Origin: Brucella pseudogrignonensis | GTDB taxonomy: Bacteria; Pseudomonadota; Alphaproteobacteria; Rhizobiales; Rhizobiaceae | Reading direction: 5' to 3' | Assembly: GCF_002252525.1 (NCBI RefSeq) | Contig: NZ_NNRM01000052.1 | Span: 62,001-126,000, forward strand | DNA length: 64,000 nt | Part shown: one piece after another, positions 1 to 64,000 of the stretch | Layout of the letters: each line of letters opens with the position of its first letter | How positions within the stretch are numbered: position 1 is the first letter of the stretch | Notes under the pieces: model-generated | What the model was told of the DNA's origin: nothing | Databases searched by the model: none | Seen by the model: the letters and a program-made list of their open reading frames with translations, nothing else | Translations under genes and position numbers: made by a program

Positions 1-388
1 CACCCATTGCAGCACCCACGGCAATTGCCGCGATTACGCCCAACACACTGCCCAACCATGAACTGTCCGCGGCCACCATAGATGCAAGCACCACGCCTGC
101 CAGCGCCATGACGCCTTCTACGGAAAGATCGATGCTGCCAAGCAGGATCACAAACGTTGCGCCAAGCGTCAGCACCACTGGAATGGACGAAGCTGATGCA
201 ATGCGTACGAAATTATTGACCGAAAAGAAGTTGGGGCTGATCAATCCCAAACTAATGCATAGAACGACTAACACGATAAGAGGTGCGAGCCGACGCATCA
301 GCTCCGGCATTCGGCTTTGAGGGCCGTTTTTAGATATGGCTGCGCCTTTAGCGTCAGCCGGACTGAGACCCTGGCTCGCAACTCTCAT
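1..388 (-). CDS. Ribose-type sugar ABC transporter permease (N-terminal part)
   Basis: The gene runs off the left edge, so only about 129 N-terminal residues are visible, read from ATG at 388. After a polar N-terminus there is a hydrophobic segment (LAPLIVLVVLCISLGL), the motif SPNFFSVNNF, and then LGATFVILLGSIDLSVEGVMAL. These features are typical of RbsC/AraH-type permeases of the CUT2 sugar ABC family. The protein would sit in the inner membrane and form the translocation channel. A Shine-Dalgarno-like AGGA lies about 7 bases upstream. It is downstream of and co-oriented with the binding-protein gene at 451-1536, so they form one operon. The usual IDLSVG signature reads IDLSVEG here. The ATPase gene is not in the window. 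The substrate cannot be told from the sequence. Confidence 0.88.
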   Translation of the reverse strand, partial: MRVASQGLSPADAKGAAISKNGPQSRMPELMRRLAPLIVLVVLCISLGLISPNFFSVNNFVRIASASSIPVVLTLGATFVILLGSIDLSVEGVMALAGVVLASMVAADSSWLGSVLGVIAAIAVGAAMG

Positions 389-407
389 ATGCTTTTCCTG
401 TCAGGCA

Positions 408-462
408 GTATTTCGCCAAATACGGCGTGTCGCATCAGATCGTGAGGGCCTTAGCCCTCGCG
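408..462 (-). other. Two small hairpins between the binding-protein and permease genes
   Basis: Two inverted repeats lie at the binding-protein/permease junction. One is GTATTT-CGCC-AAATAC (408-423). The other is GAGGGC-CTTA-GCCCTC (444-459), extendable to 441-462 with one mismatch, and it covers the stop codon of the binding-protein gene. Neither has a T-run, so they look like mRNA-stabilising or partial-termination hairpins that raise binding-protein dosage rather than full terminators. That role is inferred. Confidence 0.5.
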
Positions 463-1536
463 GATCTGTCCGCTTGCACGCCCCCAAATATCCTTGAAAT
501 CAAGGTTTGGCGTGTTCTTGATGTTGTGTTCGTAAAAATCATCAACATTGTCTTTGGTCACAACCAAAGCAGTGCCGTAGAACTCGCGATGATCTTTCGG
601 CTCCTTCGATGGATCGAAGACACCAGCGCGCGCGCTGTAAGGAATTGCAAGCCCCATAGCGCCCTGCCAGAACGGATCAGACGACACGGTCGCGGCAAAC
701 TCGCCATTCTTCACAGCTTCAACAGCTGTTCCGATGCCATCAACGCCGGTGATTGGAATCTGCCCGGCGAGGCCTTCCGCACGCAATGCTTCCAGCGCGC
801 CGATACCCATATCATCATTCGCGCACCAGATGCCTTTGATGTCATCGCCAAAACGGGTCAGCCATGCACTGACAACGTCGAACGCTTTGCTTGACTGCCA
901 ATCAGCAACCTGAAAATCCAGAAGCTGCACATCAGGATGTGCTGCAAGCGCCTTCTCAAGGCCCTGACGACGATCAATCGCAACTGTGTTCGACAGTGTG
1001 CCGCCAAGACCCAGAATTCCGCCCTTGCCACCAATGGAATTAATGAGGATTTCGGCGGTCTCCGCGCCATAGCGCTGACCATCGAAGCTCACATGCGCGA
1101 CGTAATAAGGATCGTGATCCCAAGGATGCAGATCGGCAGGTTTATTCCACTGCGTCAGCACATGTGCCTTGGCTGCGGCGCACGCTTCCACGATAGGACG
1201 CGCATCGGCAGCGTCGTTTGGATCGACATTGATAACCGCATTACCGCCAGTACGTGCCAAAATTGCACGAATATCGGCAATGCCCTTCTCGCTATCGCCT
1301 TCAGTAACGAGCGTCACATAGTCCAGACCAAGCGACTTTGCGAAAGCTTCGCCGCCCTTGTTCCATGCAGCGTGATATGGATTTGAAAGCGAACGGATCG
1401 CATTCACCAGCGTTGGCTTCTGCTCGGCAAGTGCGCGCAGCGAAGACATTCCACTGAAAGCTGAAAGTGCACCAAGACCTGCAGCACCCTTCATGAAGGC
1501 GCGCCTGCTGAATGGCGTCGTACGAATTAGGCTCAT
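451..1536 (-). CDS. Sugar ABC transporter periplasmic substrate-binding protein (Tat-exported)
   Basis: This 361-residue protein belongs to the RbsB/periplasmic-binding-protein-1 class that feeds CUT2 sugar transporters. The N-terminus has a twin-arginine motif (SRRAFMK, residues 10-16) followed by a Gly/Ala-rich hydrophobic stretch, so export through Tat in folded form is likely. The two-lobe family pattern is seen in NAVINVDPNDAADARPIVEACAAA-type text in the first lobe and GIWCANDDMGIGALEALRAEG in the second. It is the first gene of an operon with the permease at 1-388. It is preceded by a strong GGGAGG ribosome site and is divergent from the LacI-type gene at 1749. The palindromes at 1562-1596 overlap its likely promoter. 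The substrate is unknown; a pentose, hexose or polyol are all possible. Confidence 0.9.
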   Translation of the reverse strand: MSLIRTTPFSRRAFMKGAAGLGALSAFSGMSSLRALAEQKPTLVNAIRSLSNPYHAAWNKGGEAFAKSLGLDYVTLVTEGDSEKGIADIRAILARTGGNAVINVDPNDAADARPIVEACAAAKAHVLTQWNKPADLHPWDHDPYYVAHVSFDGQRYGAETAEILINSIGGKGGILGLGGTLSNTVAIDRRQGLEKALAAHPDVQLLDFQVADWQSSKAFDVVSAWLTRFGDDIKGIWCANDDMGIGALEALRAEGLAGQIPITGVDGIGTAVEAVKNGEFAATVSSDPFWQGAMGLAIPYSARAGVFDPSKEPKDHREFYGTALVVTKDNVDDFYEHNIKNTPNLDFKDIWGRASGQIREG

Positions 1537-1561
1537 GCGTTTTTCCTCCCAAAACCCGCAT

Positions 1562-1616
1562 TGACTAGCTAGTCACTAGTAGTGCATAGCTATGCAAAGA
1601 GATTGCGTGTCGTCAA
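1562..1616 (-). promoter_or_regulatory. Double palindromic operator and promoter of the sugar ABC operon
   Basis: Two perfect 14-bp palindromes, TGACTAGCTAGTCA (1562-1575) and TGCATAGCTATGCA (1583-1596), share the core TAGCTA. Their centres are exactly 21 bp apart, about two helical turns. On the minus strand a TTGACG -35-like hexamer (1616-1611) is followed at the right distance by the second palindrome, which would cover the -10. The geometry suits two dimers of the divergently encoded LacI-type repressor bound on one DNA face. Regulator assignment is by position only. Confidence 0.65.
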
Positions 1617-1748
1617 TAGAAAATTTTTGGTGATTGCTATCTGACAACGCGAAAGTCAGTTCAAATCCTTGAAAGCATTTGAACATAATGGCAAAACGAA
1701 ACCTGATGATTGTTCAAAAACGGGACATGAAGCCGCAAAGGATATGGA

Positions 1749-2798
1749 ATGAAACGTGATAAGCCCTACGCATCATCCACTGATGTGGCGAGACTGGCAG
1801 GCGTTTCTCAATCCGCTGTTTCACGAACCTTTAAGCCGGGCGCTAGCGTTTCACCCGAAACGCGCAAAAAAGTCTTGGCTGCAGCGGAAGAACTGGGTTA
1901 TCGCCCAAGCTTCATCCCGAGCATCATGCTAAGCCATCGCTCTCGACTAGTAGCGGTGGTAATAGGCGGCCTATACAACCCCTTCTATACATCCGTTCTT
2001 GAAACCTTCTCCAAGATGCTCCAGGCAGAAGGCTGGCGCATCTTGCTGGTGCACGTCGAAAGCGGACACACTTTCGATGATATTGTGCCAATGCTGGCAG
2101 GCTATCGTGTTGATGCCATCGTCAGCGCACTCGCGGTTCTTAGTCCAGAAGCGCTGGAACAATTATCGCAACTGCGCGTACCAGTAATCTCTTTTAACAC
2201 CCGCTTTTCCGGCGAATGGGTGCATTCGATTAGCTGCGATAGTGTTGGTGCATCGCGTGTTATGGCCGAGCATTTCATTGAACGTGGCGCACGCAAGTTT
2301 GCCTATATTACCGGCCCAGTCGACAGTCAGGCAAACATTGATCGACAGTTCGGTTTTTGTAAGCGTCTTGAGGAAACTGGCTTCGAGCCCCCTCTCATTT
2401 TAGAGGGCAACTATCGCTATGAAGCGGGATATGCTGCGATCAAACAGCTTAAAGACATGATGAGTTCGACAAAAGAGCTACCAGATGCGATTTACTGTGC
2501 AAACGACCTATTGGCGCTTGGCGCTATAGATGCTTTACGGAAGGAAATCGGTGTTCGCATCCCTGATGACATCATCGTTGGAGGTTATGACAATATAGCA
2601 GAAGCTGGCTGGGCATCTTACAACCTTACCACACTGGTTCACGACGGCGAAAAAATGGTTGAGCGCGCGATAGAAATCCTCGCTGAAAGCGAGCCCGGGC
2701 AGATTGGCGAGCGCGACCACCAATCTGTTATCGCGTCTCCACTAATTATTCGAAACAGTACAGGCGGGTCTCAGCCAGCAGGCGAGACAAAACTATAA
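1749..2798 (+). CDS. LacI-family transcriptional regulator
   Basis: This 349-residue protein starts with a LacI helix-turn-helix (STDVARLAGVSQSAVSRTF, about residues 9-28, then SPETRKKVLAAAEELGYRPS). A periplasmic-binding-protein-like effector domain follows (VAVVIGGLYNPFYTSVLETF; late motif DAIYCANDLLALGAIDALR and GGYDNIAEAGW). It is divergent from the sugar ABC operon at 1-1536, and two palindromes lie in the shared intergenic region. The natural reading is a ligand-responsive repressor of that operon and perhaps of itself. The effector is probably the transported sugar or a derivative; this is inferred from the family and position. Confidence 0.92.
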   Translation: MKRDKPYASSTDVARLAGVSQSAVSRTFKPGASVSPETRKKVLAAAEELGYRPSFIPSIMLSHRSRLVAVVIGGLYNPFYTSVLETFSKMLQAEGWRILLVHVESGHTFDDIVPMLAGYRVDAIVSALAVLSPEALEQLSQLRVPVISFNTRFSGEWVHSISCDSVGASRVMAEHFIERGARKFAYITGPVDSQANIDRQFGFCKRLEETGFEPPLILEGNYRYEAGYAAIKQLKDMMSSTKELPDAIYCANDLLALGAIDALRKEIGVRIPDDIIVGGYDNIAEAGWASYNLTTLVHDGEKMVERAIEILAESEPGQIGERDHQSVIASPLIIRNSTGGSQPAGETKL

Positions 2799-2908
2799 AA
2801 TTCCGCCTTTATCAGCTCGCTGCAAAAAAAGAGGGTAAAACGATAAGAATAGACTGAAGAACACGCACGAAACTGCTAGTGGCTTAAAGGTGGATATAAG
2901 GAGAAATC

Positions 2909-3274
2909 ATGCGCTTGATTATCATGGCAGCTATGATGCTGGTGGTTACGGGAATTGCAAATGCAGCTGATAAACCTATTGACACTTATTACGCCCGTTT
3001 AAGCGAGCGCGACCACTATAGTTCATCTGGCCAGCGCCTTACAAAAGTTGCAGGCATCATCCGACAGGACCGAGCTAATGTGCACCAGTTTGGCAAAGTC
3101 GACGCAGAAGACGAAAAAGATAAATTCTTCAGCAGCAAAGAGAACCGCGCCAAACTGGAGAATATGCTTGCGAACGTTCGAATCTCACCGATTGATCAGG
3201 CGACCATTATCAATGCAACGCCCGTGATTTTCGTTGAGGTCTATCCGACCTATGTCGTTGTAACAATGAAGTAA
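2909..3274 (+). CDS. Small exported protein of unknown function
   Basis: A 121-residue protein with a clear Sec signal peptide (hydrophobic residues 3-17, probable cleavage after ANA at 17-19) and a strong AAGGAG ribosome site. The mature part is charged and lysine-rich (DAEDEKDKFFSSKENRAKLENML), with hydrophobic beta-like strands at the end (PVIFVEVYPTYVVVTMK). I do not recognise the family. It stands alone, convergent with the penicillin-acylase-type gene whose stop lies 25 bp away, and it shares no obvious operon. It is probably periplasmic. The signal peptide and ribosome site argue that it is real. Confidence 0.75.
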   Translation: MRLIIMAAMMLVVTGIANAADKPIDTYYARLSERDHYSSSGQRLTKVAGIIRQDRANVHQFGKVDAEDEKDKFFSSKENRAKLENMLANVRISPIDQATIINATPVIFVEVYPTYVVVTMK

Positions 3275-3298
3275 TAACCCCCTTCAGCGTAGGCATCT

Positions 3299-5632
3299 TC
3301 AACGCGCTCTCAGCATTATTTTAGTTGTGGTCACCTTATCAATACGTTCTCTTGAATAGAGCAGTGGAACTGGGCTTGCTTCCTGCCAATTTGCTAGAAG
3401 ATCCTTATAGTGCTCCGATGAAGGCAAACCCGATTGTCCGGGATTGTTGACAAACAAACTGTTATCCCAATCCCCCACATCAATGACCATCCGGACAGAT
3501 GGACCTGCGACAACCGAGAAGTCGTGCAATCGGTACGTGGCATAATTAAGCGTCGAACTGCTACCACCCAAAGCTAACGGCTCAATCGACCAGTCGTCCT
3601 CTGTCAACGACTGTAAGGGATGGCGCAGCTCAAGCTTATGGATGTCACCCCATGCCCATTGCGTAGCATCCGCCCCCATCAAAGAGGCGCATTCAGCCCA
3701 GGCATCGGTGAGACTTTGTTGAATTGCCGCAATATGCCTGGAGGATGTTTCCGCATTTTCCAGCCATGACACAATGCTCGGTGAATCGAATGGCATGAGC
3801 AGTGGTACAACTTCCGGGGTCGCACCCTCGGCCTTTGCAACAAGCGGTCCAAGATACTTGTTCAGCCAGACTTCAAAAAGCGCTGCCGTTGCAGATTTTG
3901 CCGAAAGGTCCGCACCCCAATCGCGAAGAAGCAGCACAGCCGGATCATTACTATGCTGGAACAGTCCCTTGAGGCTTTTTAGTGTCCGCGCGGCAATGGG
4001 TGAAAAAGTGGAGGCTTGCAGGCGCGCGCAGTCTTCAAGCGATATTGGCGCTTTGCGCGACAGCGCTTGATGCAAGGTGTTGTGACGACTGCTATCCAGC
4101 CATTCATAACCAATCGCCGGATTAGCAGCTGTCCACGCATCAGGCACGTTCATGGCGTTGGCGGTCGCGATAAAGCCGCGTTCTGGATTAACTTCAACAG
4201 GGCCAGACTGCGGAGCCAGATAGCCATTCCACTCATAACACCCATCACCGGGGACAGGTAAAAGTCCGTCCCAGTTCTCGCGAACAGGCGTGGCCCCTGA
4301 AGGCTTCCATGCAATGGTGTTTGTGGTATCTGCATAGATGTGATTAACCGACGGGCATCCCCAGCCATCCAGCGCTCTGGCATAATCAGCATAGTTTTTA
4401 GCCCGCATAACGGACAGGCTGGCCATATAAGGTGCCATGCCCGCATCCATCCAGACTGTACGCAGGCCAAAAGCGCGGTTGTTCGCTTTATCCTCATAGA
4501 GCACAGGACCATGCCTCGTGAATTTGAGTTCGACGGTTTGATCCAGATGCCCTTTAACGGGGATGGCTTCAGTAATCGTCGTGAACCGCTCCCAATTGCC
4601 TTGATAGGCATATTGGTCGTGGTTGTTTTCATCAGTCTGATAAACGTAGATATCTTCCTGATCGGCTCCAAAGATGGTGAGGCCAAAGGCAGCGGTACCG
4701 TTATGCCCCATGGATATTCCGGGAACCATAGGTTCACCTGCACCGATCACATCAAGGCCCGGCATGGTGAGATGAACGACGTAGCGTATCGATGGCAAAC
4801 CATGGGCCCGGTGGGGATCGAGTGCCAGTATCGGTCGCCCGGTCGTGGTCTTTTCAGCTGCGATTGCCCAATTATTGGAACCCTCTTCAAAAGAGGCGCG
4901 CGCGATGTCGCCGGACGCCGAAACGACCGTCCAGAGACCTGCTTCATCAAGTGTTGCAGCCAAGCGTTCTTTGGAGAAGGTGGCGGGACTGACAGCGAGC
5001 TGGAAGTCACGCAAAACCCTGTCAGTCATGATGTTGGGATCAAAGCCGTCGACCGGCTTTGGCACCACGCCATGCGACAATTCCTTGCGCAACTGATCGA
5101 GCTTACCACCCAGCTCCACACCCGCTTTTGCCATGACTTTTGAGCGTAGAAGCTCTGATGATGCATTTCGTGTCAGCGAATGGGTGCGTACGCGAATGAC
5201 ATCTACAGCACACCAACGATCAGGCTTGTGACCGAGCAGAGAGAACTCCGGCGGAAGTGCCCGCTCGCCTGCTTCACAGGCATCGATATATGCATTGATG
5301 CCTTGAGCAAAAGCCGTGCATATCTGTTCCGAATCCGGACCATAGGCCGTCCATTCCGGCGCCATGTCTCCGCGATAAAGCAGGAGGCGTGCAGCCCTGT
5401 CCTGCTCAAGATAGCCGGGGCCAAAATCACGCGCCAGCAGACCAAGCCCGCGCTTGCGTGCTATATCGATCTGCCAGAGCCGATCGCGCGCGGCATTAAA
5501 ACCTTGCGCGAAAAACAGATCATGCAGGTTCTCTGCCCTGATATGGGCGACGCCCCATTGATCCACATTGATCGTGACTTCGCTCAGCAAACCCGCAATG
5601 CGGGTTGCCGTTGATCTTGTAGCATCGGCCAT
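3299..5632 (-). CDS. Penicillin acylase (S45) family N-terminal-Ser hydrolase
   Basis: This 777-residue Ntn-hydrolase precursor belongs to the family of penicillin G acylase and acyl-homoserine-lactone acylases, which cleave N-acyl amide bonds. The autoprocessing site is visible as EEGSNNWAI. Ser252 would become the N-terminal nucleophile of the beta subunit, giving an alpha chain of about 250 and a beta chain of about 525 residues. Family motifs GVAHIRAE, GFNAARDRLWQ and TRHGPVL are present. Unlike many S45 enzymes there is no signal peptide, so it should act in the cytoplasm on imported substrates. It is the last gene of the minus-strand operon that begins at 14691, after two M20 hydrolases and a Dpp-type transporter. 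The acyl preference cannot be deduced. Confidence 0.9.
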   Translation of the reverse strand: MADATRSTATRIAGLLSEVTINVDQWGVAHIRAENLHDLFFAQGFNAARDRLWQIDIARKRGLGLLARDFGPGYLEQDRAARLLLYRGDMAPEWTAYGPDSEQICTAFAQGINAYIDACEAGERALPPEFSLLGHKPDRWCAVDVIRVRTHSLTRNASSELLRSKVMAKAGVELGGKLDQLRKELSHGVVPKPVDGFDPNIMTDRVLRDFQLAVSPATFSKERLAATLDEAGLWTVVSASGDIARASFEEGSNNWAIAAEKTTTGRPILALDPHRAHGLPSIRYVVHLTMPGLDVIGAGEPMVPGISMGHNGTAAFGLTIFGADQEDIYVYQTDENNHDQYAYQGNWERFTTITEAIPVKGHLDQTVELKFTRHGPVLYEDKANNRAFGLRTVWMDAGMAPYMASLSVMRAKNYADYARALDGWGCPSVNHIYADTTNTIAWKPSGATPVRENWDGLLPVPGDGCYEWNGYLAPQSGPVEVNPERGFIATANAMNVPDAWTAANPAIGYEWLDSSRHNTLHQALSRKAPISLEDCARLQASTFSPIAARTLKSLKGLFQHSNDPAVLLLRDWGADLSAKSATAALFEVWLNKYLGPLVAKAEGATPEVVPLLMPFDSPSIVSWLENAETSSRHIAAIQQSLTDAWAECASLMGADATQWAWGDIHKLELRHPLQSLTEDDWSIEPLALGGSSSTLNYATYRLHDFSVVAGPSVRMVIDVGDWDNSLFVNNPGQSGLPSSEHYKDLLANWQEASPVPLLYSRERIDKVTTTKIMLRAR

Positions 5633-5649
5633 GGCCGCACCTCTGGCTG

Positions 5650-6783
5650 TTATTCCAGTGAGAGAAACAGGCCCGCATGAAGGCGAGCACGTTCGACCAG
5701 ACTGTCTTCGAAAATATGTTCGCCCAGCGTATGCAGGCCTTCGCCACGCACGCCGATTGAATCGATTGTCGGGACACCAAGCGCGCCGGTAAAATTACCG
5801 TCCGAGCCGCCGCCCGAACTTTGAACGGACATGGTGAAGCCGATCTCCTTTGCGATATCATTGGCAAAGTTGAAGAGCTTCATATCCTGCGGCTGACCCG
5901 GCTCCCACACAGGACGCGTGACGCCACGGGTGATGATCAATTCAACCCCATCTTTGTCTCCGCCAAGCGCCATGATCCGCGCAACGCCGTCTTCCAGGTC
6001 TTTTTGCGTTTTGGCCATGCTAAGCGCTTCGGCGTTACAGCTTGATGAGACGCAATTGACCCATTGGCCTGCATGAATGACTCCAACCGAGAAGGTGCAA
6101 TCGTCTGTTGTGAGCGCTTCGATCTCGATAATTTTTTCGGCCATACGACGGATTGCCGAGCGGCCTTCTTTGAGAAGCCAACCGGCATGGCTTGGCTTGC
6201 CTACAGTCTCAAGATTGTATCGCGCGATTGCATAACGACCGACAACCGCTCCGCCATCACGCAATGCTGGCTCCGGCACCAGAACATATTTATTCTTGAG
6301 CGCTTCCTGCTCAATCAGATCGCGGGTTGACGGTGTGCCGACTTCTTCATCCGGTGTCAAAAGAAACGTAACGGGAAGCTTTGTTGCAAGACCGCTCCGT
6401 GCGATCTCACGCATGGCTTCAAGCGCCACGAAGTTGCCGCCCTTCATATCCTGAATGCCGGGGCCGTAAAGTTTACCGTCCTCGCGGCGATAGGGATTGA
6501 TGTTGATCACACCGAGCGGATGAACCGTATCAAGATGGCCTGACACAAGAATACCCGGCTTGCCCTGATCCTTATGCGGGAAACGAGCGCGCAGGGAGCC
6601 GCCGAACCCCATGCGACCCGGAATGAATTCAATTGTGGCACCAGCCGCAGCAAAATCATAAGCGGCAACCTCAACCATGCGATTAACTGCACTTGCATCG
6701 AAGGTCGGGCTTTCCGTTTCGATCCAAGGGCGCAGGCGCGCAATCATGTCATCGAGGTTAAATGGCAATTCATGCGTACTCAT
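5650..6783 (-). CDS. M20-family metallopeptidase, glutamate carboxypeptidase-like
   Basis: A 377-residue zinc hydrolase of the CPG2/M20 group, which removes C-terminal residues such as glutamate from peptides or N-acyl amino acids. Metal-site motifs are intact: GHLDTVHP (His83, Asp85), GPGIQDMKGG (bridging Asp112), and TPDEEVGT (Glu146/147, catalytic base and ligand). The late motif is GLHTLGEHIFEDS. It overlaps the upstream M20 gene by 4 bp (ATGA) and is followed 17 bp later by the penicillin-acylase-type gene, so translation is probably coupled. No signal peptide is seen; it acts in the cytoplasm on imported peptides or on acyl-amino acids made by its neighbours. Confidence 0.9.
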   Translation of the reverse strand: MSTHELPFNLDDMIARLRPWIETESPTFDASAVNRMVEVAAYDFAAAGATIEFIPGRMGFGGSLRARFPHKDQGKPGILVSGHLDTVHPLGVININPYRREDGKLYGPGIQDMKGGNFVALEAMREIARSGLATKLPVTFLLTPDEEVGTPSTRDLIEQEALKNKYVLVPEPALRDGGAVVGRYAIARYNLETVGKPSHAGWLLKEGRSAIRRMAEKIIEIEALTTDDCTFSVGVIHAGQWVNCVSSSCNAEALSMAKTQKDLEDGVARIMALGGDKDGVELIITRGVTRPVWEPGQPQDMKLFNFANDIAKEIGFTMSVQSSGGGSDGNFTGALGVPTIDSIGVRGEGLHTLGEHIFEDSLVERARLHAGLFLSLE

Positions 6784-7961
6784 GCTGCTAAGTCCTTGTT
6801 TACTGGCAGGCGGGTTTCCACGATCCGGGCATAGATCGACGCTCCGATTGGCAGTGTTTCAGGCTCAAGCACGAAAGCAGGATTATGCAGCGCAGCTTTA
6901 CCGCCATGCATCACATTGATGTAAGCACCCGGTACACGCGCGAGCATGTCGGCAAAATCCTCACTGCCCATAAAGGCCGGGCAATCATCGCTCACATTGT
7001 CTTCACCCAGCACATCGCGCGCTGCCGCCATATAAGCGTCGGAGAGTTCATGGTCGTTGCGCAGGACGTCAAAGACGTTGCGAAGATCGACATCAACCGT
7101 GATACCGTAACCCGCAGCCACACCTGCACAGATTTCACGGATACGGCTTTCCGCAAGCTCACAGACACGCTGCTCGAAATAGCGGATGGTGCCGGTGATG
7201 GTTGCCACTTCCGGCACGATATTGTAGGCGCTGCCGGTATGAAACTGCGTGCAGGATACAACGCAGGCATCCGTTGCCGGGATGTTGCGTGACACAATGG
7301 TCTGCAACTGGCCAACCAGGTCAGCGCCAATCACCAGCACGTCGCGGGCATTGTGCGGCTGGGCTGCATGGCTTCCCTTGCCGGTCAGTTTGATGTCGAA
7401 GAAGCTTGCGCCAGCCATAGCCGCACCCTTGCGGATAAGCGCTTTGCCTAGTGTGCCCATCGGCTGGTTGTGCATTCCGTAGATTTCATCGCAAGGGAAA
7501 CGCTCAAACAGTCCTTCGGCGATCATGCCGCGTGCTCCACCAAGACCTTCTTCGGCGGGCTGGAAAACAAAGACGGCAGTGCCTTCGAAATTGCGCGTCT
7601 CAGCAAGATATTGAGCCGCACCAAGCAGCATGGTTGTATGACCATCATGCCCACAGGCATGCATCCGGCCGGGATTTTGCGACGTGTAAGACACGCCCGA
7701 AATCTCGTCGATCGGCAGCGCATCCATATCTGCCCGCAGACCCACACGGCGATTGCCTGGATTTCTGCCTTTCAGAATGCCAACGACACCGGTTTTGGCG
7801 ATGCCGGTATGCACCTCGTCAAAGCCCCATTTTTCTAAGAGTTCCGCTACAACGCCTGAAGCATGTTGTTCCTCAAAGCCAATTTGCGGATGACGATGCA
7901 GATCTTCGAAAACCGCGCGCATCTCGCCGGCTTTCTCCTCAATAAACGGTATGATGGGCAT
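6780..7961 (-). CDS. M20D amidohydrolase (hippurate hydrolase/aminoacylase-like)
   Basis: A 393-residue M20D enzyme, the group of hippurate hydrolases, N-acetyl-amino-acid deacetylases and amidohydrolases that split N-acyl amino acids. The signature LRADMDALPI is followed by MHACGHDGHTTMLLGA (His101, Cys103, His105 region, metal ligands), then QPAEEGLGGARGMI with the catalytic Glu pair. It is cytoplasmic. The gene lies directly after the dual ATPase of the peptide transporter and overlaps the next M20 gene. Two different M20 hydrolases plus an S45 acylase suggest stepwise dismantling of an N-acylated peptide. Confidence 0.9.
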   Translation of the reverse strand: MPIIPFIEEKAGEMRAVFEDLHRHPQIGFEEQHASGVVAELLEKWGFDEVHTGIAKTGVVGILKGRNPGNRRVGLRADMDALPIDEISGVSYTSQNPGRMHACGHDGHTTMLLGAAQYLAETRNFEGTAVFVFQPAEEGLGGARGMIAEGLFERFPCDEIYGMHNQPMGTLGKALIRKGAAMAGASFFDIKLTGKGSHAAQPHNARDVLVIGADLVGQLQTIVSRNIPATDACVVSCTQFHTGSAYNIVPEVATITGTIRYFEQRVCELAESRIREICAGVAAGYGITVDVDLRNVFDVLRNDHELSDAYMAAARDVLGEDNVSDDCPAFMGSEDFADMLARVPGAYINVMHGGKAALHNPAFVLEPETLPIGASIYARIVETRLPVNKDLAA

Positions 7962-7994
7962 GATTTCATTCCTGTCTGAAATACTGAAGATAAT

Positions 7995-9641
7995 TCAAGC
8001 GGCCGGACGTCCCGCCGCAAAATCCCAGAAGCGACCGGGCGCCGCCTCTATCAAAGATCGCGTATATTCATGCGAAGGCTTGCCAAGCACGTCGGAAGCA
8101 TTGCCCTGCTCAACAACCTGTCCGCGTTTCATCACCAAGACTTCATCGCAAATCTGCGCGGCCACTCGCAGATCGTGGGTGATGAAAATGATGGCAATGC
8201 CGGTATCGCGCTGCAATTCGGCGAGAAGTTCGAGAACCTGCGCCTGTACCGAAACGTCGAGGGCAGACACAGCCTCGTCGGCCACCAGAATGTCCGGTCG
8301 AAGGGCTACCGCACGCGCAATGGCGATACGCTGTCGCTGGCCACCGGAAAACTGATGCGGATAACGCTTCAGCGAATCCTCCGGAAGCGAAACGATCTTC
8401 AAGAGACGTTTGGCTTCAGCGACTGCCTCTTCATAAGGAACACCATAATTGACAGGGCCTTCCGTCAAGCTTTGCTCAATTGTCCAACGCGGGTTCAATG
8501 AGCGGAACGGGTCCTGAAACACGACCTGAAGCTTCTTGCGAAAAGGCTTCATTTCACGTTTCCCAAGATGCGCAATATCACGCCCGTCCACGACGATTTC
8601 ACCCTCAGTCGGTTCGATCAAACGCATGATCGAGCGGGCAACAGTGGTTTTGCCGGAACCGGATTCGCCGACAATTCCAAGTGTTCTTCCAGGCTGAAGC
8701 TCGAAGTTCACTTCATATGAAGCTTTAACTCCGGGCTTTGTGCTGAACAGTCCACCAGCTTTATAGGTCATGCCAAGGTCACGAACACGGATCACCGCTT
8801 CACGTCCCTGTGGCTCACGCGCCAGCCGCGGAATGAGGCTTGGCACTGAGCCAAGCAGGTCTTTGGTATATTGCTGCTGTGGCGATGTCAGAACCTCACG
8901 GATGGTCCCTCGTTCCACGATCTCACCGCTGCGCATGACACAGACACGATCAGCAATTTCAGCAACCACGCCCATATCATGGGTGATGAACAGCACGGCT
9001 GTTCCATGCTTCTCCTGCAATTCTGCAATAAGCGACAGGATTTGTTTTTGTGTTGTCACGTCAAGCGCGGTGGTCGGCTCATCGGCAATCAGAACCACCG
9101 GCTCCAGAATGAGTGCCATAGCGATCATGATACGTTGACGCTGTCCGCCTGAAAGCTGGTGCGGATAGCTTTGATAAATCCGCTCTACATCCGGCAGGTG
9201 TACCTGCTCCATGATGTTGATGACTTTGGCACGCTTGGCCTCTGACGAAAGGCTGGTATGAACATCCAGAACTTCCGTGATCTGCTCACCCACCCGCATA
9301 ACAGGATTAAGCGCCGTCATCGGTTCCTGAAAGATCATGGAGATACGTGTTGCACGCATCTTTTTCATGTCCGCAGCCGACAGCTTGAGCAAATCGGTGC
9401 CGTCGAGCCTGATCGCGCCTTCTTTGACCAGAAGTGCATCTTTCGGCAAGAGCCCCATTGCGGTAAGCGACGTTACCGACTTACCTGAACCGGATTCGCC
9501 CACGAGACAGACGGTCTCGCCCTTGCGAATGTCAAAGCTTACGCTACGCAGAACTGGTGTGCCGCCGGGAAGTGCCACAACAAGATTTTCGACTTCCAGA
9601 ACGACGGGTTCATGTGTGAAATCACGATTGCGCAGTTCCAT
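7995..9641 (-). CDS. Fused dual ATP-binding subunit of a peptide-type ABC transporter (DppD-DppF)
   Basis: A 548-residue protein with two complete ABC ATPase modules in tandem, equal to DppD plus DppF joined in one chain. Module one has Walker A GESGSGKS (48-55), signature HQLSGGQRQR (about 161-170) and LIADEPTTALD. Module two has Walker A GESGSGKT (324-331), signature HQFSGGQRQR and LVADEAVSALD. A proline or oligopeptide-transport C-terminal segment follows module one (YTKDLLGSVPSLIPRL). It lies 1 bp from the permease gene at 9643 and powers that transporter. The GTG/TTG question does not arise; ATG at 9641 is used. Confidence 0.93.
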   Translation of the reverse strand: MELRNRDFTHEPVVLEVENLVVALPGGTPVLRSVSFDIRKGETVCLVGESGSGKSVTSLTAMGLLPKDALLVKEGAIRLDGTDLLKLSAADMKKMRATRISMIFQEPMTALNPVMRVGEQITEVLDVHTSLSSEAKRAKVINIMEQVHLPDVERIYQSYPHQLSGGQRQRIMIAMALILEPVVLIADEPTTALDVTTQKQILSLIAELQEKHGTAVLFITHDMGVVAEIADRVCVMRSGEIVERGTIREVLTSPQQQYTKDLLGSVPSLIPRLAREPQGREAVIRVRDLGMTYKAGGLFSTKPGVKASYEVNFELQPGRTLGIVGESGSGKTTVARSIMRLIEPTEGEIVVDGRDIAHLGKREMKPFRKKLQVVFQDPFRSLNPRWTIEQSLTEGPVNYGVPYEEAVAEAKRLLKIVSLPEDSLKRYPHQFSGGQRQRIAIARAVALRPDILVADEAVSALDVSVQAQVLELLAELQRDTGIAIIFITHDLRVAAQICDEVLVMKRGQVVEQGNASDVLGKPSHEYTRSLIEAAPGRFWDFAAGRPAA

Positions 9642-9642
9642 A

Positions 9643-10527
9643 TCAGCCCTCCCGCTTTTTCAGACGTGGGTCGAGTGTATCGCGCGCTGCGTCACCCAAT
9701 AGATTGATCGACAAAACGCAGAGTGTCAGCAACAGACCCGGCCACAGCACGATCGATGGCTTGATCCGGAAAAACTGGCGACCTTCTGCCATGATGTTGC
9801 CCCAGGTCGGGATTTCCGTGCTGATACCGGCACCAAGAAACGACAGGATTGCTTCGGTCAGGATTGCCGACGCAATGATGTAAGTGCCCTGCACGATGAG
9901 CGGTGCCATCGTATTGGGCAGCAGATGCCGGAACAGAATCTTCGGTGCGCTTGAACCAAGTGCTAAAGCTGCTTCAACATACGGTTCCTCACGCGCGGTC
10001 AGAATGACAGAGCGAACCAGACGCACGACGCGGGGAATTTCGGGAATGGTGATCGCTATGATGACAGAACCAATCGATGGACCGTTGAGAGCGACCAGAG
10101 CAATCGCGATCAGGATCGATGGCATCGCCATCAAAGCATCCATCATACGCATGATGATGGCATCCGCAGTACGGAAGAAACCGGCAATAAGGCCGATGAT
10201 CACGCCAACACCAATAGATGCGGCGGCTGCCAGAAGTCCGATCAGCAGCGAAATACGGCCACCGAGGATCATGCGCGAAAACAGATCGCGACCATAATTG
10301 TCAGTTCCAAGCAGATATTCATCCGATGCAGGCTTAAGCCGCATCATGGGGTTCATGGCGAGCGGATCGTGTGGAGCAATCCACGGAGAAATGAGGGTGA
10401 GAAGCAGGATTGCACCGAGAAGAATGGCGGCAATCATTGGCCCGATACCAACGCGTGCAACGCGCGGCAGCGAGAACATGCGGAGCATCCAATGCATACC
10501 CGCTGATGTTTTTTCTGAGCGCATCAA
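9643..10527 (-). CDS. Peptide-type ABC transporter permease (DppC-like)
   Basis: A 294-residue inner-membrane permease of the DppC/OppC family. It has an N-terminal membrane segment (AAILLGAILLLTLISPWIAP), the family motif HDPLAMNP and GTDNYGRDLFSRMILGGR, and several further membrane helices. The EAA loop for ATPase contact reads EEPYVEAALALGSSAPKILFRHLLP, and LSFLGAGI follows. Its start overlaps the stop of the DppB-like gene by 4 bp, so the two permeases are translationally coupled and should form the heterodimeric channel. Confidence 0.92.
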   Translation of the reverse strand: MMRSEKTSAGMHWMLRMFSLPRVARVGIGPMIAAILLGAILLLTLISPWIAPHDPLAMNPMMRLKPASDEYLLGTDNYGRDLFSRMILGGRISLLIGLLAAAASIGVGVIIGLIAGFFRTADAIIMRMMDALMAMPSILIAIALVALNGPSIGSVIIAITIPEIPRVVRLVRSVILTAREEPYVEAALALGSSAPKILFRHLLPNTMAPLIVQGTYIIASAILTEAILSFLGAGISTEIPTWGNIMAEGRQFFRIKPSIVLWPGLLLTLCVLSINLLGDAARDTLDPRLKKREG

Positions 10528-11465
10528 TAACGAATCCTTGGGTCGAACAGAGTATAGGAAAGGTCGATCAGCAGATTGACGAACACATAAAGCGCACTTG
10601 TCAGTAGGATCATCGCCTGAATGACCGGATAATCGCGCGCGAGAACTGCATCCACCGTCAGGCGCCCGATGCCCGGGATATTGAAAATGCTCTCGGTTAC
10701 GACCACACCGGAAATCAGCAGGGCAAAGCCAGTGCCAACGATGGTCACGACCGGCACGGCTGCGTTTTTGAGCGCGTGAACGAAGAGCAGGCGGCGATCA
10801 CTCACGCCTTTGGCACGGGCGGTGCGAATATAATCTTCGCCAAGTACATCTAGCATTGCCGCACGGGTCATGCGGGCGATCAGCGCGATGTAGATCGAAG
10901 CAAGTGTAAGAGCAGGCAGGATTGCGCGCTCCAGAAAGCCACCCAAGCCTGATGAAATCGGCTTGAAGCCCTGTACCGGAAGCCAGCCAAGATTGACCGA
11001 GAAAATCAACAGTAGCACATAGCCAACAAGAAAGACCGGGACGGAAAAGCCAAGAACTGAAAAGCTCATGACAAGATAGTCTGCCCATGAACGGTGGCGC
11101 CATGCAGCAATCACACCCATTGGAATAGCGACAAGCACTGCAATGATAATGGTCAGCACAGCGATAGAGATTGTGGGGCCGATACGCTGCGAAACCATAT
11201 CGAGAACTGGTACGCCCGAAATCAGCGACACTCCGAGATCGCCCTGCATGATCTTACCCATCCAGGTGAAATACTGGGTGAGGATTGGCTCGTTAAGGCC
11301 CATGGCTTCGCGGATGCGTTCAAGCTGTTCGGTGGTGGCGGCATCGCCAGCCAGAATTGCAGCCGGATCACCCGGCGTCAGTCTCAGGAGGAGGAATACA
11401 AACACCGATACCAGCAACAAAACCGGCACGAGTGCGAAGATGCGTTTTAACAGATAGACAGCCAT
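10524..11465 (-). CDS. Peptide-type ABC transporter permease (DppB-like)
   Basis: A DppB/OppB permease of 313 residues when read from ATG at 11465 (MAVYLLKRIFALVPV). A longer frame upstream to 11510 adds a polar tail not seen in the family, so I chose the inner start. The N-terminal helix, the motif RLTPGDPA, and the EAA loop (LDVLGEDYIRTARAKGVSDRRLLFVHALKNA) are typical, as is the end YTLFDPRIRY. It follows the binding-protein gene after two hairpins and overlaps DppC by 4 bp. Substrate is presumably a peptide or acylated peptide handled by the operon's hydrolases. Confidence 0.92.
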   Translation of the reverse strand: MAVYLLKRIFALVPVLLLVSVFVFLLLRLTPGDPAAILAGDAATTEQLERIREAMGLNEPILTQYFTWMGKIMQGDLGVSLISGVPVLDMVSQRIGPTISIAVLTIIIAVLVAIPMGVIAAWRHRSWADYLVMSFSVLGFSVPVFLVGYVLLLIFSVNLGWLPVQGFKPISSGLGGFLERAILPALTLASIYIALIARMTRAAMLDVLGEDYIRTARAKGVSDRRLLFVHALKNAAVPVVTIVGTGFALLISGVVVTESIFNIPGIGRLTVDAVLARDYPVIQAMILLTSALYVFVNLLIDLSYTLFDPRIRY

Positions 11466-11483
11466 ATGCGCGTCCCGCTTGAG

Positions 11484-11546
11484 GTGGGACCGACAGAGCG
11501 TCGGACCCACGTTGAACTGGGAGCTATCGCACTAAGCGCGATAGCT
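11484..11546 (-). other. Two tandem intercistronic hairpins after the binding-protein gene
   Basis: Between the binding-protein stop (11556) and the dppB start (11465) are two stem-loops. One is AGCTATCGC-N7-GCGATAGCT (11522-11546). The other is GTGGGACCGAC-AGAGC-GTCGGACCCAC (11484-11510), with a single A-A mismatch. There is no T-run. Such structures commonly stabilise the upstream binding-protein message or cause partial termination; that role here is inferred. Confidence 0.65.
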
Positions 11547-11555
11547 GCGGGCGGA

Positions 11556-13163
11556 TTACTCTTCGGTCTTTTTCACATTCCAGAAGACCGGAACAGGCGA
11601 ACCAAGCATATCGACGACATTGGTTCTGCGGCCCTGCGGCGGGTTATATTCACCCAGCGGAATGTAGAGAACATTTTCCAGTGTCTGAGCTTGTATCTTC
11701 TCTACCGCAGCTTTCTGCTCCTCAGGCGTCTTGGCCGCGATATATTCCTTTTTCAGGGCTTCAATCTTCTCGTCTTCCGGCCAGCCAAACCAGGCCTGAT
11801 CTCCACGACCATTGAGCATGACCGAATTCAAAGGTGTTGCAATTTCTGGAATCTGCCAGTTGGTGAAGAACATATTCCAGCCGCCCTTTGCAGGCTCATC
11901 TTTCGATGCGCGGCGACCGACAAGGGTTTGCCAGTCCATTGGCTGCATATCGACCGTAAAGCCAGCTGCCCGCAGTTGTTGAGCTGCAACAACTGGCTGC
12001 GGTGACAGACTGGACACGTCAGTTGGCTGCATCAGGACAACCGGCTTACCATCATAGCCAGCCTTCTTAAGAAGCTCTTTTGCTTCTTCGATATTGCCCT
12101 TTGCTACAAGGCTTTCAGAGCCGACATCTGTGGCGTTCGGGGTGCCGCAACCAAAAATCGCACCACAAACCTTATAGTAATTTGGATCAGCCATCAGAGC
12201 TGCCAGCACTGGCTCCTGCGACATGGCAAGGAACGCTGCGCGGCGAATATCCGGATTATCAAAAGGCGGATGCTTGAAATTGAGGCGGCCCATGGTCTGA
12301 TAGCCAAGCGGATCGCGCTGCTCCAGAACGACTGTGTCATCGCCTTCAAAAAGCGGCACAAGATCAACCGGAACCTGCTCGATATAGTCGATTTCACCAC
12401 TTGTCAGCGCATTCGAAGCCGTCTGAGCATCGGTCATCGTGACCCAACGCACCTTATCGACGTTGACGACCTTACCGCCTGCCATCCAGCTCGCTGGCTC
12501 GCTGCGCGGTACATAATCTTCATTCTTGATGTAAGTCACGCCGACGCCCGGCTGGAACTCGGCAGGTACGAACTTGAACGGTCCCGAACCAATATGTTCG
12601 GTGATTGCAGTATCAGCAGGCGTTGCCGCGATACGCGCTGGCATAATGAATGGAGGTAATGCGGACTGCTTGGCAATCGTATCGAGGAACGGTGCAAAAG
12701 GTTCCTTTAGCGTCCAGACGATTGTTTTATCGTCGTTTGCTTTGAGCGAATCTGTGATGTCCATGATCAGCTGGCCGCCGGTATCGCGCTTGGCCCAGCG
12801 TTCAAGCGAAGCGACAACGTCAGTAGCCGTTACCGGCGCACCATCATGAAATTTGAGACCATCGCGTAAGGTGAATGTATAGGTCTTACCGTCATCTGAG
12901 ACGGTCCACTCTGCCATTTGCGGCTGAGGTTTGAAGTTTTCATCAACGGCAATCAGCACGTCATAAATCATATAGGCATGATCGCGCGTAATGTGAGCGG
13001 TAGTGATTACCGGGTCGAGCATACGCAGATCCGAGTGCATAACAGCAGTTAGTGTTGTTTCTGCTGCGGCTTGGCCAGCACTGAGCGCAATCAGCGAAGC
13101 GGCAATGCCATATTTAAGTTTGCGGAGGATAGGCCCAGTGTGTGGTGGTTTAAAAAACGTCAT
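11556..13163 (-). CDS. Peptide-type ABC transporter substrate-binding protein (DppA-like, SBP family 5)
   Basis: A 535-residue extracytoplasmic solute-binding protein family 5 member, read from ATG at 13163, which has an AGAGGAA ribosome site. A longer frame to 13226 is less likely. The signal peptide runs to about residue 34 (hydrophobic IAASLIALSAGQAAA, cleavage before ETT). Family-5 pattern: RMLDPVITTA near the mature N-terminus, YTFTLRDGLKFHDGAPVTATDVVASLERW, then IGSGPFKFVPAEF, and a C-terminal half with PDIRRAAFLAMSQ. It binds the substrate in the periplasm for the permeases at 9643-11465. It sits between the M81 gene and the permeases in the same operon. Confidence 0.92.
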   Translation of the reverse strand: MTFFKPPHTGPILRKLKYGIAASLIALSAGQAAAETTLTAVMHSDLRMLDPVITTAHITRDHAYMIYDVLIAVDENFKPQPQMAEWTVSDDGKTYTFTLRDGLKFHDGAPVTATDVVASLERWAKRDTGGQLIMDITDSLKANDDKTIVWTLKEPFAPFLDTIAKQSALPPFIMPARIAATPADTAITEHIGSGPFKFVPAEFQPGVGVTYIKNEDYVPRSEPASWMAGGKVVNVDKVRWVTMTDAQTASNALTSGEIDYIEQVPVDLVPLFEGDDTVVLEQRDPLGYQTMGRLNFKHPPFDNPDIRRAAFLAMSQEPVLAALMADPNYYKVCGAIFGCGTPNATDVGSESLVAKGNIEEAKELLKKAGYDGKPVVLMQPTDVSSLSPQPVVAAQQLRAAGFTVDMQPMDWQTLVGRRASKDEPAKGGWNMFFTNWQIPEIATPLNSVMLNGRGDQAWFGWPEDEKIEALKKEYIAAKTPEEQKAAVEKIQAQTLENVLYIPLGEYNPPQGRRTNVVDMLGSPVPVFWNVKKTEE

Positions 13164-13197
13164 ATACTTGGTTCCTCTGAAGGTTGTTATTATTGTT

Positions 13198-14691
13198 TTA
13201 TTTGAATGTGTCTCCCAGCGGCTCAAGCCGGATGCCTGAACGCAAATTCTTCCACGTCAATTGTGCAGGGCTGAGAGGCATTGCGCCGGGAGCGGTGCAA
13301 ACGAGAAGCTTTTCGGCGATTGGTGCAAAATCCGCCCTGAAATGTACCGAACTTTTATTGACCAGAATGGCTTCCTGTTCAGGCTCGATACCAACCATGC
13401 GATAAAGCGCACGATCCGCCATCTGCGCCAGATTTGTGGTCACGACAACCCGCGTTCCGCCGAGCCGCAAACAAGCGGATGGTCCCATGTCGAGCCATGT
13501 TCCGCCATAATAGGGACCAGTTGCATGTGCCTTGCCGTCGGACAGTTTTTCAACGATGAACTTTGCTCGATAGGGCTTATCACCTGCAATACCCGACTTG
13601 CCGCCGAGTGCGATTTCAACTTCCGCACCCTCACCTGCCTGATGTGCAATCTTTGCTGCTTCTGCGTCGTGAATACAGCCGATGGCAGCGCGTTCCGCGC
13701 CACCAGAAACGAGTGCGCGTAGCATTCCTGTGGTATCTGAACTACCACCCGCACCGGGATTATCCTGTGTATCAGCAATGACGATCGGACGGCTTGCATC
13801 GCGGGAAAGCTCAATGGCTTTCGCAACGCCTTCTTCAGGCTGATAGGCTGTGCCCGCAAAGGCAGGCTCTGCCGCAGACAGGGCTGCCATGATCTCATCG
13901 GCACAGGCTTCAACCGCCTGGCCGTTCCAGCCATAGGCAAAGACTGAGGGGCCGCATTCGGCAAAATCAGCCGCAGGAAAGCCCATGAACAGCGAAGCCG
14001 TCAGTACATTTTCCGGCAGATCAATGGTCATGCCGTAAAGGCCTTTGGCAGGCTGTTCATCTGTGCACTGCCACGCAATCGGAATGAGATAATCACCTTG
14101 TCGCATTGCCTTATGCCAGCCATGAGGCTTGTCCATCAGCGCCTGCAACGCATCCGCCGCACGATAACCGGTTTCGGCCATATCGATATGCGGATAGGTG
14201 CGGAAGCCAACCATGACATCTGCATGGTCGAACATGCGCTTTGTGATATTGCCATGCAGATCCAGCGCTACTGATAGCGGCTCACTTGGGCGCACCGCAC
14301 GCACACGTTCCAGAAGTTCGCCTTCTCCATCATCGATGTGCTCGGCAACCATGGCGCCATGAAGGTCGATGAAGATACCATCAAGCGGACCGCATCCCTT
14401 TAAGCCTTCGACAATCTCAGAGACGATTGTTTCATAAGCGTCCTTTGTGACAGGAGCGGAAGGAATGGCGCCAGCCCATAGGATTGGCACAATTTCCCAG
14501 CCCGCTTCATGCGCAAATTTCAGCGCCCCGGCGATACCAAGATTGACGTTCTGCGCATTTTTGAAAATCGCGTCACCGCGCGAAAGCGGGATATATCCGC
14601 CACCCTGAACGAACGCTGCCAATGTTGCTGGAGTTGCAGCAAAAGTGTTCGTTTCATGCAAAAAGCCAGCTACAGCCACGCGTTTTGACAC
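13198..14691 (-). CDS. M81-family metallopeptidase (MlrC/DUF1485)
   Basis: A 497-residue member of the family of MlrC, the zinc peptidase known from degradation of linearised microcystin. Candidate metal motifs are visible: HETNTF at residues 12-17, IDLHGAM, LDLHGN and TYPHID. The middle domain has the family stretch ADTQDNPGAGGSSDTTG. There is no signal peptide, so it is cytoplasmic. It is the first gene of the minus-strand operon that continues with the binding protein, DppBC, DppDF, two M20 hydrolases and the S45 acylase, and it is divergent from an IclR regulator. The context suggests cleavage of an imported peptide with unusual residues, but the true substrate is unknown. Confidence 0.88.
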   Translation of the reverse strand: MSKRVAVAGFLHETNTFAATPATLAAFVQGGGYIPLSRGDAIFKNAQNVNLGIAGALKFAHEAGWEIVPILWAGAIPSAPVTKDAYETIVSEIVEGLKGCGPLDGIFIDLHGAMVAEHIDDGEGELLERVRAVRPSEPLSVALDLHGNITKRMFDHADVMVGFRTYPHIDMAETGYRAADALQALMDKPHGWHKAMRQGDYLIPIAWQCTDEQPAKGLYGMTIDLPENVLTASLFMGFPAADFAECGPSVFAYGWNGQAVEACADEIMAALSAAEPAFAGTAYQPEEGVAKAIELSRDASRPIVIADTQDNPGAGGSSDTTGMLRALVSGGAERAAIGCIHDAEAAKIAHQAGEGAEVEIALGGKSGIAGDKPYRAKFIVEKLSDGKAHATGPYYGGTWLDMGPSACLRLGGTRVVVTTNLAQMADRALYRMVGIEPEQEAILVNKSSVHFRADFAPIAEKLLVCTAPGAMPLSPAQLTWKNLRSGIRLEPLGDTFK

Positions 14692-14735
14692 GAGCGTACT
14701 CCCATTTTCCTGATTTGCCCCCTCGGGCTATTACG

Positions 14736-14754
14736 TGTATCTGTCAGCGATACA
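14736..14754. promoter_or_regulatory. Inverted repeat in the M81/IclR divergent promoter region
   Basis: TGTATC-N7-GATACA lies midway between the divergent starts at 14691 and 14830. Its position makes it a candidate binding site for the IclR protein encoded next to it, controlling the peptide operon. No regulator-specific consensus can be confirmed from one site. Confidence 0.45.
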
Positions 14755-14829
14755 TCTATATTGATTTTTTATGATAGGGACCAACTTTGACGCTTGTCAA
14801 TCATTGAATCTGGATTAAAGCTTTTTCTC

Positions 14830-15666
14830 ATGAACACATTTCGAGACCTGCGCGGCATATCCACTTTCGACCCGGATGAAGCAGACGCCTTCGCGGATGA
14901 TCCGCTATTCTTGCGGTCAGTCGCGCGAACGGTAGCGGTGATGTCAGCATTTCAAACTGCACGACATCCCCTGTCGCTGAGCCAGGTAGCCGGTGCTGCT
15001 GGCATTGATCGAAGTGCTGCACAAAGAATTGTCCATACGCTGCTCAAGCTGAATATGCTGGCGCGAGACCCGGACGATCGCGGTTATCTGCCGGGCTTGC
15101 GCACTCTCGATATGACCCACGATCTTTTGCGACTCAACCCCATGTTGCAGCGTGCAAATCCTGTTATGTTGGAACTACGGCGACGTGTCAGTGAGCGTGT
15201 TGATCTATCGCTTTTCGATGATGTGCGCGTGATCTACGCACTGCGTATGCCCTCCAAACATGAGGTGTTCAGCGCGACGATTGTTGGGAATGCTGTGCCG
15301 ACTTACTGCACCGCAGGTGGCGTGGCGATACTTTCGCGCCTGTCGGACGAAATTATTGCCGATATCGTCAGCCGCTCTGATCTTACCCCATTTACGCAGC
15401 ACACCGTTCGCGATTTGGAAGGTGTGATGGAATACGTACGCGCCACACGTGAACGCGGACACTCACTGTTGTGTAAACAATTGCTCAATCATGAAGTGGT
15501 CATCGGTGCCCCAATCATGGATTGGAGAGGCACGCCCGTTGGTGCAATCCATGTGGCGGGAAGCCTTCAAGAATGGACTGCTGAAGGCTTTAGCGATAGT
15601 TTTGGGCCACTGATCCAAAATGCTGCGCAGACAATTTCGGAGAAATCGTCTCCCTCCGGTAAGTGA
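14830..15666 (+). CDS. IclR-family transcriptional regulator
   Basis: A 278-residue regulator when read from ATG at 14830 (MNTFRDLRGIST). A TTG 36 bases upstream would add 12 residues and cannot be excluded, since neither start has a clear ribosome site. The N-terminal winged helix reads LSLSQVAGAAGIDRSAAQRIVHTLLKLNML. The C-terminal effector domain of the family follows (NPVMLELRRRVSERVDLSLFDD, then CTAGGVAILSRLSDE and VIGAPIMDWRGTPVGAIHVAG). It is divergent from the peptide operon and is the obvious candidate controller of it. Confidence 0.9.
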   Translation: MNTFRDLRGISTFDPDEADAFADDPLFLRSVARTVAVMSAFQTARHPLSLSQVAGAAGIDRSAAQRIVHTLLKLNMLARDPDDRGYLPGLRTLDMTHDLLRLNPMLQRANPVMLELRRRVSERVDLSLFDDVRVIYALRMPSKHEVFSATIVGNAVPTYCTAGGVAILSRLSDEIIADIVSRSDLTPFTQHTVRDLEGVMEYVRATRERGHSLLCKQLLNHEVVIGAPIMDWRGTPVGAIHVAGSLQEWTAEGFSDSFGPLIQNAAQTISEKSSPSGK

Positions 15667-15699
15667 CGCATCGACGCTGATTGAAAGCTTTACCGAACA

Positions 15700-15728
15700 A
15701 AAATGCCGGGCTTTTAGCCCGGCATTTT
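15700..15728. terminator. Bidirectional rho-independent terminator
   Basis: A perfect 12-bp stem, AAAATGCCGGGC / GCCCGGCATTTT, with the loop TTTTA lies between the convergent stops of the IclR gene (15666) and the MHS transporter gene (15735). A-rich and T-rich flanks on both sides let it end transcription in both directions. Confidence 0.93.
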
Positions 15729-15734
15729 CATCTA

Positions 15735-17042
15735 TTAGTCTTCCTTGATCAGGCTGTCTTTGCTGGTATCGCGCATCCGAAGATAAACGATCAGCGAAAT
15801 ACCGATCATGACAGTGACGTACCAGTAAAAGCCGCGTTCCCAGCCGCCATTCTTAAAGCTCAGCGCAACATATTCAGCCGTTCCGCCAAACAATGTGTTG
15901 GCGAGAGCATAAGGCAGCGCCACGCCAAGTGCGCGGATATGAGCCGGGAAGAGTTCAGCTTTCACCACCGCATTGATCGAGGTGTAACCCGTAACAATGA
16001 TCAACGCGCCCATGACCAGCAAACCAGCGATGATCGGATCACGCGTCTGCTCAAGCGTCGAGAAGATCGGATATGTGAACAACACACCCGCTGCACCAAA
16101 AGCAACCATCAGCGGCTTACGGCCAATCTTGTCGGAAAGAGCACCCGCGATCGGTTGCAGGCACATGAAGATGAACAGTGTGATTGCGTTGATCTGGCTG
16201 GCGATTTCACGGCTGAAACCGGACGTGTTGACGAGAAACTTCTGCATGTAGATCGAGTACGCATAGAAAGCGAGCGTGCCACCGGCGGTCAGAAGCATGA
16301 CCAGCGCGGTTTCCTTCGGGTGATACTTGATCAGCGTCCAGAAGCCCGACTTTGGTGCATCCTTGGTTTTTGCGTTCTTGAAGCTTTCGGTTTCAGCAAG
16401 GCCGCGACGCAGCCAGAAAACGACAACTGCAAGCAGTGCACCAATGAAGAAAGGAATACGCCAGCCCCAGGATTCGAGCGCCGACGTTTCCATCGTGCTC
16501 TGAAGCACGATCAACAACAGAATTGCCAGAAGCTGACCGGAAATAAGCGTCACATACTGGAAAGACGAGAAGAAACCACGGCGGCTCTTGCCAGCCATTT
16601 CGGACAGATAAGTCGCGCTCGCACCATATTCACCGCCAACCGACAGGCCCTGCATCAAACGTGCAAGTACCAGAAGAGCCGGAGCGACAAGACCGATGGT
16701 TTCGTAACCGGGGGTCACTGCAATAATGAGCGAACCCGCGCACATCAGCGTAACGGATAGAGCCAGACCCGCTTTACGACCCTTGCGATCGGCATAAATA
16801 CCCATGATCCACGCACCAATCGGGCGCATGATGAAGCCAACGGCAAAAACTGCGGCAGCACTCAGAAGCTGCGCAGTCTGACTTTCCGACGGAAAGAAAT
16901 GCGGCGCAAAATAAAGAGTAAAAGCTGCATAAACATACCAGTCGAACCATTCGACAAGATTACCGGTCGATCCGCCGATGATGGATTTGAGCCGGCTATT
17001 GGTGCTTTGCGCATCACTCCGTTCGGATGTTATTGAGACCAT
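15735..17042 (-). CDS. MHS-family MFS transporter (alpha-ketoglutarate/dicarboxylate permease-like)
   Basis: A 435-residue, 12-helix major facilitator of the metabolite:H+ symporter (MHS) group that includes KgtP, ProP and ShiA. The group signature is at the N-terminus: GGSTGNLVEWFDWYVYA, about residues 23-39, followed by FAVGFIMRPIGAWIMGIYADRKGRK, the conserved loop 2-3 motif. GGEYGASATYLSEMA is also typical. It would import an organic acid or zwitterion with protons. Start ATG 17042 has a strong AAGGAG. It is divergent from a DctB/DctD-like pair, which points to an organic acid such as a C4- or C5-dicarboxylate as inducer and substrate. This is inference from context. Confidence 0.9.
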   Translation of the reverse strand: MVSITSERSDAQSTNSRLKSIIGGSTGNLVEWFDWYVYAAFTLYFAPHFFPSESQTAQLLSAAAVFAVGFIMRPIGAWIMGIYADRKGRKAGLALSVTLMCAGSLIIAVTPGYETIGLVAPALLVLARLMQGLSVGGEYGASATYLSEMAGKSRRGFFSSFQYVTLISGQLLAILLLIVLQSTMETSALESWGWRIPFFIGALLAVVVFWLRRGLAETESFKNAKTKDAPKSGFWTLIKYHPKETALVMLLTAGGTLAFYAYSIYMQKFLVNTSGFSREIASQINAITLFIFMCLQPIAGALSDKIGRKPLMVAFGAAGVLFTYPIFSTLEQTRDPIIAGLLVMGALIIVTGYTSINAVVKAELFPAHIRALGVALPYALANTLFGGTAEYVALSFKNGGWERGFYWYVTVMIGISLIVYLRMRDTSKDSLIKED

Positions 17043-17522
17043 GCGGTTGCTCCTTCAAATCTCTCGATCTTTGAGGTTCACCCGTTGTATGAGCGCGAAG
17101 CCGCGCTTGTTCCGGGTGTTTTGACTGCTTTCAGGGTGGTCCGCTGCGCATCTTTCAGATGCTTTGAAACCGAACCCTCCCCGAAGCGATTGCTAAATGG
17201 TGGGGTTTCTAAATCCGTGCCCCTCGACCGGTTCGGTCTTCGCTCGTTTGCGCATAGAAAAATACGCACGCCTGAATTTCAGAAAACTGAGCGCCAAAAA
17301 GATCATATTCTTGCGGTTGCACGGATTAGCTCCTCCCTACGAAACTCCCATTTTCGAAGTGGCGCTAAAATGCGGGACAAGATTTGCGACCGCTATAGCC
17401 GGGGATTAAAAAGTTTAGTTTGTTGAATTAACTCAATTAATCTCAATTTTGACACAATCGGAAAAGGATTTTGTGTAAAATTCTGCGTGACTTTTTCAAT
17501 ATTAGTGCATAATCCTGCACAA
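17043..17522. other. 480-bp intergenic region between divergent transporter and sensor-kinase genes
   Basis: No convincing gene. Two short plus-strand frames (to 17409 and 17426) lie in this stretch but have no ribosome site and a composition unlike the neighbours. A perfect small hairpin GCATCT-TTC-AGATGC sits at 17148-17162, and GTGCA-N6-TGCAC at 17505-17520 is placed just before the kinase start. No -24/-12 (sigma-54) promoter with correct spacing was found. It presumably holds both promoters and the response-regulator sites. Confidence 0.5.
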
Positions 17523-19283
17523 ATGAGGATATCGTGGAACGCGACCAGAATCCTTCTCGTTGCTTTGGCAGTGCTTTTGGCAACGATATTCTGGACAGCC
17601 GCAAAACTTTGGACAGAGACGGATGCGCTTGATCGGTTGAGCGAGGACGCGACCCTTGTTGCGCGACAGCAGACGAGGCTGATTGACAGCGAGCTGGCCA
17701 AGTTTCGCCTGCTACCGGTGGTGCTTAAAGAATATAGCGATTTGCACGATGTTCTGGATGGAGGCTCGCGGGACGCAACAGCGCGATTGAACGAAAAGCT
17801 CGAATTCCTTGCAGAACAGATCGGCTCTCCGATCATCTATGTGATCAAGCGCGACGGCATGGTGATAGCCTCCTCGAATGCAAACACGCCTGAGAGTTTT
17901 GTCGGTCGTAATTACGGCTATCGACCATATTTTCAGGGCGCAATGTCGGCGGGTGCCGCCGAATATTATGCCATTGGTGATCTTAGCGGACGTTTCGGTC
18001 TGTTTCTTTCCAGACGGATCGGCGATGAGGCTAATCCAGTCGGTGTTGTGGTCGTTAAGTTTGAATTTCACCGACTGGTGCGAACCTGGTCGAACGATCC
18101 CGGCCAGACATTCGTTATCGATCCGCGCGGCATTATTCTCGCCTCGACCGATAAGGCGGAGGATTTGCGGTCATTCCAGCCCATTTCAGCCGAAGAACGT
18201 ACGAAAATCAGCCAGAGCGGACAATTCAGCGTCGCAGACCTTCAGCCAAGCCACTACGCATTCGAACCTGAAAACATGATGCGTGGTCCATCTGGCTCCA
18301 AGTTCCTCGCCGTTGATGAGCCAATAGCCGGGACCGAACTTAAACTCATGCATATCGAAGCAGTCGCACCTTCCATGCGTGCTGCCCATGATCTGGCCCG
18401 CCTCATCACCGTTGCAGTGCTTCTGATTGCCATGACGCTTGTTGGCGCGATTTACTGGCGCATCACCCGTGCGGCACGTCTGGCTGCGGATCGTGCGGCA
18501 CTGGAAACAGCTGTTAGCGAACGCACAGCAGAACTGAGCGCGGAAATGGTGCGGCGCGAACGCGCGGATAAACGCTTTCGCGAAGCGCGAGAAGAACTTG
18601 CGCAAGCCAACAGGCTCGCGTCGCTGGGCTCGATTACCGCCGGCCTCGTCCATGAGATCAACCAGCCAGTGGCTACCATTCAGACACTGGCGGAAAACGC
18701 ACAACATCATCTTGGCAAAGGCAAACTCGAGAAAGTTGCAGCCAATCTTTCAACGACCGTGGAGCTAACAGCTCGCATCGGTTTCATCACGCAGGAAATG
18801 CGGCGCTTTGCACGGCGCGGACATCGCGAACTTGCCCCTACCCGGCTGGATGAATTGCTGGAAGGCACGCTTCTTATCATGGGTGATCGTTTCCGGAGTG
18901 CAGGCGTGACGCTCGAAACGCCGAACGGGTGCGATTTTCAGGTCTTTGCAAATCGCGTTCGTCTCGAACAGGTGCTGGTCAATCTGTTTCAGAACGCTCT
19001 TGATGCGGTAGCAAACCAACCAAAACCGCGCATCGCCTTATTCATCTCAGAAGAAGACCAGCACGTAACGCTGACTGTCGCCGATAACGGTCCTGGCATC
19101 GATCCCGCATTGGGCGATGAAGTGTTCAGCCCTTTTGTGACCGGCAAGCCTGAAGGACTGGGTCTCGGTCTGGGCATTGCACGCGATATTATGACAGAAC
19201 TTGAAGGCACCCTGCGTATTGTGCCTTCACCTTTGGGAGGTGCCGCCTTCGCAGCCATTGTGAAGCGAGCAAAACAAGCATGA
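17523..19283 (+). CDS. DctB-like membrane sensor histidine kinase
   Basis: About 586 residues from ATG at 17523 (MRISWNATRILLVALAV). A GTG at 17487 would add 12 polar residues. Layout: membrane helix 1 (about 9-27), a long periplasmic double-Cache-like sensor domain (RRDGMVIAS-type and GYRPYFQGAM motifs), and helix 2 (about 291-313). A short coiled coil with HisKA follows (LGSITAGLVHEINQP, phospho-His377), then HATPase_c (NLFQNALDAV, VADNGPGIDP, GLGLGLGIARDI). This is the DctB/MifS architecture that senses dicarboxylates in the periplasm. Its stop overlaps the response-regulator start (ATGA). The divergent MHS transporter is the probable target. Confidence 0.9.
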   Translation: MRISWNATRILLVALAVLLATIFWTAAKLWTETDALDRLSEDATLVARQQTRLIDSELAKFRLLPVVLKEYSDLHDVLDGGSRDATARLNEKLEFLAEQIGSPIIYVIKRDGMVIASSNANTPESFVGRNYGYRPYFQGAMSAGAAEYYAIGDLSGRFGLFLSRRIGDEANPVGVVVVKFEFHRLVRTWSNDPGQTFVIDPRGIILASTDKAEDLRSFQPISAEERTKISQSGQFSVADLQPSHYAFEPENMMRGPSGSKFLAVDEPIAGTELKLMHIEAVAPSMRAAHDLARLITVAVLLIAMTLVGAIYWRITRAARLAADRAALETAVSERTAELSAEMVRRERADKRFREAREELAQANRLASLGSITAGLVHEINQPVATIQTLAENAQHHLGKGKLEKVAANLSTTVELTARIGFITQEMRRFARRGHRELAPTRLDELLEGTLLIMGDRFRSAGVTLETPNGCDFQVFANRVRLEQVLVNLFQNALDAVANQPKPRIALFISEEDQHVTLTVADNGPGIDPALGDEVFSPFVTGKPEGLGLGLGIARDIMTELEGTLRIVPSPLGGAAFAAIVKRAKQA

Positions 19284-20596
19284 CAGGCATAGAACCACTC
19301 CGCGTAGTGTTGGTCGATGACGACATGGCCTTTCGCACAGCATTGGCGGATTCCTTTGAAATAGCCGGGCTCGACATCGAAACCTATGGGGACGGACAAT
19401 CCGCCCTCGCCAATCTGAGCGCTGACTTTCCGGGCATAGTCGTTACCGATATTCGGATGCCGAAAATCGACGGCCATGCAGTGATGGAAGCGTTGCTGGC
19501 GCGCGATCCTGAACTGCCGGTCATTCTGATGACCGGGCACGGAGACATCGGCATGGCCGTGGCGGCTCTCAAAAAAGGCGCGTTTGATTTTATCGCAAAG
19601 CCTTTTGCGGCCGATCACATGATCTCAAGCGTCCGGCGTGCGTTAGAAATGCGGCGGCTCGTGCTGGAAAACCGGAGACTGCGAAAGGCTGCAGCAGAAG
19701 CCGAGCAGGACTTCCCGCTCTTTGGCGAAACCCCGGTCATGGTAAGGCTGCGTGAAACAATCCGACAGCTTGCGAGTGTCGACGTTGATGTCTTGATTGA
19801 GGGCGAGACGGGAACCGGCAAAGAACTCGTGGCGCGGCTGCTTCACCGCTGGAGTTCACGTCATGCACGCGGCTTCGTTGCAATTGACTGCGCGGCATTG
19901 CCCGATGCCATTGCGGATGATGTGCTGTTCGGCAATCGCATTCAGCGCGGGAGGATCGCCGATGCTGATCGCGGCACGCTTTTTCTCGATGAAATCGACA
20001 GCATGTCCTCTTCTTTACAGGGCAAGCTTCTGCGTGTTGTTGAAGAGCGCGAATTGCCCAGCACAACTGGTGAGCCGAGAGCAGTGAACCTGCGGATCAT
20101 TGCTGCTGCGAAGGGCGATCTGGAAGATGCGGTAAAAGCTGGCCGCTTCCGTTCGGACCTCCTGTATCGGCTGGAAACAGTCAGGCTGCGTGTTCCCCCT
20201 TTGCGAGAACGTCGCAAGGACATCGGACTGCTTTTCTCCTATTTCCTTGATGAAGCTGCTGCCCAATTTGGCCAGCCGCGCCCAACAATAGATGCAGCAG
20301 TTGAAACACGTCTGAACTCGGATGACTGGCCGGGAAATGTGCGTGAATTACGCAATTTTGCCAAACAGGTTGTTCTTGGGCTTGGGAGCAGTCCGGCAAA
20401 AGAGGCAAACCAGTTGCCGCTTGCCGAACAAATGGATCAGTTTGAGGCGAAAGTCTTGCGCGAAACACTGGAGCGCTTGAACGGCGATGTCGGTGAGGCT
20501 GCGAAAATTCTGCAGCTCCCACGACGCAGCCTTTATGCGCGCTTGCAAAAGCTCGGTATCGATGCATCATCTTTCAGAAAGAAAGACGCGCTTTAG
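19280..20596 (+). CDS. DctD-like response regulator lacking the GAFTGA loop
   Basis: 438 residues: receiver domain (phospho-acceptor Asp57 in VVTDIRMP), AAA+ ATPase (Walker A GETGTGKE about 175-182; Walker B GTLFLDEID 232-240; arginine-rich VPPLRERRKDIG), and a C-terminal Fis-type helix-turn-helix (VGEAAKILQLPRRSLYARLQ). This is the layout of NtrC/DctD enhancer-binding proteins. However, the sigma-54 contact loop is missing: after VLFG (residues 215-218) only NRIQR separates it from GRIADAD, where family members have about 14 residues containing GAFTGA. Activation through sigma-54 is therefore doubtful. It may act with the housekeeping sigma factor, as reported for some GAFTGA-less members such as Rhodobacter capsulatus NtrC. 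It is translationally coupled to the kinase. Confidence 0.9.
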   Translation: MTGIEPLRVVLVDDDMAFRTALADSFEIAGLDIETYGDGQSALANLSADFPGIVVTDIRMPKIDGHAVMEALLARDPELPVILMTGHGDIGMAVAALKKGAFDFIAKPFAADHMISSVRRALEMRRLVLENRRLRKAAAEAEQDFPLFGETPVMVRLRETIRQLASVDVDVLIEGETGTGKELVARLLHRWSSRHARGFVAIDCAALPDAIADDVLFGNRIQRGRIADADRGTLFLDEIDSMSSSLQGKLLRVVEERELPSTTGEPRAVNLRIIAAAKGDLEDAVKAGRFRSDLLYRLETVRLRVPPLRERRKDIGLLFSYFLDEAAAQFGQPRPTIDAAVETRLNSDDWPGNVRELRNFAKQVVLGLGSSPAKEANQLPLAEQMDQFEAKVLRETLERLNGDVGEAAKILQLPRRSLYARLQKLGIDASSFRKKDAL

Positions 20597-21606
20597 GCAC
20601 TCTCACGCTTTACGACATCATAACCAATATCAAGCACGGGTTCGTATGCCTTAATTTCTGATACACGGTCGAGGATCATCTCCATGCTCTTCGCACCCAT
20701 CTCATAGGCATTTGGCTGTATGGTCGAAAGACCAGGTGTTATTTCGGATGCGATTTCATAATCACCCCAGCCAGTCACCGCCAACCGTTCAGGCACACGC
20801 CAACCCAAGCGGGTGCATTCAAAAATTACGCCAGCAGCAACAATGTCGGTGGGGCAGATGACTCCATCGACCTCAGGATCAATAAGACGCAATGCGTCGA
20901 GCGCCTTCGGACCCGCTCCAAACCCATCTGCCTCATCTATAAAACAGACACGATGATGTTCTAGCCCAGCTTCTGCCATCGTCGCTTGGAATGCTGGCAA
21001 ACGGTCGCTATATCGTCGGGCAGAGATGCCGCCATAACCGACAAACCCGATACGTTGACAACCCCGTTCAATAAGTAACAGCGCCATGGCACGCGTGGCA
21101 TCGGTCATTGAATAGCCGACGGCCATATCAAGCACATTGTCCGTGACCCAACCTTCTACAACCGGCGTTTCCGTCTTGCGGATAAGGTCTATTGCCTCTT
21201 CGGAATGCTGATTACCAACCAACGAAATTCCCGCAACACGCAAACCGATAAAGGTCTGAATAGCGGCCGTCTCGTCCTGTCTAGTTTCGGCAAGTTTCAA
21301 GATCAGTTCATAGCCGCTTTCACCGGCGCGATCCTGCATTCCGCGCACATATTTATAAAAGCTTGAATTCTTCATTGAGGGAATAACAGCACCGATAACC
21401 CGGCTTTGTCCCGAGGACAAAATGCCCGCAGAGTGATTAGGCACATAGCCAAGTTCAGCGGCGATTTGAAACACACGAAGCCGCGTTTCTTCCAGCACCC
21501 GCTCAGGGTAGCGAAAGGCGTTTGATACAGTCATGGGCGACACGCCAGCGGCTTTCGCTACTGACTGCATCGTTATAACGTTTTTGCTGCGGACTAAGTT
21601 ATTCAT
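20593..21606 (-). CDS. LacI-family transcriptional regulator
   Basis: A 337-residue LacI/GntR-type repressor. The helix-turn-helix near residues 13-35 reads MQSVAKAAGVSPMTVSNAFRYPERV. The hinge motif is LGYVPNHSAGILSSGQSRVIGAV, and the effector-binding domain ends with CPTDIVAAGVIFECTRLG and AVTGWGDYEIASEITPGLSTI. It is divergent from the Pot-type ABC operon at 21800, and a 16-bp palindrome lies between them. The 3' end overlaps the convergent response-regulator gene by 4 bp. It probably represses the operon at 21.8-33.2 kb; the effector is unknown. Confidence 0.92.
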   Translation of the reverse strand: MNNLVRSKNVITMQSVAKAAGVSPMTVSNAFRYPERVLEETRLRVFQIAAELGYVPNHSAGILSSGQSRVIGAVIPSMKNSSFYKYVRGMQDRAGESGYELILKLAETRQDETAAIQTFIGLRVAGISLVGNQHSEEAIDLIRKTETPVVEGWVTDNVLDMAVGYSMTDATRAMALLLIERGCQRIGFVGYGGISARRYSDRLPAFQATMAEAGLEHHRVCFIDEADGFGAGPKALDALRLIDPEVDGVICPTDIVAAGVIFECTRLGWRVPERLAVTGWGDYEIASEITPGLSTIQPNAYEMGAKSMEMILDRVSEIKAYEPVLDIGYDVVKRESA

Positions 21607-21715
21607 GGCTTATTGCACAAATTATTCTCACGAGACACTCTTCTCAAGGTTTTTTGTACTCATAAAAAGCTATATCGCAAAAAACCTATCCTTGACGAAA
21701 ACAGCCTAAAGACCG

Positions 21716-21739
21716 ATTGTAGCGCTACAATATATTGTA
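21716..21739. promoter_or_regulatory. LacI-type operator of the Pot-like operon
   Basis: A perfect 16-bp palindrome ATTGTAGCGCTACAAT (21716-21731) overlaps a second one, ACAATATATTGT (21727-21738), giving three ATTGTA/TACAAT half-sites in 24 bp. A TTGACG -35-like hexamer lies at 21692-21697, so the operator would cover the -10 region. The CG-centred symmetric site is typical of LacI-family operators; the neighbouring gene at 21606 is the likely ligand. Confidence 0.72.
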
Positions 21740-21799
21740 AGTTTTGGAAATGCACATGGTCTTTAGCGTTAATAAAGGGGCAGATTGCGAGATGCCCTC

Positions 21800-22894
21800 A
21801 TGAATTCTTTTCCAGGCGATACAGCCAGTACGCTAGTGCTGCGCACTCTGACGAAACGTTACGGCTCAAGCCTTGCTGTCGACAATCTTGATCTGACCAT
21901 CGAAGCAGGCAAGCTTGTCTCGCTACTTGGGCCTTCGGGGTGTGGTAAGACGACCACCTTGCGCATGGTTGCAGGCTTTGAGCGTCCTGATGCCGGAATA
22001 ATTCAAATCGGTGCAACCAACGTAACCGCCCTTCCCCCGCACCAGCGCCAACTCGGCATGGTCTTTCAAAATTACAGCCTGTTTCCACATCGCACAGTGG
22101 CCGAGAACATTGGCTTTGGCCTGAAGATGCAAGGTCTTGGCCGCGGTGCTCGTGATGAGCGTGTCAAATCCATGCTCGATCTTATTCAATTGTCCGGTCG
22201 CGGAGACACCTACCCCGCTAAGCTTTCTGGTGGTCAACAACAGCGCGTTGCCCTTGCCCGCTCGCTTGTGGTCAACCCAAAGATTCTGTTGCTGGATGAG
22301 CCCCTGAGCGCACTCGACAAATCATTACGTGAAAGCATGCAGTTCGAAATTCGGGCCGTGCAGGCGCGTCTTGGCATTACGACTTTGCTTGTCACGCACG
22401 ATCAGGAGGAAGCGCTTTCCATGGCCGATCAGGTGGCTGTGATGAAAAGCGGACGCATCCTCCAGCTCGGCACGCCGAGCGATATTTACGACAGACCGCA
22501 AAGCCGTTTTGTTGCCGAATTTCTCGGCGCCTCAAACATTTTTGAAGGCACGACATCTGGCGATGGCACAGCACTTCACATACCCGGCCCCCAGAGCTCA
22601 ATAGCTATCCCGCTCGCAACCCTGCAGCCAACAGAGAAACCACTGACGCTATCCATTCGTCCAGAACGCATCGTGCCTGTCGCGAAGGGCGAAGGATTCT
22701 TGGACGGGCGTGTCGTTGGCGCTGTTTTCCGTGGCAATTACGCCGCATATCAGATCGAAATTCCCGCGCTGGGTCGTGAGGTTTTCATCTATCGGCAAGC
22801 CGAAAGCAGCCTCGGTGAGCTTGCCTATCACCTTAATCAAGAAATTACGCTCGGTTGGAAATCAGAAGATGCCGTCGTCGTAACACCGGAATAA
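21800..22894 (+). CDS. Spermidine/putrescine-type ABC transporter ATPase (PotA-like)
   Basis: 364 residues from ATG at 21800. TTG at 21785, four bases after AGGGG, is an alternative that adds 5 residues. The nucleotide-binding domain has Walker A GPSGCGKT, the Q-loop region FQNYSLFPHRTVAENI, signature LSGGQQQRVALARSL and Walker B ILLLDEPLSALD. A C-terminal TOBE regulatory domain follows (LSIRPERIVP, then VVGAVFRGNYAAYQIEI). It energises the permeases at 28064-29735, from which it is separated by the hydantoinase genes and the binding-protein gene. It is the first gene of the operon. The PotA family also serves opines, iron and phosphonates, so the name does not fix the substrate. Confidence 0.92.
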   Translation: MNSFPGDTASTLVLRTLTKRYGSSLAVDNLDLTIEAGKLVSLLGPSGCGKTTTLRMVAGFERPDAGIIQIGATNVTALPPHQRQLGMVFQNYSLFPHRTVAENIGFGLKMQGLGRGARDERVKSMLDLIQLSGRGDTYPAKLSGGQQQRVALARSLVVNPKILLLDEPLSALDKSLRESMQFEIRAVQARLGITTLLVTHDQEEALSMADQVAVMKSGRILQLGTPSDIYDRPQSRFVAEFLGASNIFEGTTSGDGTALHIPGPQSSIAIPLATLQPTEKPLTLSIRPERIVPVAKGEGFLDGRVVGAVFRGNYAAYQIEIPALGREVFIYRQAESSLGELAYHLNQEITLGWKSEDAVVVTPE

Positions 22895-22910
22895 ACTGAA
22901 AGCTTGGCAT

Positions 22911-24968
22911 ATGCAGAAGAATGGCGCCCGTATTGGCATCGATGTAGGTGGAACATTTACAGATTTTGTTCTGTTCGATCCTGACCAAAAAAGCCTGATC
23001 CACTATAAAGAACCGTCGACACCTGACGAGCCATCGCGTGCTTTGATCGTCGGGCTGCAGGCGCTTTTGAAAAAAGCCGATCGCAAGGCGGATCAAATCG
23101 ATACGCTGATGCATGGCACAACGATTGGCCTCAACGCGATCATTCAGCGTCGAGGCGCAAAAATCGCCTTGATCGTCAGCGAAGGCTATCGCGATATTCT
23201 TGAAATCGCGCGCAGCCGCATGCCCTCCTCCTTCGATTTTCATGCCAGCAAGGAAGAGCCCCTCGTCCCGCGCCATCGTATCATCGAAATTGGCGCCAGG
23301 CTTTCCGCGCATGGTGCAACCTCACAGTTTCCGGACGATGTAGCTCTAGAAGATGTTGCTGAAAAACTGAAAGCGCTTGATGTTGAGGCCGCAGCTCTTG
23401 TGCTTATCAATGGCTATACCAACCCCGCTATCGAGCAAGAGCTTGCAGCGAAGATTTCTGCCAAATCAAATGGTCTTTCAGTTACTTCCGCCGCTGTCAT
23501 TTGGCCTGAAATTCGTGAATATGAGCGCACACTTGTTGCCTGCCTCAACGCCTATATCCAACCACTGATGGGACGCTATTTCGACGGACTGAAAGCCGGA
23601 CTTGCCCGCGATGGGGTGACTGCCCCCATCCTTGTCACTGCATCCAATGGCGGTTCACTCAGCCTCTCATCTGCGCAAGAGCGTCCGGTTGAAACCATTC
23701 TTTCCGGACCTGCCTCCGGCGTCATGGCAGCAGCCCGCCTTGCCGAAATATCCGGCGCGCGATCGATCATTACATTCGACATGGGGGGGACCTCCTCAGA
23801 TATAGCGGTAGCCCAAGATGGTGCCGCACAATTGGCGACCAAGACCGACATTGGTGGCTTGCCGCTAGTTCTGCCGGTCGTGGATGTTTCCGCAATTGGC
23901 GCAGGCGGCGGTTCAATCATCTGGGTTGACGATCATGGTGTTTTGAAAGTCGGACCTCGCAGCGCAGGTGCCTCACCAGGCCCCGTTTCATATGGACGTG
24001 GAGGCGTGGAGCCTGCCGTCACCGACTGCTACCTCGCACTGGGTTATATTGACCCAATGGGCTTCCTCGGTGGGCGTATGCAGCTTGACAGTCGGGCCGC
24101 CAAAGACGCGCTGACGATCATCGGTAATCGTATTGGTTTTGATGATGATAATGCAGCTGCAAAAGCCGCAGAAGGCGCGCTTGCTGTAACGACAGCTGGC
24201 ATGGCCACTGAACTATATAAGACACTCGCATCGCGTGGTCTTGATCCGGCGACCTTTGCCCTCGTGCCTTTCGGTGGCGCAGGCCCAACCCACGCCAATC
24301 TTCTGGCTGAAGAAGTTGGGATCGCCCATATTATCATTCCACCTGCAGCAGGCACGTTCTGTGCGCTGGGTGCAGCTGCGGCGGACCTACGCCGCGACTT
24401 CGTTCGCAGCCTGCGTCGTCCACTCGACAAAGCAAGTGCTGCCTTGCTGAACGAAACATTCAAGCTGCTTCAATCGGAAGGCATTGAATGGCTGGATAAG
24501 GAAGGAGAACAGAGCACAGGGCGCCTGTTCGAAAAAGCCGCCGACATGCGCTATGTCGGCCAGGCCTATGAGCTCCGCGTCACCCTCAACGACGTTGCAA
24601 CTGATCCTGTTTCACTTGCAGAGGCTTTTCATCGCGAACACGAACGCATTTATGGTTTTCGTGACACACAGGCCGAGGTGGAGCTTGGCACAGCCCGTCT
24701 CGCAGTGATCGGCGTCACCCCCAATATTGCCCCGCCTGACTTTGCTGCGGGCACCGGTGTTCCTGCAACCAAAGGCATGCGCCCGCTATTCCATAAGGGC
24801 GCGTGGCTTGATGCGGCAGTGCTCAATCGCAGCTCTTTTGGGAATGGTGATCTAATCACTGGCCCTGCAATCATTGAACAGGATGACACCACCACAGTTG
24901 TCCTGCCCAACTGGACTGCGCGTTGCGACAAATCCGGAAATTTGCATCTTGAAAGGCTGGCCAAATGA
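22911..24968 (+). CDS. Hydantoinase/oxoprolinase subunit A (HyuA family)
   Basis: A 685-residue subunit of the ATP-dependent N-methylhydantoinase/5-oxoprolinase/acetone carboxylase family, which opens lactam or hydantoin rings. The N-terminal ASKHA-type nucleotide-binding motif is IGIDVGGTFTDFVLFD. The second half has ILSGPASGVMAAARLAEI and TFDMGGTSSDIAV, with PFGGAGPTHA near residue 460. It overlaps the B-subunit gene by 4 bp, which fits a stoichiometric A-B complex in the cytoplasm. Its place inside a transporter operon suggests the ring compound is imported. Which member of the substrate range is used cannot be read from the sequence. Confidence 0.92.
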   Translation: MQKNGARIGIDVGGTFTDFVLFDPDQKSLIHYKEPSTPDEPSRALIVGLQALLKKADRKADQIDTLMHGTTIGLNAIIQRRGAKIALIVSEGYRDILEIARSRMPSSFDFHASKEEPLVPRHRIIEIGARLSAHGATSQFPDDVALEDVAEKLKALDVEAAALVLINGYTNPAIEQELAAKISAKSNGLSVTSAAVIWPEIREYERTLVACLNAYIQPLMGRYFDGLKAGLARDGVTAPILVTASNGGSLSLSSAQERPVETILSGPASGVMAAARLAEISGARSIITFDMGGTSSDIAVAQDGAAQLATKTDIGGLPLVLPVVDVSAIGAGGGSIIWVDDHGVLKVGPRSAGASPGPVSYGRGGVEPAVTDCYLALGYIDPMGFLGGRMQLDSRAAKDALTIIGNRIGFDDDNAAAKAAEGALAVTTAGMATELYKTLASRGLDPATFALVPFGGAGPTHANLLAEEVGIAHIIIPPAAGTFCALGAAAADLRRDFVRSLRRPLDKASAALLNETFKLLQSEGIEWLDKEGEQSTGRLFEKAADMRYVGQAYELRVTLNDVATDPVSLAEAFHREHERIYGFRDTQAEVELGTARLAVIGVTPNIAPPDFAAGTGVPATKGMRPLFHKGAWLDAAVLNRSSFGNGDLITGPAIIEQDDTTTVVLPNWTARCDKSGNLHLERLAK

Positions 24969-26956
24969 AACTCGATCCGGTCACACTTGCCATTCTAGGC
25001 AACAAGCTTGCAGCCATCAGCGAAGAGATGTGTCTTACGCTCCAGCGTACAGGACGCACGCTCTACGTCAAAGAAACAGCCGATTTTGCTTGCGCGCTGG
25101 CAGGGCTCGATGGTCGTTTCTTCGCCTATCCTCGCTCTATTGGCGTTTCAGGATTTGTCGGGCTTGAATGCGGTCCGACTATTGAAGCAGTCGGTAAACT
25201 TGAGCCCGGCGATGTTATTCTAACCAACGACCCGTACCGTTCTGAGGGTCTTGCGACCCATTTGCCTGACCTGCATATGATCGAACCCTATTTCCATGAG
25301 GGCCGCATCGTCGCTTACGGATGGTGCTTCGTACATTGCTCGGATGTCGGCGGACGTGTGCCTTCAAGCATCTCACCGGTCAATACAGAAATCTTTCAGG
25401 AAGGCCTGCGCATTCCACCCGTCAAGCTGATGAAGCGAGGGGAAATGTCGCCGGAAGTGAAGCTGTTTCTCGATGCAAACAGCCGCACACCGGAAGCCAA
25501 TATGGGCGACATTCGCGCCATGCTCGCAGCTCTTGCTGCCGGTCGCCGTCGCTTCGAGCAGGCAATCACGCAGCACGGTGTCGACGCAGTTTCCACCGCA
25601 AGTATCGATCTTGTTTCCTATGCTGCTGAAAAAGCCCGCTCGGTACTGAGTAAAGTCCCAGCCGGGACCTATAAGTTCTCGGATTATCTTGATGACGATG
25701 CAGCAGGAAAACTGCCCGTCCGCATAGCCTTGAAGGTGACGTTCGACGACGGCAGAGTACATCTCGATTTCACTGGCACCGACCCACAAGTGGCGACAGC
25801 GATGAACATTCCATCGCGCGGACGGCCGCACGCATGGCTGACGCTTCGTGTCCTTGCATTGGTCAACACACTTGATTCAACAGTCCCACTCAATGTTGGT
25901 TTGCTTGATCCGGTTCGCATCACCGCGCCCGAAGGAACTTTGGTCAATCCGCAGGAACCTGCTGCAACGGGCGTTCGTCATGCAGCGGCCATTCGCGTCA
26001 ATGACGTACTCAATGGTGCTTTTGGTCAAGCTCTGCCAGCGATCATGCCTGCAGCTTCATCCGGAACCGTTATTCCGGTGGTGATGGCTGAACCCGATGG
26101 CAAGGGTGGCCGCCGCGTGCAGGTGATTGAACCAATGATCGGTGGCACCGGTGCGCGTTCAGGGCAAGATGGTGTTGATGGTCGCGACAGCGGCATCTCA
26201 AACCTCGCAAACAATCCCGTCGAGACGGTTGAAGCAGAACTCGGCATTGAGATTATGCGCTATGCTTTGCGCCCGAATTCAGGTGGCGCAGGTCAATGGC
26301 GTGGCGGTTGCGGCATGGAACTGACTTTCCGCGTGCTGACGGATGATAGCAATGTGCTTGGACGTGGCATGGAGCGTCTGCTGTTTCGCCCATGGGGCGC
26401 CCACGGCGGCAAAGCGGGATTACCCGGTGAGCTGATCGTTAATCGCGGTAAACCCGATGAGCGCAGATTGGGTAAGATAGACGTTTTAATCGTCAATGCA
26501 GGCGACACAGTTACATTTCTAACGCCGGGTGCTGGTGGCTGGGGCAATCCGTATGACCGTGACCCGGCAGCTGTGATGCGGGATGTTCAAGACGGCTTCG
26601 TCTCTGTCGACGCAGCCCTCGCCGACTATGGCGTAGCAATCAAAGACGGAGAACTCGATCCGACAACCACCAGGCAGTGCCGTTTAAACCCATCCAAAGG
26701 CAAGTCAACAGATAGCCAAGGACCTGAGCGTCGACGGTGGGATGAAGTCTTTGAACCAGCTCTGATGGACCAACTTAACCAAGCATTGGTTGCATTACCT
26801 GCAACCGTACGGCAGCGGCGTCGCAAAGACATCTTCGATTTCGTTCTAAGTAAATTGCCGGATGAATTTCCCCGTATTGATGCAACAGCAGTCGCCACAT
26901 CAACAGCACATGCGGCTCTCGCATCGGCTGTAGAAAACCTGCTCGAAAACACCTGA
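24965..26956 (+). CDS. Hydantoinase/oxoprolinase subunit B (HyuB family)
   Basis: A 663-residue partner of HyuA. The family start DPVTLAILGNKLAAISEEMCLTLQRT is clear, followed by GDVILTNDPYRSEGLATHLPD, the metal-associated DPY-H region, and CGMELTFRV plus FLTPGAGGWGNP near the end of the core. About 100 extra C-terminal residues (from about 560) are less conserved and rich in charged residues. It is translationally coupled to subunit A (ATGA overlap) and followed 22 bp later by the binding-protein gene. Together they should hydrolyse a hydantoin-like or oxoproline-like ring at the cost of ATP. Confidence 0.92.
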   Translation: MKLDPVTLAILGNKLAAISEEMCLTLQRTGRTLYVKETADFACALAGLDGRFFAYPRSIGVSGFVGLECGPTIEAVGKLEPGDVILTNDPYRSEGLATHLPDLHMIEPYFHEGRIVAYGWCFVHCSDVGGRVPSSISPVNTEIFQEGLRIPPVKLMKRGEMSPEVKLFLDANSRTPEANMGDIRAMLAALAAGRRRFEQAITQHGVDAVSTASIDLVSYAAEKARSVLSKVPAGTYKFSDYLDDDAAGKLPVRIALKVTFDDGRVHLDFTGTDPQVATAMNIPSRGRPHAWLTLRVLALVNTLDSTVPLNVGLLDPVRITAPEGTLVNPQEPAATGVRHAAAIRVNDVLNGAFGQALPAIMPAASSGTVIPVVMAEPDGKGGRRVQVIEPMIGGTGARSGQDGVDGRDSGISNLANNPVETVEAELGIEIMRYALRPNSGGAGQWRGGCGMELTFRVLTDDSNVLGRGMERLLFRPWGAHGGKAGLPGELIVNRGKPDERRLGKIDVLIVNAGDTVTFLTPGAGGWGNPYDRDPAAVMRDVQDGFVSVDAALADYGVAIKDGELDPTTTRQCRLNPSKGKSTDSQGPERRRWDEVFEPALMDQLNQALVALPATVRQRRRKDIFDFVLSKLPDEFPRIDATAVATSTAHAALASAVENLLENT

Positions 26957-26978
26957 CCCTTTTGATCGGAGAACCGAA

Positions 26979-28031
26979 ATGCCTATTTTGACAAGACGCA
27001 ACTTCCTCGGCTCCGGTGCCCTGCTTGGACTGGGGTTCGCGGCTGGTAATCTGCCCCGCTTTGCTCAAGCACAGAGTGCAAAAGAAATTACCGTCACTGC
27101 ATTTGGAGGTGTGTGGGAAGAAGCGGTTCGCACCTGCTTCGTCACACCATTTGAAGCCAAGTCAGGAGCCAAAGCGAGCGTTGCCCTCGGCGGCCCACCA
27201 CAATGGCTGGCACAGATAGAAGCAGCCCCTCAGAAGCCACCACTTGACGTGCTCATCATGACACCGGATCTCGCCTTAACTGCCGCGAAAGCCGGGCTCG
27301 TTGATGAATTTACACACGAAAAACTACCGAACCTTGCAAAAACCCCACAAGAATTAACGGATTCCGTCGAAGGCAAAGGCACACTGTTCGATTATGGTGT
27401 AGCCGGCATTACCTACAATAAGGATCGGGTGAAAAACCCACCAAAATCATTTGCCGAATTTGTAGACCGTGTTGCCAGTGGAGAGTTCGTCGCCTCGATC
27501 CCATCGATTAGCTACGCGGTGACCCCTATCATGCTCATCTGGGCGATGGCGAAAGCGCTCGGCGGCGGCGCTGACAATGTTGACCCATTTTTCAAGGCTG
27601 TTGAGAAGATGAAGGATAATCTCATCTACTGGGCTAGCCCCAACGACTTTTTCAATCATCTGTCCTCGGGTGAAGCTGATATCGGTATCTATTTCGATGG
27701 TCGCACCTGGAACCATTATGATGCGGGTGCAACCTGGATCGACTTCATCAACCCTGAAGAAGGCGGTTCGCTCAACGGACTTGCTGTGCAAAAGCCAAAA
27801 AATGCCAATCCGCTCGCTTGGGACTACATTAACGAAGTGCTTGATGCAGCCAACCAGACTAAGTTTGCTGATATCATGAATTACGGCGTTACCAATGTGG
27901 ACGTGGTCTACAGTGAGAAGCTGAAGCCGCGCATTACACCATGGCAGAAAACCGCTTTCCCACCCTATGAACAGATTGCACAGGTTCGCAATGAATGGGT
28001 TGATCGCTGGAACCGGGAAATCGGCCAGTAA
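26979..28031 (+). CDS. Pot-type ABC transporter substrate-binding protein (Tat-exported)
   Basis: A 350-residue solute-binding protein of the PotD/family-1-8 class. The N-terminus has a twin-arginine motif (TRRNFLG, residues 5-11) before a hydrophobic segment ending in AQAQS, so export is likely via Tat. The mature part begins KEITVTAFGGVWEEAVR, a typical polyamine/opine-type binding protein start, and contains FDYGVAGITYNKDRVKNPPKSFAEF. It supplies the two permeases that follow. The gene is preceded by GGAGAACC and stands between hyuB and the permeases. Confidence 0.9.
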   Translation: MPILTRRNFLGSGALLGLGFAAGNLPRFAQAQSAKEITVTAFGGVWEEAVRTCFVTPFEAKSGAKASVALGGPPQWLAQIEAAPQKPPLDVLIMTPDLALTAAKAGLVDEFTHEKLPNLAKTPQELTDSVEGKGTLFDYGVAGITYNKDRVKNPPKSFAEFVDRVASGEFVASIPSISYAVTPIMLIWAMAKALGGGADNVDPFFKAVEKMKDNLIYWASPNDFFNHLSSGEADIGIYFDGRTWNHYDAGATWIDFINPEEGGSLNGLAVQKPKNANPLAWDYINEVLDAANQTKFADIMNYGVTNVDVVYSEKLKPRITPWQKTAFPPYEQIAQVRNEWVDRWNREIGQ

Positions 28032-28063
28032 GACAGTGCTTTGGCACTTCTTGGAGTGGAAAT

Positions 28064-28924
28064 ATGAGCCAGACGGAAACATCAGACACAATTTCAGCAA
28101 AGGGGCTGGCCCTGCCGGGTTGGCTACTTGCCCTGCCCGCTTTGGCCTTTCTGCTGGCATTCTTCGTACTTCCACTTTTTGACAACAGCATCCGCAGTTT
28201 TGTCGATGCTGAAGGTGATCTGACGGTCACTCGCTACCTCACGCTGCTCAGCGACCCGTTCTACTTGCGCATTATTGGTGAAACGCTTCTGCTTTCCGGT
28301 GGCGTGACACTGATATGCGTGGTGATTGGATATCCTGTCGCTTATTTTCTGGTGCGCAAGGCTGGCCGGTGGGCAAGCCTGATCGTTTTTTTGCTAATCG
28401 CACCACTCCTGACATCCATCATTATGCGTACCTTCGGTTGGCAGGTTCTGTTTGCGAGACGCGGCCTCATCAACAATCTGCTGGTGGACCAGCTTGGTAT
28501 TCTTTCAGTGCCTTTGCGTTTTACCAATTCACCTGAAATTACCATCGCTGCGCTAGTGCATGTTTTGGTTCCATTCATGGTGCTGTCTATCAGCACGGTT
28601 CTGCAAGGGATTGATCGTCGCCTTGAAGAATCTGCAAAAATTCTGGGCGCAAGCCGCCTCCGAACATTCTGGGAAGTGACACTACCACTTTCACTCGACG
28701 GCATCGGTACCGGAGCAATTCTGGTATTCATGATCGCTAATGGTAGCTTCGTGACACTCGTAATGCTGGGTGGTGGTTTGCAGACCTTACCATTGATGAT
28801 CTATCAGCAATTCAACACCACGCGCGATTTCGGCATGGCAAGTGCGATGAGCACAATCCTTCTGATAATCGCAGTCGCGTGTCTCTTCCTGCAACTTCGC
28901 CTCGTGCGACAGCGGGGAGCGTGA
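28064..28924 (+). CDS. Pot-type ABC transporter permease 1 (PotB-like)
   Basis: A 286-residue inner-membrane permease with six predicted helices. The first is LALPGWLLALPALAFLLAFFVL in part, and the conserved EAA loop reads LEESAKILGASRLRTFWEVTLPLSLDGIGTGA. It is of the PotB family and pairs with the PotC-like protein encoded 1 bp downstream. A small hairpin AGTGC-TTTG-GCACT (28035-28048) lies between the binding-protein gene and this one. The ribosome site is TTGGAG. Confidence 0.91.
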   Translation: MSQTETSDTISAKGLALPGWLLALPALAFLLAFFVLPLFDNSIRSFVDAEGDLTVTRYLTLLSDPFYLRIIGETLLLSGGVTLICVVIGYPVAYFLVRKAGRWASLIVFLLIAPLLTSIIMRTFGWQVLFARRGLINNLLVDQLGILSVPLRFTNSPEITIAALVHVLVPFMVLSISTVLQGIDRRLEESAKILGASRLRTFWEVTLPLSLDGIGTGAILVFMIANGSFVTLVMLGGGLQTLPLMIYQQFNTTRDFGMASAMSTILLIIAVACLFLQLRLVRQRGA

Positions 28925-28925
28925 A

Positions 28926-29735
28926 ATGATGAAGCCATTTGACAAAGACTGGACCGGTTTAGCGCTAACCATTTTCGTTGTGGTCTTCTTCATTTTTATG
29001 CTGGCACCAATTCTGGTGGTCGTCGTGGTCTCCTTCACCTCAGCCGGTTATGTCGCTTTTCCAATCCCCGGTTGGTCCCTAAAATGGTTTGCGAACATTT
29101 TCGCTTATCAGCCTTTTGTCGATGCGATGATCGTGAGCCTAAAGATCGGTCTGGGTGCAACCATTCTCTCCAGTCTCATCGGGATTCCAGCTTGCCTGTA
29201 TCTTGCGCGTTCTCGTGCTGGATGGGCGAGCGCGATCATGACCTTTCTGCTATCGCCGTTGTCTATGCCCATGATCGTGATCGGTTTTGCATCGCTTTTC
29301 TTCATGAGTTGGCTTGGGCTCGGCATTTCTTTCACCGCGCTGCTCATTACCCACACCGTGGTCTGTCTGCCTTACGTTGTGCGAACGGTTGCGGGTGTTT
29401 ATGGCAACTTACCGCGTCGTTATGAAGAAGCTGCAGCCATCCTCGGTGCCAATCCCTTACAGGTTTTCTGGCACGTCACGCTGCCACTAATCCGTCCAGG
29501 CGTTATGGCTGGATCGCTATTTTCCTTCCTCACATCTTTCGACAATCTGCCGGTCAGCTATTTCTTCGCCAGCGCCAAAACCAACACATTACCTGTCGTT
29601 ATGCTGAGCTATCTCGAACATCAATTTGACCCGACAATCGCGGCATTAAGTTCGTTGCAACTGCTTATGGCAATCATCACGCTAGTCATTGTCGACCGCA
29701 TTTATGGCATTCGCAAAATGACGGTGGCAGCATGA
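28926..29735 (+). CDS. Pot-type ABC transporter permease 2 (PotC-like)
   Basis: A 269-residue permease of the PotC family. It has the family start LTIFVVVFFIFMLAPILVVVVVSF in its first helix, the periplasmic loop motif FPIPGWSLKWFANIF and the EAA loop RYEEAAAILGANPLQVFWHVTLPLIRPGV. It completes the importer together with the genes at 21800, 26979 and 28064. Its stop overlaps the start of the glyoxalase-like gene (ATGA). Confidence 0.91.
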   Translation: MMKPFDKDWTGLALTIFVVVFFIFMLAPILVVVVVSFTSAGYVAFPIPGWSLKWFANIFAYQPFVDAMIVSLKIGLGATILSSLIGIPACLYLARSRAGWASAIMTFLLSPLSMPMIVIGFASLFFMSWLGLGISFTALLITHTVVCLPYVVRTVAGVYGNLPRRYEEAAAILGANPLQVFWHVTLPLIRPGVMAGSLFSFLTSFDNLPVSYFFASAKTNTLPVVMLSYLEHQFDPTIAALSSLQLLMAIITLVIVDRIYGIRKMTVAA

Positions 29736-30388
29736 GCTTCAATCTCCCCATCGACCACGTTATCATTCTGGCAAGTGATCTCGCTCAAGCTGGAAAAGCT
29801 TTCGAGAATATCGGGTTCTCCGTAACGCCAATCGCAAAGCATAGTGCTGTCATGGGCACCGCAAATCGCTGTGTTATGCTGGATGGTTCCTATATTGAAA
29901 TCCTCGCAATAGTGGAGCCAACAGAAGCCAATGCCAGGTGGCGCAGGCTTCTCGATAAGGGATCAGGTTTGGGCGGCGTTGCTCTGCGGAGCAAAGACAT
30001 TGATAACGACGCTCAAACCTTTGAACAGAATTCGATCGGAATGGAAACAGTTCGGCACTTTTCGCGGCAAACAGATATTGGAGAGTTACGGTTTTCGATA
30101 AGTCGCTTCAAAGATAGTGTCACGCCCTCCTATCAATGCTTACTCTGTCAGCATCACACCCCCGAGCTGCTTTGGTTATCCGACGCTTTAAAACACTCAA
30201 ATGGAGCGCGACGTCTGCTATCGGTTTCCACACCAAACGCATCCGAACTTGGTGCGCTATCGAGTACCAACTCTTCGGACACAATTGTCTCAACAGGGCA
30301 GGATCGCCTGACCCTTACGGGAAACAGTGATGCTCTTTTTGATTTGCGCGCGAGTTGTGGATTGGAAATAGCGATGGTACGCGCATGA
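29732..30388 (+). CDS. Glyoxalase-like (VOC superfamily) protein
   Basis: A 218-residue protein that opens with a VOC-type half-module: IDHVIILASDLAQAGKAFENIGFSV, then NRCVMLDGSYIEILAIVEP, with the His and Glu that normally bind metal (His9, Glu at YIEIL). The second half is less regular (HHTPELLWLSDALKHSNGARRL). This matches the Glyoxalase-like PF13468 type. VOC proteins act as dioxygenases, isomerases, epimerases or lyases. Between a transporter and a FAD oxidoreductase, an epimerase or ring-handling role is possible but unproven. It overlaps both neighbours by 4 bp. Confidence 0.72.
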   Translation: MSFNLPIDHVIILASDLAQAGKAFENIGFSVTPIAKHSAVMGTANRCVMLDGSYIEILAIVEPTEANARWRRLLDKGSGLGGVALRSKDIDNDAQTFEQNSIGMETVRHFSRQTDIGELRFSISRFKDSVTPSYQCLLCQHHTPELLWLSDALKHSNGARRLLSVSTPNASELGALSSTNSSDTIVSTGQDRLTLTGNSDALFDLRASCGLEIAMVRA

Positions 30389-31674
30389 AATCCTGGCCAT
30401 CAGATAAGCCGTCACCACTATGGATGACACTTTCACGCGAGACATTTGAGAGCAACCCACTTGAAGGGGCGGCTCACACCGAGATCGCTATCATCGGCGG
30501 CGGAATTGCTGGTCTGGCCGCAGCTATCGAGCTTGCGAGACGCGGTCGAAAGGTCACGGTGCTCGAAGCTGCCAAAGTGGGTCATGGTGCTTCTGGTCGC
30601 GCCAATGGACAGGTTATCTCAGCGCTAACACGCCACGGTCCAAACGCGTTGCGGAATATTTGGCCGGGAGAACAAGCCGAAAAATTTATCGAGCTCGTAA
30701 AAGGTGCGGCCGACAAACTTTATGCCTTGGCCGACCGTTACAGCATTGATTGCGATTTAAGCCGTGCTGGATGGCTGCAACCAGCGCACAGTCCTGGCCG
30801 TTTCAAACGCGTTTCAGCGCTCGCAGCACAATGGGCAGAAGTAGGCGCACCAACTGGAACTATTTCTCATGATGAGATGACTGAACGGCTAGGCACCAAA
30901 GCCTATGATGGGGGTTGGGAACATCGTGGCGGCGGTCACATCAACCCATATGCATTTACAGTTGGGCTTGCGCGTGGTGCAGCTTCAGAAGGTGTTGCAA
31001 TATACGAGCAAAGCCCAGCACTTAATCTGAAGCGAACGCATACAGGCTGGCAGATCAAGACTCCAAACGGCGAAATTCACGCTGAAAAAGTCGTGCTCGC
31101 AACCGCAGCACACACTGGTAATCTCTGGCCAGAGCTTCAGCGTTCCATTGTCCCCGTTACCTCTTACCAAGTAGCTACTGAGCCTCTAGGTGACTTGGCT
31201 CATACAATCCTGCCGGGCAATGAAGCATCGTCGGACACCCGCTTTGACCTCCGTTACTTCCGTAAGGATCGTGAGGGACGACTGGTTTCTGGCGGCGCGC
31301 TTGCCATTCAGGCCGGTGCAGCATATCGGCTGCCCAAGATGGTCGACCGTCGTTTGCACGAACTTTTCCCTTGCCTGCCGCGCAACACAGTGAAAGCCTT
31401 CTGGGGTGGCCGTATCGCCATGACGGTTGATCGTTTACCGCATCTACACAGACGCGAAGACGGTCTTTACAGCTGGATTGGCTGTAACGGTCGCGGACTG
31501 GCACTTGCTTGTGCCATGGCGGATGTAATCGCAGACGCGGTGTGTGGTGTCGCTGACAATCAACTTGCCCTACGCCCGACACCAATCCCACAAGTAGCAT
31601 TTCACCCAATTGTTAGCCGAACGGCGCGCTTCATTCTGCCCTATCTGCGATGGCAGGACAGTCGTGAAGTCTGA
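30385..31674 (+). CDS. FAD-dependent amino acid oxidase-like oxidoreductase (DAO family)
   Basis: 429 residues from ATG at 30385, which overlaps the preceding stop. A TTG 30 bases upstream is unlikely. The dinucleotide-binding motif EIAIIGGGIAGLAAAIELARRG lies at about residues 33-54, followed by the acidic VTVLEA. The C-terminal DAO pattern is WGGRIAMTVDRLPHLHRR and SWIGCNGRGLALACAMAD. The family oxidises secondary or primary amines of amino acids such as glycine, sarcosine, D-amino acids and gamma-glutamyl-putrescine. With hydantoinase subunits upstream, an N-alkyl or D-amino acid product is a reasonable guess. Confidence 0.87.
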   Translation: MKSWPSDKPSPLWMTLSRETFESNPLEGAAHTEIAIIGGGIAGLAAAIELARRGRKVTVLEAAKVGHGASGRANGQVISALTRHGPNALRNIWPGEQAEKFIELVKGAADKLYALADRYSIDCDLSRAGWLQPAHSPGRFKRVSALAAQWAEVGAPTGTISHDEMTERLGTKAYDGGWEHRGGGHINPYAFTVGLARGAASEGVAIYEQSPALNLKRTHTGWQIKTPNGEIHAEKVVLATAAHTGNLWPELQRSIVPVTSYQVATEPLGDLAHTILPGNEASSDTRFDLRYFRKDREGRLVSGGALAIQAGAAYRLPKMVDRRLHELFPCLPRNTVKAFWGGRIAMTVDRLPHLHRREDGLYSWIGCNGRGLALACAMADVIADAVCGVADNQLALRPTPIPQVAFHPIVSRTARFILPYLRWQDSREV

Positions 31675-31694
31675 TCGTAACTAAAGGAAAGTCG

Positions 31695-33215
31695 ATGCCC
31701 CGTGCTGCCGTTATACAACTCTTTCACGAAGCCAATGCATTCACACCTGTCAAAGCAAACTATGACGGCTTCCTATCAGCGCAATATTTTCAGGGCGAAG
31801 ATGTAAGGCGTGAATTCGGCTCGACCAGCAATTGGCTCGGCGGAGTAACTGAAGCGCTTGATGAAGCCGGTTACGAGATTGCTTATGGCGTATGTACAGG
31901 GTGCCTGCCCGGCGGAACGCTTGAAGCAGAAAGTTACCATCGGATCGTGGCTGAAATCATTCGGTCGCTGGAACATATTGCCGCCAATGGTCCGATCGAT
32001 GTTGTAGCACTGTTGCTGCATGGGGCTTTGGTCGTTGAAGGTCTAGCCACACCTGAAACTGATCTTGCACGCAAAGTACGTAAAATCGTCGGGCCTGATG
32101 TCCGCATAGCGGTTCCGCTCGATTTTCATGCCAATGTCGAGCCAATGTTGCCACAGGTTGTTGACGTCGTTATCGGCGGCAAGCTCTATCCGCACGCCGA
32201 CACACATGCGCGCGGAAAAAAATTGATGCAGTTGACACTTGATCCCACCGCCTGGCGCACGCGACGCTTCCGTTTACCAGTAGCGGCCCCCATGAGCGCT
32301 CAAACCAGCGACGCGGAGCCCTTCAAAAGCCTCGTTGCGCTTTCCAACGAAATCGAGCTTCGAGACGGGCTGGCCGATGTCGTCGTGATGGGAGGTTTCC
32401 CTTATGTGGATTCCGATGATGTTGGAAGCTCGGTTCTCGTCACAGGCAACAACGAAGAAGCTATGAAAAAGGCCTATCGCGACATGGCCGAAGTCATATG
32501 GCAACAGCGAGAAGCAATCACTCGCCCGGCACCTTCATTTGAAGAAGCAGCAGCAGAGATCTATGCGTGTGCAGTCAAAGGCCGCGTCGTCATTGGCGAC
32601 GCAGGCGATAATCCTGGGTCGGGTGGGGTAGCTAATGTCGCCGATGTTTTCGCCAGTCTAGCAGCGCAGGATCTGCCCTTTGCTGCAGGTTTCATGGTTG
32701 ATGGCAAGGCGGTTCTGGATGCTCAGATGATTGGCGAAGGCAATCGCGGCAGGGTTGCCATGGGGCGTTTGCAGAACGGCGAACCATTTATCGTGGATGC
32801 ATTTGTGGAGCGCGTTACCGAGGTTCGCTACCGCAATGAAGGCGCAAATCTGCATGGTGAACTGCTGGAAGGCGGTTTAGGAGCAGTCCTTCGTATTCGC
32901 GATGGCGGCCATATCGTAATCGTTACAGAACGCATTCAGGCATATGATACCCAGGCTTTCCGTAGTATGAGCATCAATCTCGAAAGCAAGGCGATTATTC
33001 ACGTCAAATCGAGCAACCATTTCCGCACATCCTTTACTCCACTGGCTGAGCAAGGTGTATTTGTGGTCGATAGTGGCGGCTTTGCTTCGACAGATGCCAC
33101 CAAGTTTCCTTTCACCAAACGGGCGACCCGCATTCTTCCACTCACCCCACTCGATAAAAACGAATGGGATAGTCAGGTTACAGAAGAATGCGAGATAGCA
33201 TTTCGAAAGCTATGA
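31695..33215 (+). CDS. M81-family metallopeptidase (MlrC/DUF1485), second copy
   Basis: A 506-residue paralogue of the gene at 13198. Metal motifs are FHEANAFTP (His11, Glu12), LDFHAN and LYPHAD, with GDAGDNPGSGGVANV in the middle. The first DLHGAM motif of the other copy reads LLLHGAL here, so one acidic residue is replaced by Leu. Whether that residue is a ligand I cannot say. It is cytoplasmic and closes the Pot-type operon. Its stop overlaps by 6 bp the stop of the convergent amidohydrolase gene. The pairing of an M81 enzyme with an importer recurs in the window. Confidence 0.87.
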   Translation: MPRAAVIQLFHEANAFTPVKANYDGFLSAQYFQGEDVRREFGSTSNWLGGVTEALDEAGYEIAYGVCTGCLPGGTLEAESYHRIVAEIIRSLEHIAANGPIDVVALLLHGALVVEGLATPETDLARKVRKIVGPDVRIAVPLDFHANVEPMLPQVVDVVIGGKLYPHADTHARGKKLMQLTLDPTAWRTRRFRLPVAAPMSAQTSDAEPFKSLVALSNEIELRDGLADVVVMGGFPYVDSDDVGSSVLVTGNNEEAMKKAYRDMAEVIWQQREAITRPAPSFEEAAAEIYACAVKGRVVIGDAGDNPGSGGVANVADVFASLAAQDLPFAAGFMVDGKAVLDAQMIGEGNRGRVAMGRLQNGEPFIVDAFVERVTEVRYRNEGANLHGELLEGGLGAVLRIRDGGHIVIVTERIQAYDTQAFRSMSINLESKAIIHVKSSNHFRTSFTPLAEQGVFVVDSGGFASTDATKFPFTKRATRILPLTPLDKNEWDSQVTEECEIAFRKL

Positions 33216-34433
33216 AAGGTAGCTTTTGACGACTGCGCCACCTTGGATGACGAGCTGCAGATGATCGGCAAAACTCTCCAGAACCCCCTTATCAAGCGGA
33301 TTGGCTGAGAGAATATTGAGGTCGGCGCGGTAATTTTCCTTAACGTGTCCGATTTCATGTTCGAGGCGCACGAGTTCTGCTGCAGTGCTTGTTGCAGCCC
33401 GCAACAGATCGAGCGGCGGGACTACGTCAGCACGCAATTCAAACTCGTGCAGCTGTCGAGAATGCATCGGGCCGATGAGATCTGTACCATAAGCCATGGG
33501 CACGCCCGCGCGGTAAGCAAGTTCGACTGCATGAAGCCCAGAATCGAGCACCAGCTTGATCTTGTCCATTCGGTCTTTTGGAAAGCCACTCTCCGCACCC
33601 ACTTCGGCAAGCGCACGAAAGCAGGAAAGCGTCGGTGTCAGATAACTTCCGGCTCCTTTCATAAGTGCGACCGTCTCTTCGTCCAAAAGATTGCCATGCT
33701 CAATTGAGCGGACGCCATTGCGCACAGCACGCGCAACAGAACGAGCGGTATAGGTATGCGACACCACGTAGAGATTGGCCATGTTGGCCTCATCGACAAT
33801 GGCCGCAATCTCTTCTTCTGAAAACTGATCTGATGTGATGCGGTCAGTTGGCGAAGATATGCCTCCATTTGCCATGATTTTGATATGGTGGGCGCCGCGT
33901 CTAATTTCATCTCGCGCGGCTCGGCGAACGTCATCAACTCCATCGCAACGTCGACCAAGGCTCACTTGAGCATAGGTTTCATCGGACCGATCTACACCCA
34001 CGGATCGATGGTCGCCATGACCACCACTCGCGGAAAGCGCCTTACCACCATAAAGAAGCCTTGGCCCTGAAATCAGTCTTTCTTCAACAGATTGCGCAAG
34101 ACCAAATTCTGCCCCCCCGACATCCCGTACAGTCGTAAAACCACGCGAAAGCATTCCATCAAGCACCTTCGCTGCACGCGCAGCCACATACATTGGAGAC
34201 TGACGAGGCAGTTCACCCAGATTGGCAGTGTAGGCTGTAACATGAACATGGGCATCAATGAGACCCGGAATAACGTAAGAGCCTTTGAGATCGATCCGGT
34301 TGGCATCTGAATGCGAAGGTTTGGCTTCGCTAAGTTCGCGAATAAAACCGTTTTCCAGAACGAGGTTCTGGTCGGCGAGAATAATACCGTTTTCAACGTC
34401 AACGACATTAGCATTTTCGAGAATTGTAATCAC
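33210..34433 (-). CDS. Amidohydrolase (metal-dependent, Xaa-Pro dipeptidase-like group)
   Basis: A 407-residue TIM-barrel amidohydrolase starting with GTG at 34433. The N-terminal beta cap (ENGFIRELSEAK) is followed by VIPGLIDAHVHVTAY, with the His-x-His metal pair. GHGDHRSVGVD and HIKIMANGGISSPTD (carboxylated-Lys region) follow, then SHTY, SIEHGNLLDEE (His) and MAYGTDLIG (Asp). These are full ligands for a binuclear site. This subgroup includes imidazolonepropionase-like and prolidase-like enzymes. It is convergent with the Pot-type operon and upstream of a terminator, so it is likely transcribed alone. The substrate is unknown. Confidence 0.85.
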   Translation of the reverse strand: MITILENANVVDVENGIILADQNLVLENGFIRELSEAKPSHSDANRIDLKGSYVIPGLIDAHVHVTAYTANLGELPRQSPMYVAARAAKVLDGMLSRGFTTVRDVGGAEFGLAQSVEERLISGPRLLYGGKALSASGGHGDHRSVGVDRSDETYAQVSLGRRCDGVDDVRRAARDEIRRGAHHIKIMANGGISSPTDRITSDQFSEEEIAAIVDEANMANLYVVSHTYTARSVARAVRNGVRSIEHGNLLDEETVALMKGAGSYLTPTLSCFRALAEVGAESGFPKDRMDKIKLVLDSGLHAVELAYRAGVPMAYGTDLIGPMHSRQLHEFELRADVVPPLDLLRAATSTAAELVRLEHEIGHVKENYRADLNILSANPLDKGVLESFADHLQLVIQGGAVVKSYLS

Positions 34434-34469
34434 TGCATTGTGTTCCTGAGGTGAAACTTGGAAACGGTA

Positions 34470-34498
34470 AAAGCCGGACTACATATGTGCCCGGCTTT
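34470..34498 (-). terminator. Rho-independent terminator after the 34.5-kb binding-protein gene
   Basis: The stem AAAGCCGG / CCGGCTTT, with an internal ACATATGT palindrome in the loop, lies just past the stop at 34517. On the minus strand the stem ends in a TTTT run. It separates the orphan binding-protein gene from the amidohydrolase gene. Confidence 0.85.
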
Positions 34499-34516
34499 CT
34501 GGTTTCTTAATCCGAC

Positions 34517-36022
34517 TTATTTTTCCGACCAGCCAACGCGGTTGAGGAAGAGGTTCTCATTTGGTAGCGGGGTAAACTCCACACTCTTGGCTGCACCATA
34601 AATCACTGATGCCTGATAGAGCGGAATAATATAGTTTTCTGCAGCGACAATCTCATGCACAGACTTATAAAGTTCAAGGCGCCGTTCAGGATTGATGACG
34701 TTTCTTGCTTCATCAAGTGCCTTGTCCAAACGGTCATCTTTGATGGTCGACCAGCTGCTGGACGAGTGCAAGAGCGGATAAAGCGTACCATCAGCATCCT
34801 GACAACCACAGCTCCACCGACCAAACGCGGCGGATGGAATTGTATCGGCGCCTGATTGCATCTGTTGCATCCAGTTGCCCATATCGGTGGTAACGATTTT
34901 TACATTCAAACCGACCTCGTTAAGCATCTGCTGAATTGCCTGCACCACACGCTGATCGTATGTTGGTGTCGTGAGTAGTGTGATCTCAGTTTTTGCCTCA
35001 TCACCCACTTCAGCCACAAGCTCTTTGGCCTTTTCTGGATTGTAGTCCGGCGCTTTGATGCCTTCGACAAAGCCGAATGAAACCGGAGAGGTCAACTCAT
35101 CAAGTGGTGCGTCATAGCCACCGAGAATACCTTCAACGATGCCCTGTTTATCAATCGCATGAGCGATAGCCAGGCGAATACGCGGATCATTAAGCGGCGC
35201 TTTATTGATGTTGAGCGAGAAAAAGGCAATGCGTTCACCGCGAACTGGCAGAACGTTCCCCTGGCCAGAGGCTTCGAGCTGTGCCGCTAGATCATTATCG
35301 AGATTACTGACAAGATCGGTCGTTCCGGCCTGCAAGTTTGCGATACGGGTTGAACCATCCGGCACGGCACGAAATGCAACTTTAGGAAATTCACCCTTCT
35401 TGCCCCAATAATCATCATTGCGCGCAAGCAGTACTTCGACACCGCGATTCCAGTTTGCAAGCTTATAAGGACCGGAGCCCACGGGCTTGATGTTAAACTC
35501 ATCCTTGCTGACTGTTTCAACCACATGCTTTGGCACGATGGAAAGCTTGGTCAATTGTGCAAGCAGTACCGGATAAGGACCCTTTGTGGTGACGACAACG
35601 GTCGTACCATCTTTAGCTACAGCGTCATTGATCTGGTTGAACTGACCAATCTGCGGACTTGCGAAGGCCGGATCAATAATGCGCTTGATGCTGAAGGCAA
35701 CGTCATCAGCAGTTAGCGGCTTTCCGTCATGAAATTTTACATCATTGCGGATTTTAAACTCTATTTCTGAATCGGATAAATATTTCCACTCCGTTGCGAT
35801 TTGCGGGGCAATTTCCCCCTTGTCATCACGGGTGAGAAGGTTATCGAAGATATTGCGATAAACATTAAAGCTATCGGTGTTCCACTGCACATGCGGGTCA
35901 AGCGAGCTTGGCTCTGCTATGAAATCCACCGCCAACAAATCCTTGGCGCCAGCATTTTGCGGCAAAGCCGCCAGAGCTGTCGCGGCAAGCAGTGCGGCGA
36001 AGAGTGCGTTTCTAAAGCGCAT
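34517..36022 (-). CDS. Orphan peptide-type substrate-binding protein (SBP family 5)
   Basis: 501 residues from ATG at 36022 (ribosome site AGGGGAG); a TTG-started extension to 36079 is discarded. Signal peptide to about residue 26 (NAGA before KDLL). Family-5 motifs are EPSSLDPHVQWN, FKIRNDVKFHDGKPLTADDVAFSI, PVGSGPYKL and FGRWSCGCQDADG. No permease or ATPase accompanies it, and a terminator follows. It is strikingly similar along its whole length to the protein encoded at 37169-38677, so it probably feeds the DppBCDF transporter at 38743-45722. It is divergent from the GntR gene at 36387. Confidence 0.92.
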   Translation of the reverse strand: MRFRNALFAALLAATALAALPQNAGAKDLLAVDFIAEPSSLDPHVQWNTDSFNVYRNIFDNLLTRDDKGEIAPQIATEWKYLSDSEIEFKIRNDVKFHDGKPLTADDVAFSIKRIIDPAFASPQIGQFNQINDAVAKDGTTVVVTTKGPYPVLLAQLTKLSIVPKHVVETVSKDEFNIKPVGSGPYKLANWNRGVEVLLARNDDYWGKKGEFPKVAFRAVPDGSTRIANLQAGTTDLVSNLDNDLAAQLEASGQGNVLPVRGERIAFFSLNINKAPLNDPRIRLAIAHAIDKQGIVEGILGGYDAPLDELTSPVSFGFVEGIKAPDYNPEKAKELVAEVGDEAKTEITLLTTPTYDQRVVQAIQQMLNEVGLNVKIVTTDMGNWMQQMQSGADTIPSAAFGRWSCGCQDADGTLYPLLHSSSSWSTIKDDRLDKALDEARNVINPERRLELYKSVHEIVAAENYIIPLYQASVIYGAAKSVEFTPLPNENLFLNRVGWSEK

Positions 36023-36386
36023 CAAATTATCTCCCCTAAGGTTTCCCCGATTATCATGACTGCGGAAAACAAATTGCAAATCAAAGAGTCATTTTGACAT
36101 CTCAGTTTTATTATTTGCAATATTAATAATTGATACTGTCACCTTATAGAAATTGCCGCAACCGGTGTATTTTCTAAAACTGCGCGCAATAGAAAAATGT
36201 CATTTCATTTTTTCACCTTAAAGAGAAATGGTTGATTTATAGGAACAGTGAAGGCAACATGACACTGTTTCTTTCGGAGCGCGATATGGAGATAATTTCT
36301 TCACTTAAGCGATCAGGAACAGAAAATATGCCCTTTAAAATAGATAAAAGAGATTTCAAAATATGAAACTGAGAGGTCAGTTATAA
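36023..36386. promoter_or_regulatory. AT-rich divergent control region with inverted repeat before the GntR gene
   Basis: 364 bp without a gene, notably AT-rich, between divergent binding-protein and GntR genes. Just before the GntR start is AACTGA-GAGG-TCAGTT (36367-36382), whose loop contains the GAGG ribosome site. It could be an autoregulatory operator or a small RNA hairpin that hides the ribosome site. A related TCAGTTTTATTATT lies near 36103. No sigma-70 promoter stands out clearly enough to be marked. Confidence 0.5.
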
Positions 36387-37166
36387 ATGTTGGATAATGA
36401 TGCCTATACGTCTCCCGTATCGCTTGAAGGCAAGGGAGATTTGGCGGAAAAGGCGCTGCGAAGTGCGATTGTGAACTGTGTTCTGGCACCGGGTGAACGG
36501 CTGTCGGAATCTGCACTTGCAACCGAATTTGCGCTTGGACGCGGAGCACTTCGCGCAGCGCTCGCACGTCTTAAAGCAAGTGGATTGGTATCGTCCTCAG
36601 CGCGCAGCGGTTGGGTCGTCACACCAATTTCTGCAGGTGAAATCCGTGAACTAAGCGCAGCAAGACGGCATTTGGAGCCACTCCTTTTCGCGGCAGTGTT
36701 GGATGAGACCTCCATCCAGCGGCTGAATGCGCTCGGTGAAATGCATCTTGCGCTAACGCAACGCAATGAACTTGGCGGCGACATTCTTCCGACAATCCGC
36801 CGCTACGAACGTGAAATATTGGAGCTTCTTGCTACCCGTCTCAACATGCCGATCGTTTCCGGCTGGCTGACCGATCTTTGGGATCGTGCGGTACGACTGG
36901 TCAATTTCTTTGAAAAGACAGGCCGAGTGAAACTAATCCCCGCCAATCGATCACTGTTAATCAGTGCAATTATCGAAGGGCGAAAAAGTGAAGCTCTGGA
37001 ACTGTTTGGCGCTGCCAACACGGCACTCGAAACATATCTCCTCGACCGCTTTCTTGAATCAGAAGCAATGGTCGGCGCAAAACCTGCCCGCCGCAACGCG
37101 AGCAAAAACAAAACCGAGAAGCAATCTCGTCCAGAACCGCATTTGGACAAACCAGGGGCATTATAA
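36387..37166 (+). CDS. GntR-family (FadR/FCD-type) transcriptional regulator
   Basis: A 259-residue regulator. The winged helix reads LRSAIVNCVLAPGERLSESALATEFALGRGALRAALARLKASGLV (residues about 22-66). An all-helical FCD-like effector domain follows (RELSAARRHLEPLLFAAVLDE, IRRYEREILELLATRLN). The last 25 residues are basic and low-complexity (RRNASKNKTEKQSRPEP). It lies 2 bp before the binding-protein gene at 37169, so it is co-transcribed with the operon it probably controls, and it is divergent from the second binding-protein gene. The effector is unknown. Confidence 0.9.
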   Translation: MLDNDAYTSPVSLEGKGDLAEKALRSAIVNCVLAPGERLSESALATEFALGRGALRAALARLKASGLVSSSARSGWVVTPISAGEIRELSAARRHLEPLLFAAVLDETSIQRLNALGEMHLALTQRNELGGDILPTIRRYEREILELLATRLNMPIVSGWLTDLWDRAVRLVNFFEKTGRVKLIPANRSLLISAIIEGRKSEALELFGAANTALETYLLDRFLESEAMVGAKPARRNASKNKTEKQSRPEPHLDKPGAL

Positions 37167-37168
37167 AT

Positions 37169-38677
37169 ATGAAAGTAGTCAGCCGTTCGATCCGTTCCGC
37201 CATTGCAGGCCTCATTCTGGCCTGTTCACCGCTTGCAATGACCACGGCTTTTGCCAAGGATCAGCTAGTTATTGACCTTGTGAACGAACCGTCATCACTT
37301 GATCCACACAAGCAATGGAATCCGGACAGCTACTACGTTTATCGCAACATTTTCGACAATCTGGTGACACGCAGCGATGCGGGTGAAATCGCTCCGCAGA
37401 TTGCTACCGAATGGAAATACAATTCCGATACGGAAATTGTCTTCAAGCTACGCGATGATGTGAAGTTTCACGATGGCTCTCCGCTGACAGCGAACGATGT
37501 TGCCTTCAGCATCAATCGTATCATCAACCCGGCTTTTGCCAGCCCGCAGCTCGGCCAGTTCAACAAGATCGTATCGGCAGAAGCAACAGGTGAGCATGAG
37601 GTAACCGTCAAAACCGACGGTGCTTATCCGGCGCTCCTCGCCCAGCTCGTTAAACTTTCCATCGTTCCGGAAAAAATCGTGGAAGCCAAAGGCGACGATG
37701 CTTTCAATGCCGCCCCCGTTGGCTCCGGCCCATATAAATTTGTAAATTGGCAACGTGGCGTATCCGTTGCACTGGAACGCAATGACGATTACTGGGGCGA
37801 CAAGGGCGCATTCAAAACCGCCGAATTCCGCGCGGTCCCCGATGCTGCAACCCGAATTGCCAATCTGCAATCCGGCACTACCGATTTGGCAGTTGGTCTT
37901 GATGCCGATCTCGCAGCACAGATCGAAGGCTCCGCAAACGCCAAACCGCTCTCTGTTTTGACCGAACGCGTCGGCTATGTGAAGCTTAATCCAAATCTTC
38001 CGCCTTTCGATGATAAACGCGTCCGCGAGGCCGTAGCGCGCGCAATCGATAAGGAAGCAATTACTGAAGGTCTTCTGGGTGGTGTCGATCAACCTGTTGC
38101 CCAGATGGTGACGCCATCGCATTTCGGCTATGTCGAAGGCATTGAAGGCTATGCCTACGATCTCGATAAAGCAAAACAACTCATCAAGGATGCAGGTGCA
38201 CCCGGCAAGGCAGTAAGCTTCGCCACAGCCCCCACTTTCGACCAGCGCATTGTGCAGGCAGTGGCACAGATGGTCGGCGAAACGGGGCTTACCGTTAACA
38301 TCGAAATGACCGATATGGCGACCTATCTGAAAAGCGCGCAGAGTGAACCTAAAAGCCAGCCCGCTATCGCTTTTGGCCGTTGGTCCTGTGCCTGTCAGGA
38401 TGCAGACGGCGTGCTTTTCCCGTTGCTGCATTCTTCAAGTTCATGGTCGTCGACGAACAATCCTGAGATCAACAAGGCACTGGAAGCCGCACGCGGCACT
38501 CTGGACGAAAAGACCCGCCTTGAAAACTACAAGACCGTCAGCACGTTTGTTGCCCAGGAAGTCCCACTCGTGCCGCTTTATCAGGCTGCGATTATTTATG
38601 GCGCGGCAAAGCAGCTTCAGTGGAAACCAACCGCAAATGAAAGCCTCTTCCTGAACCGCATGAGCTGGCAGGACTAA
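37169..38677 (+). CDS. Peptide-type ABC transporter substrate-binding protein (SBP family 5)
   Basis: A 502-residue periplasmic binding protein with a signal peptide to about residue 29 (TTAFA before KDQ). Motifs are EPSSLDPHKQWN, FKLRDDVKFHDGSPLTANDVAFSI, PVGSGPYKF and FGRWSCACQDADGVLFPLLH. It is a close paralogue of the divergent gene at 34517. It is the first transport gene of the operon with dppB, dppC, SDR, deacetylase-like, gamma-glutamyltransferase, dppD and dppF. The enzymes suggest a gamma-glutamyl or modified peptide, but the ligand is unproven. Confidence 0.93.
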   Translation: MKVVSRSIRSAIAGLILACSPLAMTTAFAKDQLVIDLVNEPSSLDPHKQWNPDSYYVYRNIFDNLVTRSDAGEIAPQIATEWKYNSDTEIVFKLRDDVKFHDGSPLTANDVAFSINRIINPAFASPQLGQFNKIVSAEATGEHEVTVKTDGAYPALLAQLVKLSIVPEKIVEAKGDDAFNAAPVGSGPYKFVNWQRGVSVALERNDDYWGDKGAFKTAEFRAVPDAATRIANLQSGTTDLAVGLDADLAAQIEGSANAKPLSVLTERVGYVKLNPNLPPFDDKRVREAVARAIDKEAITEGLLGGVDQPVAQMVTPSHFGYVEGIEGYAYDLDKAKQLIKDAGAPGKAVSFATAPTFDQRIVQAVAQMVGETGLTVNIEMTDMATYLKSAQSEPKSQPAIAFGRWSCACQDADGVLFPLLHSSSSWSSTNNPEINKALEAARGTLDEKTRLENYKTVSTFVAQEVPLVPLYQAAIIYGAAKQLQWKPTANESLFLNRMSWQD

Positions 38678-38687
38678 AAAGCCAAAG

Positions 38688-38709
38688 GCCGGCGCAGTCA
38701 TGCGCCGGC
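38688..38709 (+). other. Intercistronic hairpin after the binding-protein gene
   Basis: A perfect GC-rich stem GCCGGCGCA-GTCA-TGCGCCGGC lies between the binding-protein stop (38677) and the dppB start (38743). It is followed by CTAAATAAAAATAA rather than a T-run, so partial termination or mRNA stabilisation upstream is more likely than full termination. Confidence 0.75.
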
Positions 38710-38742
38710 TCTAAATAAAAATAACAAGGGAACTATAGACGC

Positions 38743-39669
38743 GTGCCAGCCTTTTTTGTGACCCGCATTGTGCAGGCTTTGATCGCCATTCTCGGCGTCA
38801 TGACGCTCATTTTCTTTCTACAACGTCTCGCAGGCGATCCCGTTCTGCTGCTTGTTCCACAGAATGCGACACAGGCCGATATTGAAGCTATGCGCTCGGC
38901 ACTTGGCTTTGATCGCCCGCTCGCCATTCAATACCTCGAATATTTGCGCGGTCTGCTGACTTTCGATCTTGGTCGTTCCTACGTGCAAAATGTGTCGGTC
39001 TGGACACTTATAGCAAGCCGCCTGCCCTACACTCTCATGCTTGCCGGAGGCGCTCTTCTCGTGGCGATTGGCCTCGGTATTCCGCTTGGCGTTATCATGG
39101 CTGTACGTCGGGGACGGGCTGAATCAAAAGCCATTATGGGCTTTGTGTTGGCCGGGCAATCCATGCCGACATTCTGGAGCGCGATCCTGATGATCATGGT
39201 CTTCGCGGTCTGGCTTGGATGGTTGCCGCCTTCAGGTGCCCGTGACTGGCCAAGCCTGATTATGCCGTCCATTGCGCTTGGGCTTTTGTCGATGGCAACA
39301 TTTGCTCGCGTAGCGCGTACAGCAGTTCTCGATGAACTGGAAAAAGATTATGTGCGCACCGCTCATGCCAAGGGCGTTCCAATAACGCGCATCGTTATTC
39401 GTCATTTGTTGCGCAACGCTTCCATTCCAGTCGTGACTGTCGCAGCACTCGAAATTGCCAATCTTCTGGCCGGAGCTGTGATTGTCGAAACTGTTTTCGC
39501 CTGGCCGGGTCTCGGACAATTGACCGTACAGGCAATCGCCGCGCGGGATTTCATGCTTGTTCAAGGGGTTGTTCTGCTGGGCGCGGTCACCGCAATTGCA
39601 CTCAATCTTGTTGCCGATGTGCTTTACAGTATCATCGACCCGCGCATTCGGATGGGAGGTCAGGCATGA
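38743..39669 (+). CDS. Peptide-type ABC transporter permease (DppB-like)
   Basis: A 308-residue permease starting at GTG 38743 (MPAFFVTRIVQALIAILGVMTL). Family motifs are FLQRLAGDPVLLL, LGFDRPLAIQYLEYL, an EAA loop LDELEKDYVRTAHAKGVPITRIVIRHLLRNA and the end LYSIIDPRIRMG. It forms the channel with the DppC-like protein whose start overlaps its stop by 4 bp. An AAGGGAA ribosome site lies about 11 bases upstream. Confidence 0.92.
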   Translation: MPAFFVTRIVQALIAILGVMTLIFFLQRLAGDPVLLLVPQNATQADIEAMRSALGFDRPLAIQYLEYLRGLLTFDLGRSYVQNVSVWTLIASRLPYTLMLAGGALLVAIGLGIPLGVIMAVRRGRAESKAIMGFVLAGQSMPTFWSAILMIMVFAVWLGWLPPSGARDWPSLIMPSIALGLLSMATFARVARTAVLDELEKDYVRTAHAKGVPITRIVIRHLLRNASIPVVTVAALEIANLLAGAVIVETVFAWPGLGQLTVQAIAARDFMLVQGVVLLGAVTAIALNLVADVLYSIIDPRIRMGGQA

Positions 39670-40532
39670 CGTCCCTCACTTCATCATCCGGTACATTTGC
39701 CAAATGGTCGAAAAAGCTACCGCTCACGGTTTCCCCTTTTCTCGCGATCTTGGTTCTCTTGCTCCTGATCGCAATTTTTGCGCCCTTGTTTGCTCCCATG
39801 GATCCAAACAAGCAGAACCTCCTGGCTCGCCTCAAGGCGCCGGGTTTTGAAAGCCGTGGTATCGTTTATTATCTTGGCTCCGATGAACTGGGCCGCGATG
39901 TTTTAAGCCGCCTGATTTATGGCGCGCGTATTTCGCTACTGGTTGCTGTTTCCTCAGTCGTGCTTTCGGGCATTCTGGGAAGTATTCTGGGTATGCTGGC
40001 TGCATTTTATCGTGGCTGGACTGAAACCATCATTATGCGGCTGGTGGACATGGTTCTGTCAGTTCCCGCCATTCTTCTGGCAATCATCACCGTGGCCATT
40101 CTAGGGCCGAGCCTTGCCAATGTCGTTATCGTACTCGCGCTCACACGCTGGCCGCGTTATGCGCGTGTTGCCTATGGGCAGACGCTTTCAATTGCAAACA
40201 TGCCTTATGTCCGCCTGTCTCGTTTCATGGGCGCGGGCTGGTTTCGTCTCTTGTGGCGGCACATTCTGCCCAATATTGCAGGCGCGCTTATTGTCGTTGC
40301 TACACTCGAGTTCGGGCTGATGGTGCTGTTTGAAGCCGGACTATCCTTTCTTGGATTAGGCGTACAGCCACCAACCGCAAGCTGGGGCGCGATGCTTTCA
40401 ACGGGGCGCAACTATGTCGCCTCTGCGTGGTGGATAGCGACATTTCCAGGCCTCGCTCTGTTCCTGCTCGTCCTTTCCATCAACCTTATCGGCGATCATG
40501 TCCGCGACCGGCTCGATCCGCGCGGCAGATAG
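39666..40532 (+). CDS. Peptide-type ABC transporter permease (DppC-like)
   Basis: A 288-residue DppC/OppC permease. It shows the N-terminal helix FLAILVLLLLIAIFAPLFAP, the motif LGSDELGRDVLSRLIYGAR, an EAA loop MPYVRLSRFMGAGWFRLLWRHILPN and LSFLGLGVQPPTASWGAML. It ends RDRLDPRGR, typical of the family. It is translationally coupled to DppB and followed 11 bp later by the SDR gene. Confidence 0.92.
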   Translation: MTSLTSSSGTFAKWSKKLPLTVSPFLAILVLLLLIAIFAPLFAPMDPNKQNLLARLKAPGFESRGIVYYLGSDELGRDVLSRLIYGARISLLVAVSSVVLSGILGSILGMLAAFYRGWTETIIMRLVDMVLSVPAILLAIITVAILGPSLANVVIVLALTRWPRYARVAYGQTLSIANMPYVRLSRFMGAGWFRLLWRHILPNIAGALIVVATLEFGLMVLFEAGLSFLGLGVQPPTASWGAMLSTGRNYVASAWWIATFPGLALFLLVLSINLIGDHVRDRLDPRGR

Positions 40533-40543
40533 GAGTTTTATCC

Positions 40544-41332
40544 GTGAATTTTGAGAATGAATTCCAAGGCAAAAAAGTTATCGTAACCGGCGCTGGAGGC
40601 ATAATTGGCGGATGGATTGCCAAAGCTTTTGCAAAGGAAGGCGCAATCCTCTGCCTTACCGATCAGGATCAGTCAAAACTTGATTCACGCGTCGCGGAAC
40701 TTCCCGGCGAAGGCCATTTCGGTATTGTCTCAGACCTCACCGATGCGGCCTCGATCACCAGCTTTGCAGACGCAGTTGCGGCACGCTGGGGCGCACCGGA
40801 CATTCTCGTCAACAACGCAGGCATATATCCGTCAGGCTTCCTGCTCGATATTTCGGTGGAAGACTGGGACCGCATCATGGGCGTCAATCTGCGCGCGCCA
40901 TTTCTGCTGTCACAGCTTTTCGCAAAACAGATGGTTGCTACACAAACCACCGGTTCCATCGTTAACATCTCGTCGGGTGCCGCTCGCAAAATGCGGACTA
41001 CAGCCGTTCCTTATTGCACCTCTAAAACCGCTCTCGACCGCCTCACAAAAGGTTTCGCTCTTGAGCTTGCTGAATATGGCATCCGCGTCAATGCGGTGGA
41101 ACCGGGCTTTGCAGCCGGAAGTGATGTCAGCTCCTTATCCGATGAGCATGTGAAGACCGTCACTGCATCGATCCCGCTTGGACGCGCATCGTCCGCTCCT
41201 GATGTGGCATCCGCTGTTCTTTATGTCACATCGTCGGCCGCCGCCTATGTCACCGGCGCTACATTGACGGTCGATGGCGGCAACTCCATCGGCTCACTTG
41301 CCGTTTTCCAGCAAAAGAAGAATGCGCTATGA
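40544..41332 (+). CDS. Short-chain dehydrogenase/reductase (SDR)
   Basis: 262 residues from GTG at 40544, 8 bases after TAGGAG. The longer frame upstream overlaps dppC and is not credible. The Rossmann motif reads VTGAGGIIGG; the second glycine of TGxxxGxG is Ile, an unusual change. NNAG is present (ILVNNAGIYPSG), with catalytic Ser in VNISSGAA and YCTSK (Tyr-x3-Lys). The end VTGATLTVDGGNS is standard. It oxidises or reduces an alcohol/ketone with NAD(P). It lies between permeases and hydrolases in the operon and overlaps the next gene by 4 bp. Confidence 0.88.
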   Translation: MNFENEFQGKKVIVTGAGGIIGGWIAKAFAKEGAILCLTDQDQSKLDSRVAELPGEGHFGIVSDLTDAASITSFADAVAARWGAPDILVNNAGIYPSGFLLDISVEDWDRIMGVNLRAPFLLSQLFAKQMVATQTTGSIVNISSGAARKMRTTAVPYCTSKTALDRLTKGFALELAEYGIRVNAVEPGFAAGSDVSSLSDEHVKTVTASIPLGRASSAPDVASAVLYVTSSAAAYVTGATLTVDGGNSIGSLAVFQQKKNAL

Positions 41333-42240
41333 CCGAAGGGCTAAACATCAAATCACCTTGGCCCAGCTATCAATGGCCAGCCGGAAAGCAATCTGCAACG
41401 CTTCTGTCAGTTGATGTGGATGCGCAGGTGCCGTTCATGTGGGCGCACCGCGACGGCCTTCCTGATCGACTTGCGACGCTCGAAATCCGTAACTTCGGAC
41501 CACGCACAGGGCTTTATCGACTGATTGACCTTTTTGCTCGTTATAACGTCAAAGCGAGCTTCTACGTTCCTGGGCTGACCGCAGAAACCAATCCGGAAAT
41601 CCTGCCAGCCCTCGTTGAAGCCGGGCACGAGGTTGGTCTGCATGGCTATTTTCATGAAATCGTTGCCGACGCATCAGATGCGGAATTCACCGGCGCGCTG
41701 GAAGCAAGCATAGAACTATTCTTCAAACAAACCGGCAAGAACCCGGTCGGCTTTCGTTCGCCCGCATGGGAAATTACACCGCATATGCTGCGTGAAATCA
41801 AGCGTATGGGATTGGCTTATGACTCCTCGCTCTCCGGCTTTGACCATCCCTATGAGATCGATGGTGTTACGGAAATTCCGGTGCAGTGGGCAACCGATGA
41901 CGCCATTTTCTTCAAGTTTGAAGGTGGCGGACGCGACAAGTGGCCGTTTCAATCCGGACAGGCAATATTGCAAGACTGGATTTCCGAATGGCGCACACTG
42001 CACCGCTTTGGCGGATTGTTTACGCTGACCGTGCATGACTGGATTTCGGGTCGGGCGCAACGCATCGCTCTTCTGGAAGAACTGCTGGATAATATCGCCG
42101 GCCAGTCAGACGCGTGGGTTGCCACGGCGAAAGAGATCGCAGCGCACCATGCTTCGTCCGCCAATGCAGGGCGCTTTGCTGTCGGGGCGAAAATACCCGA
42201 CGCTATCGGAAACCGCAGATTTGGACAGACGCATGGCTGA
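41329..42240 (+). CDS. Polysaccharide deacetylase-family hydrolase (PuuE/imidase-like)
   Basis: A 303-residue NodB-fold metal hydrolase. The first motif is LLSVDVDAQVPFMW, with the Asp pair. LIDLFARYNVKASFYVPG precedes the metal His pair in GLHGYFHEI. GFRSPAWEITPHMLREIKRMGLAYDSSL and HDW follow. This arrangement resembles the PuuE allantoinase and HpPgdA-like group that act on C-N bonds in cyclic imides, allantoin or N-acetyl sugars, rather than secreted chitin deacetylases. There is no signal peptide, so it is cytoplasmic. Its stop overlaps the gamma-glutamyltransferase start by 8 bp. Confidence 0.83.
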   Translation: MTEGLNIKSPWPSYQWPAGKQSATLLSVDVDAQVPFMWAHRDGLPDRLATLEIRNFGPRTGLYRLIDLFARYNVKASFYVPGLTAETNPEILPALVEAGHEVGLHGYFHEIVADASDAEFTGALEASIELFFKQTGKNPVGFRSPAWEITPHMLREIKRMGLAYDSSLSGFDHPYEIDGVTEIPVQWATDDAIFFKFEGGGRDKWPFQSGQAILQDWISEWRTLHRFGGLFTLTVHDWISGRAQRIALLEELLDNIAGQSDAWVATAKEIAAHHASSANAGRFAVGAKIPDAIGNRRFGQTHG

Positions 42241-43777
42241 GAACTGGGAAATCCAGAAAAAGCAAATCCGCAGCGAAGGCGGCATGGTCGCCTGCCAGAA
42301 CTGGCTCGCCGCCGAAGCAGGTGCCGCCGTTTTACGCCGTGGCGGCAATGCCATGGATGCCGCAGTAACCACAGCACTTACCTTGAGTGTTGTTGAGCCA
42401 TGGCTTTCCGGTGTTGGTGGAGGCGGCTTTTTGCTGCGTGCGGATGGCAAAGACGGAAGTGTTGACGCGCTTGATTTCAACGTGGTGTCCGCGAGCCGTC
42501 TTGACCCCAACGATTATCCGGTAGCAGCCGGCAGTGACGGCGATTGGTTTAACTGGCCCAAAGTTGTCGAAGACCGGAACCTTATAGGTTACAGCTCCAT
42601 ATGTGTGCCGGGCGCCATCGCGGGCCTCGCATCTGCGCTGGAACGCTTTGGTTCCATCAGCTTCGCCGATGCGCTGCAGCCAGCAATCGACCATGCCCGA
42701 CGGGGATTGCAAATCGACTGGTTCACCACGCTTTGTCTGGCTATCGATAGCGAAGGCTTAAACCGTTTTCCTGCATCAAGTGCGCTCTTTCTCGATAATG
42801 GCCGTGCGCCTCGTGTGCCGGAAACAGGCTCGCCGCGCAGTATTCCCATGCCGAGAAAGGCTGCAATGCTGGAACGGCTGGCACAAGCAGGCGCACGCGA
42901 TTTCTACGAAGGTCAAATCGCCGAAACTCTCATTACCGATTTACGTGCTGGTGGCAGTCGCATTGAAAGCGACGATCTGCGCGACTTCCAGCCGGAGTGG
43001 AAGAAGCCGCTGACGATTGATTATCGCAACTCCTCCGTCCACGCCATGCCTGGGCTTTCCGGCGGACCGACACTGGCACGCGTTCTTGAAGAACTCGACA
43101 GGACATTGCCGCAGGAAAATGCATTTTCGGGAAAAACTGCGCTCGCCTTTGCAAGAGCCATTCGGCGCGCATCCGAAGACCGGCTTCGCACTCTCGGTCA
43201 TGGCAGCAGTGGGGAAAGCTGCACGACACATATCAGTGTTGTTGATCGTGATGGCACCATGGTTTCACTCACCAACACGTTATTATCGCGCTTTGGTTCG
43301 AAGGCCGTCGCGCCGTCGCTCGATCTTCTCATGAACAATGGCATGATGTGGTTCGACCCTCGTCCCGGCCAGCCAAACTCAATTGCAGCTGGCGTGAAGC
43401 CCCTTGCCAATATGTGCCCCATTATTGCCAGTAAAGATGGCATACCTCATTTGGCGCTCGGCGGTGCAGGTGGGCGGCAGATTATGCCCGCTGTGGCACA
43501 GATATTGTCATATATCGATGTATTCGGCATTTCGCCGGAGGCAGCGCTGCACGCGCCACGGATAGATGCCAGCGGCGTAAAGCTTCGCGTCAGCGAGCGC
43601 GCACGGGCGGATGTTGCCACGCGGCTGAGCGAGGAATTTCCTGTCGAGATCATCGAAGACACACTCTATCCGGTGAACTTCTCCATCCCTTCTGTTGTCA
43701 TGCGTGAAGACGGCCACAATATTGGTATGGCGCATCCTTACAGTCCTTGGGCAGCCGTGGGTACGGAGGCGGAATGA
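42233..43777 (+). CDS. Gamma-glutamyltransferase family Ntn hydrolase
   Basis: 514 residues from ATG at 42233; the frame extending to 42035 lies inside the deacetylase-like gene and is rejected. The motif GMVACQNWLAAEAGAAVLRRGGNAMDAAV is the family opening. The autocleavage site ESCTTHISVVDRDG gives Thr331 as nucleophile, and GGAGGRQIMPAVAQ near residue 410 is conserved. Most bacterial GGTs are exported, but no signal peptide is seen, so it probably works in the cytoplasm on imported gamma-glutamyl compounds. The family also contains cephalosporin acylases. It is coupled to both neighbours by overlapping start/stop codons. Confidence 0.89.
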   Translation: MAENWEIQKKQIRSEGGMVACQNWLAAEAGAAVLRRGGNAMDAAVTTALTLSVVEPWLSGVGGGGFLLRADGKDGSVDALDFNVVSASRLDPNDYPVAAGSDGDWFNWPKVVEDRNLIGYSSICVPGAIAGLASALERFGSISFADALQPAIDHARRGLQIDWFTTLCLAIDSEGLNRFPASSALFLDNGRAPRVPETGSPRSIPMPRKAAMLERLAQAGARDFYEGQIAETLITDLRAGGSRIESDDLRDFQPEWKKPLTIDYRNSSVHAMPGLSGGPTLARVLEELDRTLPQENAFSGKTALAFARAIRRASEDRLRTLGHGSSGESCTTHISVVDRDGTMVSLTNTLLSRFGSKAVAPSLDLLMNNGMMWFDPRPGQPNSIAAGVKPLANMCPIIASKDGIPHLALGGAGGRQIMPAVAQILSYIDVFGISPEAALHAPRIDASGVKLRVSERARADVATRLSEEFPVEIIEDTLYPVNFSIPSVVMREDGHNIGMAHPYSPWAAVGTEAE

Positions 43778-44748
43778 CAAAACCTGTGCTCAAAGTTGAT
43801 GAACTTGTCGTTCACATTGCGGATCAGCCGGTCGTGGATGGCGTCAGTTTTCAAGTCAACGAAGGAGAGATCCTGTCCGTTGTAGGCGAGTCCGGTTGCG
43901 GAAAATCCCTGACTGCGTTTTCCGTGATGGGCTTGCTCCCCAAAGTGGCTAAAATTGCATCCGGCAGCATTTGGTTCGGCGAAAGTGATCTGGTCAGCAT
44001 CTCCGATAAAGCGCGGCGAGGCCTGCGTGGCAATGATCTTGCGATCATTTTTCAGGAACCCGTTGCTTCACTTAACCCGCTGATGAAAATTGGCAGGCAG
44101 ATAGAGGAAAGCCTCGTCGTGCATCGCAACTTGAGCGGCAAAGCAGCCCGCCATGCTGCTATTGCCATGCTCGAAGAAGTGGGCATTCCGGAGCCGGAAA
44201 TTCGTTTCGGGCAATATCCGTTCGAGCTGTCCGGCGGCATGTGCCAGCGTGCCATGATTGCTATGGCTTTGATCTGCCGCCCCCGTCTTCTAATCGCCGA
44301 CGAGCCGACGACAGCGCTTGACGTTACCATTCAGGCGCAGATCCTTGACCTTATGAAAAAACTCCGCGATGAGACCGGAACGGCGATACTGCTCATCACC
44401 CACGATATGGGCGTTGTTGCGGACATGGCAGACCGTGTGGCAGTGATGTATGCGGGGCGCATCATCGAACAAGCTCCGGTCGAAGCGATCTTCGCACGAC
44501 AAGAGCATCCTTATACGAAGCTTTTGCTTTCGACCATTCCGCGTCTCGATGGTGAACCTAAAACGCATTTGCGAACGATTGAAGGTATCGTACCCAAAAT
44601 CGGTTCATGGCCTGAAGGCTGTCGCTTTGCACCGCGTTGCCCCATTGCAGAAGATCAATGTCATGAGGTCGCTCCAAAGCTTTCAACACGAATTGATGTT
44701 GGTGCTGCTGCCTGCTGGCGTTCGCAACAAGTGGGAGCGCTGCTATGA
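43774..44748 (+). CDS. Peptide-type ABC transporter ATPase (DppD-like)
   Basis: 324 residues from ATG at 43774, overlapping the previous stop (ATGA). Walker A GESGCGKS, signature ELSGGMCQRAMIAMAL (the usual GGQ reads GGM), Walker B LLIADEPTTALD. The oligopeptide/dipeptide C-terminal zinc-finger-like segment CRFAPRCPIAEDQCHEV is present. It pairs with the DppF-like protein to drive the transporter at 38743-40532. A 4-bp overlap with dppF shows translational coupling. Confidence 0.92.
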   Translation: MTKPVLKVDELVVHIADQPVVDGVSFQVNEGEILSVVGESGCGKSLTAFSVMGLLPKVAKIASGSIWFGESDLVSISDKARRGLRGNDLAIIFQEPVASLNPLMKIGRQIEESLVVHRNLSGKAARHAAIAMLEEVGIPEPEIRFGQYPFELSGGMCQRAMIAMALICRPRLLIADEPTTALDVTIQAQILDLMKKLRDETGTAILLITHDMGVVADMADRVAVMYAGRIIEQAPVEAIFARQEHPYTKLLLSTIPRLDGEPKTHLRTIEGIVPKIGSWPEGCRFAPRCPIAEDQCHEVAPKLSTRIDVGAAACWRSQQVGALL

Positions 44749-45722
44749 GCGAGACACTGCTTTCGGTCGACAATCTTAAAGTTCATTATCCTATTCGTGG
44801 TGGCTTGCTAGGGCGCACCGTCAACTTCGTCAAAGCTGTCGATGGGGTCAGTCTCAATATCGCACGCGGGGAAAGCGTTGCACTTGTTGGTGAGTCAGGC
44901 TGTGGCAAGTCCACGCTCGGCACTGCAATCCTCGGCATGACGAAAGCGACATCGGGCAATATCAGTTTTGATGGAAAGCCGGTTGCTCATGGCTTGTCAG
45001 AAACAATCCGCGGACTTTCACGCGACATTCAGATCGTCTTTCAGGATCCGGCATCGGCACTGAACCCAAAGCTCACAATAGGCGAAAGCATTGCCGAACC
45101 GCTTGCAATCCATAATATCGGGACAGCGGCGGAGCAACGCGCTCGTGTCGCCGAGCTGCTCAAGCTGGTCGGGCTGCATCCGGAACATGCAATGAGAAAA
45201 CCCGGCGCTTTTTCGGGCGGACAAAGGCAGCGCATCGTGATTGCCAGAGCGCTTGCGCTCAACCCAAAACTAATGATTTTGGATGAGCCTGTTTCAGCGC
45301 TTGATGTTTCCATCCGCTCGCAAATACTCAACCTGCTTCTCGATCTTCAGCGCCAATTTGGACTGTCCTATCTGTTCATCAGTCACGATCTTTCAGTTGT
45401 AAGGCATTTCGCGGATCGCGTAGCTGTCATGTATCTGGGGCGCATCGTTGAAACCGGCGAAACCTCCGATGTTTTTGATCGTCCAGAACATCCCTATACT
45501 GAAGCACTGATATCAGCCATTCCATTGCCTGACCCAATCGCCCAACGGCAACGCAAGCGAATTGTATTGCGCGGTGATCTGCCAAGTCCGGCCAACCCGC
45601 CGAAGGGCTGCGGCTTCTCGACAAGATGTCCTCTCGCTGTCGCAGAATGTCGTGAAGCCCCGCCATCGCTTGTCGAGCGAAACACCAACCGGCATCTCGC
45701 ATGTTTTGTCCGCGCGGCATGA
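44745..45722 (+). CDS. Peptide-type ABC transporter ATPase (DppF-like)
   Basis: A 325-residue partner ATPase. Walker A GESGCGKS, Q-loop IVFQDPASALNPKLTI, signature AFSGGQRQRIVIARAL, Walker B MILDEPVSALDVS. The C-terminal segment GCGFSTRCPLAVAECRE is of the Opp/Dpp type. It is the last gene of the 36.4-45.7-kb operon. In contrast to the two other Dpp-type systems in this window, here DppD and DppF are separate proteins. Confidence 0.92.
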   Translation: MSETLLSVDNLKVHYPIRGGLLGRTVNFVKAVDGVSLNIARGESVALVGESGCGKSTLGTAILGMTKATSGNISFDGKPVAHGLSETIRGLSRDIQIVFQDPASALNPKLTIGESIAEPLAIHNIGTAAEQRARVAELLKLVGLHPEHAMRKPGAFSGGQRQRIVIARALALNPKLMILDEPVSALDVSIRSQILNLLLDLQRQFGLSYLFISHDLSVVRHFADRVAVMYLGRIVETGETSDVFDRPEHPYTEALISAIPLPDPIAQRQRKRIVLRGDLPSPANPPKGCGFSTRCPLAVAECREAPPSLVERNTNRHLACFVRAA

Positions 45723-45795
45723 GAATGCGAAAACAGAAACACTAAGGGTTAAACGTTTCGAGACAATTGGGTGCAGCCACAATCGTCCGCTTCTC

Positions 45796-45816
45796 AGCGA
45801 TAACATGCTTATCGCT
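45796..45816. terminator. Candidate terminator between convergent dppF and CGNR genes
   Basis: The stem AGCGATAA-CATGC-TTATCGCT lies between two convergent stops (45722 and 45833). Its 8-bp stem has no clear T-run, so it is a weak call, but the position suits a shared terminator. Confidence 0.45.
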
Positions 45817-45832
45817 CATCTCGACCCAGCCT

Positions 45833-46453
45833 CTATGCACTCTCTTTCGCTTTTCGCTTTCGATAAGCGCGCGCACTTGCCTGATCTCCACAGGGAGACA
45901 TGGCACACCAAACCCGATTACCTGCCCGTGATTTATCAACGAACATGACATGACAACGTGGCGACGCGCATTGCTTGATACGCGTGCGATATGGCCCGGT
46001 GAAAACGTCGATCGCATCACGCGCGATCAAGCCAAGAATTTCGTTCATTTCGGCTGCATCAGGCGGCTCGGTACTGCAGCCATCACAGGCGATACGCAAA
46101 ACCGGCATACCTGAACGGGCATGAGCGTTGATCAAAGCAATATCCGATACCGATATCTCACCTTGATTGATGCGATTATCCGCCAGCCTGAATATTGCCT
46201 CTCGCAAAGACTTTGTCTTTGCAAGTTCCTCGTCCGTCACAGAACCGGCAAGCGGTGGTAACTCCGCTTCACAAAGCCATCTGTCCAGCAGTGAAGGCTC
46301 TGAAAAGCGGTCAATCCCCTTGGCCCTGTCTTTTGAAGCAGCGACGGTCGCAACAAGATTGAGCGCAACACTGTCCGAGCGGAACAGGAAGCGCCAGCTT
46401 CCCTTTTTCCGGCGTTCTTTCGGATGCGTGGATTTTGCGTCAGTTATGTCCAT
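45833..46453 (-). CDS. CGNR zinc-finger (ABATE-type) putative regulator
   Basis: A 206-residue protein. The N-terminal two thirds is a helical ABATE-like sensor region (ALNLVATVAAS, LLDRWLCEAELPP, SLREAIFRLADN). The C-terminal 50 residues carry the treble-clef zinc finger with Cys162, Cys167, Cys183 and Cys188 (QCASPRCHVMF and CAMSPCGDQASARAYRKRK). The CGNR tetrad reads CGDQ here. The family is assumed to be DNA-binding regulators. It is the last gene on the minus strand after the operon from 54.3 kb, separated from it by 75 bp with two inverted repeats, so it may regulate that operon. Confidence 0.82.
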   Translation of the reverse strand: MDITDAKSTHPKERRKKGSWRFLFRSDSVALNLVATVAASKDRAKGIDRFSEPSLLDRWLCEAELPPLAGSVTDEELAKTKSLREAIFRLADNRINQGEISVSDIALINAHARSGMPVLRIACDGCSTEPPDAAEMNEILGLIARDAIDVFTGPYRTRIKQCASPRCHVMFVDKSRAGNRVWCAMSPCGDQASARAYRKRKAKESA

Positions 46454-46478
46454 CAGTTCGCTCTTTGCTTGACAGGCC

Positions 46479-46518
46479 CGTCCAGCTTTGAAAGCTGGAC
46501 GATACTTATGAGATAAGT
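46479..46518. promoter_or_regulatory. Two adjacent inverted repeats upstream of the CGNR gene
   Basis: CGTCCAGCTTT-G-AAAGCTGGACG (46479-46501) and ACTTAT-GAG-ATAAGT (46504-46518) fill the gap between the acyl-CoA-dehydrogenase-like stop and the CGNR start. They may be an intra-operon terminator/attenuator hairpin plus an operator for the CGNR protein. No T-run follows on either strand. Confidence 0.55.
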
Positions 46519-46528
46519 GCTGACAAAA

Positions 46529-47779
46529 TCAACTGTTCGCCGAAGGCGTCGCCAACTCAAGATCAACGGCATATCTGCCAATTTCCTGTATTTTTACAGC
46601 CACAGGATCATGCAGCGTGTAGATGCGAGCATCACGCCAATAGCGATCCAGCCCTTGTTTCAAAGTCGCGGAACGCGCGCCAACGGCTTCAAAAATGCGC
46701 GATGTTACTGAGAGCGCTGCTGCGTCCGAAGCAACCTTGGCCTGTGATATGAGATCAGCAATCTCGCCACGGCGTTCCGGTGTCAGACGGTTCTCATCAA
46801 TGTCTGCAACCAGTTCGCCAAACGCCTTGTTGGCGACAGTTGAAAGCGCAAAAGATGCATTGGCTGTGGTGATAGAATTGCCAATTGTATCGGCGATATA
46901 GTCCGGCACTGATGTGTTCTGGCCGTTTTTGCGCAAGTGCAATTGCGACAATGCAGTATCAATTGCCCCTAACGCCGTTCCATTGAGAAAATTGACGAAC
47001 ATGATCTGAAAGGCCAGCGAGCCTATCGATTCATTGAGGGGACGCTTTGTTGGATCGGCTGCCGATGTGCTGAAAATCGCATCATCCGGTATAAATACAT
47101 TTTCAAATACCAGACTGCCTGAAGCGGAGCGACGCGCACCAATGCCATCCCAGTCATTAGCATGGACAATGCCCGGTGTTGACGCATCAAGAACGAACGT
47201 CAAACGTTTCTCATGGCCATCGGGCGCGCGATAGCTTTCGCCGACGACCAAACGGTCAGCTGTTTGTGCAGCGGTTGCGAAGCTTTTCCTGCCATTGGCA
47301 ATATATCCACCATCAACCCGCTTGAGGTCTGCGGCAGGACCACCTGGATTGTTGGCACCACCCCAAAGCGTCGGCGTCTGCAACGAATCTGCCACGGCTT
47401 TTGAGAACACCGGCCCACGCCCGGCAATCTCAATACGCAGCAAATGCATGTAATTATAACCGAGAAGTGCTGCACTCGATAAATCGATGCGTGAAATTTC
47501 CCGGATCGCAAAAAGGGCATGTTGCCAGCGTGCGCCTATCGCTGCCCGGCGGTCGTCAGCTTTACGAAACAGCGCCAGACCATTATCAATCGTTAGTGCA
47601 GCCAGACCGGACTGCCGAAGAAGCGATGCTTCCTCAACGGGGGCGGAACCTTTACGGTCCCGCCCTACCACATGCGGCGCAAGCTCAGTTTTCACCTGCT
47701 CGACACGCGCCCGGATGTCCGCCTCGATTGGCGGATCAAACCATTGCGTATGCCGGGAGGATTGGGCATGTGCATTCAT
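46529..47779 (-). CDS. Acyl-CoA dehydrogenase-fold flavoprotein (DszC/SfnB-like)
   Basis: A 416-residue flavoprotein of the acyl-CoA dehydrogenase fold. The N-terminal helical domain contains LLRQSGLAALTIDNG, the middle barrel WGGANNPGGPAADLKRVDGGYIANGRKSFATAAQTAD, and the C-terminal helical domain ARSATLKQGLDRYWRDARIYTLHDPVAVK. The last motif (RxxRxxTLHDP) is characteristic of DszC/SfnB-type monooxygenases rather than fatty-acid enzymes. These oxidise sulfur or nitrogen in organic molecules with FMN supplied by a reductase. The operon includes an MDR reductase, an OsmC-like protein and a Dpp-type importer. Organosulfur use is a possibility, not shown. Confidence 0.84.
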   Translation of the reverse strand: MNAHAQSSRHTQWFDPPIEADIRARVEQVKTELAPHVVGRDRKGSAPVEEASLLRQSGLAALTIDNGLALFRKADDRRAAIGARWQHALFAIREISRIDLSSAALLGYNYMHLLRIEIAGRGPVFSKAVADSLQTPTLWGGANNPGGPAADLKRVDGGYIANGRKSFATAAQTADRLVVGESYRAPDGHEKRLTFVLDASTPGIVHANDWDGIGARRSASGSLVFENVFIPDDAIFSTSAADPTKRPLNESIGSLAFQIMFVNFLNGTALGAIDTALSQLHLRKNGQNTSVPDYIADTIGNSITTANASFALSTVANKAFGELVADIDENRLTPERRGEIADLISQAKVASDAAALSVTSRIFEAVGARSATLKQGLDRYWRDARIYTLHDPVAVKIQEIGRYAVDLELATPSANS

Positions 47780-48702
47780 GGTTTCACATCCAGAACGGCC
47801 TTACCATGCAAACGCCGGTCAAGAAGGGCCGCGACAGCCTGGTCAAATTGGTTCCAGTCGCCACGCCATTTCACTTCTGTCTTGAGCTTGCCCTCGGCCA
47901 GCCATCGCAGCAGTGCCGTGAGATAAGAGCCCACCCGATACTCGGAAATCAGGAAGCCATGAATGTGACGCCCAACCGGACCAACCGTGCCTAGATGACC
48001 AAAAACGGCGTCTTCGCCTGAAGCCCAGCCGAGGCTCTGCACATTGCCATGCCGGTTAAGAAGCTTGAAGGATTGCACGAGCTGCGCCCCGCCAACACTC
48101 TCGATCACCAGATCAATACCTTCCTTCACATCATCAAGGCTGGTCACAACAAGGTCTGCACCAAGTTTTGTCAGACCCGCTGCACTGGCTTCCGATCCCA
48201 CAGAAGCGATAACACGCGCACCACCCAGTCGTGCAAGCTGAATTGCAAAGCGGCCTACACCGCCAGAAGCACCGGTGATGAGAACTGTCTTGCCGAGAAT
48301 TGGCCCACCAAGCTGCAAGGTCGCCAGCGCCGTAACAGCTGCCGTTGGCAGGGTTGCAGCTTCTGCCGGATCGACACCCTCCGGAATGACCGCGATATCC
48401 TCAACATGTGCAATGCGCTTTTCTGCCCAGGCACCAAGTGGGGCGCGTGTGACAACCACTGTTCCAATGGGAGGCGCTTTGGTTTGTGGACCAACGGCTA
48501 CAATCACACCGGACGCATCCCATCCAAGAACCGTACCATCAGCCTCAAGACCGCGCGCACCACGCCGGGTTTCACCGAAATTCAGCGAGGTGTGTGTGAC
48601 ATCGATAAGCACTTCCCCATAACCCGGCTCAGGGGTCGCTCGTGTGGCGAAACGCAGACCGCCGGACGTTGCCTTATCTGTTTCGATAACTCGAATGGTC
48701 AT
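47776..48702 (-). CDS. MDR-superfamily oxidoreductase (quinone oxidoreductase/zinc-type alcohol dehydrogenase-like)
   Basis: A 308-residue medium-chain reductase. The N-terminal GroES-like part reads GYGEVLIDVTHTSLNFGETRR and LGWDASGVIVAVGP. The nucleotide-binding motif is VLITGASGGVGRFAIQLARLGGARVIASVG. No structural zinc Cys cluster is seen, so it belongs to the zinc-free quinone oxidoreductase group that uses NADPH. It is coupled by 4-bp overlaps to both the OsmC-like gene upstream and the DszC/SfnB-like gene downstream, suggesting a joint pathway. Confidence 0.88.
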   Translation of the reverse strand: MTIRVIETDKATSGGLRFATRATPEPGYGEVLIDVTHTSLNFGETRRGARGLEADGTVLGWDASGVIVAVGPQTKAPPIGTVVVTRAPLGAWAEKRIAHVEDIAVIPEGVDPAEAATLPTAAVTALATLQLGGPILGKTVLITGASGGVGRFAIQLARLGGARVIASVGSEASAAGLTKLGADLVVTSLDDVKEGIDLVIESVGGAQLVQSFKLLNRHGNVQSLGWASGEDAVFGHLGTVGPVGRHIHGFLISEYRVGSYLTALLRWLAEGKLKTEVKWRGDWNQFDQAVAALLDRRLHGKAVLDVKP

Positions 48703-49211
48703 GCGGTGATCCTTTCCAGATGTCCTGCAATCGAAGCGCCTCGGGTAACGACGTTATAAACAAAGCTGTTAAGCTCAACACGCTGGCGCAGGTCTTCCAG
48801 CTCAGCGTCAGATGCGGGAGACTGGATTTTCGCGGTGTAGCGAAGTTCCAGATCGACTGGCTCGCTTGAGCCTGTTCCGATTTGTCCCGGCTTGCTCACA
48901 GCTTCAGCGACAACTTCCAGCGCATCGATCTCGATATCGAGCAGGGATGCCTGAATAAGAAAGCCATGATTGAGGCAACCAGCAACAGCGCCGATCAGCA
49001 ATTCACCCGGGGCCGGACCAAGATCAAAGCCACCGCCGGCGGGCGATCCATCGGTGATAATCTGAAAATCACGAATGAAAAGACGACGGATACCGCTGCG
49101 TCCTTCAGCAACAACGCGGGCGGAAAGCTGGCCGGTGCCTGCTGGCTGTCCCTTTCGTGCGTCGTACAGCTTTCTCTTGTGTCGGATATATTTCGTCAGA
49201 CCACTGGTCAT
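48699..49211 (-). CDS. OsmC-family protein lacking the second redox cysteine
   Basis: A 170-residue protein with the OsmC pattern: FDLGPAPGELLIGAVAGCLNHGFLIQASLLDI (Cys79 as the peroxidatic-type cysteine) and a C-terminal helix. The usual second cysteine in an SCP motif is absent; that place reads VTRGASIAGHLE. Thiol peroxidase activity as in Ohr/OsmC is therefore doubtful, and another thiol or acyl-handling function is possible. It lies between the binding-protein gene and the reductase gene in the same operon. Confidence 0.82.
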   Translation of the reverse strand: MTSGLTKYIRHKRKLYDARKGQPAGTGQLSARVVAEGRSGIRRLFIRDFQIITDGSPAGGGFDLGPAPGELLIGAVAGCLNHGFLIQASLLDIEIDALEVVAEAVSKPGQIGTGSSEPVDLELRYTAKIQSPASDAELEDLRQRVELNSFVYNVVTRGASIAGHLERITA

Positions 49212-49247
49212 AGGTATTTCCTGTATTCGGTATGTTGGAAGAGAGGC

Positions 49248-50783
49248 TTACTCAGCAGGTTTGATTTCGTATGGCAGCGTCCAGTCATCCCGGCGGATGT
49301 CCCATACGACTTTGTTGCTGTAGGCATAGGTTTGCGGCAGATCCCAAAGGAAGACGGCAAGCGCTTCGTCAGATGCCACTTCGGTCGCGCGTTTGACTGA
49401 TGCAAGCTCGGCGTCCTTGGTGAGTGCGCCTTTTGCCTGCTTCACTGCTTCGTCAAAGGCGGCTGGGACGGGTCCAATTGTCTGAAAATGCGTGCTGCCG
49501 AGATAGGTCAGTGTTTCAGCAGCAATGCTTGCCGTATCGGCGTAACCAAACCACGTCAGGCCAGCGGCTTTGTCAGACGCCGCGCGCTCGGCATGGGACG
49601 AGGCAGGCAGAATATTGAGCTGCGCACGTACTCCAACCGCTGCAAGCTGGGCCGCGATAATCTGCGCTGCCTGCTCTCCACCGACATAGGTGCCTTTGCC
49701 AAACACCATCTCGACATCAAAGCCATCCGGATACCCCGCTTCCGCAAGCAGCGCTTTGGCCTTCTCGGGATCATAAGGCCACGGCTTCAGGTCTGTGTTG
49801 TAGCCCTCATGGAAGCTGGTGATGATCTGGCTGTTGGCAGGGCTTACCAATCCCTTGAACAGCGCCTTTGTAATAGCTTCCTTATCAATGGCGTAGTTCA
49901 AAGCCTGCCGCACACGCGCATCATCAAGCGGCTTGATATTGGTGTTGAAACGGATGATCTGTACGCGCGTACTTGGGCGCGCACCTGCCACCAGATTACC
50001 ATTGCTTTCGAGCTGTGCGAGATCCTGCGGAGCGATAACCGCTGCGGCATCAATCTCGCCGGATTTCAGGCCGTTAATCTTGGCTGCAGCATCGACCACA
50101 ACTCGGAACTGCGCCTTGGTGAAGGGTGCTGCCTTGCCGAAGTAATGTTCATTGGCTTCAAGGCGAACTTCGCCCTCTGGATTATAGCTCACCAGCTTAT
50201 AGGGGCCGGTGCCAAGAGCCTCAATCGCTGGGTTGTGTGACTTGGCCCATTCAGGTTCCAGATAGAAAATGCCTGCCAGCCGTTTGGGAAACTCAATGTC
50301 GGGCGCTTTCAGCGTAAAGGCAACCTGATGCGGTGAAAGGACTTCAACCTTATCAACCGCCTTCATCGACGAGACGATCCAGCTTGGCTTTTCTGACGAC
50401 AGGATGCGCTCGATGTTCCACTTAACGACTTGAGCATCAAATGGCACATTGTTGGAGAAAACTACGTCGTCGCGCAGATCGAACACCCAACGCGTATCCG
50501 ACTCCTGTTTCCAGTCCTTGGCCAGAACACCCACCAGTTTGCCTTCACCATCAAGGCGCGTCAGTGGCGAATAGATTGAGGCGATGATGCTCAGATCGCC
50601 GCGCAAATTGCCCCCAACGGCTGGATCAAGGGTCTGCAAGGCATAAGGCAGCGCCACCACCAATTCATGGGTCTTGCCATAGTCCGCAGGTGCCTGCGCG
50701 TGGGTCGCCGATAGCGTTGCAGACATGAGAAGCAGGCTTGCTCCCATCAGTCTCAATGCGTGCAATGATCGTTTTACAATCAT
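49248..50783 (-). CDS. Peptide-type ABC transporter substrate-binding protein (SBP family 5)
   Basis: A 511-residue family-5 binding protein with a signal peptide to about residue 29 (SATHA before QAPADYG). Motifs are LQTLDPAVGGNLRGD, FDLRDDVVFSNNVPFDAQVVKWNIER, ALGTGPYKLVSYNPEGEV and ARVRQALNYAIDKEAITKALF. It is clearly diverged from the other three Dpp-type binding proteins in the window. It belongs to the operon of the ATPase and permeases at 50.8-54.3 kb, which precede it. Here the binding-protein gene is not first; order is dppB, dppC, dppDF, binding protein. Confidence 0.92.
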   Translation of the reverse strand: MIVKRSLHALRLMGASLLLMSATLSATHAQAPADYGKTHELVVALPYALQTLDPAVGGNLRGDLSIIASIYSPLTRLDGEGKLVGVLAKDWKQESDTRWVFDLRDDVVFSNNVPFDAQVVKWNIERILSSEKPSWIVSSMKAVDKVEVLSPHQVAFTLKAPDIEFPKRLAGIFYLEPEWAKSHNPAIEALGTGPYKLVSYNPEGEVRLEANEHYFGKAAPFTKAQFRVVVDAAAKINGLKSGEIDAAAVIAPQDLAQLESNGNLVAGARPSTRVQIIRFNTNIKPLDDARVRQALNYAIDKEAITKALFKGLVSPANSQIITSFHEGYNTDLKPWPYDPEKAKALLAEAGYPDGFDVEMVFGKGTYVGGEQAAQIIAAQLAAVGVRAQLNILPASSHAERAASDKAAGLTWFGYADTASIAAETLTYLGSTHFQTIGPVPAAFDEAVKQAKGALTKDAELASVKRATEVASDEALAVFLWDLPQTYAYSNKVVWDIRRDDWTLPYEIKPAE

Positions 50784-50812
50784 GTGTCTTTTTCCAGTTT
50801 TTGTGTTCAGAT

Positions 50813-52387
50813 TCAGAACTTGGGAGCGACAAGCGGCTTTCTGCCGGGAATGGCCGCAAGCAACTGTCGAGTGTAAGGATGAGCCGGAGCCTCAAAGATC
50901 CGGCGGGTTTCGCCGCGCTCAACGATTTCACCGCCGCGCATCACCACGACCTCGCGACAAAGCCGTGCAATGACCGATAGATCGTGAGAAATGAGCATTT
51001 GCGCAGTGCCATGCCGACGCTGCATGTCTTCCATCAAGGCAAGCACGCGCTCCCGCGATGTGGAGTCGAGTGCAGCAACTGGCTCATCGGCGATGAGAAG
51101 TTTGGGGCTGGGTGCAATCGCCCGCGCGAAACCTACGCGCTGGCGCTGTCCTCCCGATAAACGTCCCGGCAAGCGATGCCACAAAGCGGGATGGATACCG
51201 ACTTCTTCAAGCAAGCCTTGCGCAATTCTCAAAGCTTCAGCTTTGCGAAGCCCCTTGGCAAGCAAGGGTTCCGCCACTGTGTTCACGATGCTTATGCGTG
51301 GATCGAGAGACGAATACGGGTCCTGAAACACATATTGTACGTGGTCTGAGCGTGTCCGCGGAGGTCGAACATTGCCATCAATCAGGATATGGCCGTCATC
51401 TGCGCGCTCCAGTCCAGCAATAATCCGCGCCAGCGTGGTTTTACCCGAACCACTCTCGCCGACAATCCCCAGTGTCGTTCCAGACTTCACCAAAATATCG
51501 ACACCACCAAGCGCGCGCGGGCCATTGCGGAATGTCTTTTGAAGAGCCTTCACTTCAACAAGTGGAGGTTGGGAAGCAGCATCATGAAGCACACCACTCG
51601 CGGTCGCAAAAACCAGCTCGCTTGCCTTCAGAAGTGATCGCGCAGCGCGGCTCTTGGGATTTGTAAAAAGATTGAGCGTAGCGCCGCTTTCAACGATCGC
51701 CCCGCCATCCATGACAGCAACACTATCCGCTCGATCCCGGATCACGCCCATGTCGTGGGTAATCAGCAGAACACCGAACCCATGACGTTTTTGCAGTCGG
51801 GCAATGAGATCAAGAATTTGCGCCTGCACCGTTACATCAAGTGCTGTCGTCGGCTCATCCGCGATAAGCAGTTTCGGCTGCCGCGCCAAAGCCATCGCAA
51901 TGACAACGCGCTGCGCCAGCCCGCCCGAAAGTTCATGTGGCCAAGCGGTGAGCTTCTTCACCGGCTCGCTGATGCCCACCTCTTCCAAAAGGTGCAGGCA
52001 GATAGTCGCAGCCTTGGCCTTATCGCCGCGCATGGCAGGCGACAGGGCTTCAAACAGCTGAGCGCCAACGCTCAGCCGCGGATTAAGAGCCGTTGTCGGG
52101 TTTTGAAAAACCACACCAATCTGTGACGTTCTAAAGTCACGACCACGATCAGATATGCCAAGCGCGAGTGGTGCCCCATCGAGATAACTCTGTCCATCGG
52201 CATGAAGGCTCTGCGGCAGAAGCCCGGCAATAGCCATTGCCGTGAGGGTTTTACCGGAACCGGATTCACCAACAATCCCAAGCGTTTCGCCTTGTTTCAG
52301 CGTGAATGACACCGGACCTGCAAGTGCCGTTTCATTTGACCTGACAACCAGCCCTTCAACGGACAGAAGCGTGTTGATAATTGTCAT
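50813..52387 (-). CDS. Fused dual ATP-binding subunit of a peptide-type ABC transporter (DppD-DppF)
   Basis: A 524-residue tandem ATPase. Module one: Walker A GESGSGKT, signature ELSGGLAQRVVIAMAL (GGQ reads GGL), LLIADEPTTALD. Module two: Walker A GESGSGKT, signature RLSGGQRQRVGFARAI, LLIADEPVAALDST. The linker around residues 245-280 is short. It overlaps the DppC-like gene by 4 bp. It is the second fused dual ATPase here, of the same design as the one at 7995 but distinct in sequence, so the fusions are not a recent local copy. Confidence 0.92.
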   Translation of the reverse strand: MTIINTLLSVEGLVVRSNETALAGPVSFTLKQGETLGIVGESGSGKTLTAMAIAGLLPQSLHADGQSYLDGAPLALGISDRGRDFRTSQIGVVFQNPTTALNPRLSVGAQLFEALSPAMRGDKAKAATICLHLLEEVGISEPVKKLTAWPHELSGGLAQRVVIAMALARQPKLLIADEPTTALDVTVQAQILDLIARLQKRHGFGVLLITHDMGVIRDRADSVAVMDGGAIVESGATLNLFTNPKSRAARSLLKASELVFATASGVLHDAASQPPLVEVKALQKTFRNGPRALGGVDILVKSGTTLGIVGESGSGKTTLARIIAGLERADDGHILIDGNVRPPRTRSDHVQYVFQDPYSSLDPRISIVNTVAEPLLAKGLRKAEALRIAQGLLEEVGIHPALWHRLPGRLSGGQRQRVGFARAIAPSPKLLIADEPVAALDSTSRERVLALMEDMQRRHGTAQMLISHDLSVIARLCREVVVMRGGEIVERGETRRIFEAPAHPYTRQLLAAIPGRKPLVAPKF

Positions 52388-53262
52388 GCTGGCTCTCCTG
52401 TTTCGCGCGCGGAAAGCCTGCTTGAAAGGGCATCACCCAAAAGCTGCACACCAAAGAGAAGGCTGAGCAGAGCGAGAGCTGGCATAAGCGACAGCCACCA
52501 GGCGGCGCCTAGCTGCGATTTTCCCTGGGCGATCATCAGACCCCAATCGGCAGTTGGCGGCTGAATACCCAAACCAATGAAGCTGAGACCGGCTTCTGTC
52601 ATGATGATGAAGGCGGCACTTATCGTGGACGTTGCAATCAGCAGCGGCAACAGGCCTGGCACGATATGGCGCAGAACGGACTTCCACAGCGGAACACCTG
52701 CAAGCCATGCGGCTTCCATATAGCCCTGATTGCGCGCATTTAGCGTATAGGAACGCGCGACGCGGAAATGCAGAGGCCAGCTTTCAAGCGCCAGAATAAG
52801 GATCAGGTTCTCAAGCCTTGAACCAAATAATGCCAGTGCAAGAAGCGCCAAAACCAGACCGGGAATTGTCAGCTGAATTTCAGCGATCCGGGCAATGATC
52901 TGGTCGAGCAAACGATTGCTCAATCCTGCAACAATACCCAACAAACTTCCGATCAAAGCAGAAAGAAGCGTTGCAACGGTTGCAACCAGCAGAACAGGTC
53001 GCGCGCCGTAGAAGACCCTGCTTAAAATATCTCGTCCAAGATCATCGGTACCGAGCCAATGCCCGTTATTGAATGACGGCTCTTGCAGGAACGCCATCAG
53101 ATCACTGGAGTTGGGCTCGTAAGGTGCAAGGAGTGGCGCAAAGATGGCAGCCACCACCCAGAGCAGGATGATCAGCAAGCCGAACTTGCCTCTCAACGCC
53201 AGTCTTGGCGTTGGAATTTCGCGCGGGCTACCAGCGATTTCAGAAGTGGAAATATTGCTCAT
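52384..53262 (-). CDS. Peptide-type ABC transporter permease (DppC-like)
   Basis: A 292-residue permease. Motifs are LLIILLWVVAAIFAPLLAPYEP in the first helix, GTDDLGRDILSRVFYGAR, an EAA loop NQGYMEAAWLAGVPLWKSVLRHIVPGL and LSFIGLGIQPPTADWGLM. Overlaps of 4 bp join it to dppB upstream and to the fused ATPase gene downstream. Confidence 0.92.
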   Translation of the reverse strand: MSNISTSEIAGSPREIPTPRLALRGKFGLLIILLWVVAAIFAPLLAPYEPNSSDLMAFLQEPSFNNGHWLGTDDLGRDILSRVFYGARPVLLVATVATLLSALIGSLLGIVAGLSNRLLDQIIARIAEIQLTIPGLVLALLALALFGSRLENLILILALESWPLHFRVARSYTLNARNQGYMEAAWLAGVPLWKSVLRHIVPGLLPLLIATSTISAAFIIMTEAGLSFIGLGIQPPTADWGLMIAQGKSQLGAAWWLSLMPALALLSLLFGVQLLGDALSSRLSARETGEPA

Positions 53263-54293
53263 TTTGTCACCGCACTTCGTGGATCGACAACAGCGATGAA
53301 AAGATCAGCGAGCAGATTGCAGAAACTGACGGTCAGGGCGATCAAGACAATCGCCGCCAGAATGACTGGGTAATCTTTCATAGCAACGGCGCTAACCAGA
53401 ACTGTACCAACACCCGGCCAGCCAAAGACTGTTTCTGTCAGAACAGCGCCGCCCAACAGGGTTCCCGTTTGCGTGCCCAAGAGTGCGATCACAGGAACCA
53501 GGGCATTGATTGCGATGTGCCTGAAACGCACACGACCGAGCGAAATCTGTTTTGATAAAGCAGTGCGGACATGGTCTGCGCCCTGCTGCTGTTTAAGACT
53601 GGTGCGAAACAGTCGCGCTACGGGTGGAGCAATCAGCAGAGACAAAGTCAAAGCAGGTAAAACGAGATGACGCAGGCTTCCACTGCCCCCCGTTGGCAGC
53701 CAGCCAAGCGTCAATGAGAAGAATAGAACCGCAAGAATGCCGGTCACAAAAACAGGCGTCGACTGTACAACGGTCAAAAGTGCCAGCGGACCTTCACGGA
53801 GAAACCGGTTTGATGAGGTGGCCGATAGATAACCAGCTATCAGCCCTAATGCTGAACCGATCAAAAGTGCCGCCAAAACCAGCACTAGCGTCAGTGGGAT
53901 AGCAGGCGCCAGAACATCAACAGCAGGGATGTCAAAACGCAATGATTTTGGAAACTCGCCACGCAGGGTGTTAAACAGGAATTGCCCATATTGCTCAATC
54001 ACAGGGCGATCAAACCCATAGCTGGCATTCAGCGCTGCGATTTCTTCTTTCGTCGCCTGTCCGCCCGCGAGCAAAGTAGCCGGGCTGCCGGTTGCAAAAA
54101 TCAGAAAGAAAACCAGAGACACTGAACCAAGAACAGAAATTACCGTCGCACCGAGCCTTTGCAGGATAAAAGATGGGCGAATATCGCGCCGCCGACGCGG
54201 CAGCTTGCGCAAGACAATCCGCTGAGTCTGTCCGCTATGAGCGCCCTCTTCGGCCTGCAGCCAGAACTCCTGTTCACGCGATGTGATGTTCAT
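53259..54293 (-). CDS. Peptide-type ABC transporter permease (DppB-like)
   Basis: 344 residues from ATG at 54293 (MNITSREQEFW); a longer frame to 54338 is possible but AT-rich and unlike family members. A cytoplasmic tail of about 50 residues (RKLPRRRRDIRPS) precedes the first helix, longer than usual for DppB, so an even later start cannot be excluded. Family motifs are FATGSPATLL, YGFDRPVIEQYGQFL, an EAA-like loop KQQGADHVRTALSKQISLGRVRFRHIAINA, and LFIAVVDPRSA at the end. It is the first gene of the 54.3-45.8-kb operon. Confidence 0.88.
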   Translation of the reverse strand: MNITSREQEFWLQAEEGAHSGQTQRIVLRKLPRRRRDIRPSFILQRLGATVISVLGSVSLVFFLIFATGSPATLLAGGQATKEEIAALNASYGFDRPVIEQYGQFLFNTLRGEFPKSLRFDIPAVDVLAPAIPLTLVLVLAALLIGSALGLIAGYLSATSSNRFLREGPLALLTVVQSTPVFVTGILAVLFFSLTLGWLPTGGSGSLRHLVLPALTLSLLIAPPVARLFRTSLKQQQGADHVRTALSKQISLGRVRFRHIAINALVPVIALLGTQTGTLLGGAVLTETVFGWPGVGTVLVSAVAMKDYPVILAAIVLIALTVSFCNLLADLFIAVVDPRSAVTK

Positions 54294-54744
54294 AACGAGC
54301 TTTCGATAATTAATTCTAGTGAATTTATAGATTATCAATCGTCAGCTATTAAGCACCTGACGTTTCGTTTGAAACGCCAACACCGAAACAATTTCCCAAA
54401 CATGCGTCAGCTCTTAGGTTGAAAACATCAGCATCTCAGATGCTGACGAAACCGTAGCTACAAACGATCCAATTTTTGGGGAAATATGAGAATGAAGGCG
54501 GTGCGTTTAGGCTTTGTCGCCTCGCCGATCCCGCAGTCTATGCCTAGAAACAGAAGACTTCTGGCGCACTTAACCGAGGGCTCTATACGTCAGTTCCGCA
54601 TTGAGCCGATACGTCTGCCGGACATCAGCCAGTTTGTTTGGGACTGATATCCTACAAGGTTCAATAATTGAAATCATATGAGGACGCGGGAAACTCGAGT
54701 AATATTCTATTATTACGATCCTACTTCCGCTTTTAAGCCAGCCC
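54294..54744. promoter_or_regulatory. Intergenic region upstream of the 54.3-kb operon, with an 8-bp-arm inverted repeat
   Basis: About 450 bp between dppB and the downstream end of the DhaL gene. It contains TCAGCATC-TCA-GATGCTGA (54428-54446), a perfect inverted repeat about 135 bp upstream of the dppB start and a candidate operator. It also holds a possible 53-codon plus-strand frame (54486-54647). No terminator with a T-run was found for the DhaK/DhaL operon that ends at 54745. Confidence 0.45.
54486..54647 (+). CDS. Possible small ORF, 53 residues, unknown
   Basis: ATG at 54486 preceded closely by GGGG (54477-54481) opens a 53-codon frame ending TGA 54647. The product starts MRMKAVRLGFVASPIPQS and is basic, with no membrane segment. 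I recognise no family. It may be a small protein, a remnant of a longer gene, or chance. Confidence 0.25.
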   Translation: MRMKAVRLGFVASPIPQSMPRNRRLLAHLTEGSIRQFRIEPIRLPDISQFVWD

Positions 54745-55386
54745 TCAGCTCTTTGCCGATGCCGCCATCGCCTGCAGGATGATGACCGTCGATGCAGCCC
54801 CTGGATCAATGTGACCAAGCGAACGTTCGCGAAGACGCGCGGCACGCCCTTTGGCTGCAATCATGGATCGGGTCGTGTTGGCACCGGCCGTGGCAGCTGA
54901 GACAATCCTATTCCAGAATTCGCCCGCGCTTTGATTTTCATTCACCGCCGTTTGCGCGGCTTCGGCGGCAGGCAGCCAGGCATCAAGCATTGTCTTGTCG
55001 CCACGCTGTCCGTGGCCTCGCTCACGAATGCCAACGCCGATGGCCTCAATGATGATCGCACAAGTCACCAGATCAAGATCGTTGCGGCCTGCCGTTGCCT
55101 GCGCTGCACGGCGGAAGCCAGTGGCATAAAGCGGCCCAGTCGATGCACCGACCGCATTAATGAATGCGGTCGCCGCCGTATTGAGAACCGTCGAAATGTC
55201 GGTTTCATCAAGATTAAGCTTCGACAATTCACTGCGCACGGCCTGAAAGCCCAGGGCCATTGTCGTTCCATGGTCGCCGTCACCGATCGCGCCGTCGAGT
55301 TCGGATAGCCGATCGCGTTCCGCTTCAAGCGACGCAGACACAGCATCAAACATATGGGCAAGACGACGAGCCGCAGTTTCCGACAT
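54745..55386 (-). CDS. Dihydroxyacetone-kinase-type L subunit (DhaL, ATP-binding), copy 2
   Basis: 213 residues from ATG at 55386 (ribosome site AGGAG); the 5-residue longer start is unneeded. DhaL motifs are intact: LDGAIGDGDHG with Asp31, Asp36 and Asp38 to hold Mg-nucleotide, GASTGPLYATGF, GDKTMLDAWLPA and KGRAARLRERSLGHIDPGAAS. The all-helical DhaL barrel transfers phosphate from a nucleotide to the ketose held covalently by DhaK. No DhaM (PTS) gene is nearby, so ATP is the likely donor. It lies 105 bp after the SorC-DhaK fusion gene and is its likely partner. Confidence 0.91.
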   Translation of the reverse strand: MSETAARRLAHMFDAVSASLEAERDRLSELDGAIGDGDHGTTMALGFQAVRSELSKLNLDETDISTVLNTAATAFINAVGASTGPLYATGFRRAAQATAGRNDLDLVTCAIIIEAIGVGIRERGHGQRGDKTMLDAWLPAAEAAQTAVNENQSAGEFWNRIVSAATAGANTTRSMIAAKGRAARLRERSLGHIDPGAASTVIILQAMAASAKS

Positions 55387-55491
55387 GGATTTTCTCCTCA
55401 AACCTTACAACTGCAACGCGCGTCGCTCGTCATAAGGCGTATGCTAATTTACTTTCAGGCACCGTGAAACGATAGAACCCAAACACAGCCT

Positions 55492-57579
55492 TTAGCTGAT
55501 TTTGAGGCCTGCCGTTTCACATGGATGCAGCAGCAGCTCCGACAGCTCATGATCGAGATGCATGATTGATATCGATGCTCCGACCATATCAAGAGACGTG
55601 CAATAATGCCCGATCCAGTTGGCTTCAATGTGAATATTCTTGGCTTCAAGTCGCTGCGCCACACGCCGATAGAGAACGTAAAGTTCCATCAGCGGTGTCG
55701 CTCCGAATGAGTTGACCAGAACCGCCACGCGATCACCCGGAACAGCCTTCATTTCGTTGAAGATTCTGTCCATGATGCCGTCAACAATTTCATCGGCCTG
55801 ACGAATGCGATCACGCGATACACCCGGCTCGCCGTGAATGCCAACGCCGATTTCCATATCTTCGGGGCCGATTTCAAAATTATGCCGACCGGTTTGCGGC
55901 AACGAACCCGGCTCAAGTGCCACACCGATCGTATAAGTCCGCGAATTGGCCTTGCGGGTAACGATCTCACAGGCATCGAGCGACAAACCCTTGTCGCAGG
56001 CAGCCCCTGCCACCTTGAAGACGAAGAAATTACCTGCCACGCCGCGGCGTCCGTCCTTGTCGTCGATTGGCGATGAGGCAATATCGTCGGTAGTCAGAAC
56101 CCTCTTGATCCTGACGCCCTTTTCCTCGGCTATTTCAGCCGCCATCTCGAAGTTCATAACGTCGCCGGCATAATTGCCATAGACGAAGAGAACGCCTTCG
56201 CCGTTGGAAGCTGCCAGCGCGCATTGCACAATCGGATCGGGCGGAGGCGATGAGAAGACATTGCCGACCGCAACAGCGTCAGCCAGTCCCTTGCCCACAT
56301 AGCCCACAAAGCATGGCTCGTGACCGGCACCACCGCCAATGACAAGCCCCACCTTGCCGGGGCGCGGACCATCTCGCGCGACCAGTGCCCGGTTGGAGCC
56401 GCCAATCGGCTGCACGAATTTGCTATGGGCCCGAACAATACCGTCGAGCATTTCCTCAACCACTTCGTTTGGATTGTTGAGGAGCTTCTTCACCCGCACG
56501 CGAAAAGCTGTAGGAACCTGATTGGTCTTGGGCTTCTGCGAAAGACGCGCATCAAGATCAATCACACCATCGGCGCGCAAAATACCGAGTCCTGTCGCAG
56601 CATCGGTCACAAGCACATTGATGAAACCGCCGCGGAGCGCTGCCAGAAGTGCTGGCACTTTGTCGAAACCGCCTGCAACCGCAATACGGGTATGAATCTG
56701 CCGCAGCTTATCCAGTGAGATGCCGATTGTCCGCTCATCGAGCGGACCTGCAACCGGTTTCCCACGCTCATCGATGAAACGGCCTGCCACAACACCGACA
56801 GCGCCCGCTGCAAGATATTGCTGCAGAGAAACCGATTCAAAAAAGCCGCTGGTGTGAATGGTAGAATTGGAACGAAGCGACGAAACGCCGAAAAGAATGC
56901 GATTGGCATTCTCAAGGGTCGCAAATTGTTCCTGAAGCAAAGGCTCTTCGAGCAACACATCCCGAGTCTGTTGCGAACGCACCATGGCGGGCGCCATAAT
57001 ATTCACGCAGCGTGCCGAGACGGCTTCTGCAAGCGCTGCCGCACAACGTTCGGGCGTATAGGGAAATGACGCCGTGGTGCCGCCTGTCGCCTGCACGACT
57101 GTCATGTCCTGCAAAGAGCCGATGGCAGTTTGCTCGCCGACCGAAAGCACCGTCCGTCCCCAGGCAACCGCGAGTGTATCGCCGGATTTGAGAATCTTGT
57201 TAAGCGCATGTGCGCCCGCAACCCCAAGTCGATCAATCAACGGGCGGGCATTGTCGTCATGCGGAATGATAAGGCAGTCTGTCAGGCCGAAATGGCGCTT
57301 CAACTCCTGAGCAACAGACAGCGATTCCAACCGCCCACCCTCAAGGGAGATGTTGACGATGCCCTTATCGCGCGCTTCGGCCAAATAGCTGTTCACGGTT
57401 GCGCGCGAAATGCCCATGACATCGGCAATCTCGCTCTGCGTCAGGCCGTCTTCGTAATAAAGCCAGCAGGCCCATACATAGGGATCATCGCCATAACGCA
57501 TGGGAATCGTGATCGAATTCTCGCTTGTACCGGTCTTTGGTTTGCCGACCTTGCGCGATGGGTTGGGCTTGAGCGTCAT
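55492..57579 (-). CDS. SorC-type transcriptional regulator fused to a DhaK kinase subunit
   Basis: 695 residues from ATG at 57579. The first half is a SorC/DeoR-like regulator: helix-turn-helix about residues 46-71 (LTQSEIADVMGISRATVNSYL), then a sugar-phosphate-binding domain to about 347 (GDTLAVAWGRTV, GVSSLRSNSTIHTSGFF, GDFAAGAVGVVAGRFID-like text). A complete DhaK domain follows from about 359. Its ketose-handling residues are present: GGGAGHEP (His420), NYAGD (Asp473) and GIHGEPG (His582, the residue that binds the ketone covalently in E. coli DhaK). The protein should bind DNA and ketose in one chain. It sits between dhaL copies in the rbs-SDR-dhaKL operon. No frameshift or stop separates the halves. 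Confidence 0.93.
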   Translation of the reverse strand: MTLKPNPSRKVGKPKTGTSENSITIPMRYGDDPYVWACWLYYEDGLTQSEIADVMGISRATVNSYLAEARDKGIVNISLEGGRLESLSVAQELKRHFGLTDCLIIPHDDNARPLIDRLGVAGAHALNKILKSGDTLAVAWGRTVLSVGEQTAIGSLQDMTVVQATGGTTASFPYTPERCAAALAEAVSARCVNIMAPAMVRSQQTRDVLLEEPLLQEQFATLENANRILFGVSSLRSNSTIHTSGFFESVSLQQYLAAGAVGVVAGRFIDERGKPVAGPLDERTIGISLDKLRQIHTRIAVAGGFDKVPALLAALRGGFINVLVTDAATGLGILRADGVIDLDARLSQKPKTNQVPTAFRVRVKKLLNNPNEVVEEMLDGIVRAHSKFVQPIGGSNRALVARDGPRPGKVGLVIGGGAGHEPCFVGYVGKGLADAVAVGNVFSSPPPDPIVQCALAASNGEGVLFVYGNYAGDVMNFEMAAEIAEEKGVRIKRVLTTDDIASSPIDDKDGRRGVAGNFFVFKVAGAACDKGLSLDACEIVTRKANSRTYTIGVALEPGSLPQTGRHNFEIGPEDMEIGVGIHGEPGVSRDRIRQADEIVDGIMDRIFNEMKAVPGDRVAVLVNSFGATPLMELYVLYRRVAQRLEAKNIHIEANWIGHYCTSLDMVGASISIMHLDHELSELLLHPCETAGLKIS

Positions 57580-57620
57580 GCGATTTTCTGTTGCCTCTCT
57601 CCTGCGCAGCAAACATGAAA

Positions 57621-57699
57621 GCGTTCAAACGCAATTGCAACATGATGAAACGAATTTGGCGCCTGAACGTGTGGACCCACACAGTTTTCAGACGCCAAA
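57621..57699. promoter_or_regulatory. Dyad elements between dhaL and the sorC::dhaK gene
   Basis: A long imperfect dyad covers 57655-57699: outer arms TTTGGCG / CGCCAAA, then CTGAA / TTCAG, then GTGTG / CACAC around GACC. Closer to the regulator start are GCGTT-CA-AACGC (57621-57632) and GCAATTGC (57631-57638). The long dyad can form an RNA hairpin after dhaL (attenuator) or be an operator for the SorC domain. Both readings are inferred. Confidence 0.55.
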
Positions 57700-57721
57700 C
57701 TCAAAATCGGGACAGAAAGCC

Positions 57722-58363
57722 TTACTGCAAGCGGCTCTTTGCCTGTGCTGCGAGATCAGTCAGAATCAGTGCGCAGGATGTTGCGCCCGCATCAAGGACA
57801 CCCAGTGAACGCTCACCAAGACGGCTTGCGCGACCGATCTTTGCCACGAGATTAAGTGTGGAGTCGCGACCGACTTCAGCAGCTGCCGACAAAGCGTCCA
57901 GGCTTTCAGCAAAAGACTGACCCTTGCCATTTGCTTCGTCAAAAGCATTGATTGCCGGGATCAGCGTGTCGAGCAGTGTCTTGTCACCAAGCTTTGCCGA
58001 ACCGATCGACTGGATGCCTTCAAGACCTGCATGAAGCATGGTGCTGAACGTGGCTGCATCAATATTTTCGATGCCTTCCAGCTTTTCTGCAAACTCGTTG
58101 AACATCACGCCATAAAGCGGACCCATCGAGCCACCGATTTCGGTCAGCAAAACTGTTCCGAGCGTATCAAGACCTTCAGCAAGGGTTACATCCTTGCCGC
58201 GCAGGCGTTCGGCCGCGAGGCCGAAACCCTTGGCCATGTTCACACCATGGTCGCCATCGCCGATCTTGCCGTCGATTTCGCTTAAGTAAGCTTTGTTTTC
58301 GATAATCCGGTCTGCAAGCGAAAGAACGATCTCACCCGATCCGGCATTCTTGAATGTCTGCAT
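57722..58363 (-). CDS. Dihydroxyacetone-kinase-type L subunit (DhaL, ATP-binding), copy 1
   Basis: A 213-residue DhaL. IDGKIGDGDHG gives Asp31, Asp36 and Asp38 for Mg-nucleotide binding; GGSMGPLYGVMF, GDKTLLDTLIPA and RASRLGERSLGVLDAGATS follow. It differs clearly from the second copy at 54745, so the two are not a recent duplication. It lies 14 bp after the stand-alone dhaK gene and should form the kinase with it. A dyad region follows before the sorC::dhaK gene. Confidence 0.92.
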   Translation of the reverse strand: MQTFKNAGSGEIVLSLADRIIENKAYLSEIDGKIGDGDHGVNMAKGFGLAAERLRGKDVTLAEGLDTLGTVLLTEIGGSMGPLYGVMFNEFAEKLEGIENIDAATFSTMLHAGLEGIQSIGSAKLGDKTLLDTLIPAINAFDEANGKGQSFAESLDALSAAAEVGRDSTLNLVAKIGRASRLGERSLGVLDAGATSCALILTDLAAQAKSRLQ

Positions 58364-58377
58364 GATATGCCTCTTTC

Positions 58378-59373
58378 TTACAAAACCGCCGTGCAGCGGG
58401 CTTCTACATCCAGCAGTGCTTTCAGTTCATCATCCAACGCCATGACTGTCAGCGTCGCACCAACCATTTCGAGCGACGTGAAGTAATTGCCGACATAGGT
58501 GCGATAAACCTTGAGGCCGCGCGCGGTAATTTCCTGCTCGATGGTATCGTTGAGGATATAAAGCTCGTTGATCGGCGTTGCGCCAAGTCCGGAAACCAGA
58601 ACCGCAACTTCGGTGCCTTCGGGCAAATTGTGATCTTCGAGAACGATCTTGCTCATGTCCTTGGCAACTTCGTCAGCACGCTTCAACGGCTCGACGCGGA
58701 CGCCCGGCTCGCCATGATGGCCGATACCGACTTCCATCGTACCCGGCTCGATCTGAAAGTTCGGATGGCCGACAGCTGGCAGCGTGCACGGACCAAGGCC
58801 AACGCCGATAGAACGACAATTGTCGATGGCCTTCTGTGCCGTTGCCTGTACTTCCTGAAGGCTTGCACCCGATGCAGCTTTTGCACCGCCAACCTTCCAC
58901 ATGAAGATTTCGCCAGCAACGCCGCGACGCTTTTCGCGCTCGCTAGCAGGCGCAGAGCAGACATCGTCATTGGCAACGACGGTCAAAACTTCAATTCCGG
59001 CCTTGGCAGCAAGCTTGATCGCCATTTTGACGTTCATGTTGTCGCCAGCATAGTTGCCATAAAGACAGACGACGCCTTTACCACCATTGGCTTCACGAGC
59101 GGCATCATAGAAGCTCTTGGCAGTTGGCGAGGAGAACAGTTCGCCAACGGCAACAGCATCAAGCAGGTTCTTGCCGGTATAGCCGATGAAGGCAGGCTCA
59201 TGGCCCGAGCCACCACCGGTAATAACGCCAACTTTCCCCTCGATAGGTGCATCTTTCGCGACAACCACGCGAGGATTTTCCGTCGAAAGCCGGACCAGGT
59301 CTTTATGCGCCTTGATGAAACCCTTGACGGTATCTTCGACCACTTCATCAGGGTTATTGATAAATCTTTGCAT
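58378..59373 (-). CDS. Dihydroxyacetone-kinase-type K subunit (DhaK, ketose-binding)
   Basis: A 331-residue DhaK. Catalytic positions are intact: GGGSGHEP (His58), GNYAGDNMN (Asp111) and GIGHHGEPG (His220, equal to the covalent His of E. coli DhaK). The end MVGATLTVMALDDELKALLD is typical. With the DhaL encoded next to it, it should phosphorylate a short ketose such as dihydroxyacetone, erythrulose or apulose in the cytoplasm. The neighbouring SDR would make the ketose from a polyol. The substrate is inferred from context only. Confidence 0.93.
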   Translation of the reverse strand: MQRFINNPDEVVEDTVKGFIKAHKDLVRLSTENPRVVVAKDAPIEGKVGVITGGGSGHEPAFIGYTGKNLLDAVAVGELFSSPTAKSFYDAAREANGGKGVVCLYGNYAGDNMNVKMAIKLAAKAGIEVLTVVANDDVCSAPASEREKRRGVAGEIFMWKVGGAKAASGASLQEVQATAQKAIDNCRSIGVGLGPCTLPAVGHPNFQIEPGTMEVGIGHHGEPGVRVEPLKRADEVAKDMSKIVLEDHNLPEGTEVAVLVSGLGATPINELYILNDTIEQEITARGLKVYRTYVGNYFTSLEMVGATLTVMALDDELKALLDVEARCTAVL

Positions 59374-59465
59374 TTTGCACCTATCGAAGGCGAGAGATGA
59401 GTTCCCGCTCTATAATTTTAAAGCCGTGTTTTCGGCCCCGAACAATCGTCAGACCGTTCGCTTTG

Positions 59466-60239
59466 TTAAAGAATTGTGTAGCCACCATCGATCAGAAGGT
59501 CGGCACCATTTATCATGTTCGCACCGCTTGACGCCAGAAAGACTGCGGCGGCTGCAATTTCTTCCGGAAACGCGAAGCGTCCGGTTGGAATGCGCTTCTT
59601 GGCGGCTTCGCCCTTTTCGCCGTTCCAGGCCTTCTTGCCCAGTTCCGTGAGAACAATGGTCGGAGAGATCGTGTTGACGGTGATGCCGTATTTGCCCCAT
59701 TCGGCAGCAAAGGTTTTCGACATGCCGATAACACCGAACTTCGACGCGCAGTAAGCAACATGCTCTTCAATCGCAACAGTACCGGCCTGCGAGGCGAGAT
59801 TGACGATCTTGCCGCCTTTGCCTGCAGCGATCATTGCACGGCCCACTTCCTGCGTGACGAGGAAGCTGCCCTTGAGGTTGATTGCAATCGTGCGATCCCA
59901 ATCGGAAATGGTCAGATCTTCGGCGGGAGCGAGGAAAACAACACCGGCGCTGTTTACAGCGATATCGATCTGTCCGAATGCCTCGACCACGCCTGATACC
60001 GCAGCCTTCACCGAAGCCGGATCAGATACGTCGCAGACGAAAGGCTTTGCATCCGCTCCAAGCGCTTCTGCCTTGGCACGCGCCTGATCAGCATTGATAT
60101 CAAGCACAGCAACCTTTGCACCCTTGGCAGCGAAGGCTTCAGCAACGGCCGCGCCAATACCGGAAGCAGCGCCAGTTACCAGAGCAACTTTACCGTTGAG
60201 GGGGAAGTTCAGGTCGATTTGGGGAGATTGGTCGGACAT
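59466..60239 (-). CDS. Short-chain dehydrogenase/reductase, probable polyol dehydrogenase
   Basis: 257 residues from ATG at 60239 (GAGGATC ribosome site); the longer frame to 60371 runs into the rbsB-like gene and is rejected. TGxxxGxG is intact (VTGAASGIG), with NSAG (VNSAGVVF), catalytic Ser in VNLASQAG and YCASK. The end GANMINGADLLIDGGYTIL is classical. It uses NAD(P). Between the sugar transporter and dhaK, oxidation of an imported polyol to a ketose for the kinase is the simplest role. Confidence 0.91.
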   Translation of the reverse strand: MSDQSPQIDLNFPLNGKVALVTGAASGIGAAVAEAFAAKGAKVAVLDINADQARAKAEALGADAKPFVCDVSDPASVKAAVSGVVEAFGQIDIAVNSAGVVFLAPAEDLTISDWDRTIAINLKGSFLVTQEVGRAMIAAGKGGKIVNLASQAGTVAIEEHVAYCASKFGVIGMSKTFAAEWGKYGITVNTISPTIVLTELGKKAWNGEKGEAAKKRIPTGRFAFPEEIAAAAVFLASSGANMINGADLLIDGGYTIL

Positions 60240-60279
60240 TGTTTGATCCTCGGTGTTGAGGGTAGCGGAATGTTTGGGT

Positions 60280-60308
60280 TGCGGGATGAGCTGGATGCCC
60301 ATCCCGCA
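60280..60308 (-). other. Intercistronic hairpin after the sugar-binding-protein gene
   Basis: TGCGGGATG / CATCCCGCA arms with an 11-base loop lie just past the binding-protein stop (60317) and before the SDR start. No T-run. It is the same placement as hairpins after other binding-protein genes in this window. Confidence 0.65.
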
Positions 60309-60316
60309 GTTCTCTA

Positions 60317-61303
60317 TTACTTGCGTGCTTCGAGCAGCTTGTCGACATTGTCGGCAGTTACTGGCGTCCAAGGAACATTGTATTCCTTGTCCTTACCGTC
60401 GTTGAACGGCATGTCAGGATACTGAGCCCAGATATCGGACTGTGGCTTGTAGTCGCCCTTCTTCGCGTGGAAGATTGCGAGATCCATTGCACCCTGCGCC
60501 TGAGCGCGAGCATCCTGCAGGATCGACGTCATGGTACCGGCCTTAACTGCATTAAGCGCATCGGTCACACCGTCGATACCGGCGATAGCAAAGTCATCAA
60601 CCTTAAGGCCTGCCGACTTGATCGCTTCAATCGCGCCGAGAGCCATTTCGTCGTTCTGGCCGATTACACCGTTGATTTCGCCCTTGTGTGCGGTCAACCA
60701 GTTTTCCATCAGCGTCTGTGCTTCAGCGCGCGACCAGTTTGCGGTCTGCTGTTCAAGAACCTTCACGTCCGGGCATTCAGCAAGCGCCTTCTTGTTGCCT
60801 TCGAGGCGCGAAACCTGCGACGACTGACCAATCGGGCCTTCGATGATGACGACATTGCCCTTGCAACCGATTTTGTCGAGAACGGTCTTGGCTTCCATGT
60901 AGCCGGAAACCGCATCGTCAGAACCGACATAAGAAGCCAGAAGATCAGAGTTTACGCGGGTGTTGGAACCAACAACCGGAATGTTTGCATCGGCAGCTGC
61001 CTGAACGGCAGTCGCACCGGCTTCAACATCGATCGGCACGAAAATGATCGCGTCGAACTGCTGGGTGATCATGGTGTTGAACTGTTCCTGCTGAACGAGC
61101 GCGTCATAGCGACCGTCGAAAACCGTCAACGAAACTTCGCCGCTCTTCACAGCTGGATGTTCTTTCAGCGCTTCAGACCAGATCTGCATGAATTCAGCAT
61201 TCAGGCCGTAAGGGGCTGCGCCAATCTTCAGCTTTTCCTGAGCATTTGCGGCGCCTGCGAGCAGAGCCGTAGCCGATGCCAGGGCAATCAGCAGTTTCTT
61301 CAT
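60317..61303 (-). CDS. Ribose-type sugar ABC transporter substrate-binding protein (RbsB-like)
   Basis: 328 residues from ATG at 61303, with a GGAGGAG ribosome site; the longer upstream frame is rejected. Sec signal peptide to about residue 21 (GAANA before QEK). Family text: KIGAAPYGLNAEFMQIWSEALKEH, FDAIIFVPIDVEAGATAVQAAADANIPVVGSNTRV, GVIGQNDEMALGAIEAIKSAGL and AIAGIDGVTDALNAV. It delivers the sugar or polyol to the RbsC-like permease at 61389. Similar in type to, but distinct from, the binding protein at 451. Confidence 0.93.
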   Translation of the reverse strand: MKKLLIALASATALLAGAANAQEKLKIGAAPYGLNAEFMQIWSEALKEHPAVKSGEVSLTVFDGRYDALVQQEQFNTMITQQFDAIIFVPIDVEAGATAVQAAADANIPVVGSNTRVNSDLLASYVGSDDAVSGYMEAKTVLDKIGCKGNVVIIEGPIGQSSQVSRLEGNKKALAECPDVKVLEQQTANWSRAEAQTLMENWLTAHKGEINGVIGQNDEMALGAIEAIKSAGLKVDDFAIAGIDGVTDALNAVKAGTMTSILQDARAQAQGAMDLAIFHAKKGDYKPQSDIWAQYPDMPFNDGKDKEYNVPWTPVTADNVDKLLEARK

Positions 61304-61388
61304 TGGTATTCTCCTCCACAATATCCGCGATGATTGAATGTGCGGCTTTGGTTGCGCCATGAAACTGGCAGTTCAGACTTTTTAGAAA

Positions 61389-62393
61389 TCAGGCGCTCTG
61401 GTTGCGTTTCTGATCGAGCATGACTGCACCGACGATCAACGCACCTTTGAGAACCTGCTGGTAGTAAGATTCGATACCCATCAGATCGAGACCATTATTC
61501 ATGACGCCAATAATGAGCGCGCCAATCAGCGTTCCCGTGACACGGCCTACGCCGCCCGAAAGACTGGTGCCGCCGATAACAACCGCAGCAATTGCATCCA
61601 GTTCGTAAGCAATACCGGCCTGTGGCAGCGCGGAGCCGGTGCGGGCAGCAAGCATCATACCTGCAAGGCCGGAAAGTGCGCCGGAGATGACATAGACAGA
61701 GAAACGAACGCGAGTGACGTTGATACCCGATGTCTTTGCTGCATGTGGATTACCGCCAACAGCATAGACATAACGGCCGAAGCGCGTGCGCGTGAGAACC
61801 CACCAGGCACCGATGAAGACAATCGCCAGAATAATGACAGGCATCGGGATGCCCATAATCTTGGCAGTTCCGATCCAGCGGAAATCCGGGATCAGTGCAG
61901 GCACAGGCTTACCGCCACCGTAGATAAGCGTCATGCCGCGTGCAGCCGACAGCATACCGAGCGTTGCTACGAATGCTGGCACCGAGAAACGCGAAACAAT
62001 CCAGCCAACCAGTGCGCCGCAGGCACAACCAACTGCAAGACCGGCAGCAATGGCGACGATTGCCGGATAAGGGCCGCCCGCAACGCTTGCAGCGGCAGAT
62101 GTCGTGGCGAGGCTCGCTGCAACAATACCTGTGAGCGCTGCAACTGAGCCGACAGATAGGTCAATGCCCCGCGTCAGAATAACAAACGTCATACCGATCG
62201 CCAGCACACCGTTGATCGAGGTTTGCAGGAGGACGTTTGAAATATTGCCCGTTGTCAGGAAGTATGGATTCGACACCGACAGAATGAAGACCAGAAGCAG
62301 GAAGGCTAGGAAAATGCCGTATTCCTGAATGATCAACCGGCGCTTCTCGGAAGCGAACCAGCTGTTCGTTTGTGTTTTCTCGATATTGCTCAC
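61389..62393 (-). CDS. Ribose-type sugar ABC transporter permease (RbsC-like)
   Basis: A 334-residue CUT2 permease with about eight to ten membrane helices. Motifs are NPYFLTTGNISNVLLQTSINGVLAIGMTFVILTRGIDLSVGSV near the start and the conserved GNPHAAKTSGINV, then AAVVIGGTSLSGGVGRVTGTLIGALIIGVMNNGLDLMGI. It forms the channel for the RbsA-like ATPase (62522) and RbsB-like protein. The gap to the ATPase gene holds a Rhizobiales-type hairpin. Confidence 0.93.
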   Translation of the reverse strand: MSNIEKTQTNSWFASEKRRLIIQEYGIFLAFLLLVFILSVSNPYFLTTGNISNVLLQTSINGVLAIGMTFVILTRGIDLSVGSVAALTGIVAASLATTSAAASVAGGPYPAIVAIAAGLAVGCACGALVGWIVSRFSVPAFVATLGMLSAARGMTLIYGGGKPVPALIPDFRWIGTAKIMGIPMPVIILAIVFIGAWWVLTRTRFGRYVYAVGGNPHAAKTSGINVTRVRFSVYVISGALSGLAGMMLAARTGSALPQAGIAYELDAIAAVVIGGTSLSGGVGRVTGTLIGALIIGVMNNGLDLMGIESYYQQVLKGALIVGAVMLDQKRNQSA

Positions 62394-62464
62394 GTTTTCC
62401 AGCCTCTTCCCAGCCTGCCAGTGTCAGGCCTAATCTCAATCAAGCGTGCAGAGCATTGCATTAC

Positions 62465-62503
62465 GCGCATCCCGAAAACCGGTTCCCGCTTTTTGGGATG
62501 CGC
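62465..62503. repeat. Rhizobiales-type intergenic palindromic repeat
   Basis: Arms GCGCATCCCGAAAA and TTTTTGGGATGCGC, with one mismatch, enclose CCGGTTCCCGC. From general knowledge, hairpins of this sequence type are dispersed in intergenic regions of Hyphomicrobiales genomes. Here it lies between rbsA-like and rbsC-like genes of one operon and may modulate expression between them. Only this copy was noticed in the window. Confidence 0.75.
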
Positions 62504-62521
62504 TTAGATCAACGCCCGCCA

Positions 62522-64000
62522 TCAGGTTGACAGATGCACCAGCTTTTGTGCGTCAGTGTCGGCCCTGTCATAGACGCCAGCCGACCGGCCCTGCCGCATC
62601 ACGAGGATACGGTCGGACATGCCCAGAACCTCGTCGATTTCAGATGAAATCATTACGACGGTGCCGCCTGACGCAGTGAATTCGCAGATAATGCGATAGA
62701 TTTCGCGTTTTGCGCCCACATCCACACCGCGTGTCGGCTCATCAAGCAACAACAGGCGCGGATTGCGCAGGAACCATTTGCCCAGCACAACTTTCTGCTG
62801 GTTGCCGCCCGAAAGACCGGAAACCGGCATCGTGTCGCGTGCTGCCTTGATGCCGAAATGCGCGATCATCTTAGCGCTTGCTTCAGCTTCTTCGCGCTGA
62901 CGCATGGCAAATGACGGGCTCATTTCAGGAAGACTGGCAAGGCAGATATTGGCGCGCACACTGTCTGTGAGGTTAAGTCCCGTTAGCTTGCGGTCTTCGG
63001 TGACAAAGGCAATGCCTTCAGCCATTGCATCAGCAGGCTTGCCCACTTTGAGCGCGCAGCCCTCAAGTCGAATCTCGCCCTTGCTTGCCTTTTCGAGACC
63101 GAAGATGCAGTTGAAAATTTCGGAACGACCAGAACCCATCAGGCCATAAATGCCAAAGATTTCGCCCTTGCGGACCGAGAAGGAAATATCTTCGATCTTG
63201 CCAGGAAGAGCGAGATCGGAAACCTCGAAGCCAATCTGATCGGTAGGCTCGTTGGTCTTGATGAATTCTTCGCCAAGCTCACGCCCGACGATCAGACGGA
63301 TCAGTTCGGCACGGTCGATATCGCTCAGCGCGCCCGAGCCGACATAACCGCCGTCGCGGAAAACCGTATAGGAATCTGCGATCTGGAAAATCTCGGACAG
63401 GCGATGCGAGACATAAACAATGCCTTTACCTTCAGCCTTGAGACGCTCGACCGCCTTGAACAGCTGCTGCGCTTCCTTTTCACCGATGGCCGATGTCGGC
63501 TCATCCATGAAGATCACATCGGCATTGTGGCTGAACGCCTTGGCGATTTCCACGAGCTGCATCTGTGCAACCGACAACTGGCTCATCACCTGTGTCGCGC
63601 GAATGTCAAACTCCAGACGATCCAGAAGCGCCTGCGCTTCATTGTTCATCTTCTTGAAGTCAATGCCGCCAAATCGTGCTGAAGGTTCACGACCAAGAAA
63701 GATATTCTCTGCAACACTCATATGCGGAACAGGGCTCAGCTCCTGTTCGATAATCGCGATACCGGATTTAAGCGCTTCCGCAGGCGTCGAATACTGAACC
63801 TCTTCGCCGCGCAGCCAAATCTTGCCGCCGTCGCGCTGCTGGATACCCATCAGAATGGAGAGGAACGTGGATTTGCCTGCGCCATTGCCGCCGCAAAGCG
63901 CATGGACCGAACCTGCACGCAGTTCCAGCTGGCCATTGCGAAGTGCTGCAACACCGCTGAACGATTTTTTCAGGCTCTCAACTTTCAATAGCGTCTGCAC
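62522..64000 (-). CDS. Ribose-type sugar ABC transporter dual ATPase (RbsA-like), 5' end at window edge
   Basis: 492 residues are visible, read from a GTG whose first base is the last base of the window. The start matches the usual RbsA beginning, but an upstream start cannot be excluded. Two ABC modules: the first with GGNGAGKST (Walker A, usual GENGAGKST with E to G) and VIFMDEPTSAI. The second lacks a canonical Walker A, reading GLMGSGRSEI as is normal for RbsA, and has LSGGNQQKVVLGKWF and LLLDEPTRGVDVGAKREIY. It powers the RbsC/RbsB-like system and is the first visible gene of the DhaK operon. Confidence 0.93.
   Translation of the reverse strand: MQTLLKVESLKKSFSGVAALRNGQLELRAGSVHALCGGNGAGKSTFLSILMGIQQRDGGKIWLRGEEVQYSTPAEALKSGIAIIEQELSPVPHMSVAENIFLGREPSARFGGIDFKKMNNEAQALLDRLEFDIRATQVMSQLSVAQMQLVEIAKAFSHNADVIFMDEPTSAIGEKEAQQLFKAVERLKAEGKGIVYVSHRLSEIFQIADSYTVFRDGGYVGSGALSDIDRAELIRLIVGRELGEEFIKTNEPTDQIGFEVSDLALPGKIEDISFSVRKGEIFGIYGLMGSGRSEIFNCIFGLEKASKGEIRLEGCALKVGKPADAMAEGIAFVTEDRKLTGLNLTDSVRANICLASLPEMSPSFAMRQREEAEASAKMIAHFGIKAARDTMPVSGLSGGNQQKVVLGKWFLRNPRLLLLDEPTRGVDVGAKREIYRIICEFTASGGTVVMISSEIDEVLGMSDRILVMRQGRSAGVYDRADTDAQKLVHLST

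What the first reader, a model, noticed from the sequence alone, without database searches (positions are those of the whole stretch)
55492..57579. Transcription factor fused to the ketose kinase of its own pathway
The sequence shows one uninterrupted frame with a SorC helix-turn-helix and sugar-phosphate-binding domain (about 1-347) joined to a full DhaK domain (about 359-695). His420, Asp473 and His582, the positions that bind and activate the ketose in known DhaK proteins, are all present. SorC regulators sense phosphorylated sugars, so the fused kinase domain could make or deliver the effector to its own sensor domain. Alternatively, flux through the kinase could change DNA binding. Such a chain would combine gene control and first committed catalysis. 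Fusions of this kind may exist as annotations in related genomes; a tested mechanism is not known to me.
Basis: partly seen in the sequence, partly recalled or inferred. Interest (0 to 1): 0.78.

Follow-up and report, generated by a model that had tools for sequence, protein, structure and literature searches.

The report
Gene repressor fused to sugar kinase
One bacterial protein joins a DNA-binding, sugar-sensing repressor to one subunit of a sugar kinase from the same pathway; databases already name this architecture, its mechanism is untested, and here its likely DNA target and likely sugar type are worked out.

Summary
In detail: 55492-57579 (-) is one uninterrupted 695-aa frame, a SorC-type regulator plus a full DhaK domain, with His420, Asp473 and His582 present and invariant in 24 aligned fusions. 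It is no artefact: 23 of 397 genomes sampled in the order carry it, and RefSeq entries name it 'bifunctional sugar-binding transcriptional regulator/dihydroxyacetone kinase subunit DhaK'. New here: (1) a predicted operator, two TTGACAwwTGTCAA-like palindromes 21 bp apart, lies at the rbsA promoter just beyond 64000; it scores in 14 of 26 held-out fusion loci against 3 of 88 others. None was found in 57600-57710. (2) The kinase half is probably live: in one complete genome the fusion is the only Dak1 domain, and a DhaL gene adjoins it in 40 of 40 loci. (3) Isomerase genes near related loci and a D-threitol-dehydrogenase-type SDR suggest erythrulose rather than dihydroxyacetone. (4) A second DhaK/DhaL pair lies in the same operon, so 'first committed step' is unproven. 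That the kinase product induces its own repressor is inferred, not shown. New variant of a known kind; moderate interest.

The parts
55492..57579 (-). SorC-type regulator (aa about 1-336), flexible linker (about 337-363), DhaK domain (about 364-695), one chain of 695 aa
54745..55386 (-). DhaL2, partner gene of the fused DhaK; Asp31, Asp36, Asp38 kept in 40 of 40 loci. The listed ORF starts at 55401 (TTG); an in-frame ATG at 55386 is used here
57722..58363 (-). DhaL1, next to the second, stand-alone DhaK
58378..59373 (-). DhaK1, second complete DhaK subunit of the operon; present in 38 of 40 fusion loci, in a clade of its own
59466..60239 (-). SDR dehydrogenase of the GolD/DthD (D-threitol dehydrogenase) family; start chosen by me at the ATG
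   Evidence: NF005309, 408 bits, cut-off 286; run on 59466-60242; homologue named D-threitol dehydrogenase
60317..61303 (-). RbsB-like periplasmic binding protein; start chosen by me inside the listed ORF 60317-61360
61389..62393 (-). RbsC-like ABC permease
62522..64000 (-). RbsA-like ABC ATPase, first gene of the operon (GTG start at 64000); its predicted operator is just outside the window at contig C47:126021-126055, which would be 64021-64055
57653..57702 (-). strong hairpin in the dhaL1-fusion intergenic region; not an operator
   Evidence: same repeat seen by eye in B. thiophenivorans

Best explanation
A bifunctional repressor and ketose-kinase subunit of a tetrulose (erythrulose/threitol) uptake operon. 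The SorC half, as a dimer of dimers, sits on two palindromes 21 bp apart that overlap the -35 and -10 regions of the transporter/kinase promoter and blocks it. The DhaK half, tethered by a flexible linker of 24-30 residues, binds the ketose covalently and, with the adjacent DhaL and ATP, phosphorylates it. The ketose phosphate made by this half (and by the second DhaK1/DhaL1 pair) is the most likely inducer of the SorC half, as phosphorylated sugars are for CggR, DeoR and LsrR. Shown by sequence: architecture, kept active-site residues, partner gene, conserved operator-like pair. Inferred: repression, kinase activity, ATP as donor, tetrulose as substrate, product as inducer.
For: Both halves match solved proteins in sequence and predicted fold: DhaK 3ct4/3pnk/3pnl, SorC family 8r7y/4l5i/2w48; linker 343-361 has pLDDT below 50. 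Active-site residues 40 of 40; DhaL2 beside the fusion with its Asp triad 40 of 40. No DhaM in the genome, controls positive, so a PTS donor is unlikely. In G349 (100% complete) the fusion is the only Dak1 domain; DhaL2 follows it and a TIM-type gene lies next, convergent. Dual site before rbsA in 14 of 14 training loci; score 15 or more in 14 of 26 held-out fusion loci, 3 of 88 non-fusion loci, 0 of 26 reversed sequences. TIM2- or RpiB-type genes in 10 of 41 fusion loci, 18 of 30 loci of the stand-alone sister clade, 6 of 14 of the next clades, 0 of 42 other DhaK loci. CggR is reported to be induced by FBP and DHAP (PMC11229326, passages).
Against: No experiment. The operon has a second DhaK/DhaL, so the fused kinase may be secondary. 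TIGR02363 (DhaK equivalog) scores 383 bits, under its cut-off of 406 (DhaK1 also, 350). In the model the active-site stretch 581-583 has pLDDT below 50. 12 of 26 held-out fusion loci had no strong dual site; 11 of these 12 are in the second fused subclade, where only 6 of 17 score. At up to one mismatch the half-site is no commoner in the genome than its reversed control; only its exact match singles out this promoter. No isomerase gene lies in the window's operon; the EryH/EryI-like pair is on another contig.
Confidence: 0.55

Rival explanations
1. Trigger-enzyme reading: the DhaK half senses substrate occupancy or DhaL docking and passes it to the SorC half by contact, like E. coli DhaK/DhaL acting on DhaR or L. 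lactis DhaQ acting on DhaS (recalled); the phosphorylated product is not the signal.
For: Solved DhaR(N)-DhaK complexes and DhaQ are among the top fold matches (4lrx, 4lry, 2iu4). E. coli Dha kinase controls expression by binding DhaR (title of Bachler 2005, seen only in the reference list of PMC6643234).
Against: The regulator here has its own Sugar-bind effector domain. The predicted linker is disordered and pTM is 0.53, so no fixed contact between the halves is predicted.
Confidence: 0.2
2. Fusion of convenience: the halves work independently; fusion only fixes stoichiometry and co-expression, and the SorC half reads the bulk pool of its effector.
For: Linker variable in sequence and length. 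A split form exists: in L072 SorC and DhaK are neighbouring frames 96 bases apart, with a dual site at the start of SorC.
Against: Architecture kept in a clade of 38 rows over several family codes. The split form rests on one contig that ends inside DhaK; the two other neighbouring pairs found (L063, L064) have a distant SorC, 28%.
Confidence: 0.2
3. DhaQ-like: the fused DhaK half has lost kinase activity and is only a ligand-binding domain, DhaK1/DhaL1 being the enzyme.
For: A second full DhaK/DhaL pair goes with 38 of 40 fusions.
Against: Active-site residues invariant; a DhaL2 gene in 40 of 40 loci; sole Dak1 domain in G349; DhaQ model 199 bits against 383 for DhaK.
Confidence: 0.05

Closest known systems
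RefSeq/PGAP 'bifunctional sugar-binding transcriptional regulator/dihydroxyacetone kinase subunit DhaK' (Sinorhizobium, Ensifer, Roseibium, Paracoccus)
   Same: Same architecture; 49-79% identity in the tables; dhaK1/dhaL1 and dhaL2 as neighbours
   Different: Nothing in kind; this protein is a member. No experimental paper on it appeared in the listings
LsrR/LsrK, AI-2 system (recalled)
   Same: SorC-family repressor whose inducer is made by the pathway's own kinase; RbsABC-like importer
   Different: There the kinase is a separate protein of another family
E. coli DhaR with DhaK/DhaL; L. lactis DhaQ/DhaS
   Same: DhaK-fold proteins control transcription of their own pathway (structures 4lrx, 2iu4)
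   Different: Separate chains and other regulator families (recalled); DhaQ is titled a co-activator
BirA, NadR, PutA, ROK repressors (all recalled)
   Same: DNA binding and a pathway enzyme, or enzyme fold, in one chain; BirA makes its own corepressor
   Different: Unrelated enzymes; neither SorC nor DhaK
LerK/DerK erythrulose kinases of tetritol pathways (LerK seen in passages of PMC10733421; DerK recalled)
   Same: Kinase step before LerI- and DerI-type isomerases; DthD-type dehydrogenase
   Different: No regulator fused (recalled); their sequences were not compared here

Membership tests
SorC family, SorC/DeoR subfamily | 50-60-residue HTH followed by Sugar-bind (PF04198) effector domain | tested here: met
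   HTH about 40-75; PF04198 86-334, 202 bits against 27; LsrR, DeoR, SorC
SorC family, SorC/DeoR subfamily | operator of two half-sites bound by a tetramer | tested here: inconclusive
   dual palindrome at 21 bp found and partly conserved; binding and tetramer not testable
SorC family, SorC/DeoR subfamily | phosphorylated-sugar effector | not testable with these tools
   DeoR's effector-binding Lys (recalled) aligns with Thr165 (read), so a DeoR-like covalent effector is unlikely
DhaK (Dak1) kinase subunit | Dak1 domain with the His56, Asp109, His218 equivalents | tested here: met
DhaK (Dak1) kinase subunit | NCBIfam equivalog TIGR02363 above cut-off | tested here: not met
   383 bits, cut-off 406; so not filed as a dihydroxyacetone-specific DhaK
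DhaK (Dak1) kinase subunit | DhaL partner with its Asp triad | tested here: met
   DhaL2, 40 of 40 loci
PTS-dependent DhaKLM | DhaM present | tested here: not met
   0 matches to TIGR02364 in the window's genome; controls E. coli, L. lactis, H. volcanii positive
DhaQ co-activator | TIGR02362 equivalog above cut-off | tested here: not met
   199 bits, cut-off 413
Erythrulose kinase (LerK/DerK-like) | genomic link to EryH/LerI-type TIM and EryI/DerI-type RpiB | tested here: inconclusive
   10 of 41 fusion loci, 18 of 30 sister loci, 0 of 42 others, but the window's own operon has neither
Erythrulose kinase (LerK/DerK-like) | kinase activity on L- or D-erythrulose | not testable with these tools
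   needs an assay

The most novel reading that the evidence does not exclude
A self-inducing one-chain switch: the kinase half phosphorylates the incoming tetrulose and its product, at high local concentration, relieves the repressor half of the same molecule at its operator; a sugar-kinase counterpart of BirA, arisen once or twice from a neighbouring sorC-dhaK gene pair.
Probability: 0.3. Interest if true: 0.75.

Novelty: new variant of a known kind. Interest (0 to 1): 0.5.

Why it matters
If the kinase half feeds or gates its own repressor half, enzyme flux and gene control are coupled inside one molecule, which can be tested with point mutants of one gene. It also gives candidate transporters and kinases for tetroses, which one recent study calls unreported and enigmatic (PMC12780249, passages), and a predicted regulon motif for rhizobia and their relatives.

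Tried and rejected
Operator at 57600-57710: rejected; the only dual site of score 9 or more is at 64021-64055; no Rfam match in 54000-64000. PTS-driven kinase: rejected for lack of DhaM. DhaQ-type dead kinase: disfavoured. Single origin of the fusion: unresolved. In the DhaK tree 38 fusion rows form one clade and two (L050, L059) fall among stand-alone DhaKs; in the SorC tree a single origin appears in 12% of 200 bootstrap trees. Wider spread: at E 1e-150 or better, none besides the window's genome in a class sample of 385; two genomes of another family in a phylum sample of 398. Half-site as a genome-wide marker: weak; 6 matches (5 places) at up to one mismatch, as many as the control. Literature: ten searches, no study of the fusion in the listings; most returned unrelated papers, and listings are capped. 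Errors in my notes: one search gives the operator as C47:126026-126063 (it is 126021-126055), says 'control 0 exact', which one search does not show.

Full report
What is there. The frame 55492-57579 (-) encodes 695 aa without interruption. Pfam finds PF04198 at 86-334 and PF02733 at 380-690, with HTH models at about 40-75. AlphaFold2 on 23 rows gives two folded halves (mean pLDDT 79.2) joined by a disordered stretch 343-361; pTM is 0.53, so their relative position is not predicted, and the active-site stretch 581-583 is itself below pLDDT 50. Among Foldseek's best PDB matches are DhaK structures, including E. coli DhaK-DhaL and DhaR(N)-DhaK, L. lactis DhaQ, and DeoR, LsrR and SorC. His420, Asp473 and His582 align with E. 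coli His56, Asp109 and His218 (my count).

Context. On the minus strand the operon reads rbsA-rbsC-rbsB-SDR-dhaK1-dhaL1-[SorC-DhaK]-dhaL2. The SDR belongs to NCBIfam 'GolD/DthD family dehydrogenase' (408 bits, cut-off 286). The same order is annotated in Ensifer adhaerens. S. meliloti keeps dhaK1-dhaL1-fusion-dhaL2 beside another, divergent ABC importer. The genome has no DhaM, four Dak1 domains, one RpiB and two TIM proteins; the second TIM lies next to RpiB on contig C48, like the EryH/EryI pair of the erythritol pathway (recalled). The closest named relative is Brucella thiophenivorans, 91% (which may leave out the window's own genome), so the window lies in or near the Ochrobactrum-type part of Brucella.

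Spread. In 397 genomes of the order, 22 hold a full-length fusion and one more (G310) has it cut by a contig end (9 family codes). In the genus sample 19 of 35 genomes have a full-length match (my count of the rows). The class sample of 385 shows none besides the window's own genome at E 1e-150; the phylum sample of 398 adds two genomes of another family. Of plasmid records, 102 of 217 with a match at E 1e-100 cover at least 80% of the query. Several carry the name quoted above, so the architecture is not new to databases.

Is the kinase half alive? Loci examined: 40 with an uninterrupted fusion, the window included; L042 and L086 are near-duplicates, and the contig-cut L061 was left out. The three DhaK residues are kept in 40 of 40, and a DhaL2 gene with its Asp triad is present in 40 of 40. 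In L050 and L059 the DhaK1 and DhaL1 hits are only cross-hits to the fusion and its DhaL2, so DhaK1 is present in 38. For G349 (L059) the fusion is the only Dak1 domain in a 100% complete genome; G087 (L050) has three more elsewhere. L059 also has a TIM-type gene next to DhaL2, convergent with it and so not in its transcript, 52% identical to the window genome's second TIM and 37% to its first. I take this as good but indirect evidence for activity.

Which sugar? TIM2- or RpiB-type genes (E at most 1e-20) lie in 10 of 41 fusion loci (L042 and L086 both counted), 18 of 30 loci of the stand-alone sister clade, 6 of 14 loci of the next clades, and 0 of 42 loci with other DhaKs (groups drawn by me from the tree; flanks reach 10 kb at most and several loci are short contigs). 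In L042, L044, L086, L046 and L048 rpiB is divergent from rbsA or dhaK1, with the dual site between them. With the DthD-type SDR this points to threitol/erythrulose. Which kinase takes which erythrulose enantiomer is not decided; DhaK1 beside the DthD-type enzyme would suit D-erythrulose and the fusion L-erythrulose (inference).

Operator. Upstream of rbsA, 14 of 14 compared loci share TTGACATwTGTC followed 21 bp later by a second, looser copy. The first TTGACA and a hexamer 17 or 18 bp on, which matches TATAAT at 3-4 of 6 positions, fall inside the two palindromes, as for a repressor covering its promoter. A weight matrix from the 12 distinct training sites, run on 26 fusion loci left out of training, gives a dual score of 15 or more in 14 of 26; non-fusion loci 3 of 88; reversed held-out loci 0 of 26. 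The 14 are unevenly spread: 8 of 9 held-out loci near the training clade or in L050/L059, but only 6 of 17 in the second fused subclade. Of the three non-fusion hits one is L072, where SorC and DhaK are separate neighbouring genes, one is a locus of a SorC paralogue (L179), and one is L117. Spacings between good half-sites in held-out loci: 21 bp in 10 cases, 20 in 3, and 23, 25, 48 and 50 once each. In 22 of 26 held-out loci the best site, strong or weak, lies within 500 bases upstream of a mapped transporter, dehydrogenase, kinase or regulator gene; not so in L045, L050 (where it overlaps the start of the fusion), L052 and L055. In the window's genome the half-site matches exactly once, at the rbsA promoter; one-mismatch matches are no commoner than in the control. 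The B. subtilis DeoR operator is likewise two half-operators in 39 bp, TTGAACA-type, overlapping the promoter (PMC11229326, passages).

Origin. In the DhaK tree (169 rows, quick method, SH-aLRT only) 38 fusion rows form one clade (98) and their 38 DhaK1 partners another (100). L050 and L059 pair (95) inside a sister clade otherwise made of stand-alone DhaKs, with the split locus L072 nearby. In the SorC tree (62 rows) L050 and L059 lie with L072 and stand-alone SorC paralogues (88/98). The two halves thus seem to share a history; one fusion with later splitting and two fusions both remain possible.

Mechanism. Shown: architecture, kept active-site residues, partner gene, conserved dual site, lack of DhaM. 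Inferred from family knowledge: repression, tetramer, phosphorylated-ketose effector. CggR is reported to be induced by FBP and DHAP (PMC11229326, passages), and LsrR by phospho-AI-2 made by the pathway's kinase (recalled). The lysine to which DeoR binds its effector (recalled) aligns with Thr165 here, nearly invariant in 24 rows, which argues against a DeoR-like covalent effector. The step that would make this remarkable, product of one half acting on the other half, has no direct evidence.

Literature. Ten searches of the open-access library listed no study of this fusion (see Tried and rejected). Papers seen: PMC12780249 (passages and section 7), PMC11229326, PMC6643234, PMC4777399 and PMC10733421 (passages only). 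PMC12780249 isolated tetrose users, among them Ery-15, whose closest match in its table is Brucella pseudogrignonensis (99.9), and says that transporters and kinases specific to tetroses have not been reported; its growth tests cover four other isolates.

Verdict. Real, conserved, already named, mechanistically unexplored; moderate interest.

Noticed in passing
window 57653-57702 (-): Strong hairpin between dhaL1 and the fusion gene, repeat also seen in B. thiophenivorans (L081); perhaps an attenuator or partial terminator.
   Followed up: partly
L038, L039, L040, L041, L082, L083, L089, upstream of the fusion gene: Recurring element of the kind TTGCAA...ATTGCTT before the fusion gene in rhizobia, perhaps an internal promoter of its own (seen by eye).
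   Followed up: no
L081 446-480, L082 3556-3590: A second, weaker dual site upstream of the main one, which may allow cooperative binding or looping.
   Followed up: no
window genome C48:61645-62837, C48:63753-64679: RpiB next to a second TIM, with a SorC-type regulator nearby: looks like the erythritol (ery) region.
   Followed up: partly
window genome C40:188174-201863: Two further DhaK genes, one of them a one-chain DhaK-DhaL, with ABC genes and a SorC regulator.
   Followed up: partly
L181 (Rhizobium sp. RCAM05350), between the two dhaL genes: Fusion-like stretch matched by tblastn but without a listed gene there; maybe disrupted or just unlisted, since the table is incomplete.
   Followed up: no
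L179, L180: Stand-alone SorC paralogues (42%) of R. etli and S. meliloti beside FGGY kinases; their loci also score 12 or more for the dual site.
   Followed up: no
window 49248-54338 (-): Genes that look like an oligopeptide/nickel-type ABC transporter downstream of dhaL2 on the same strand; only the binding protein at 49248-50783 was searched.
   Followed up: no
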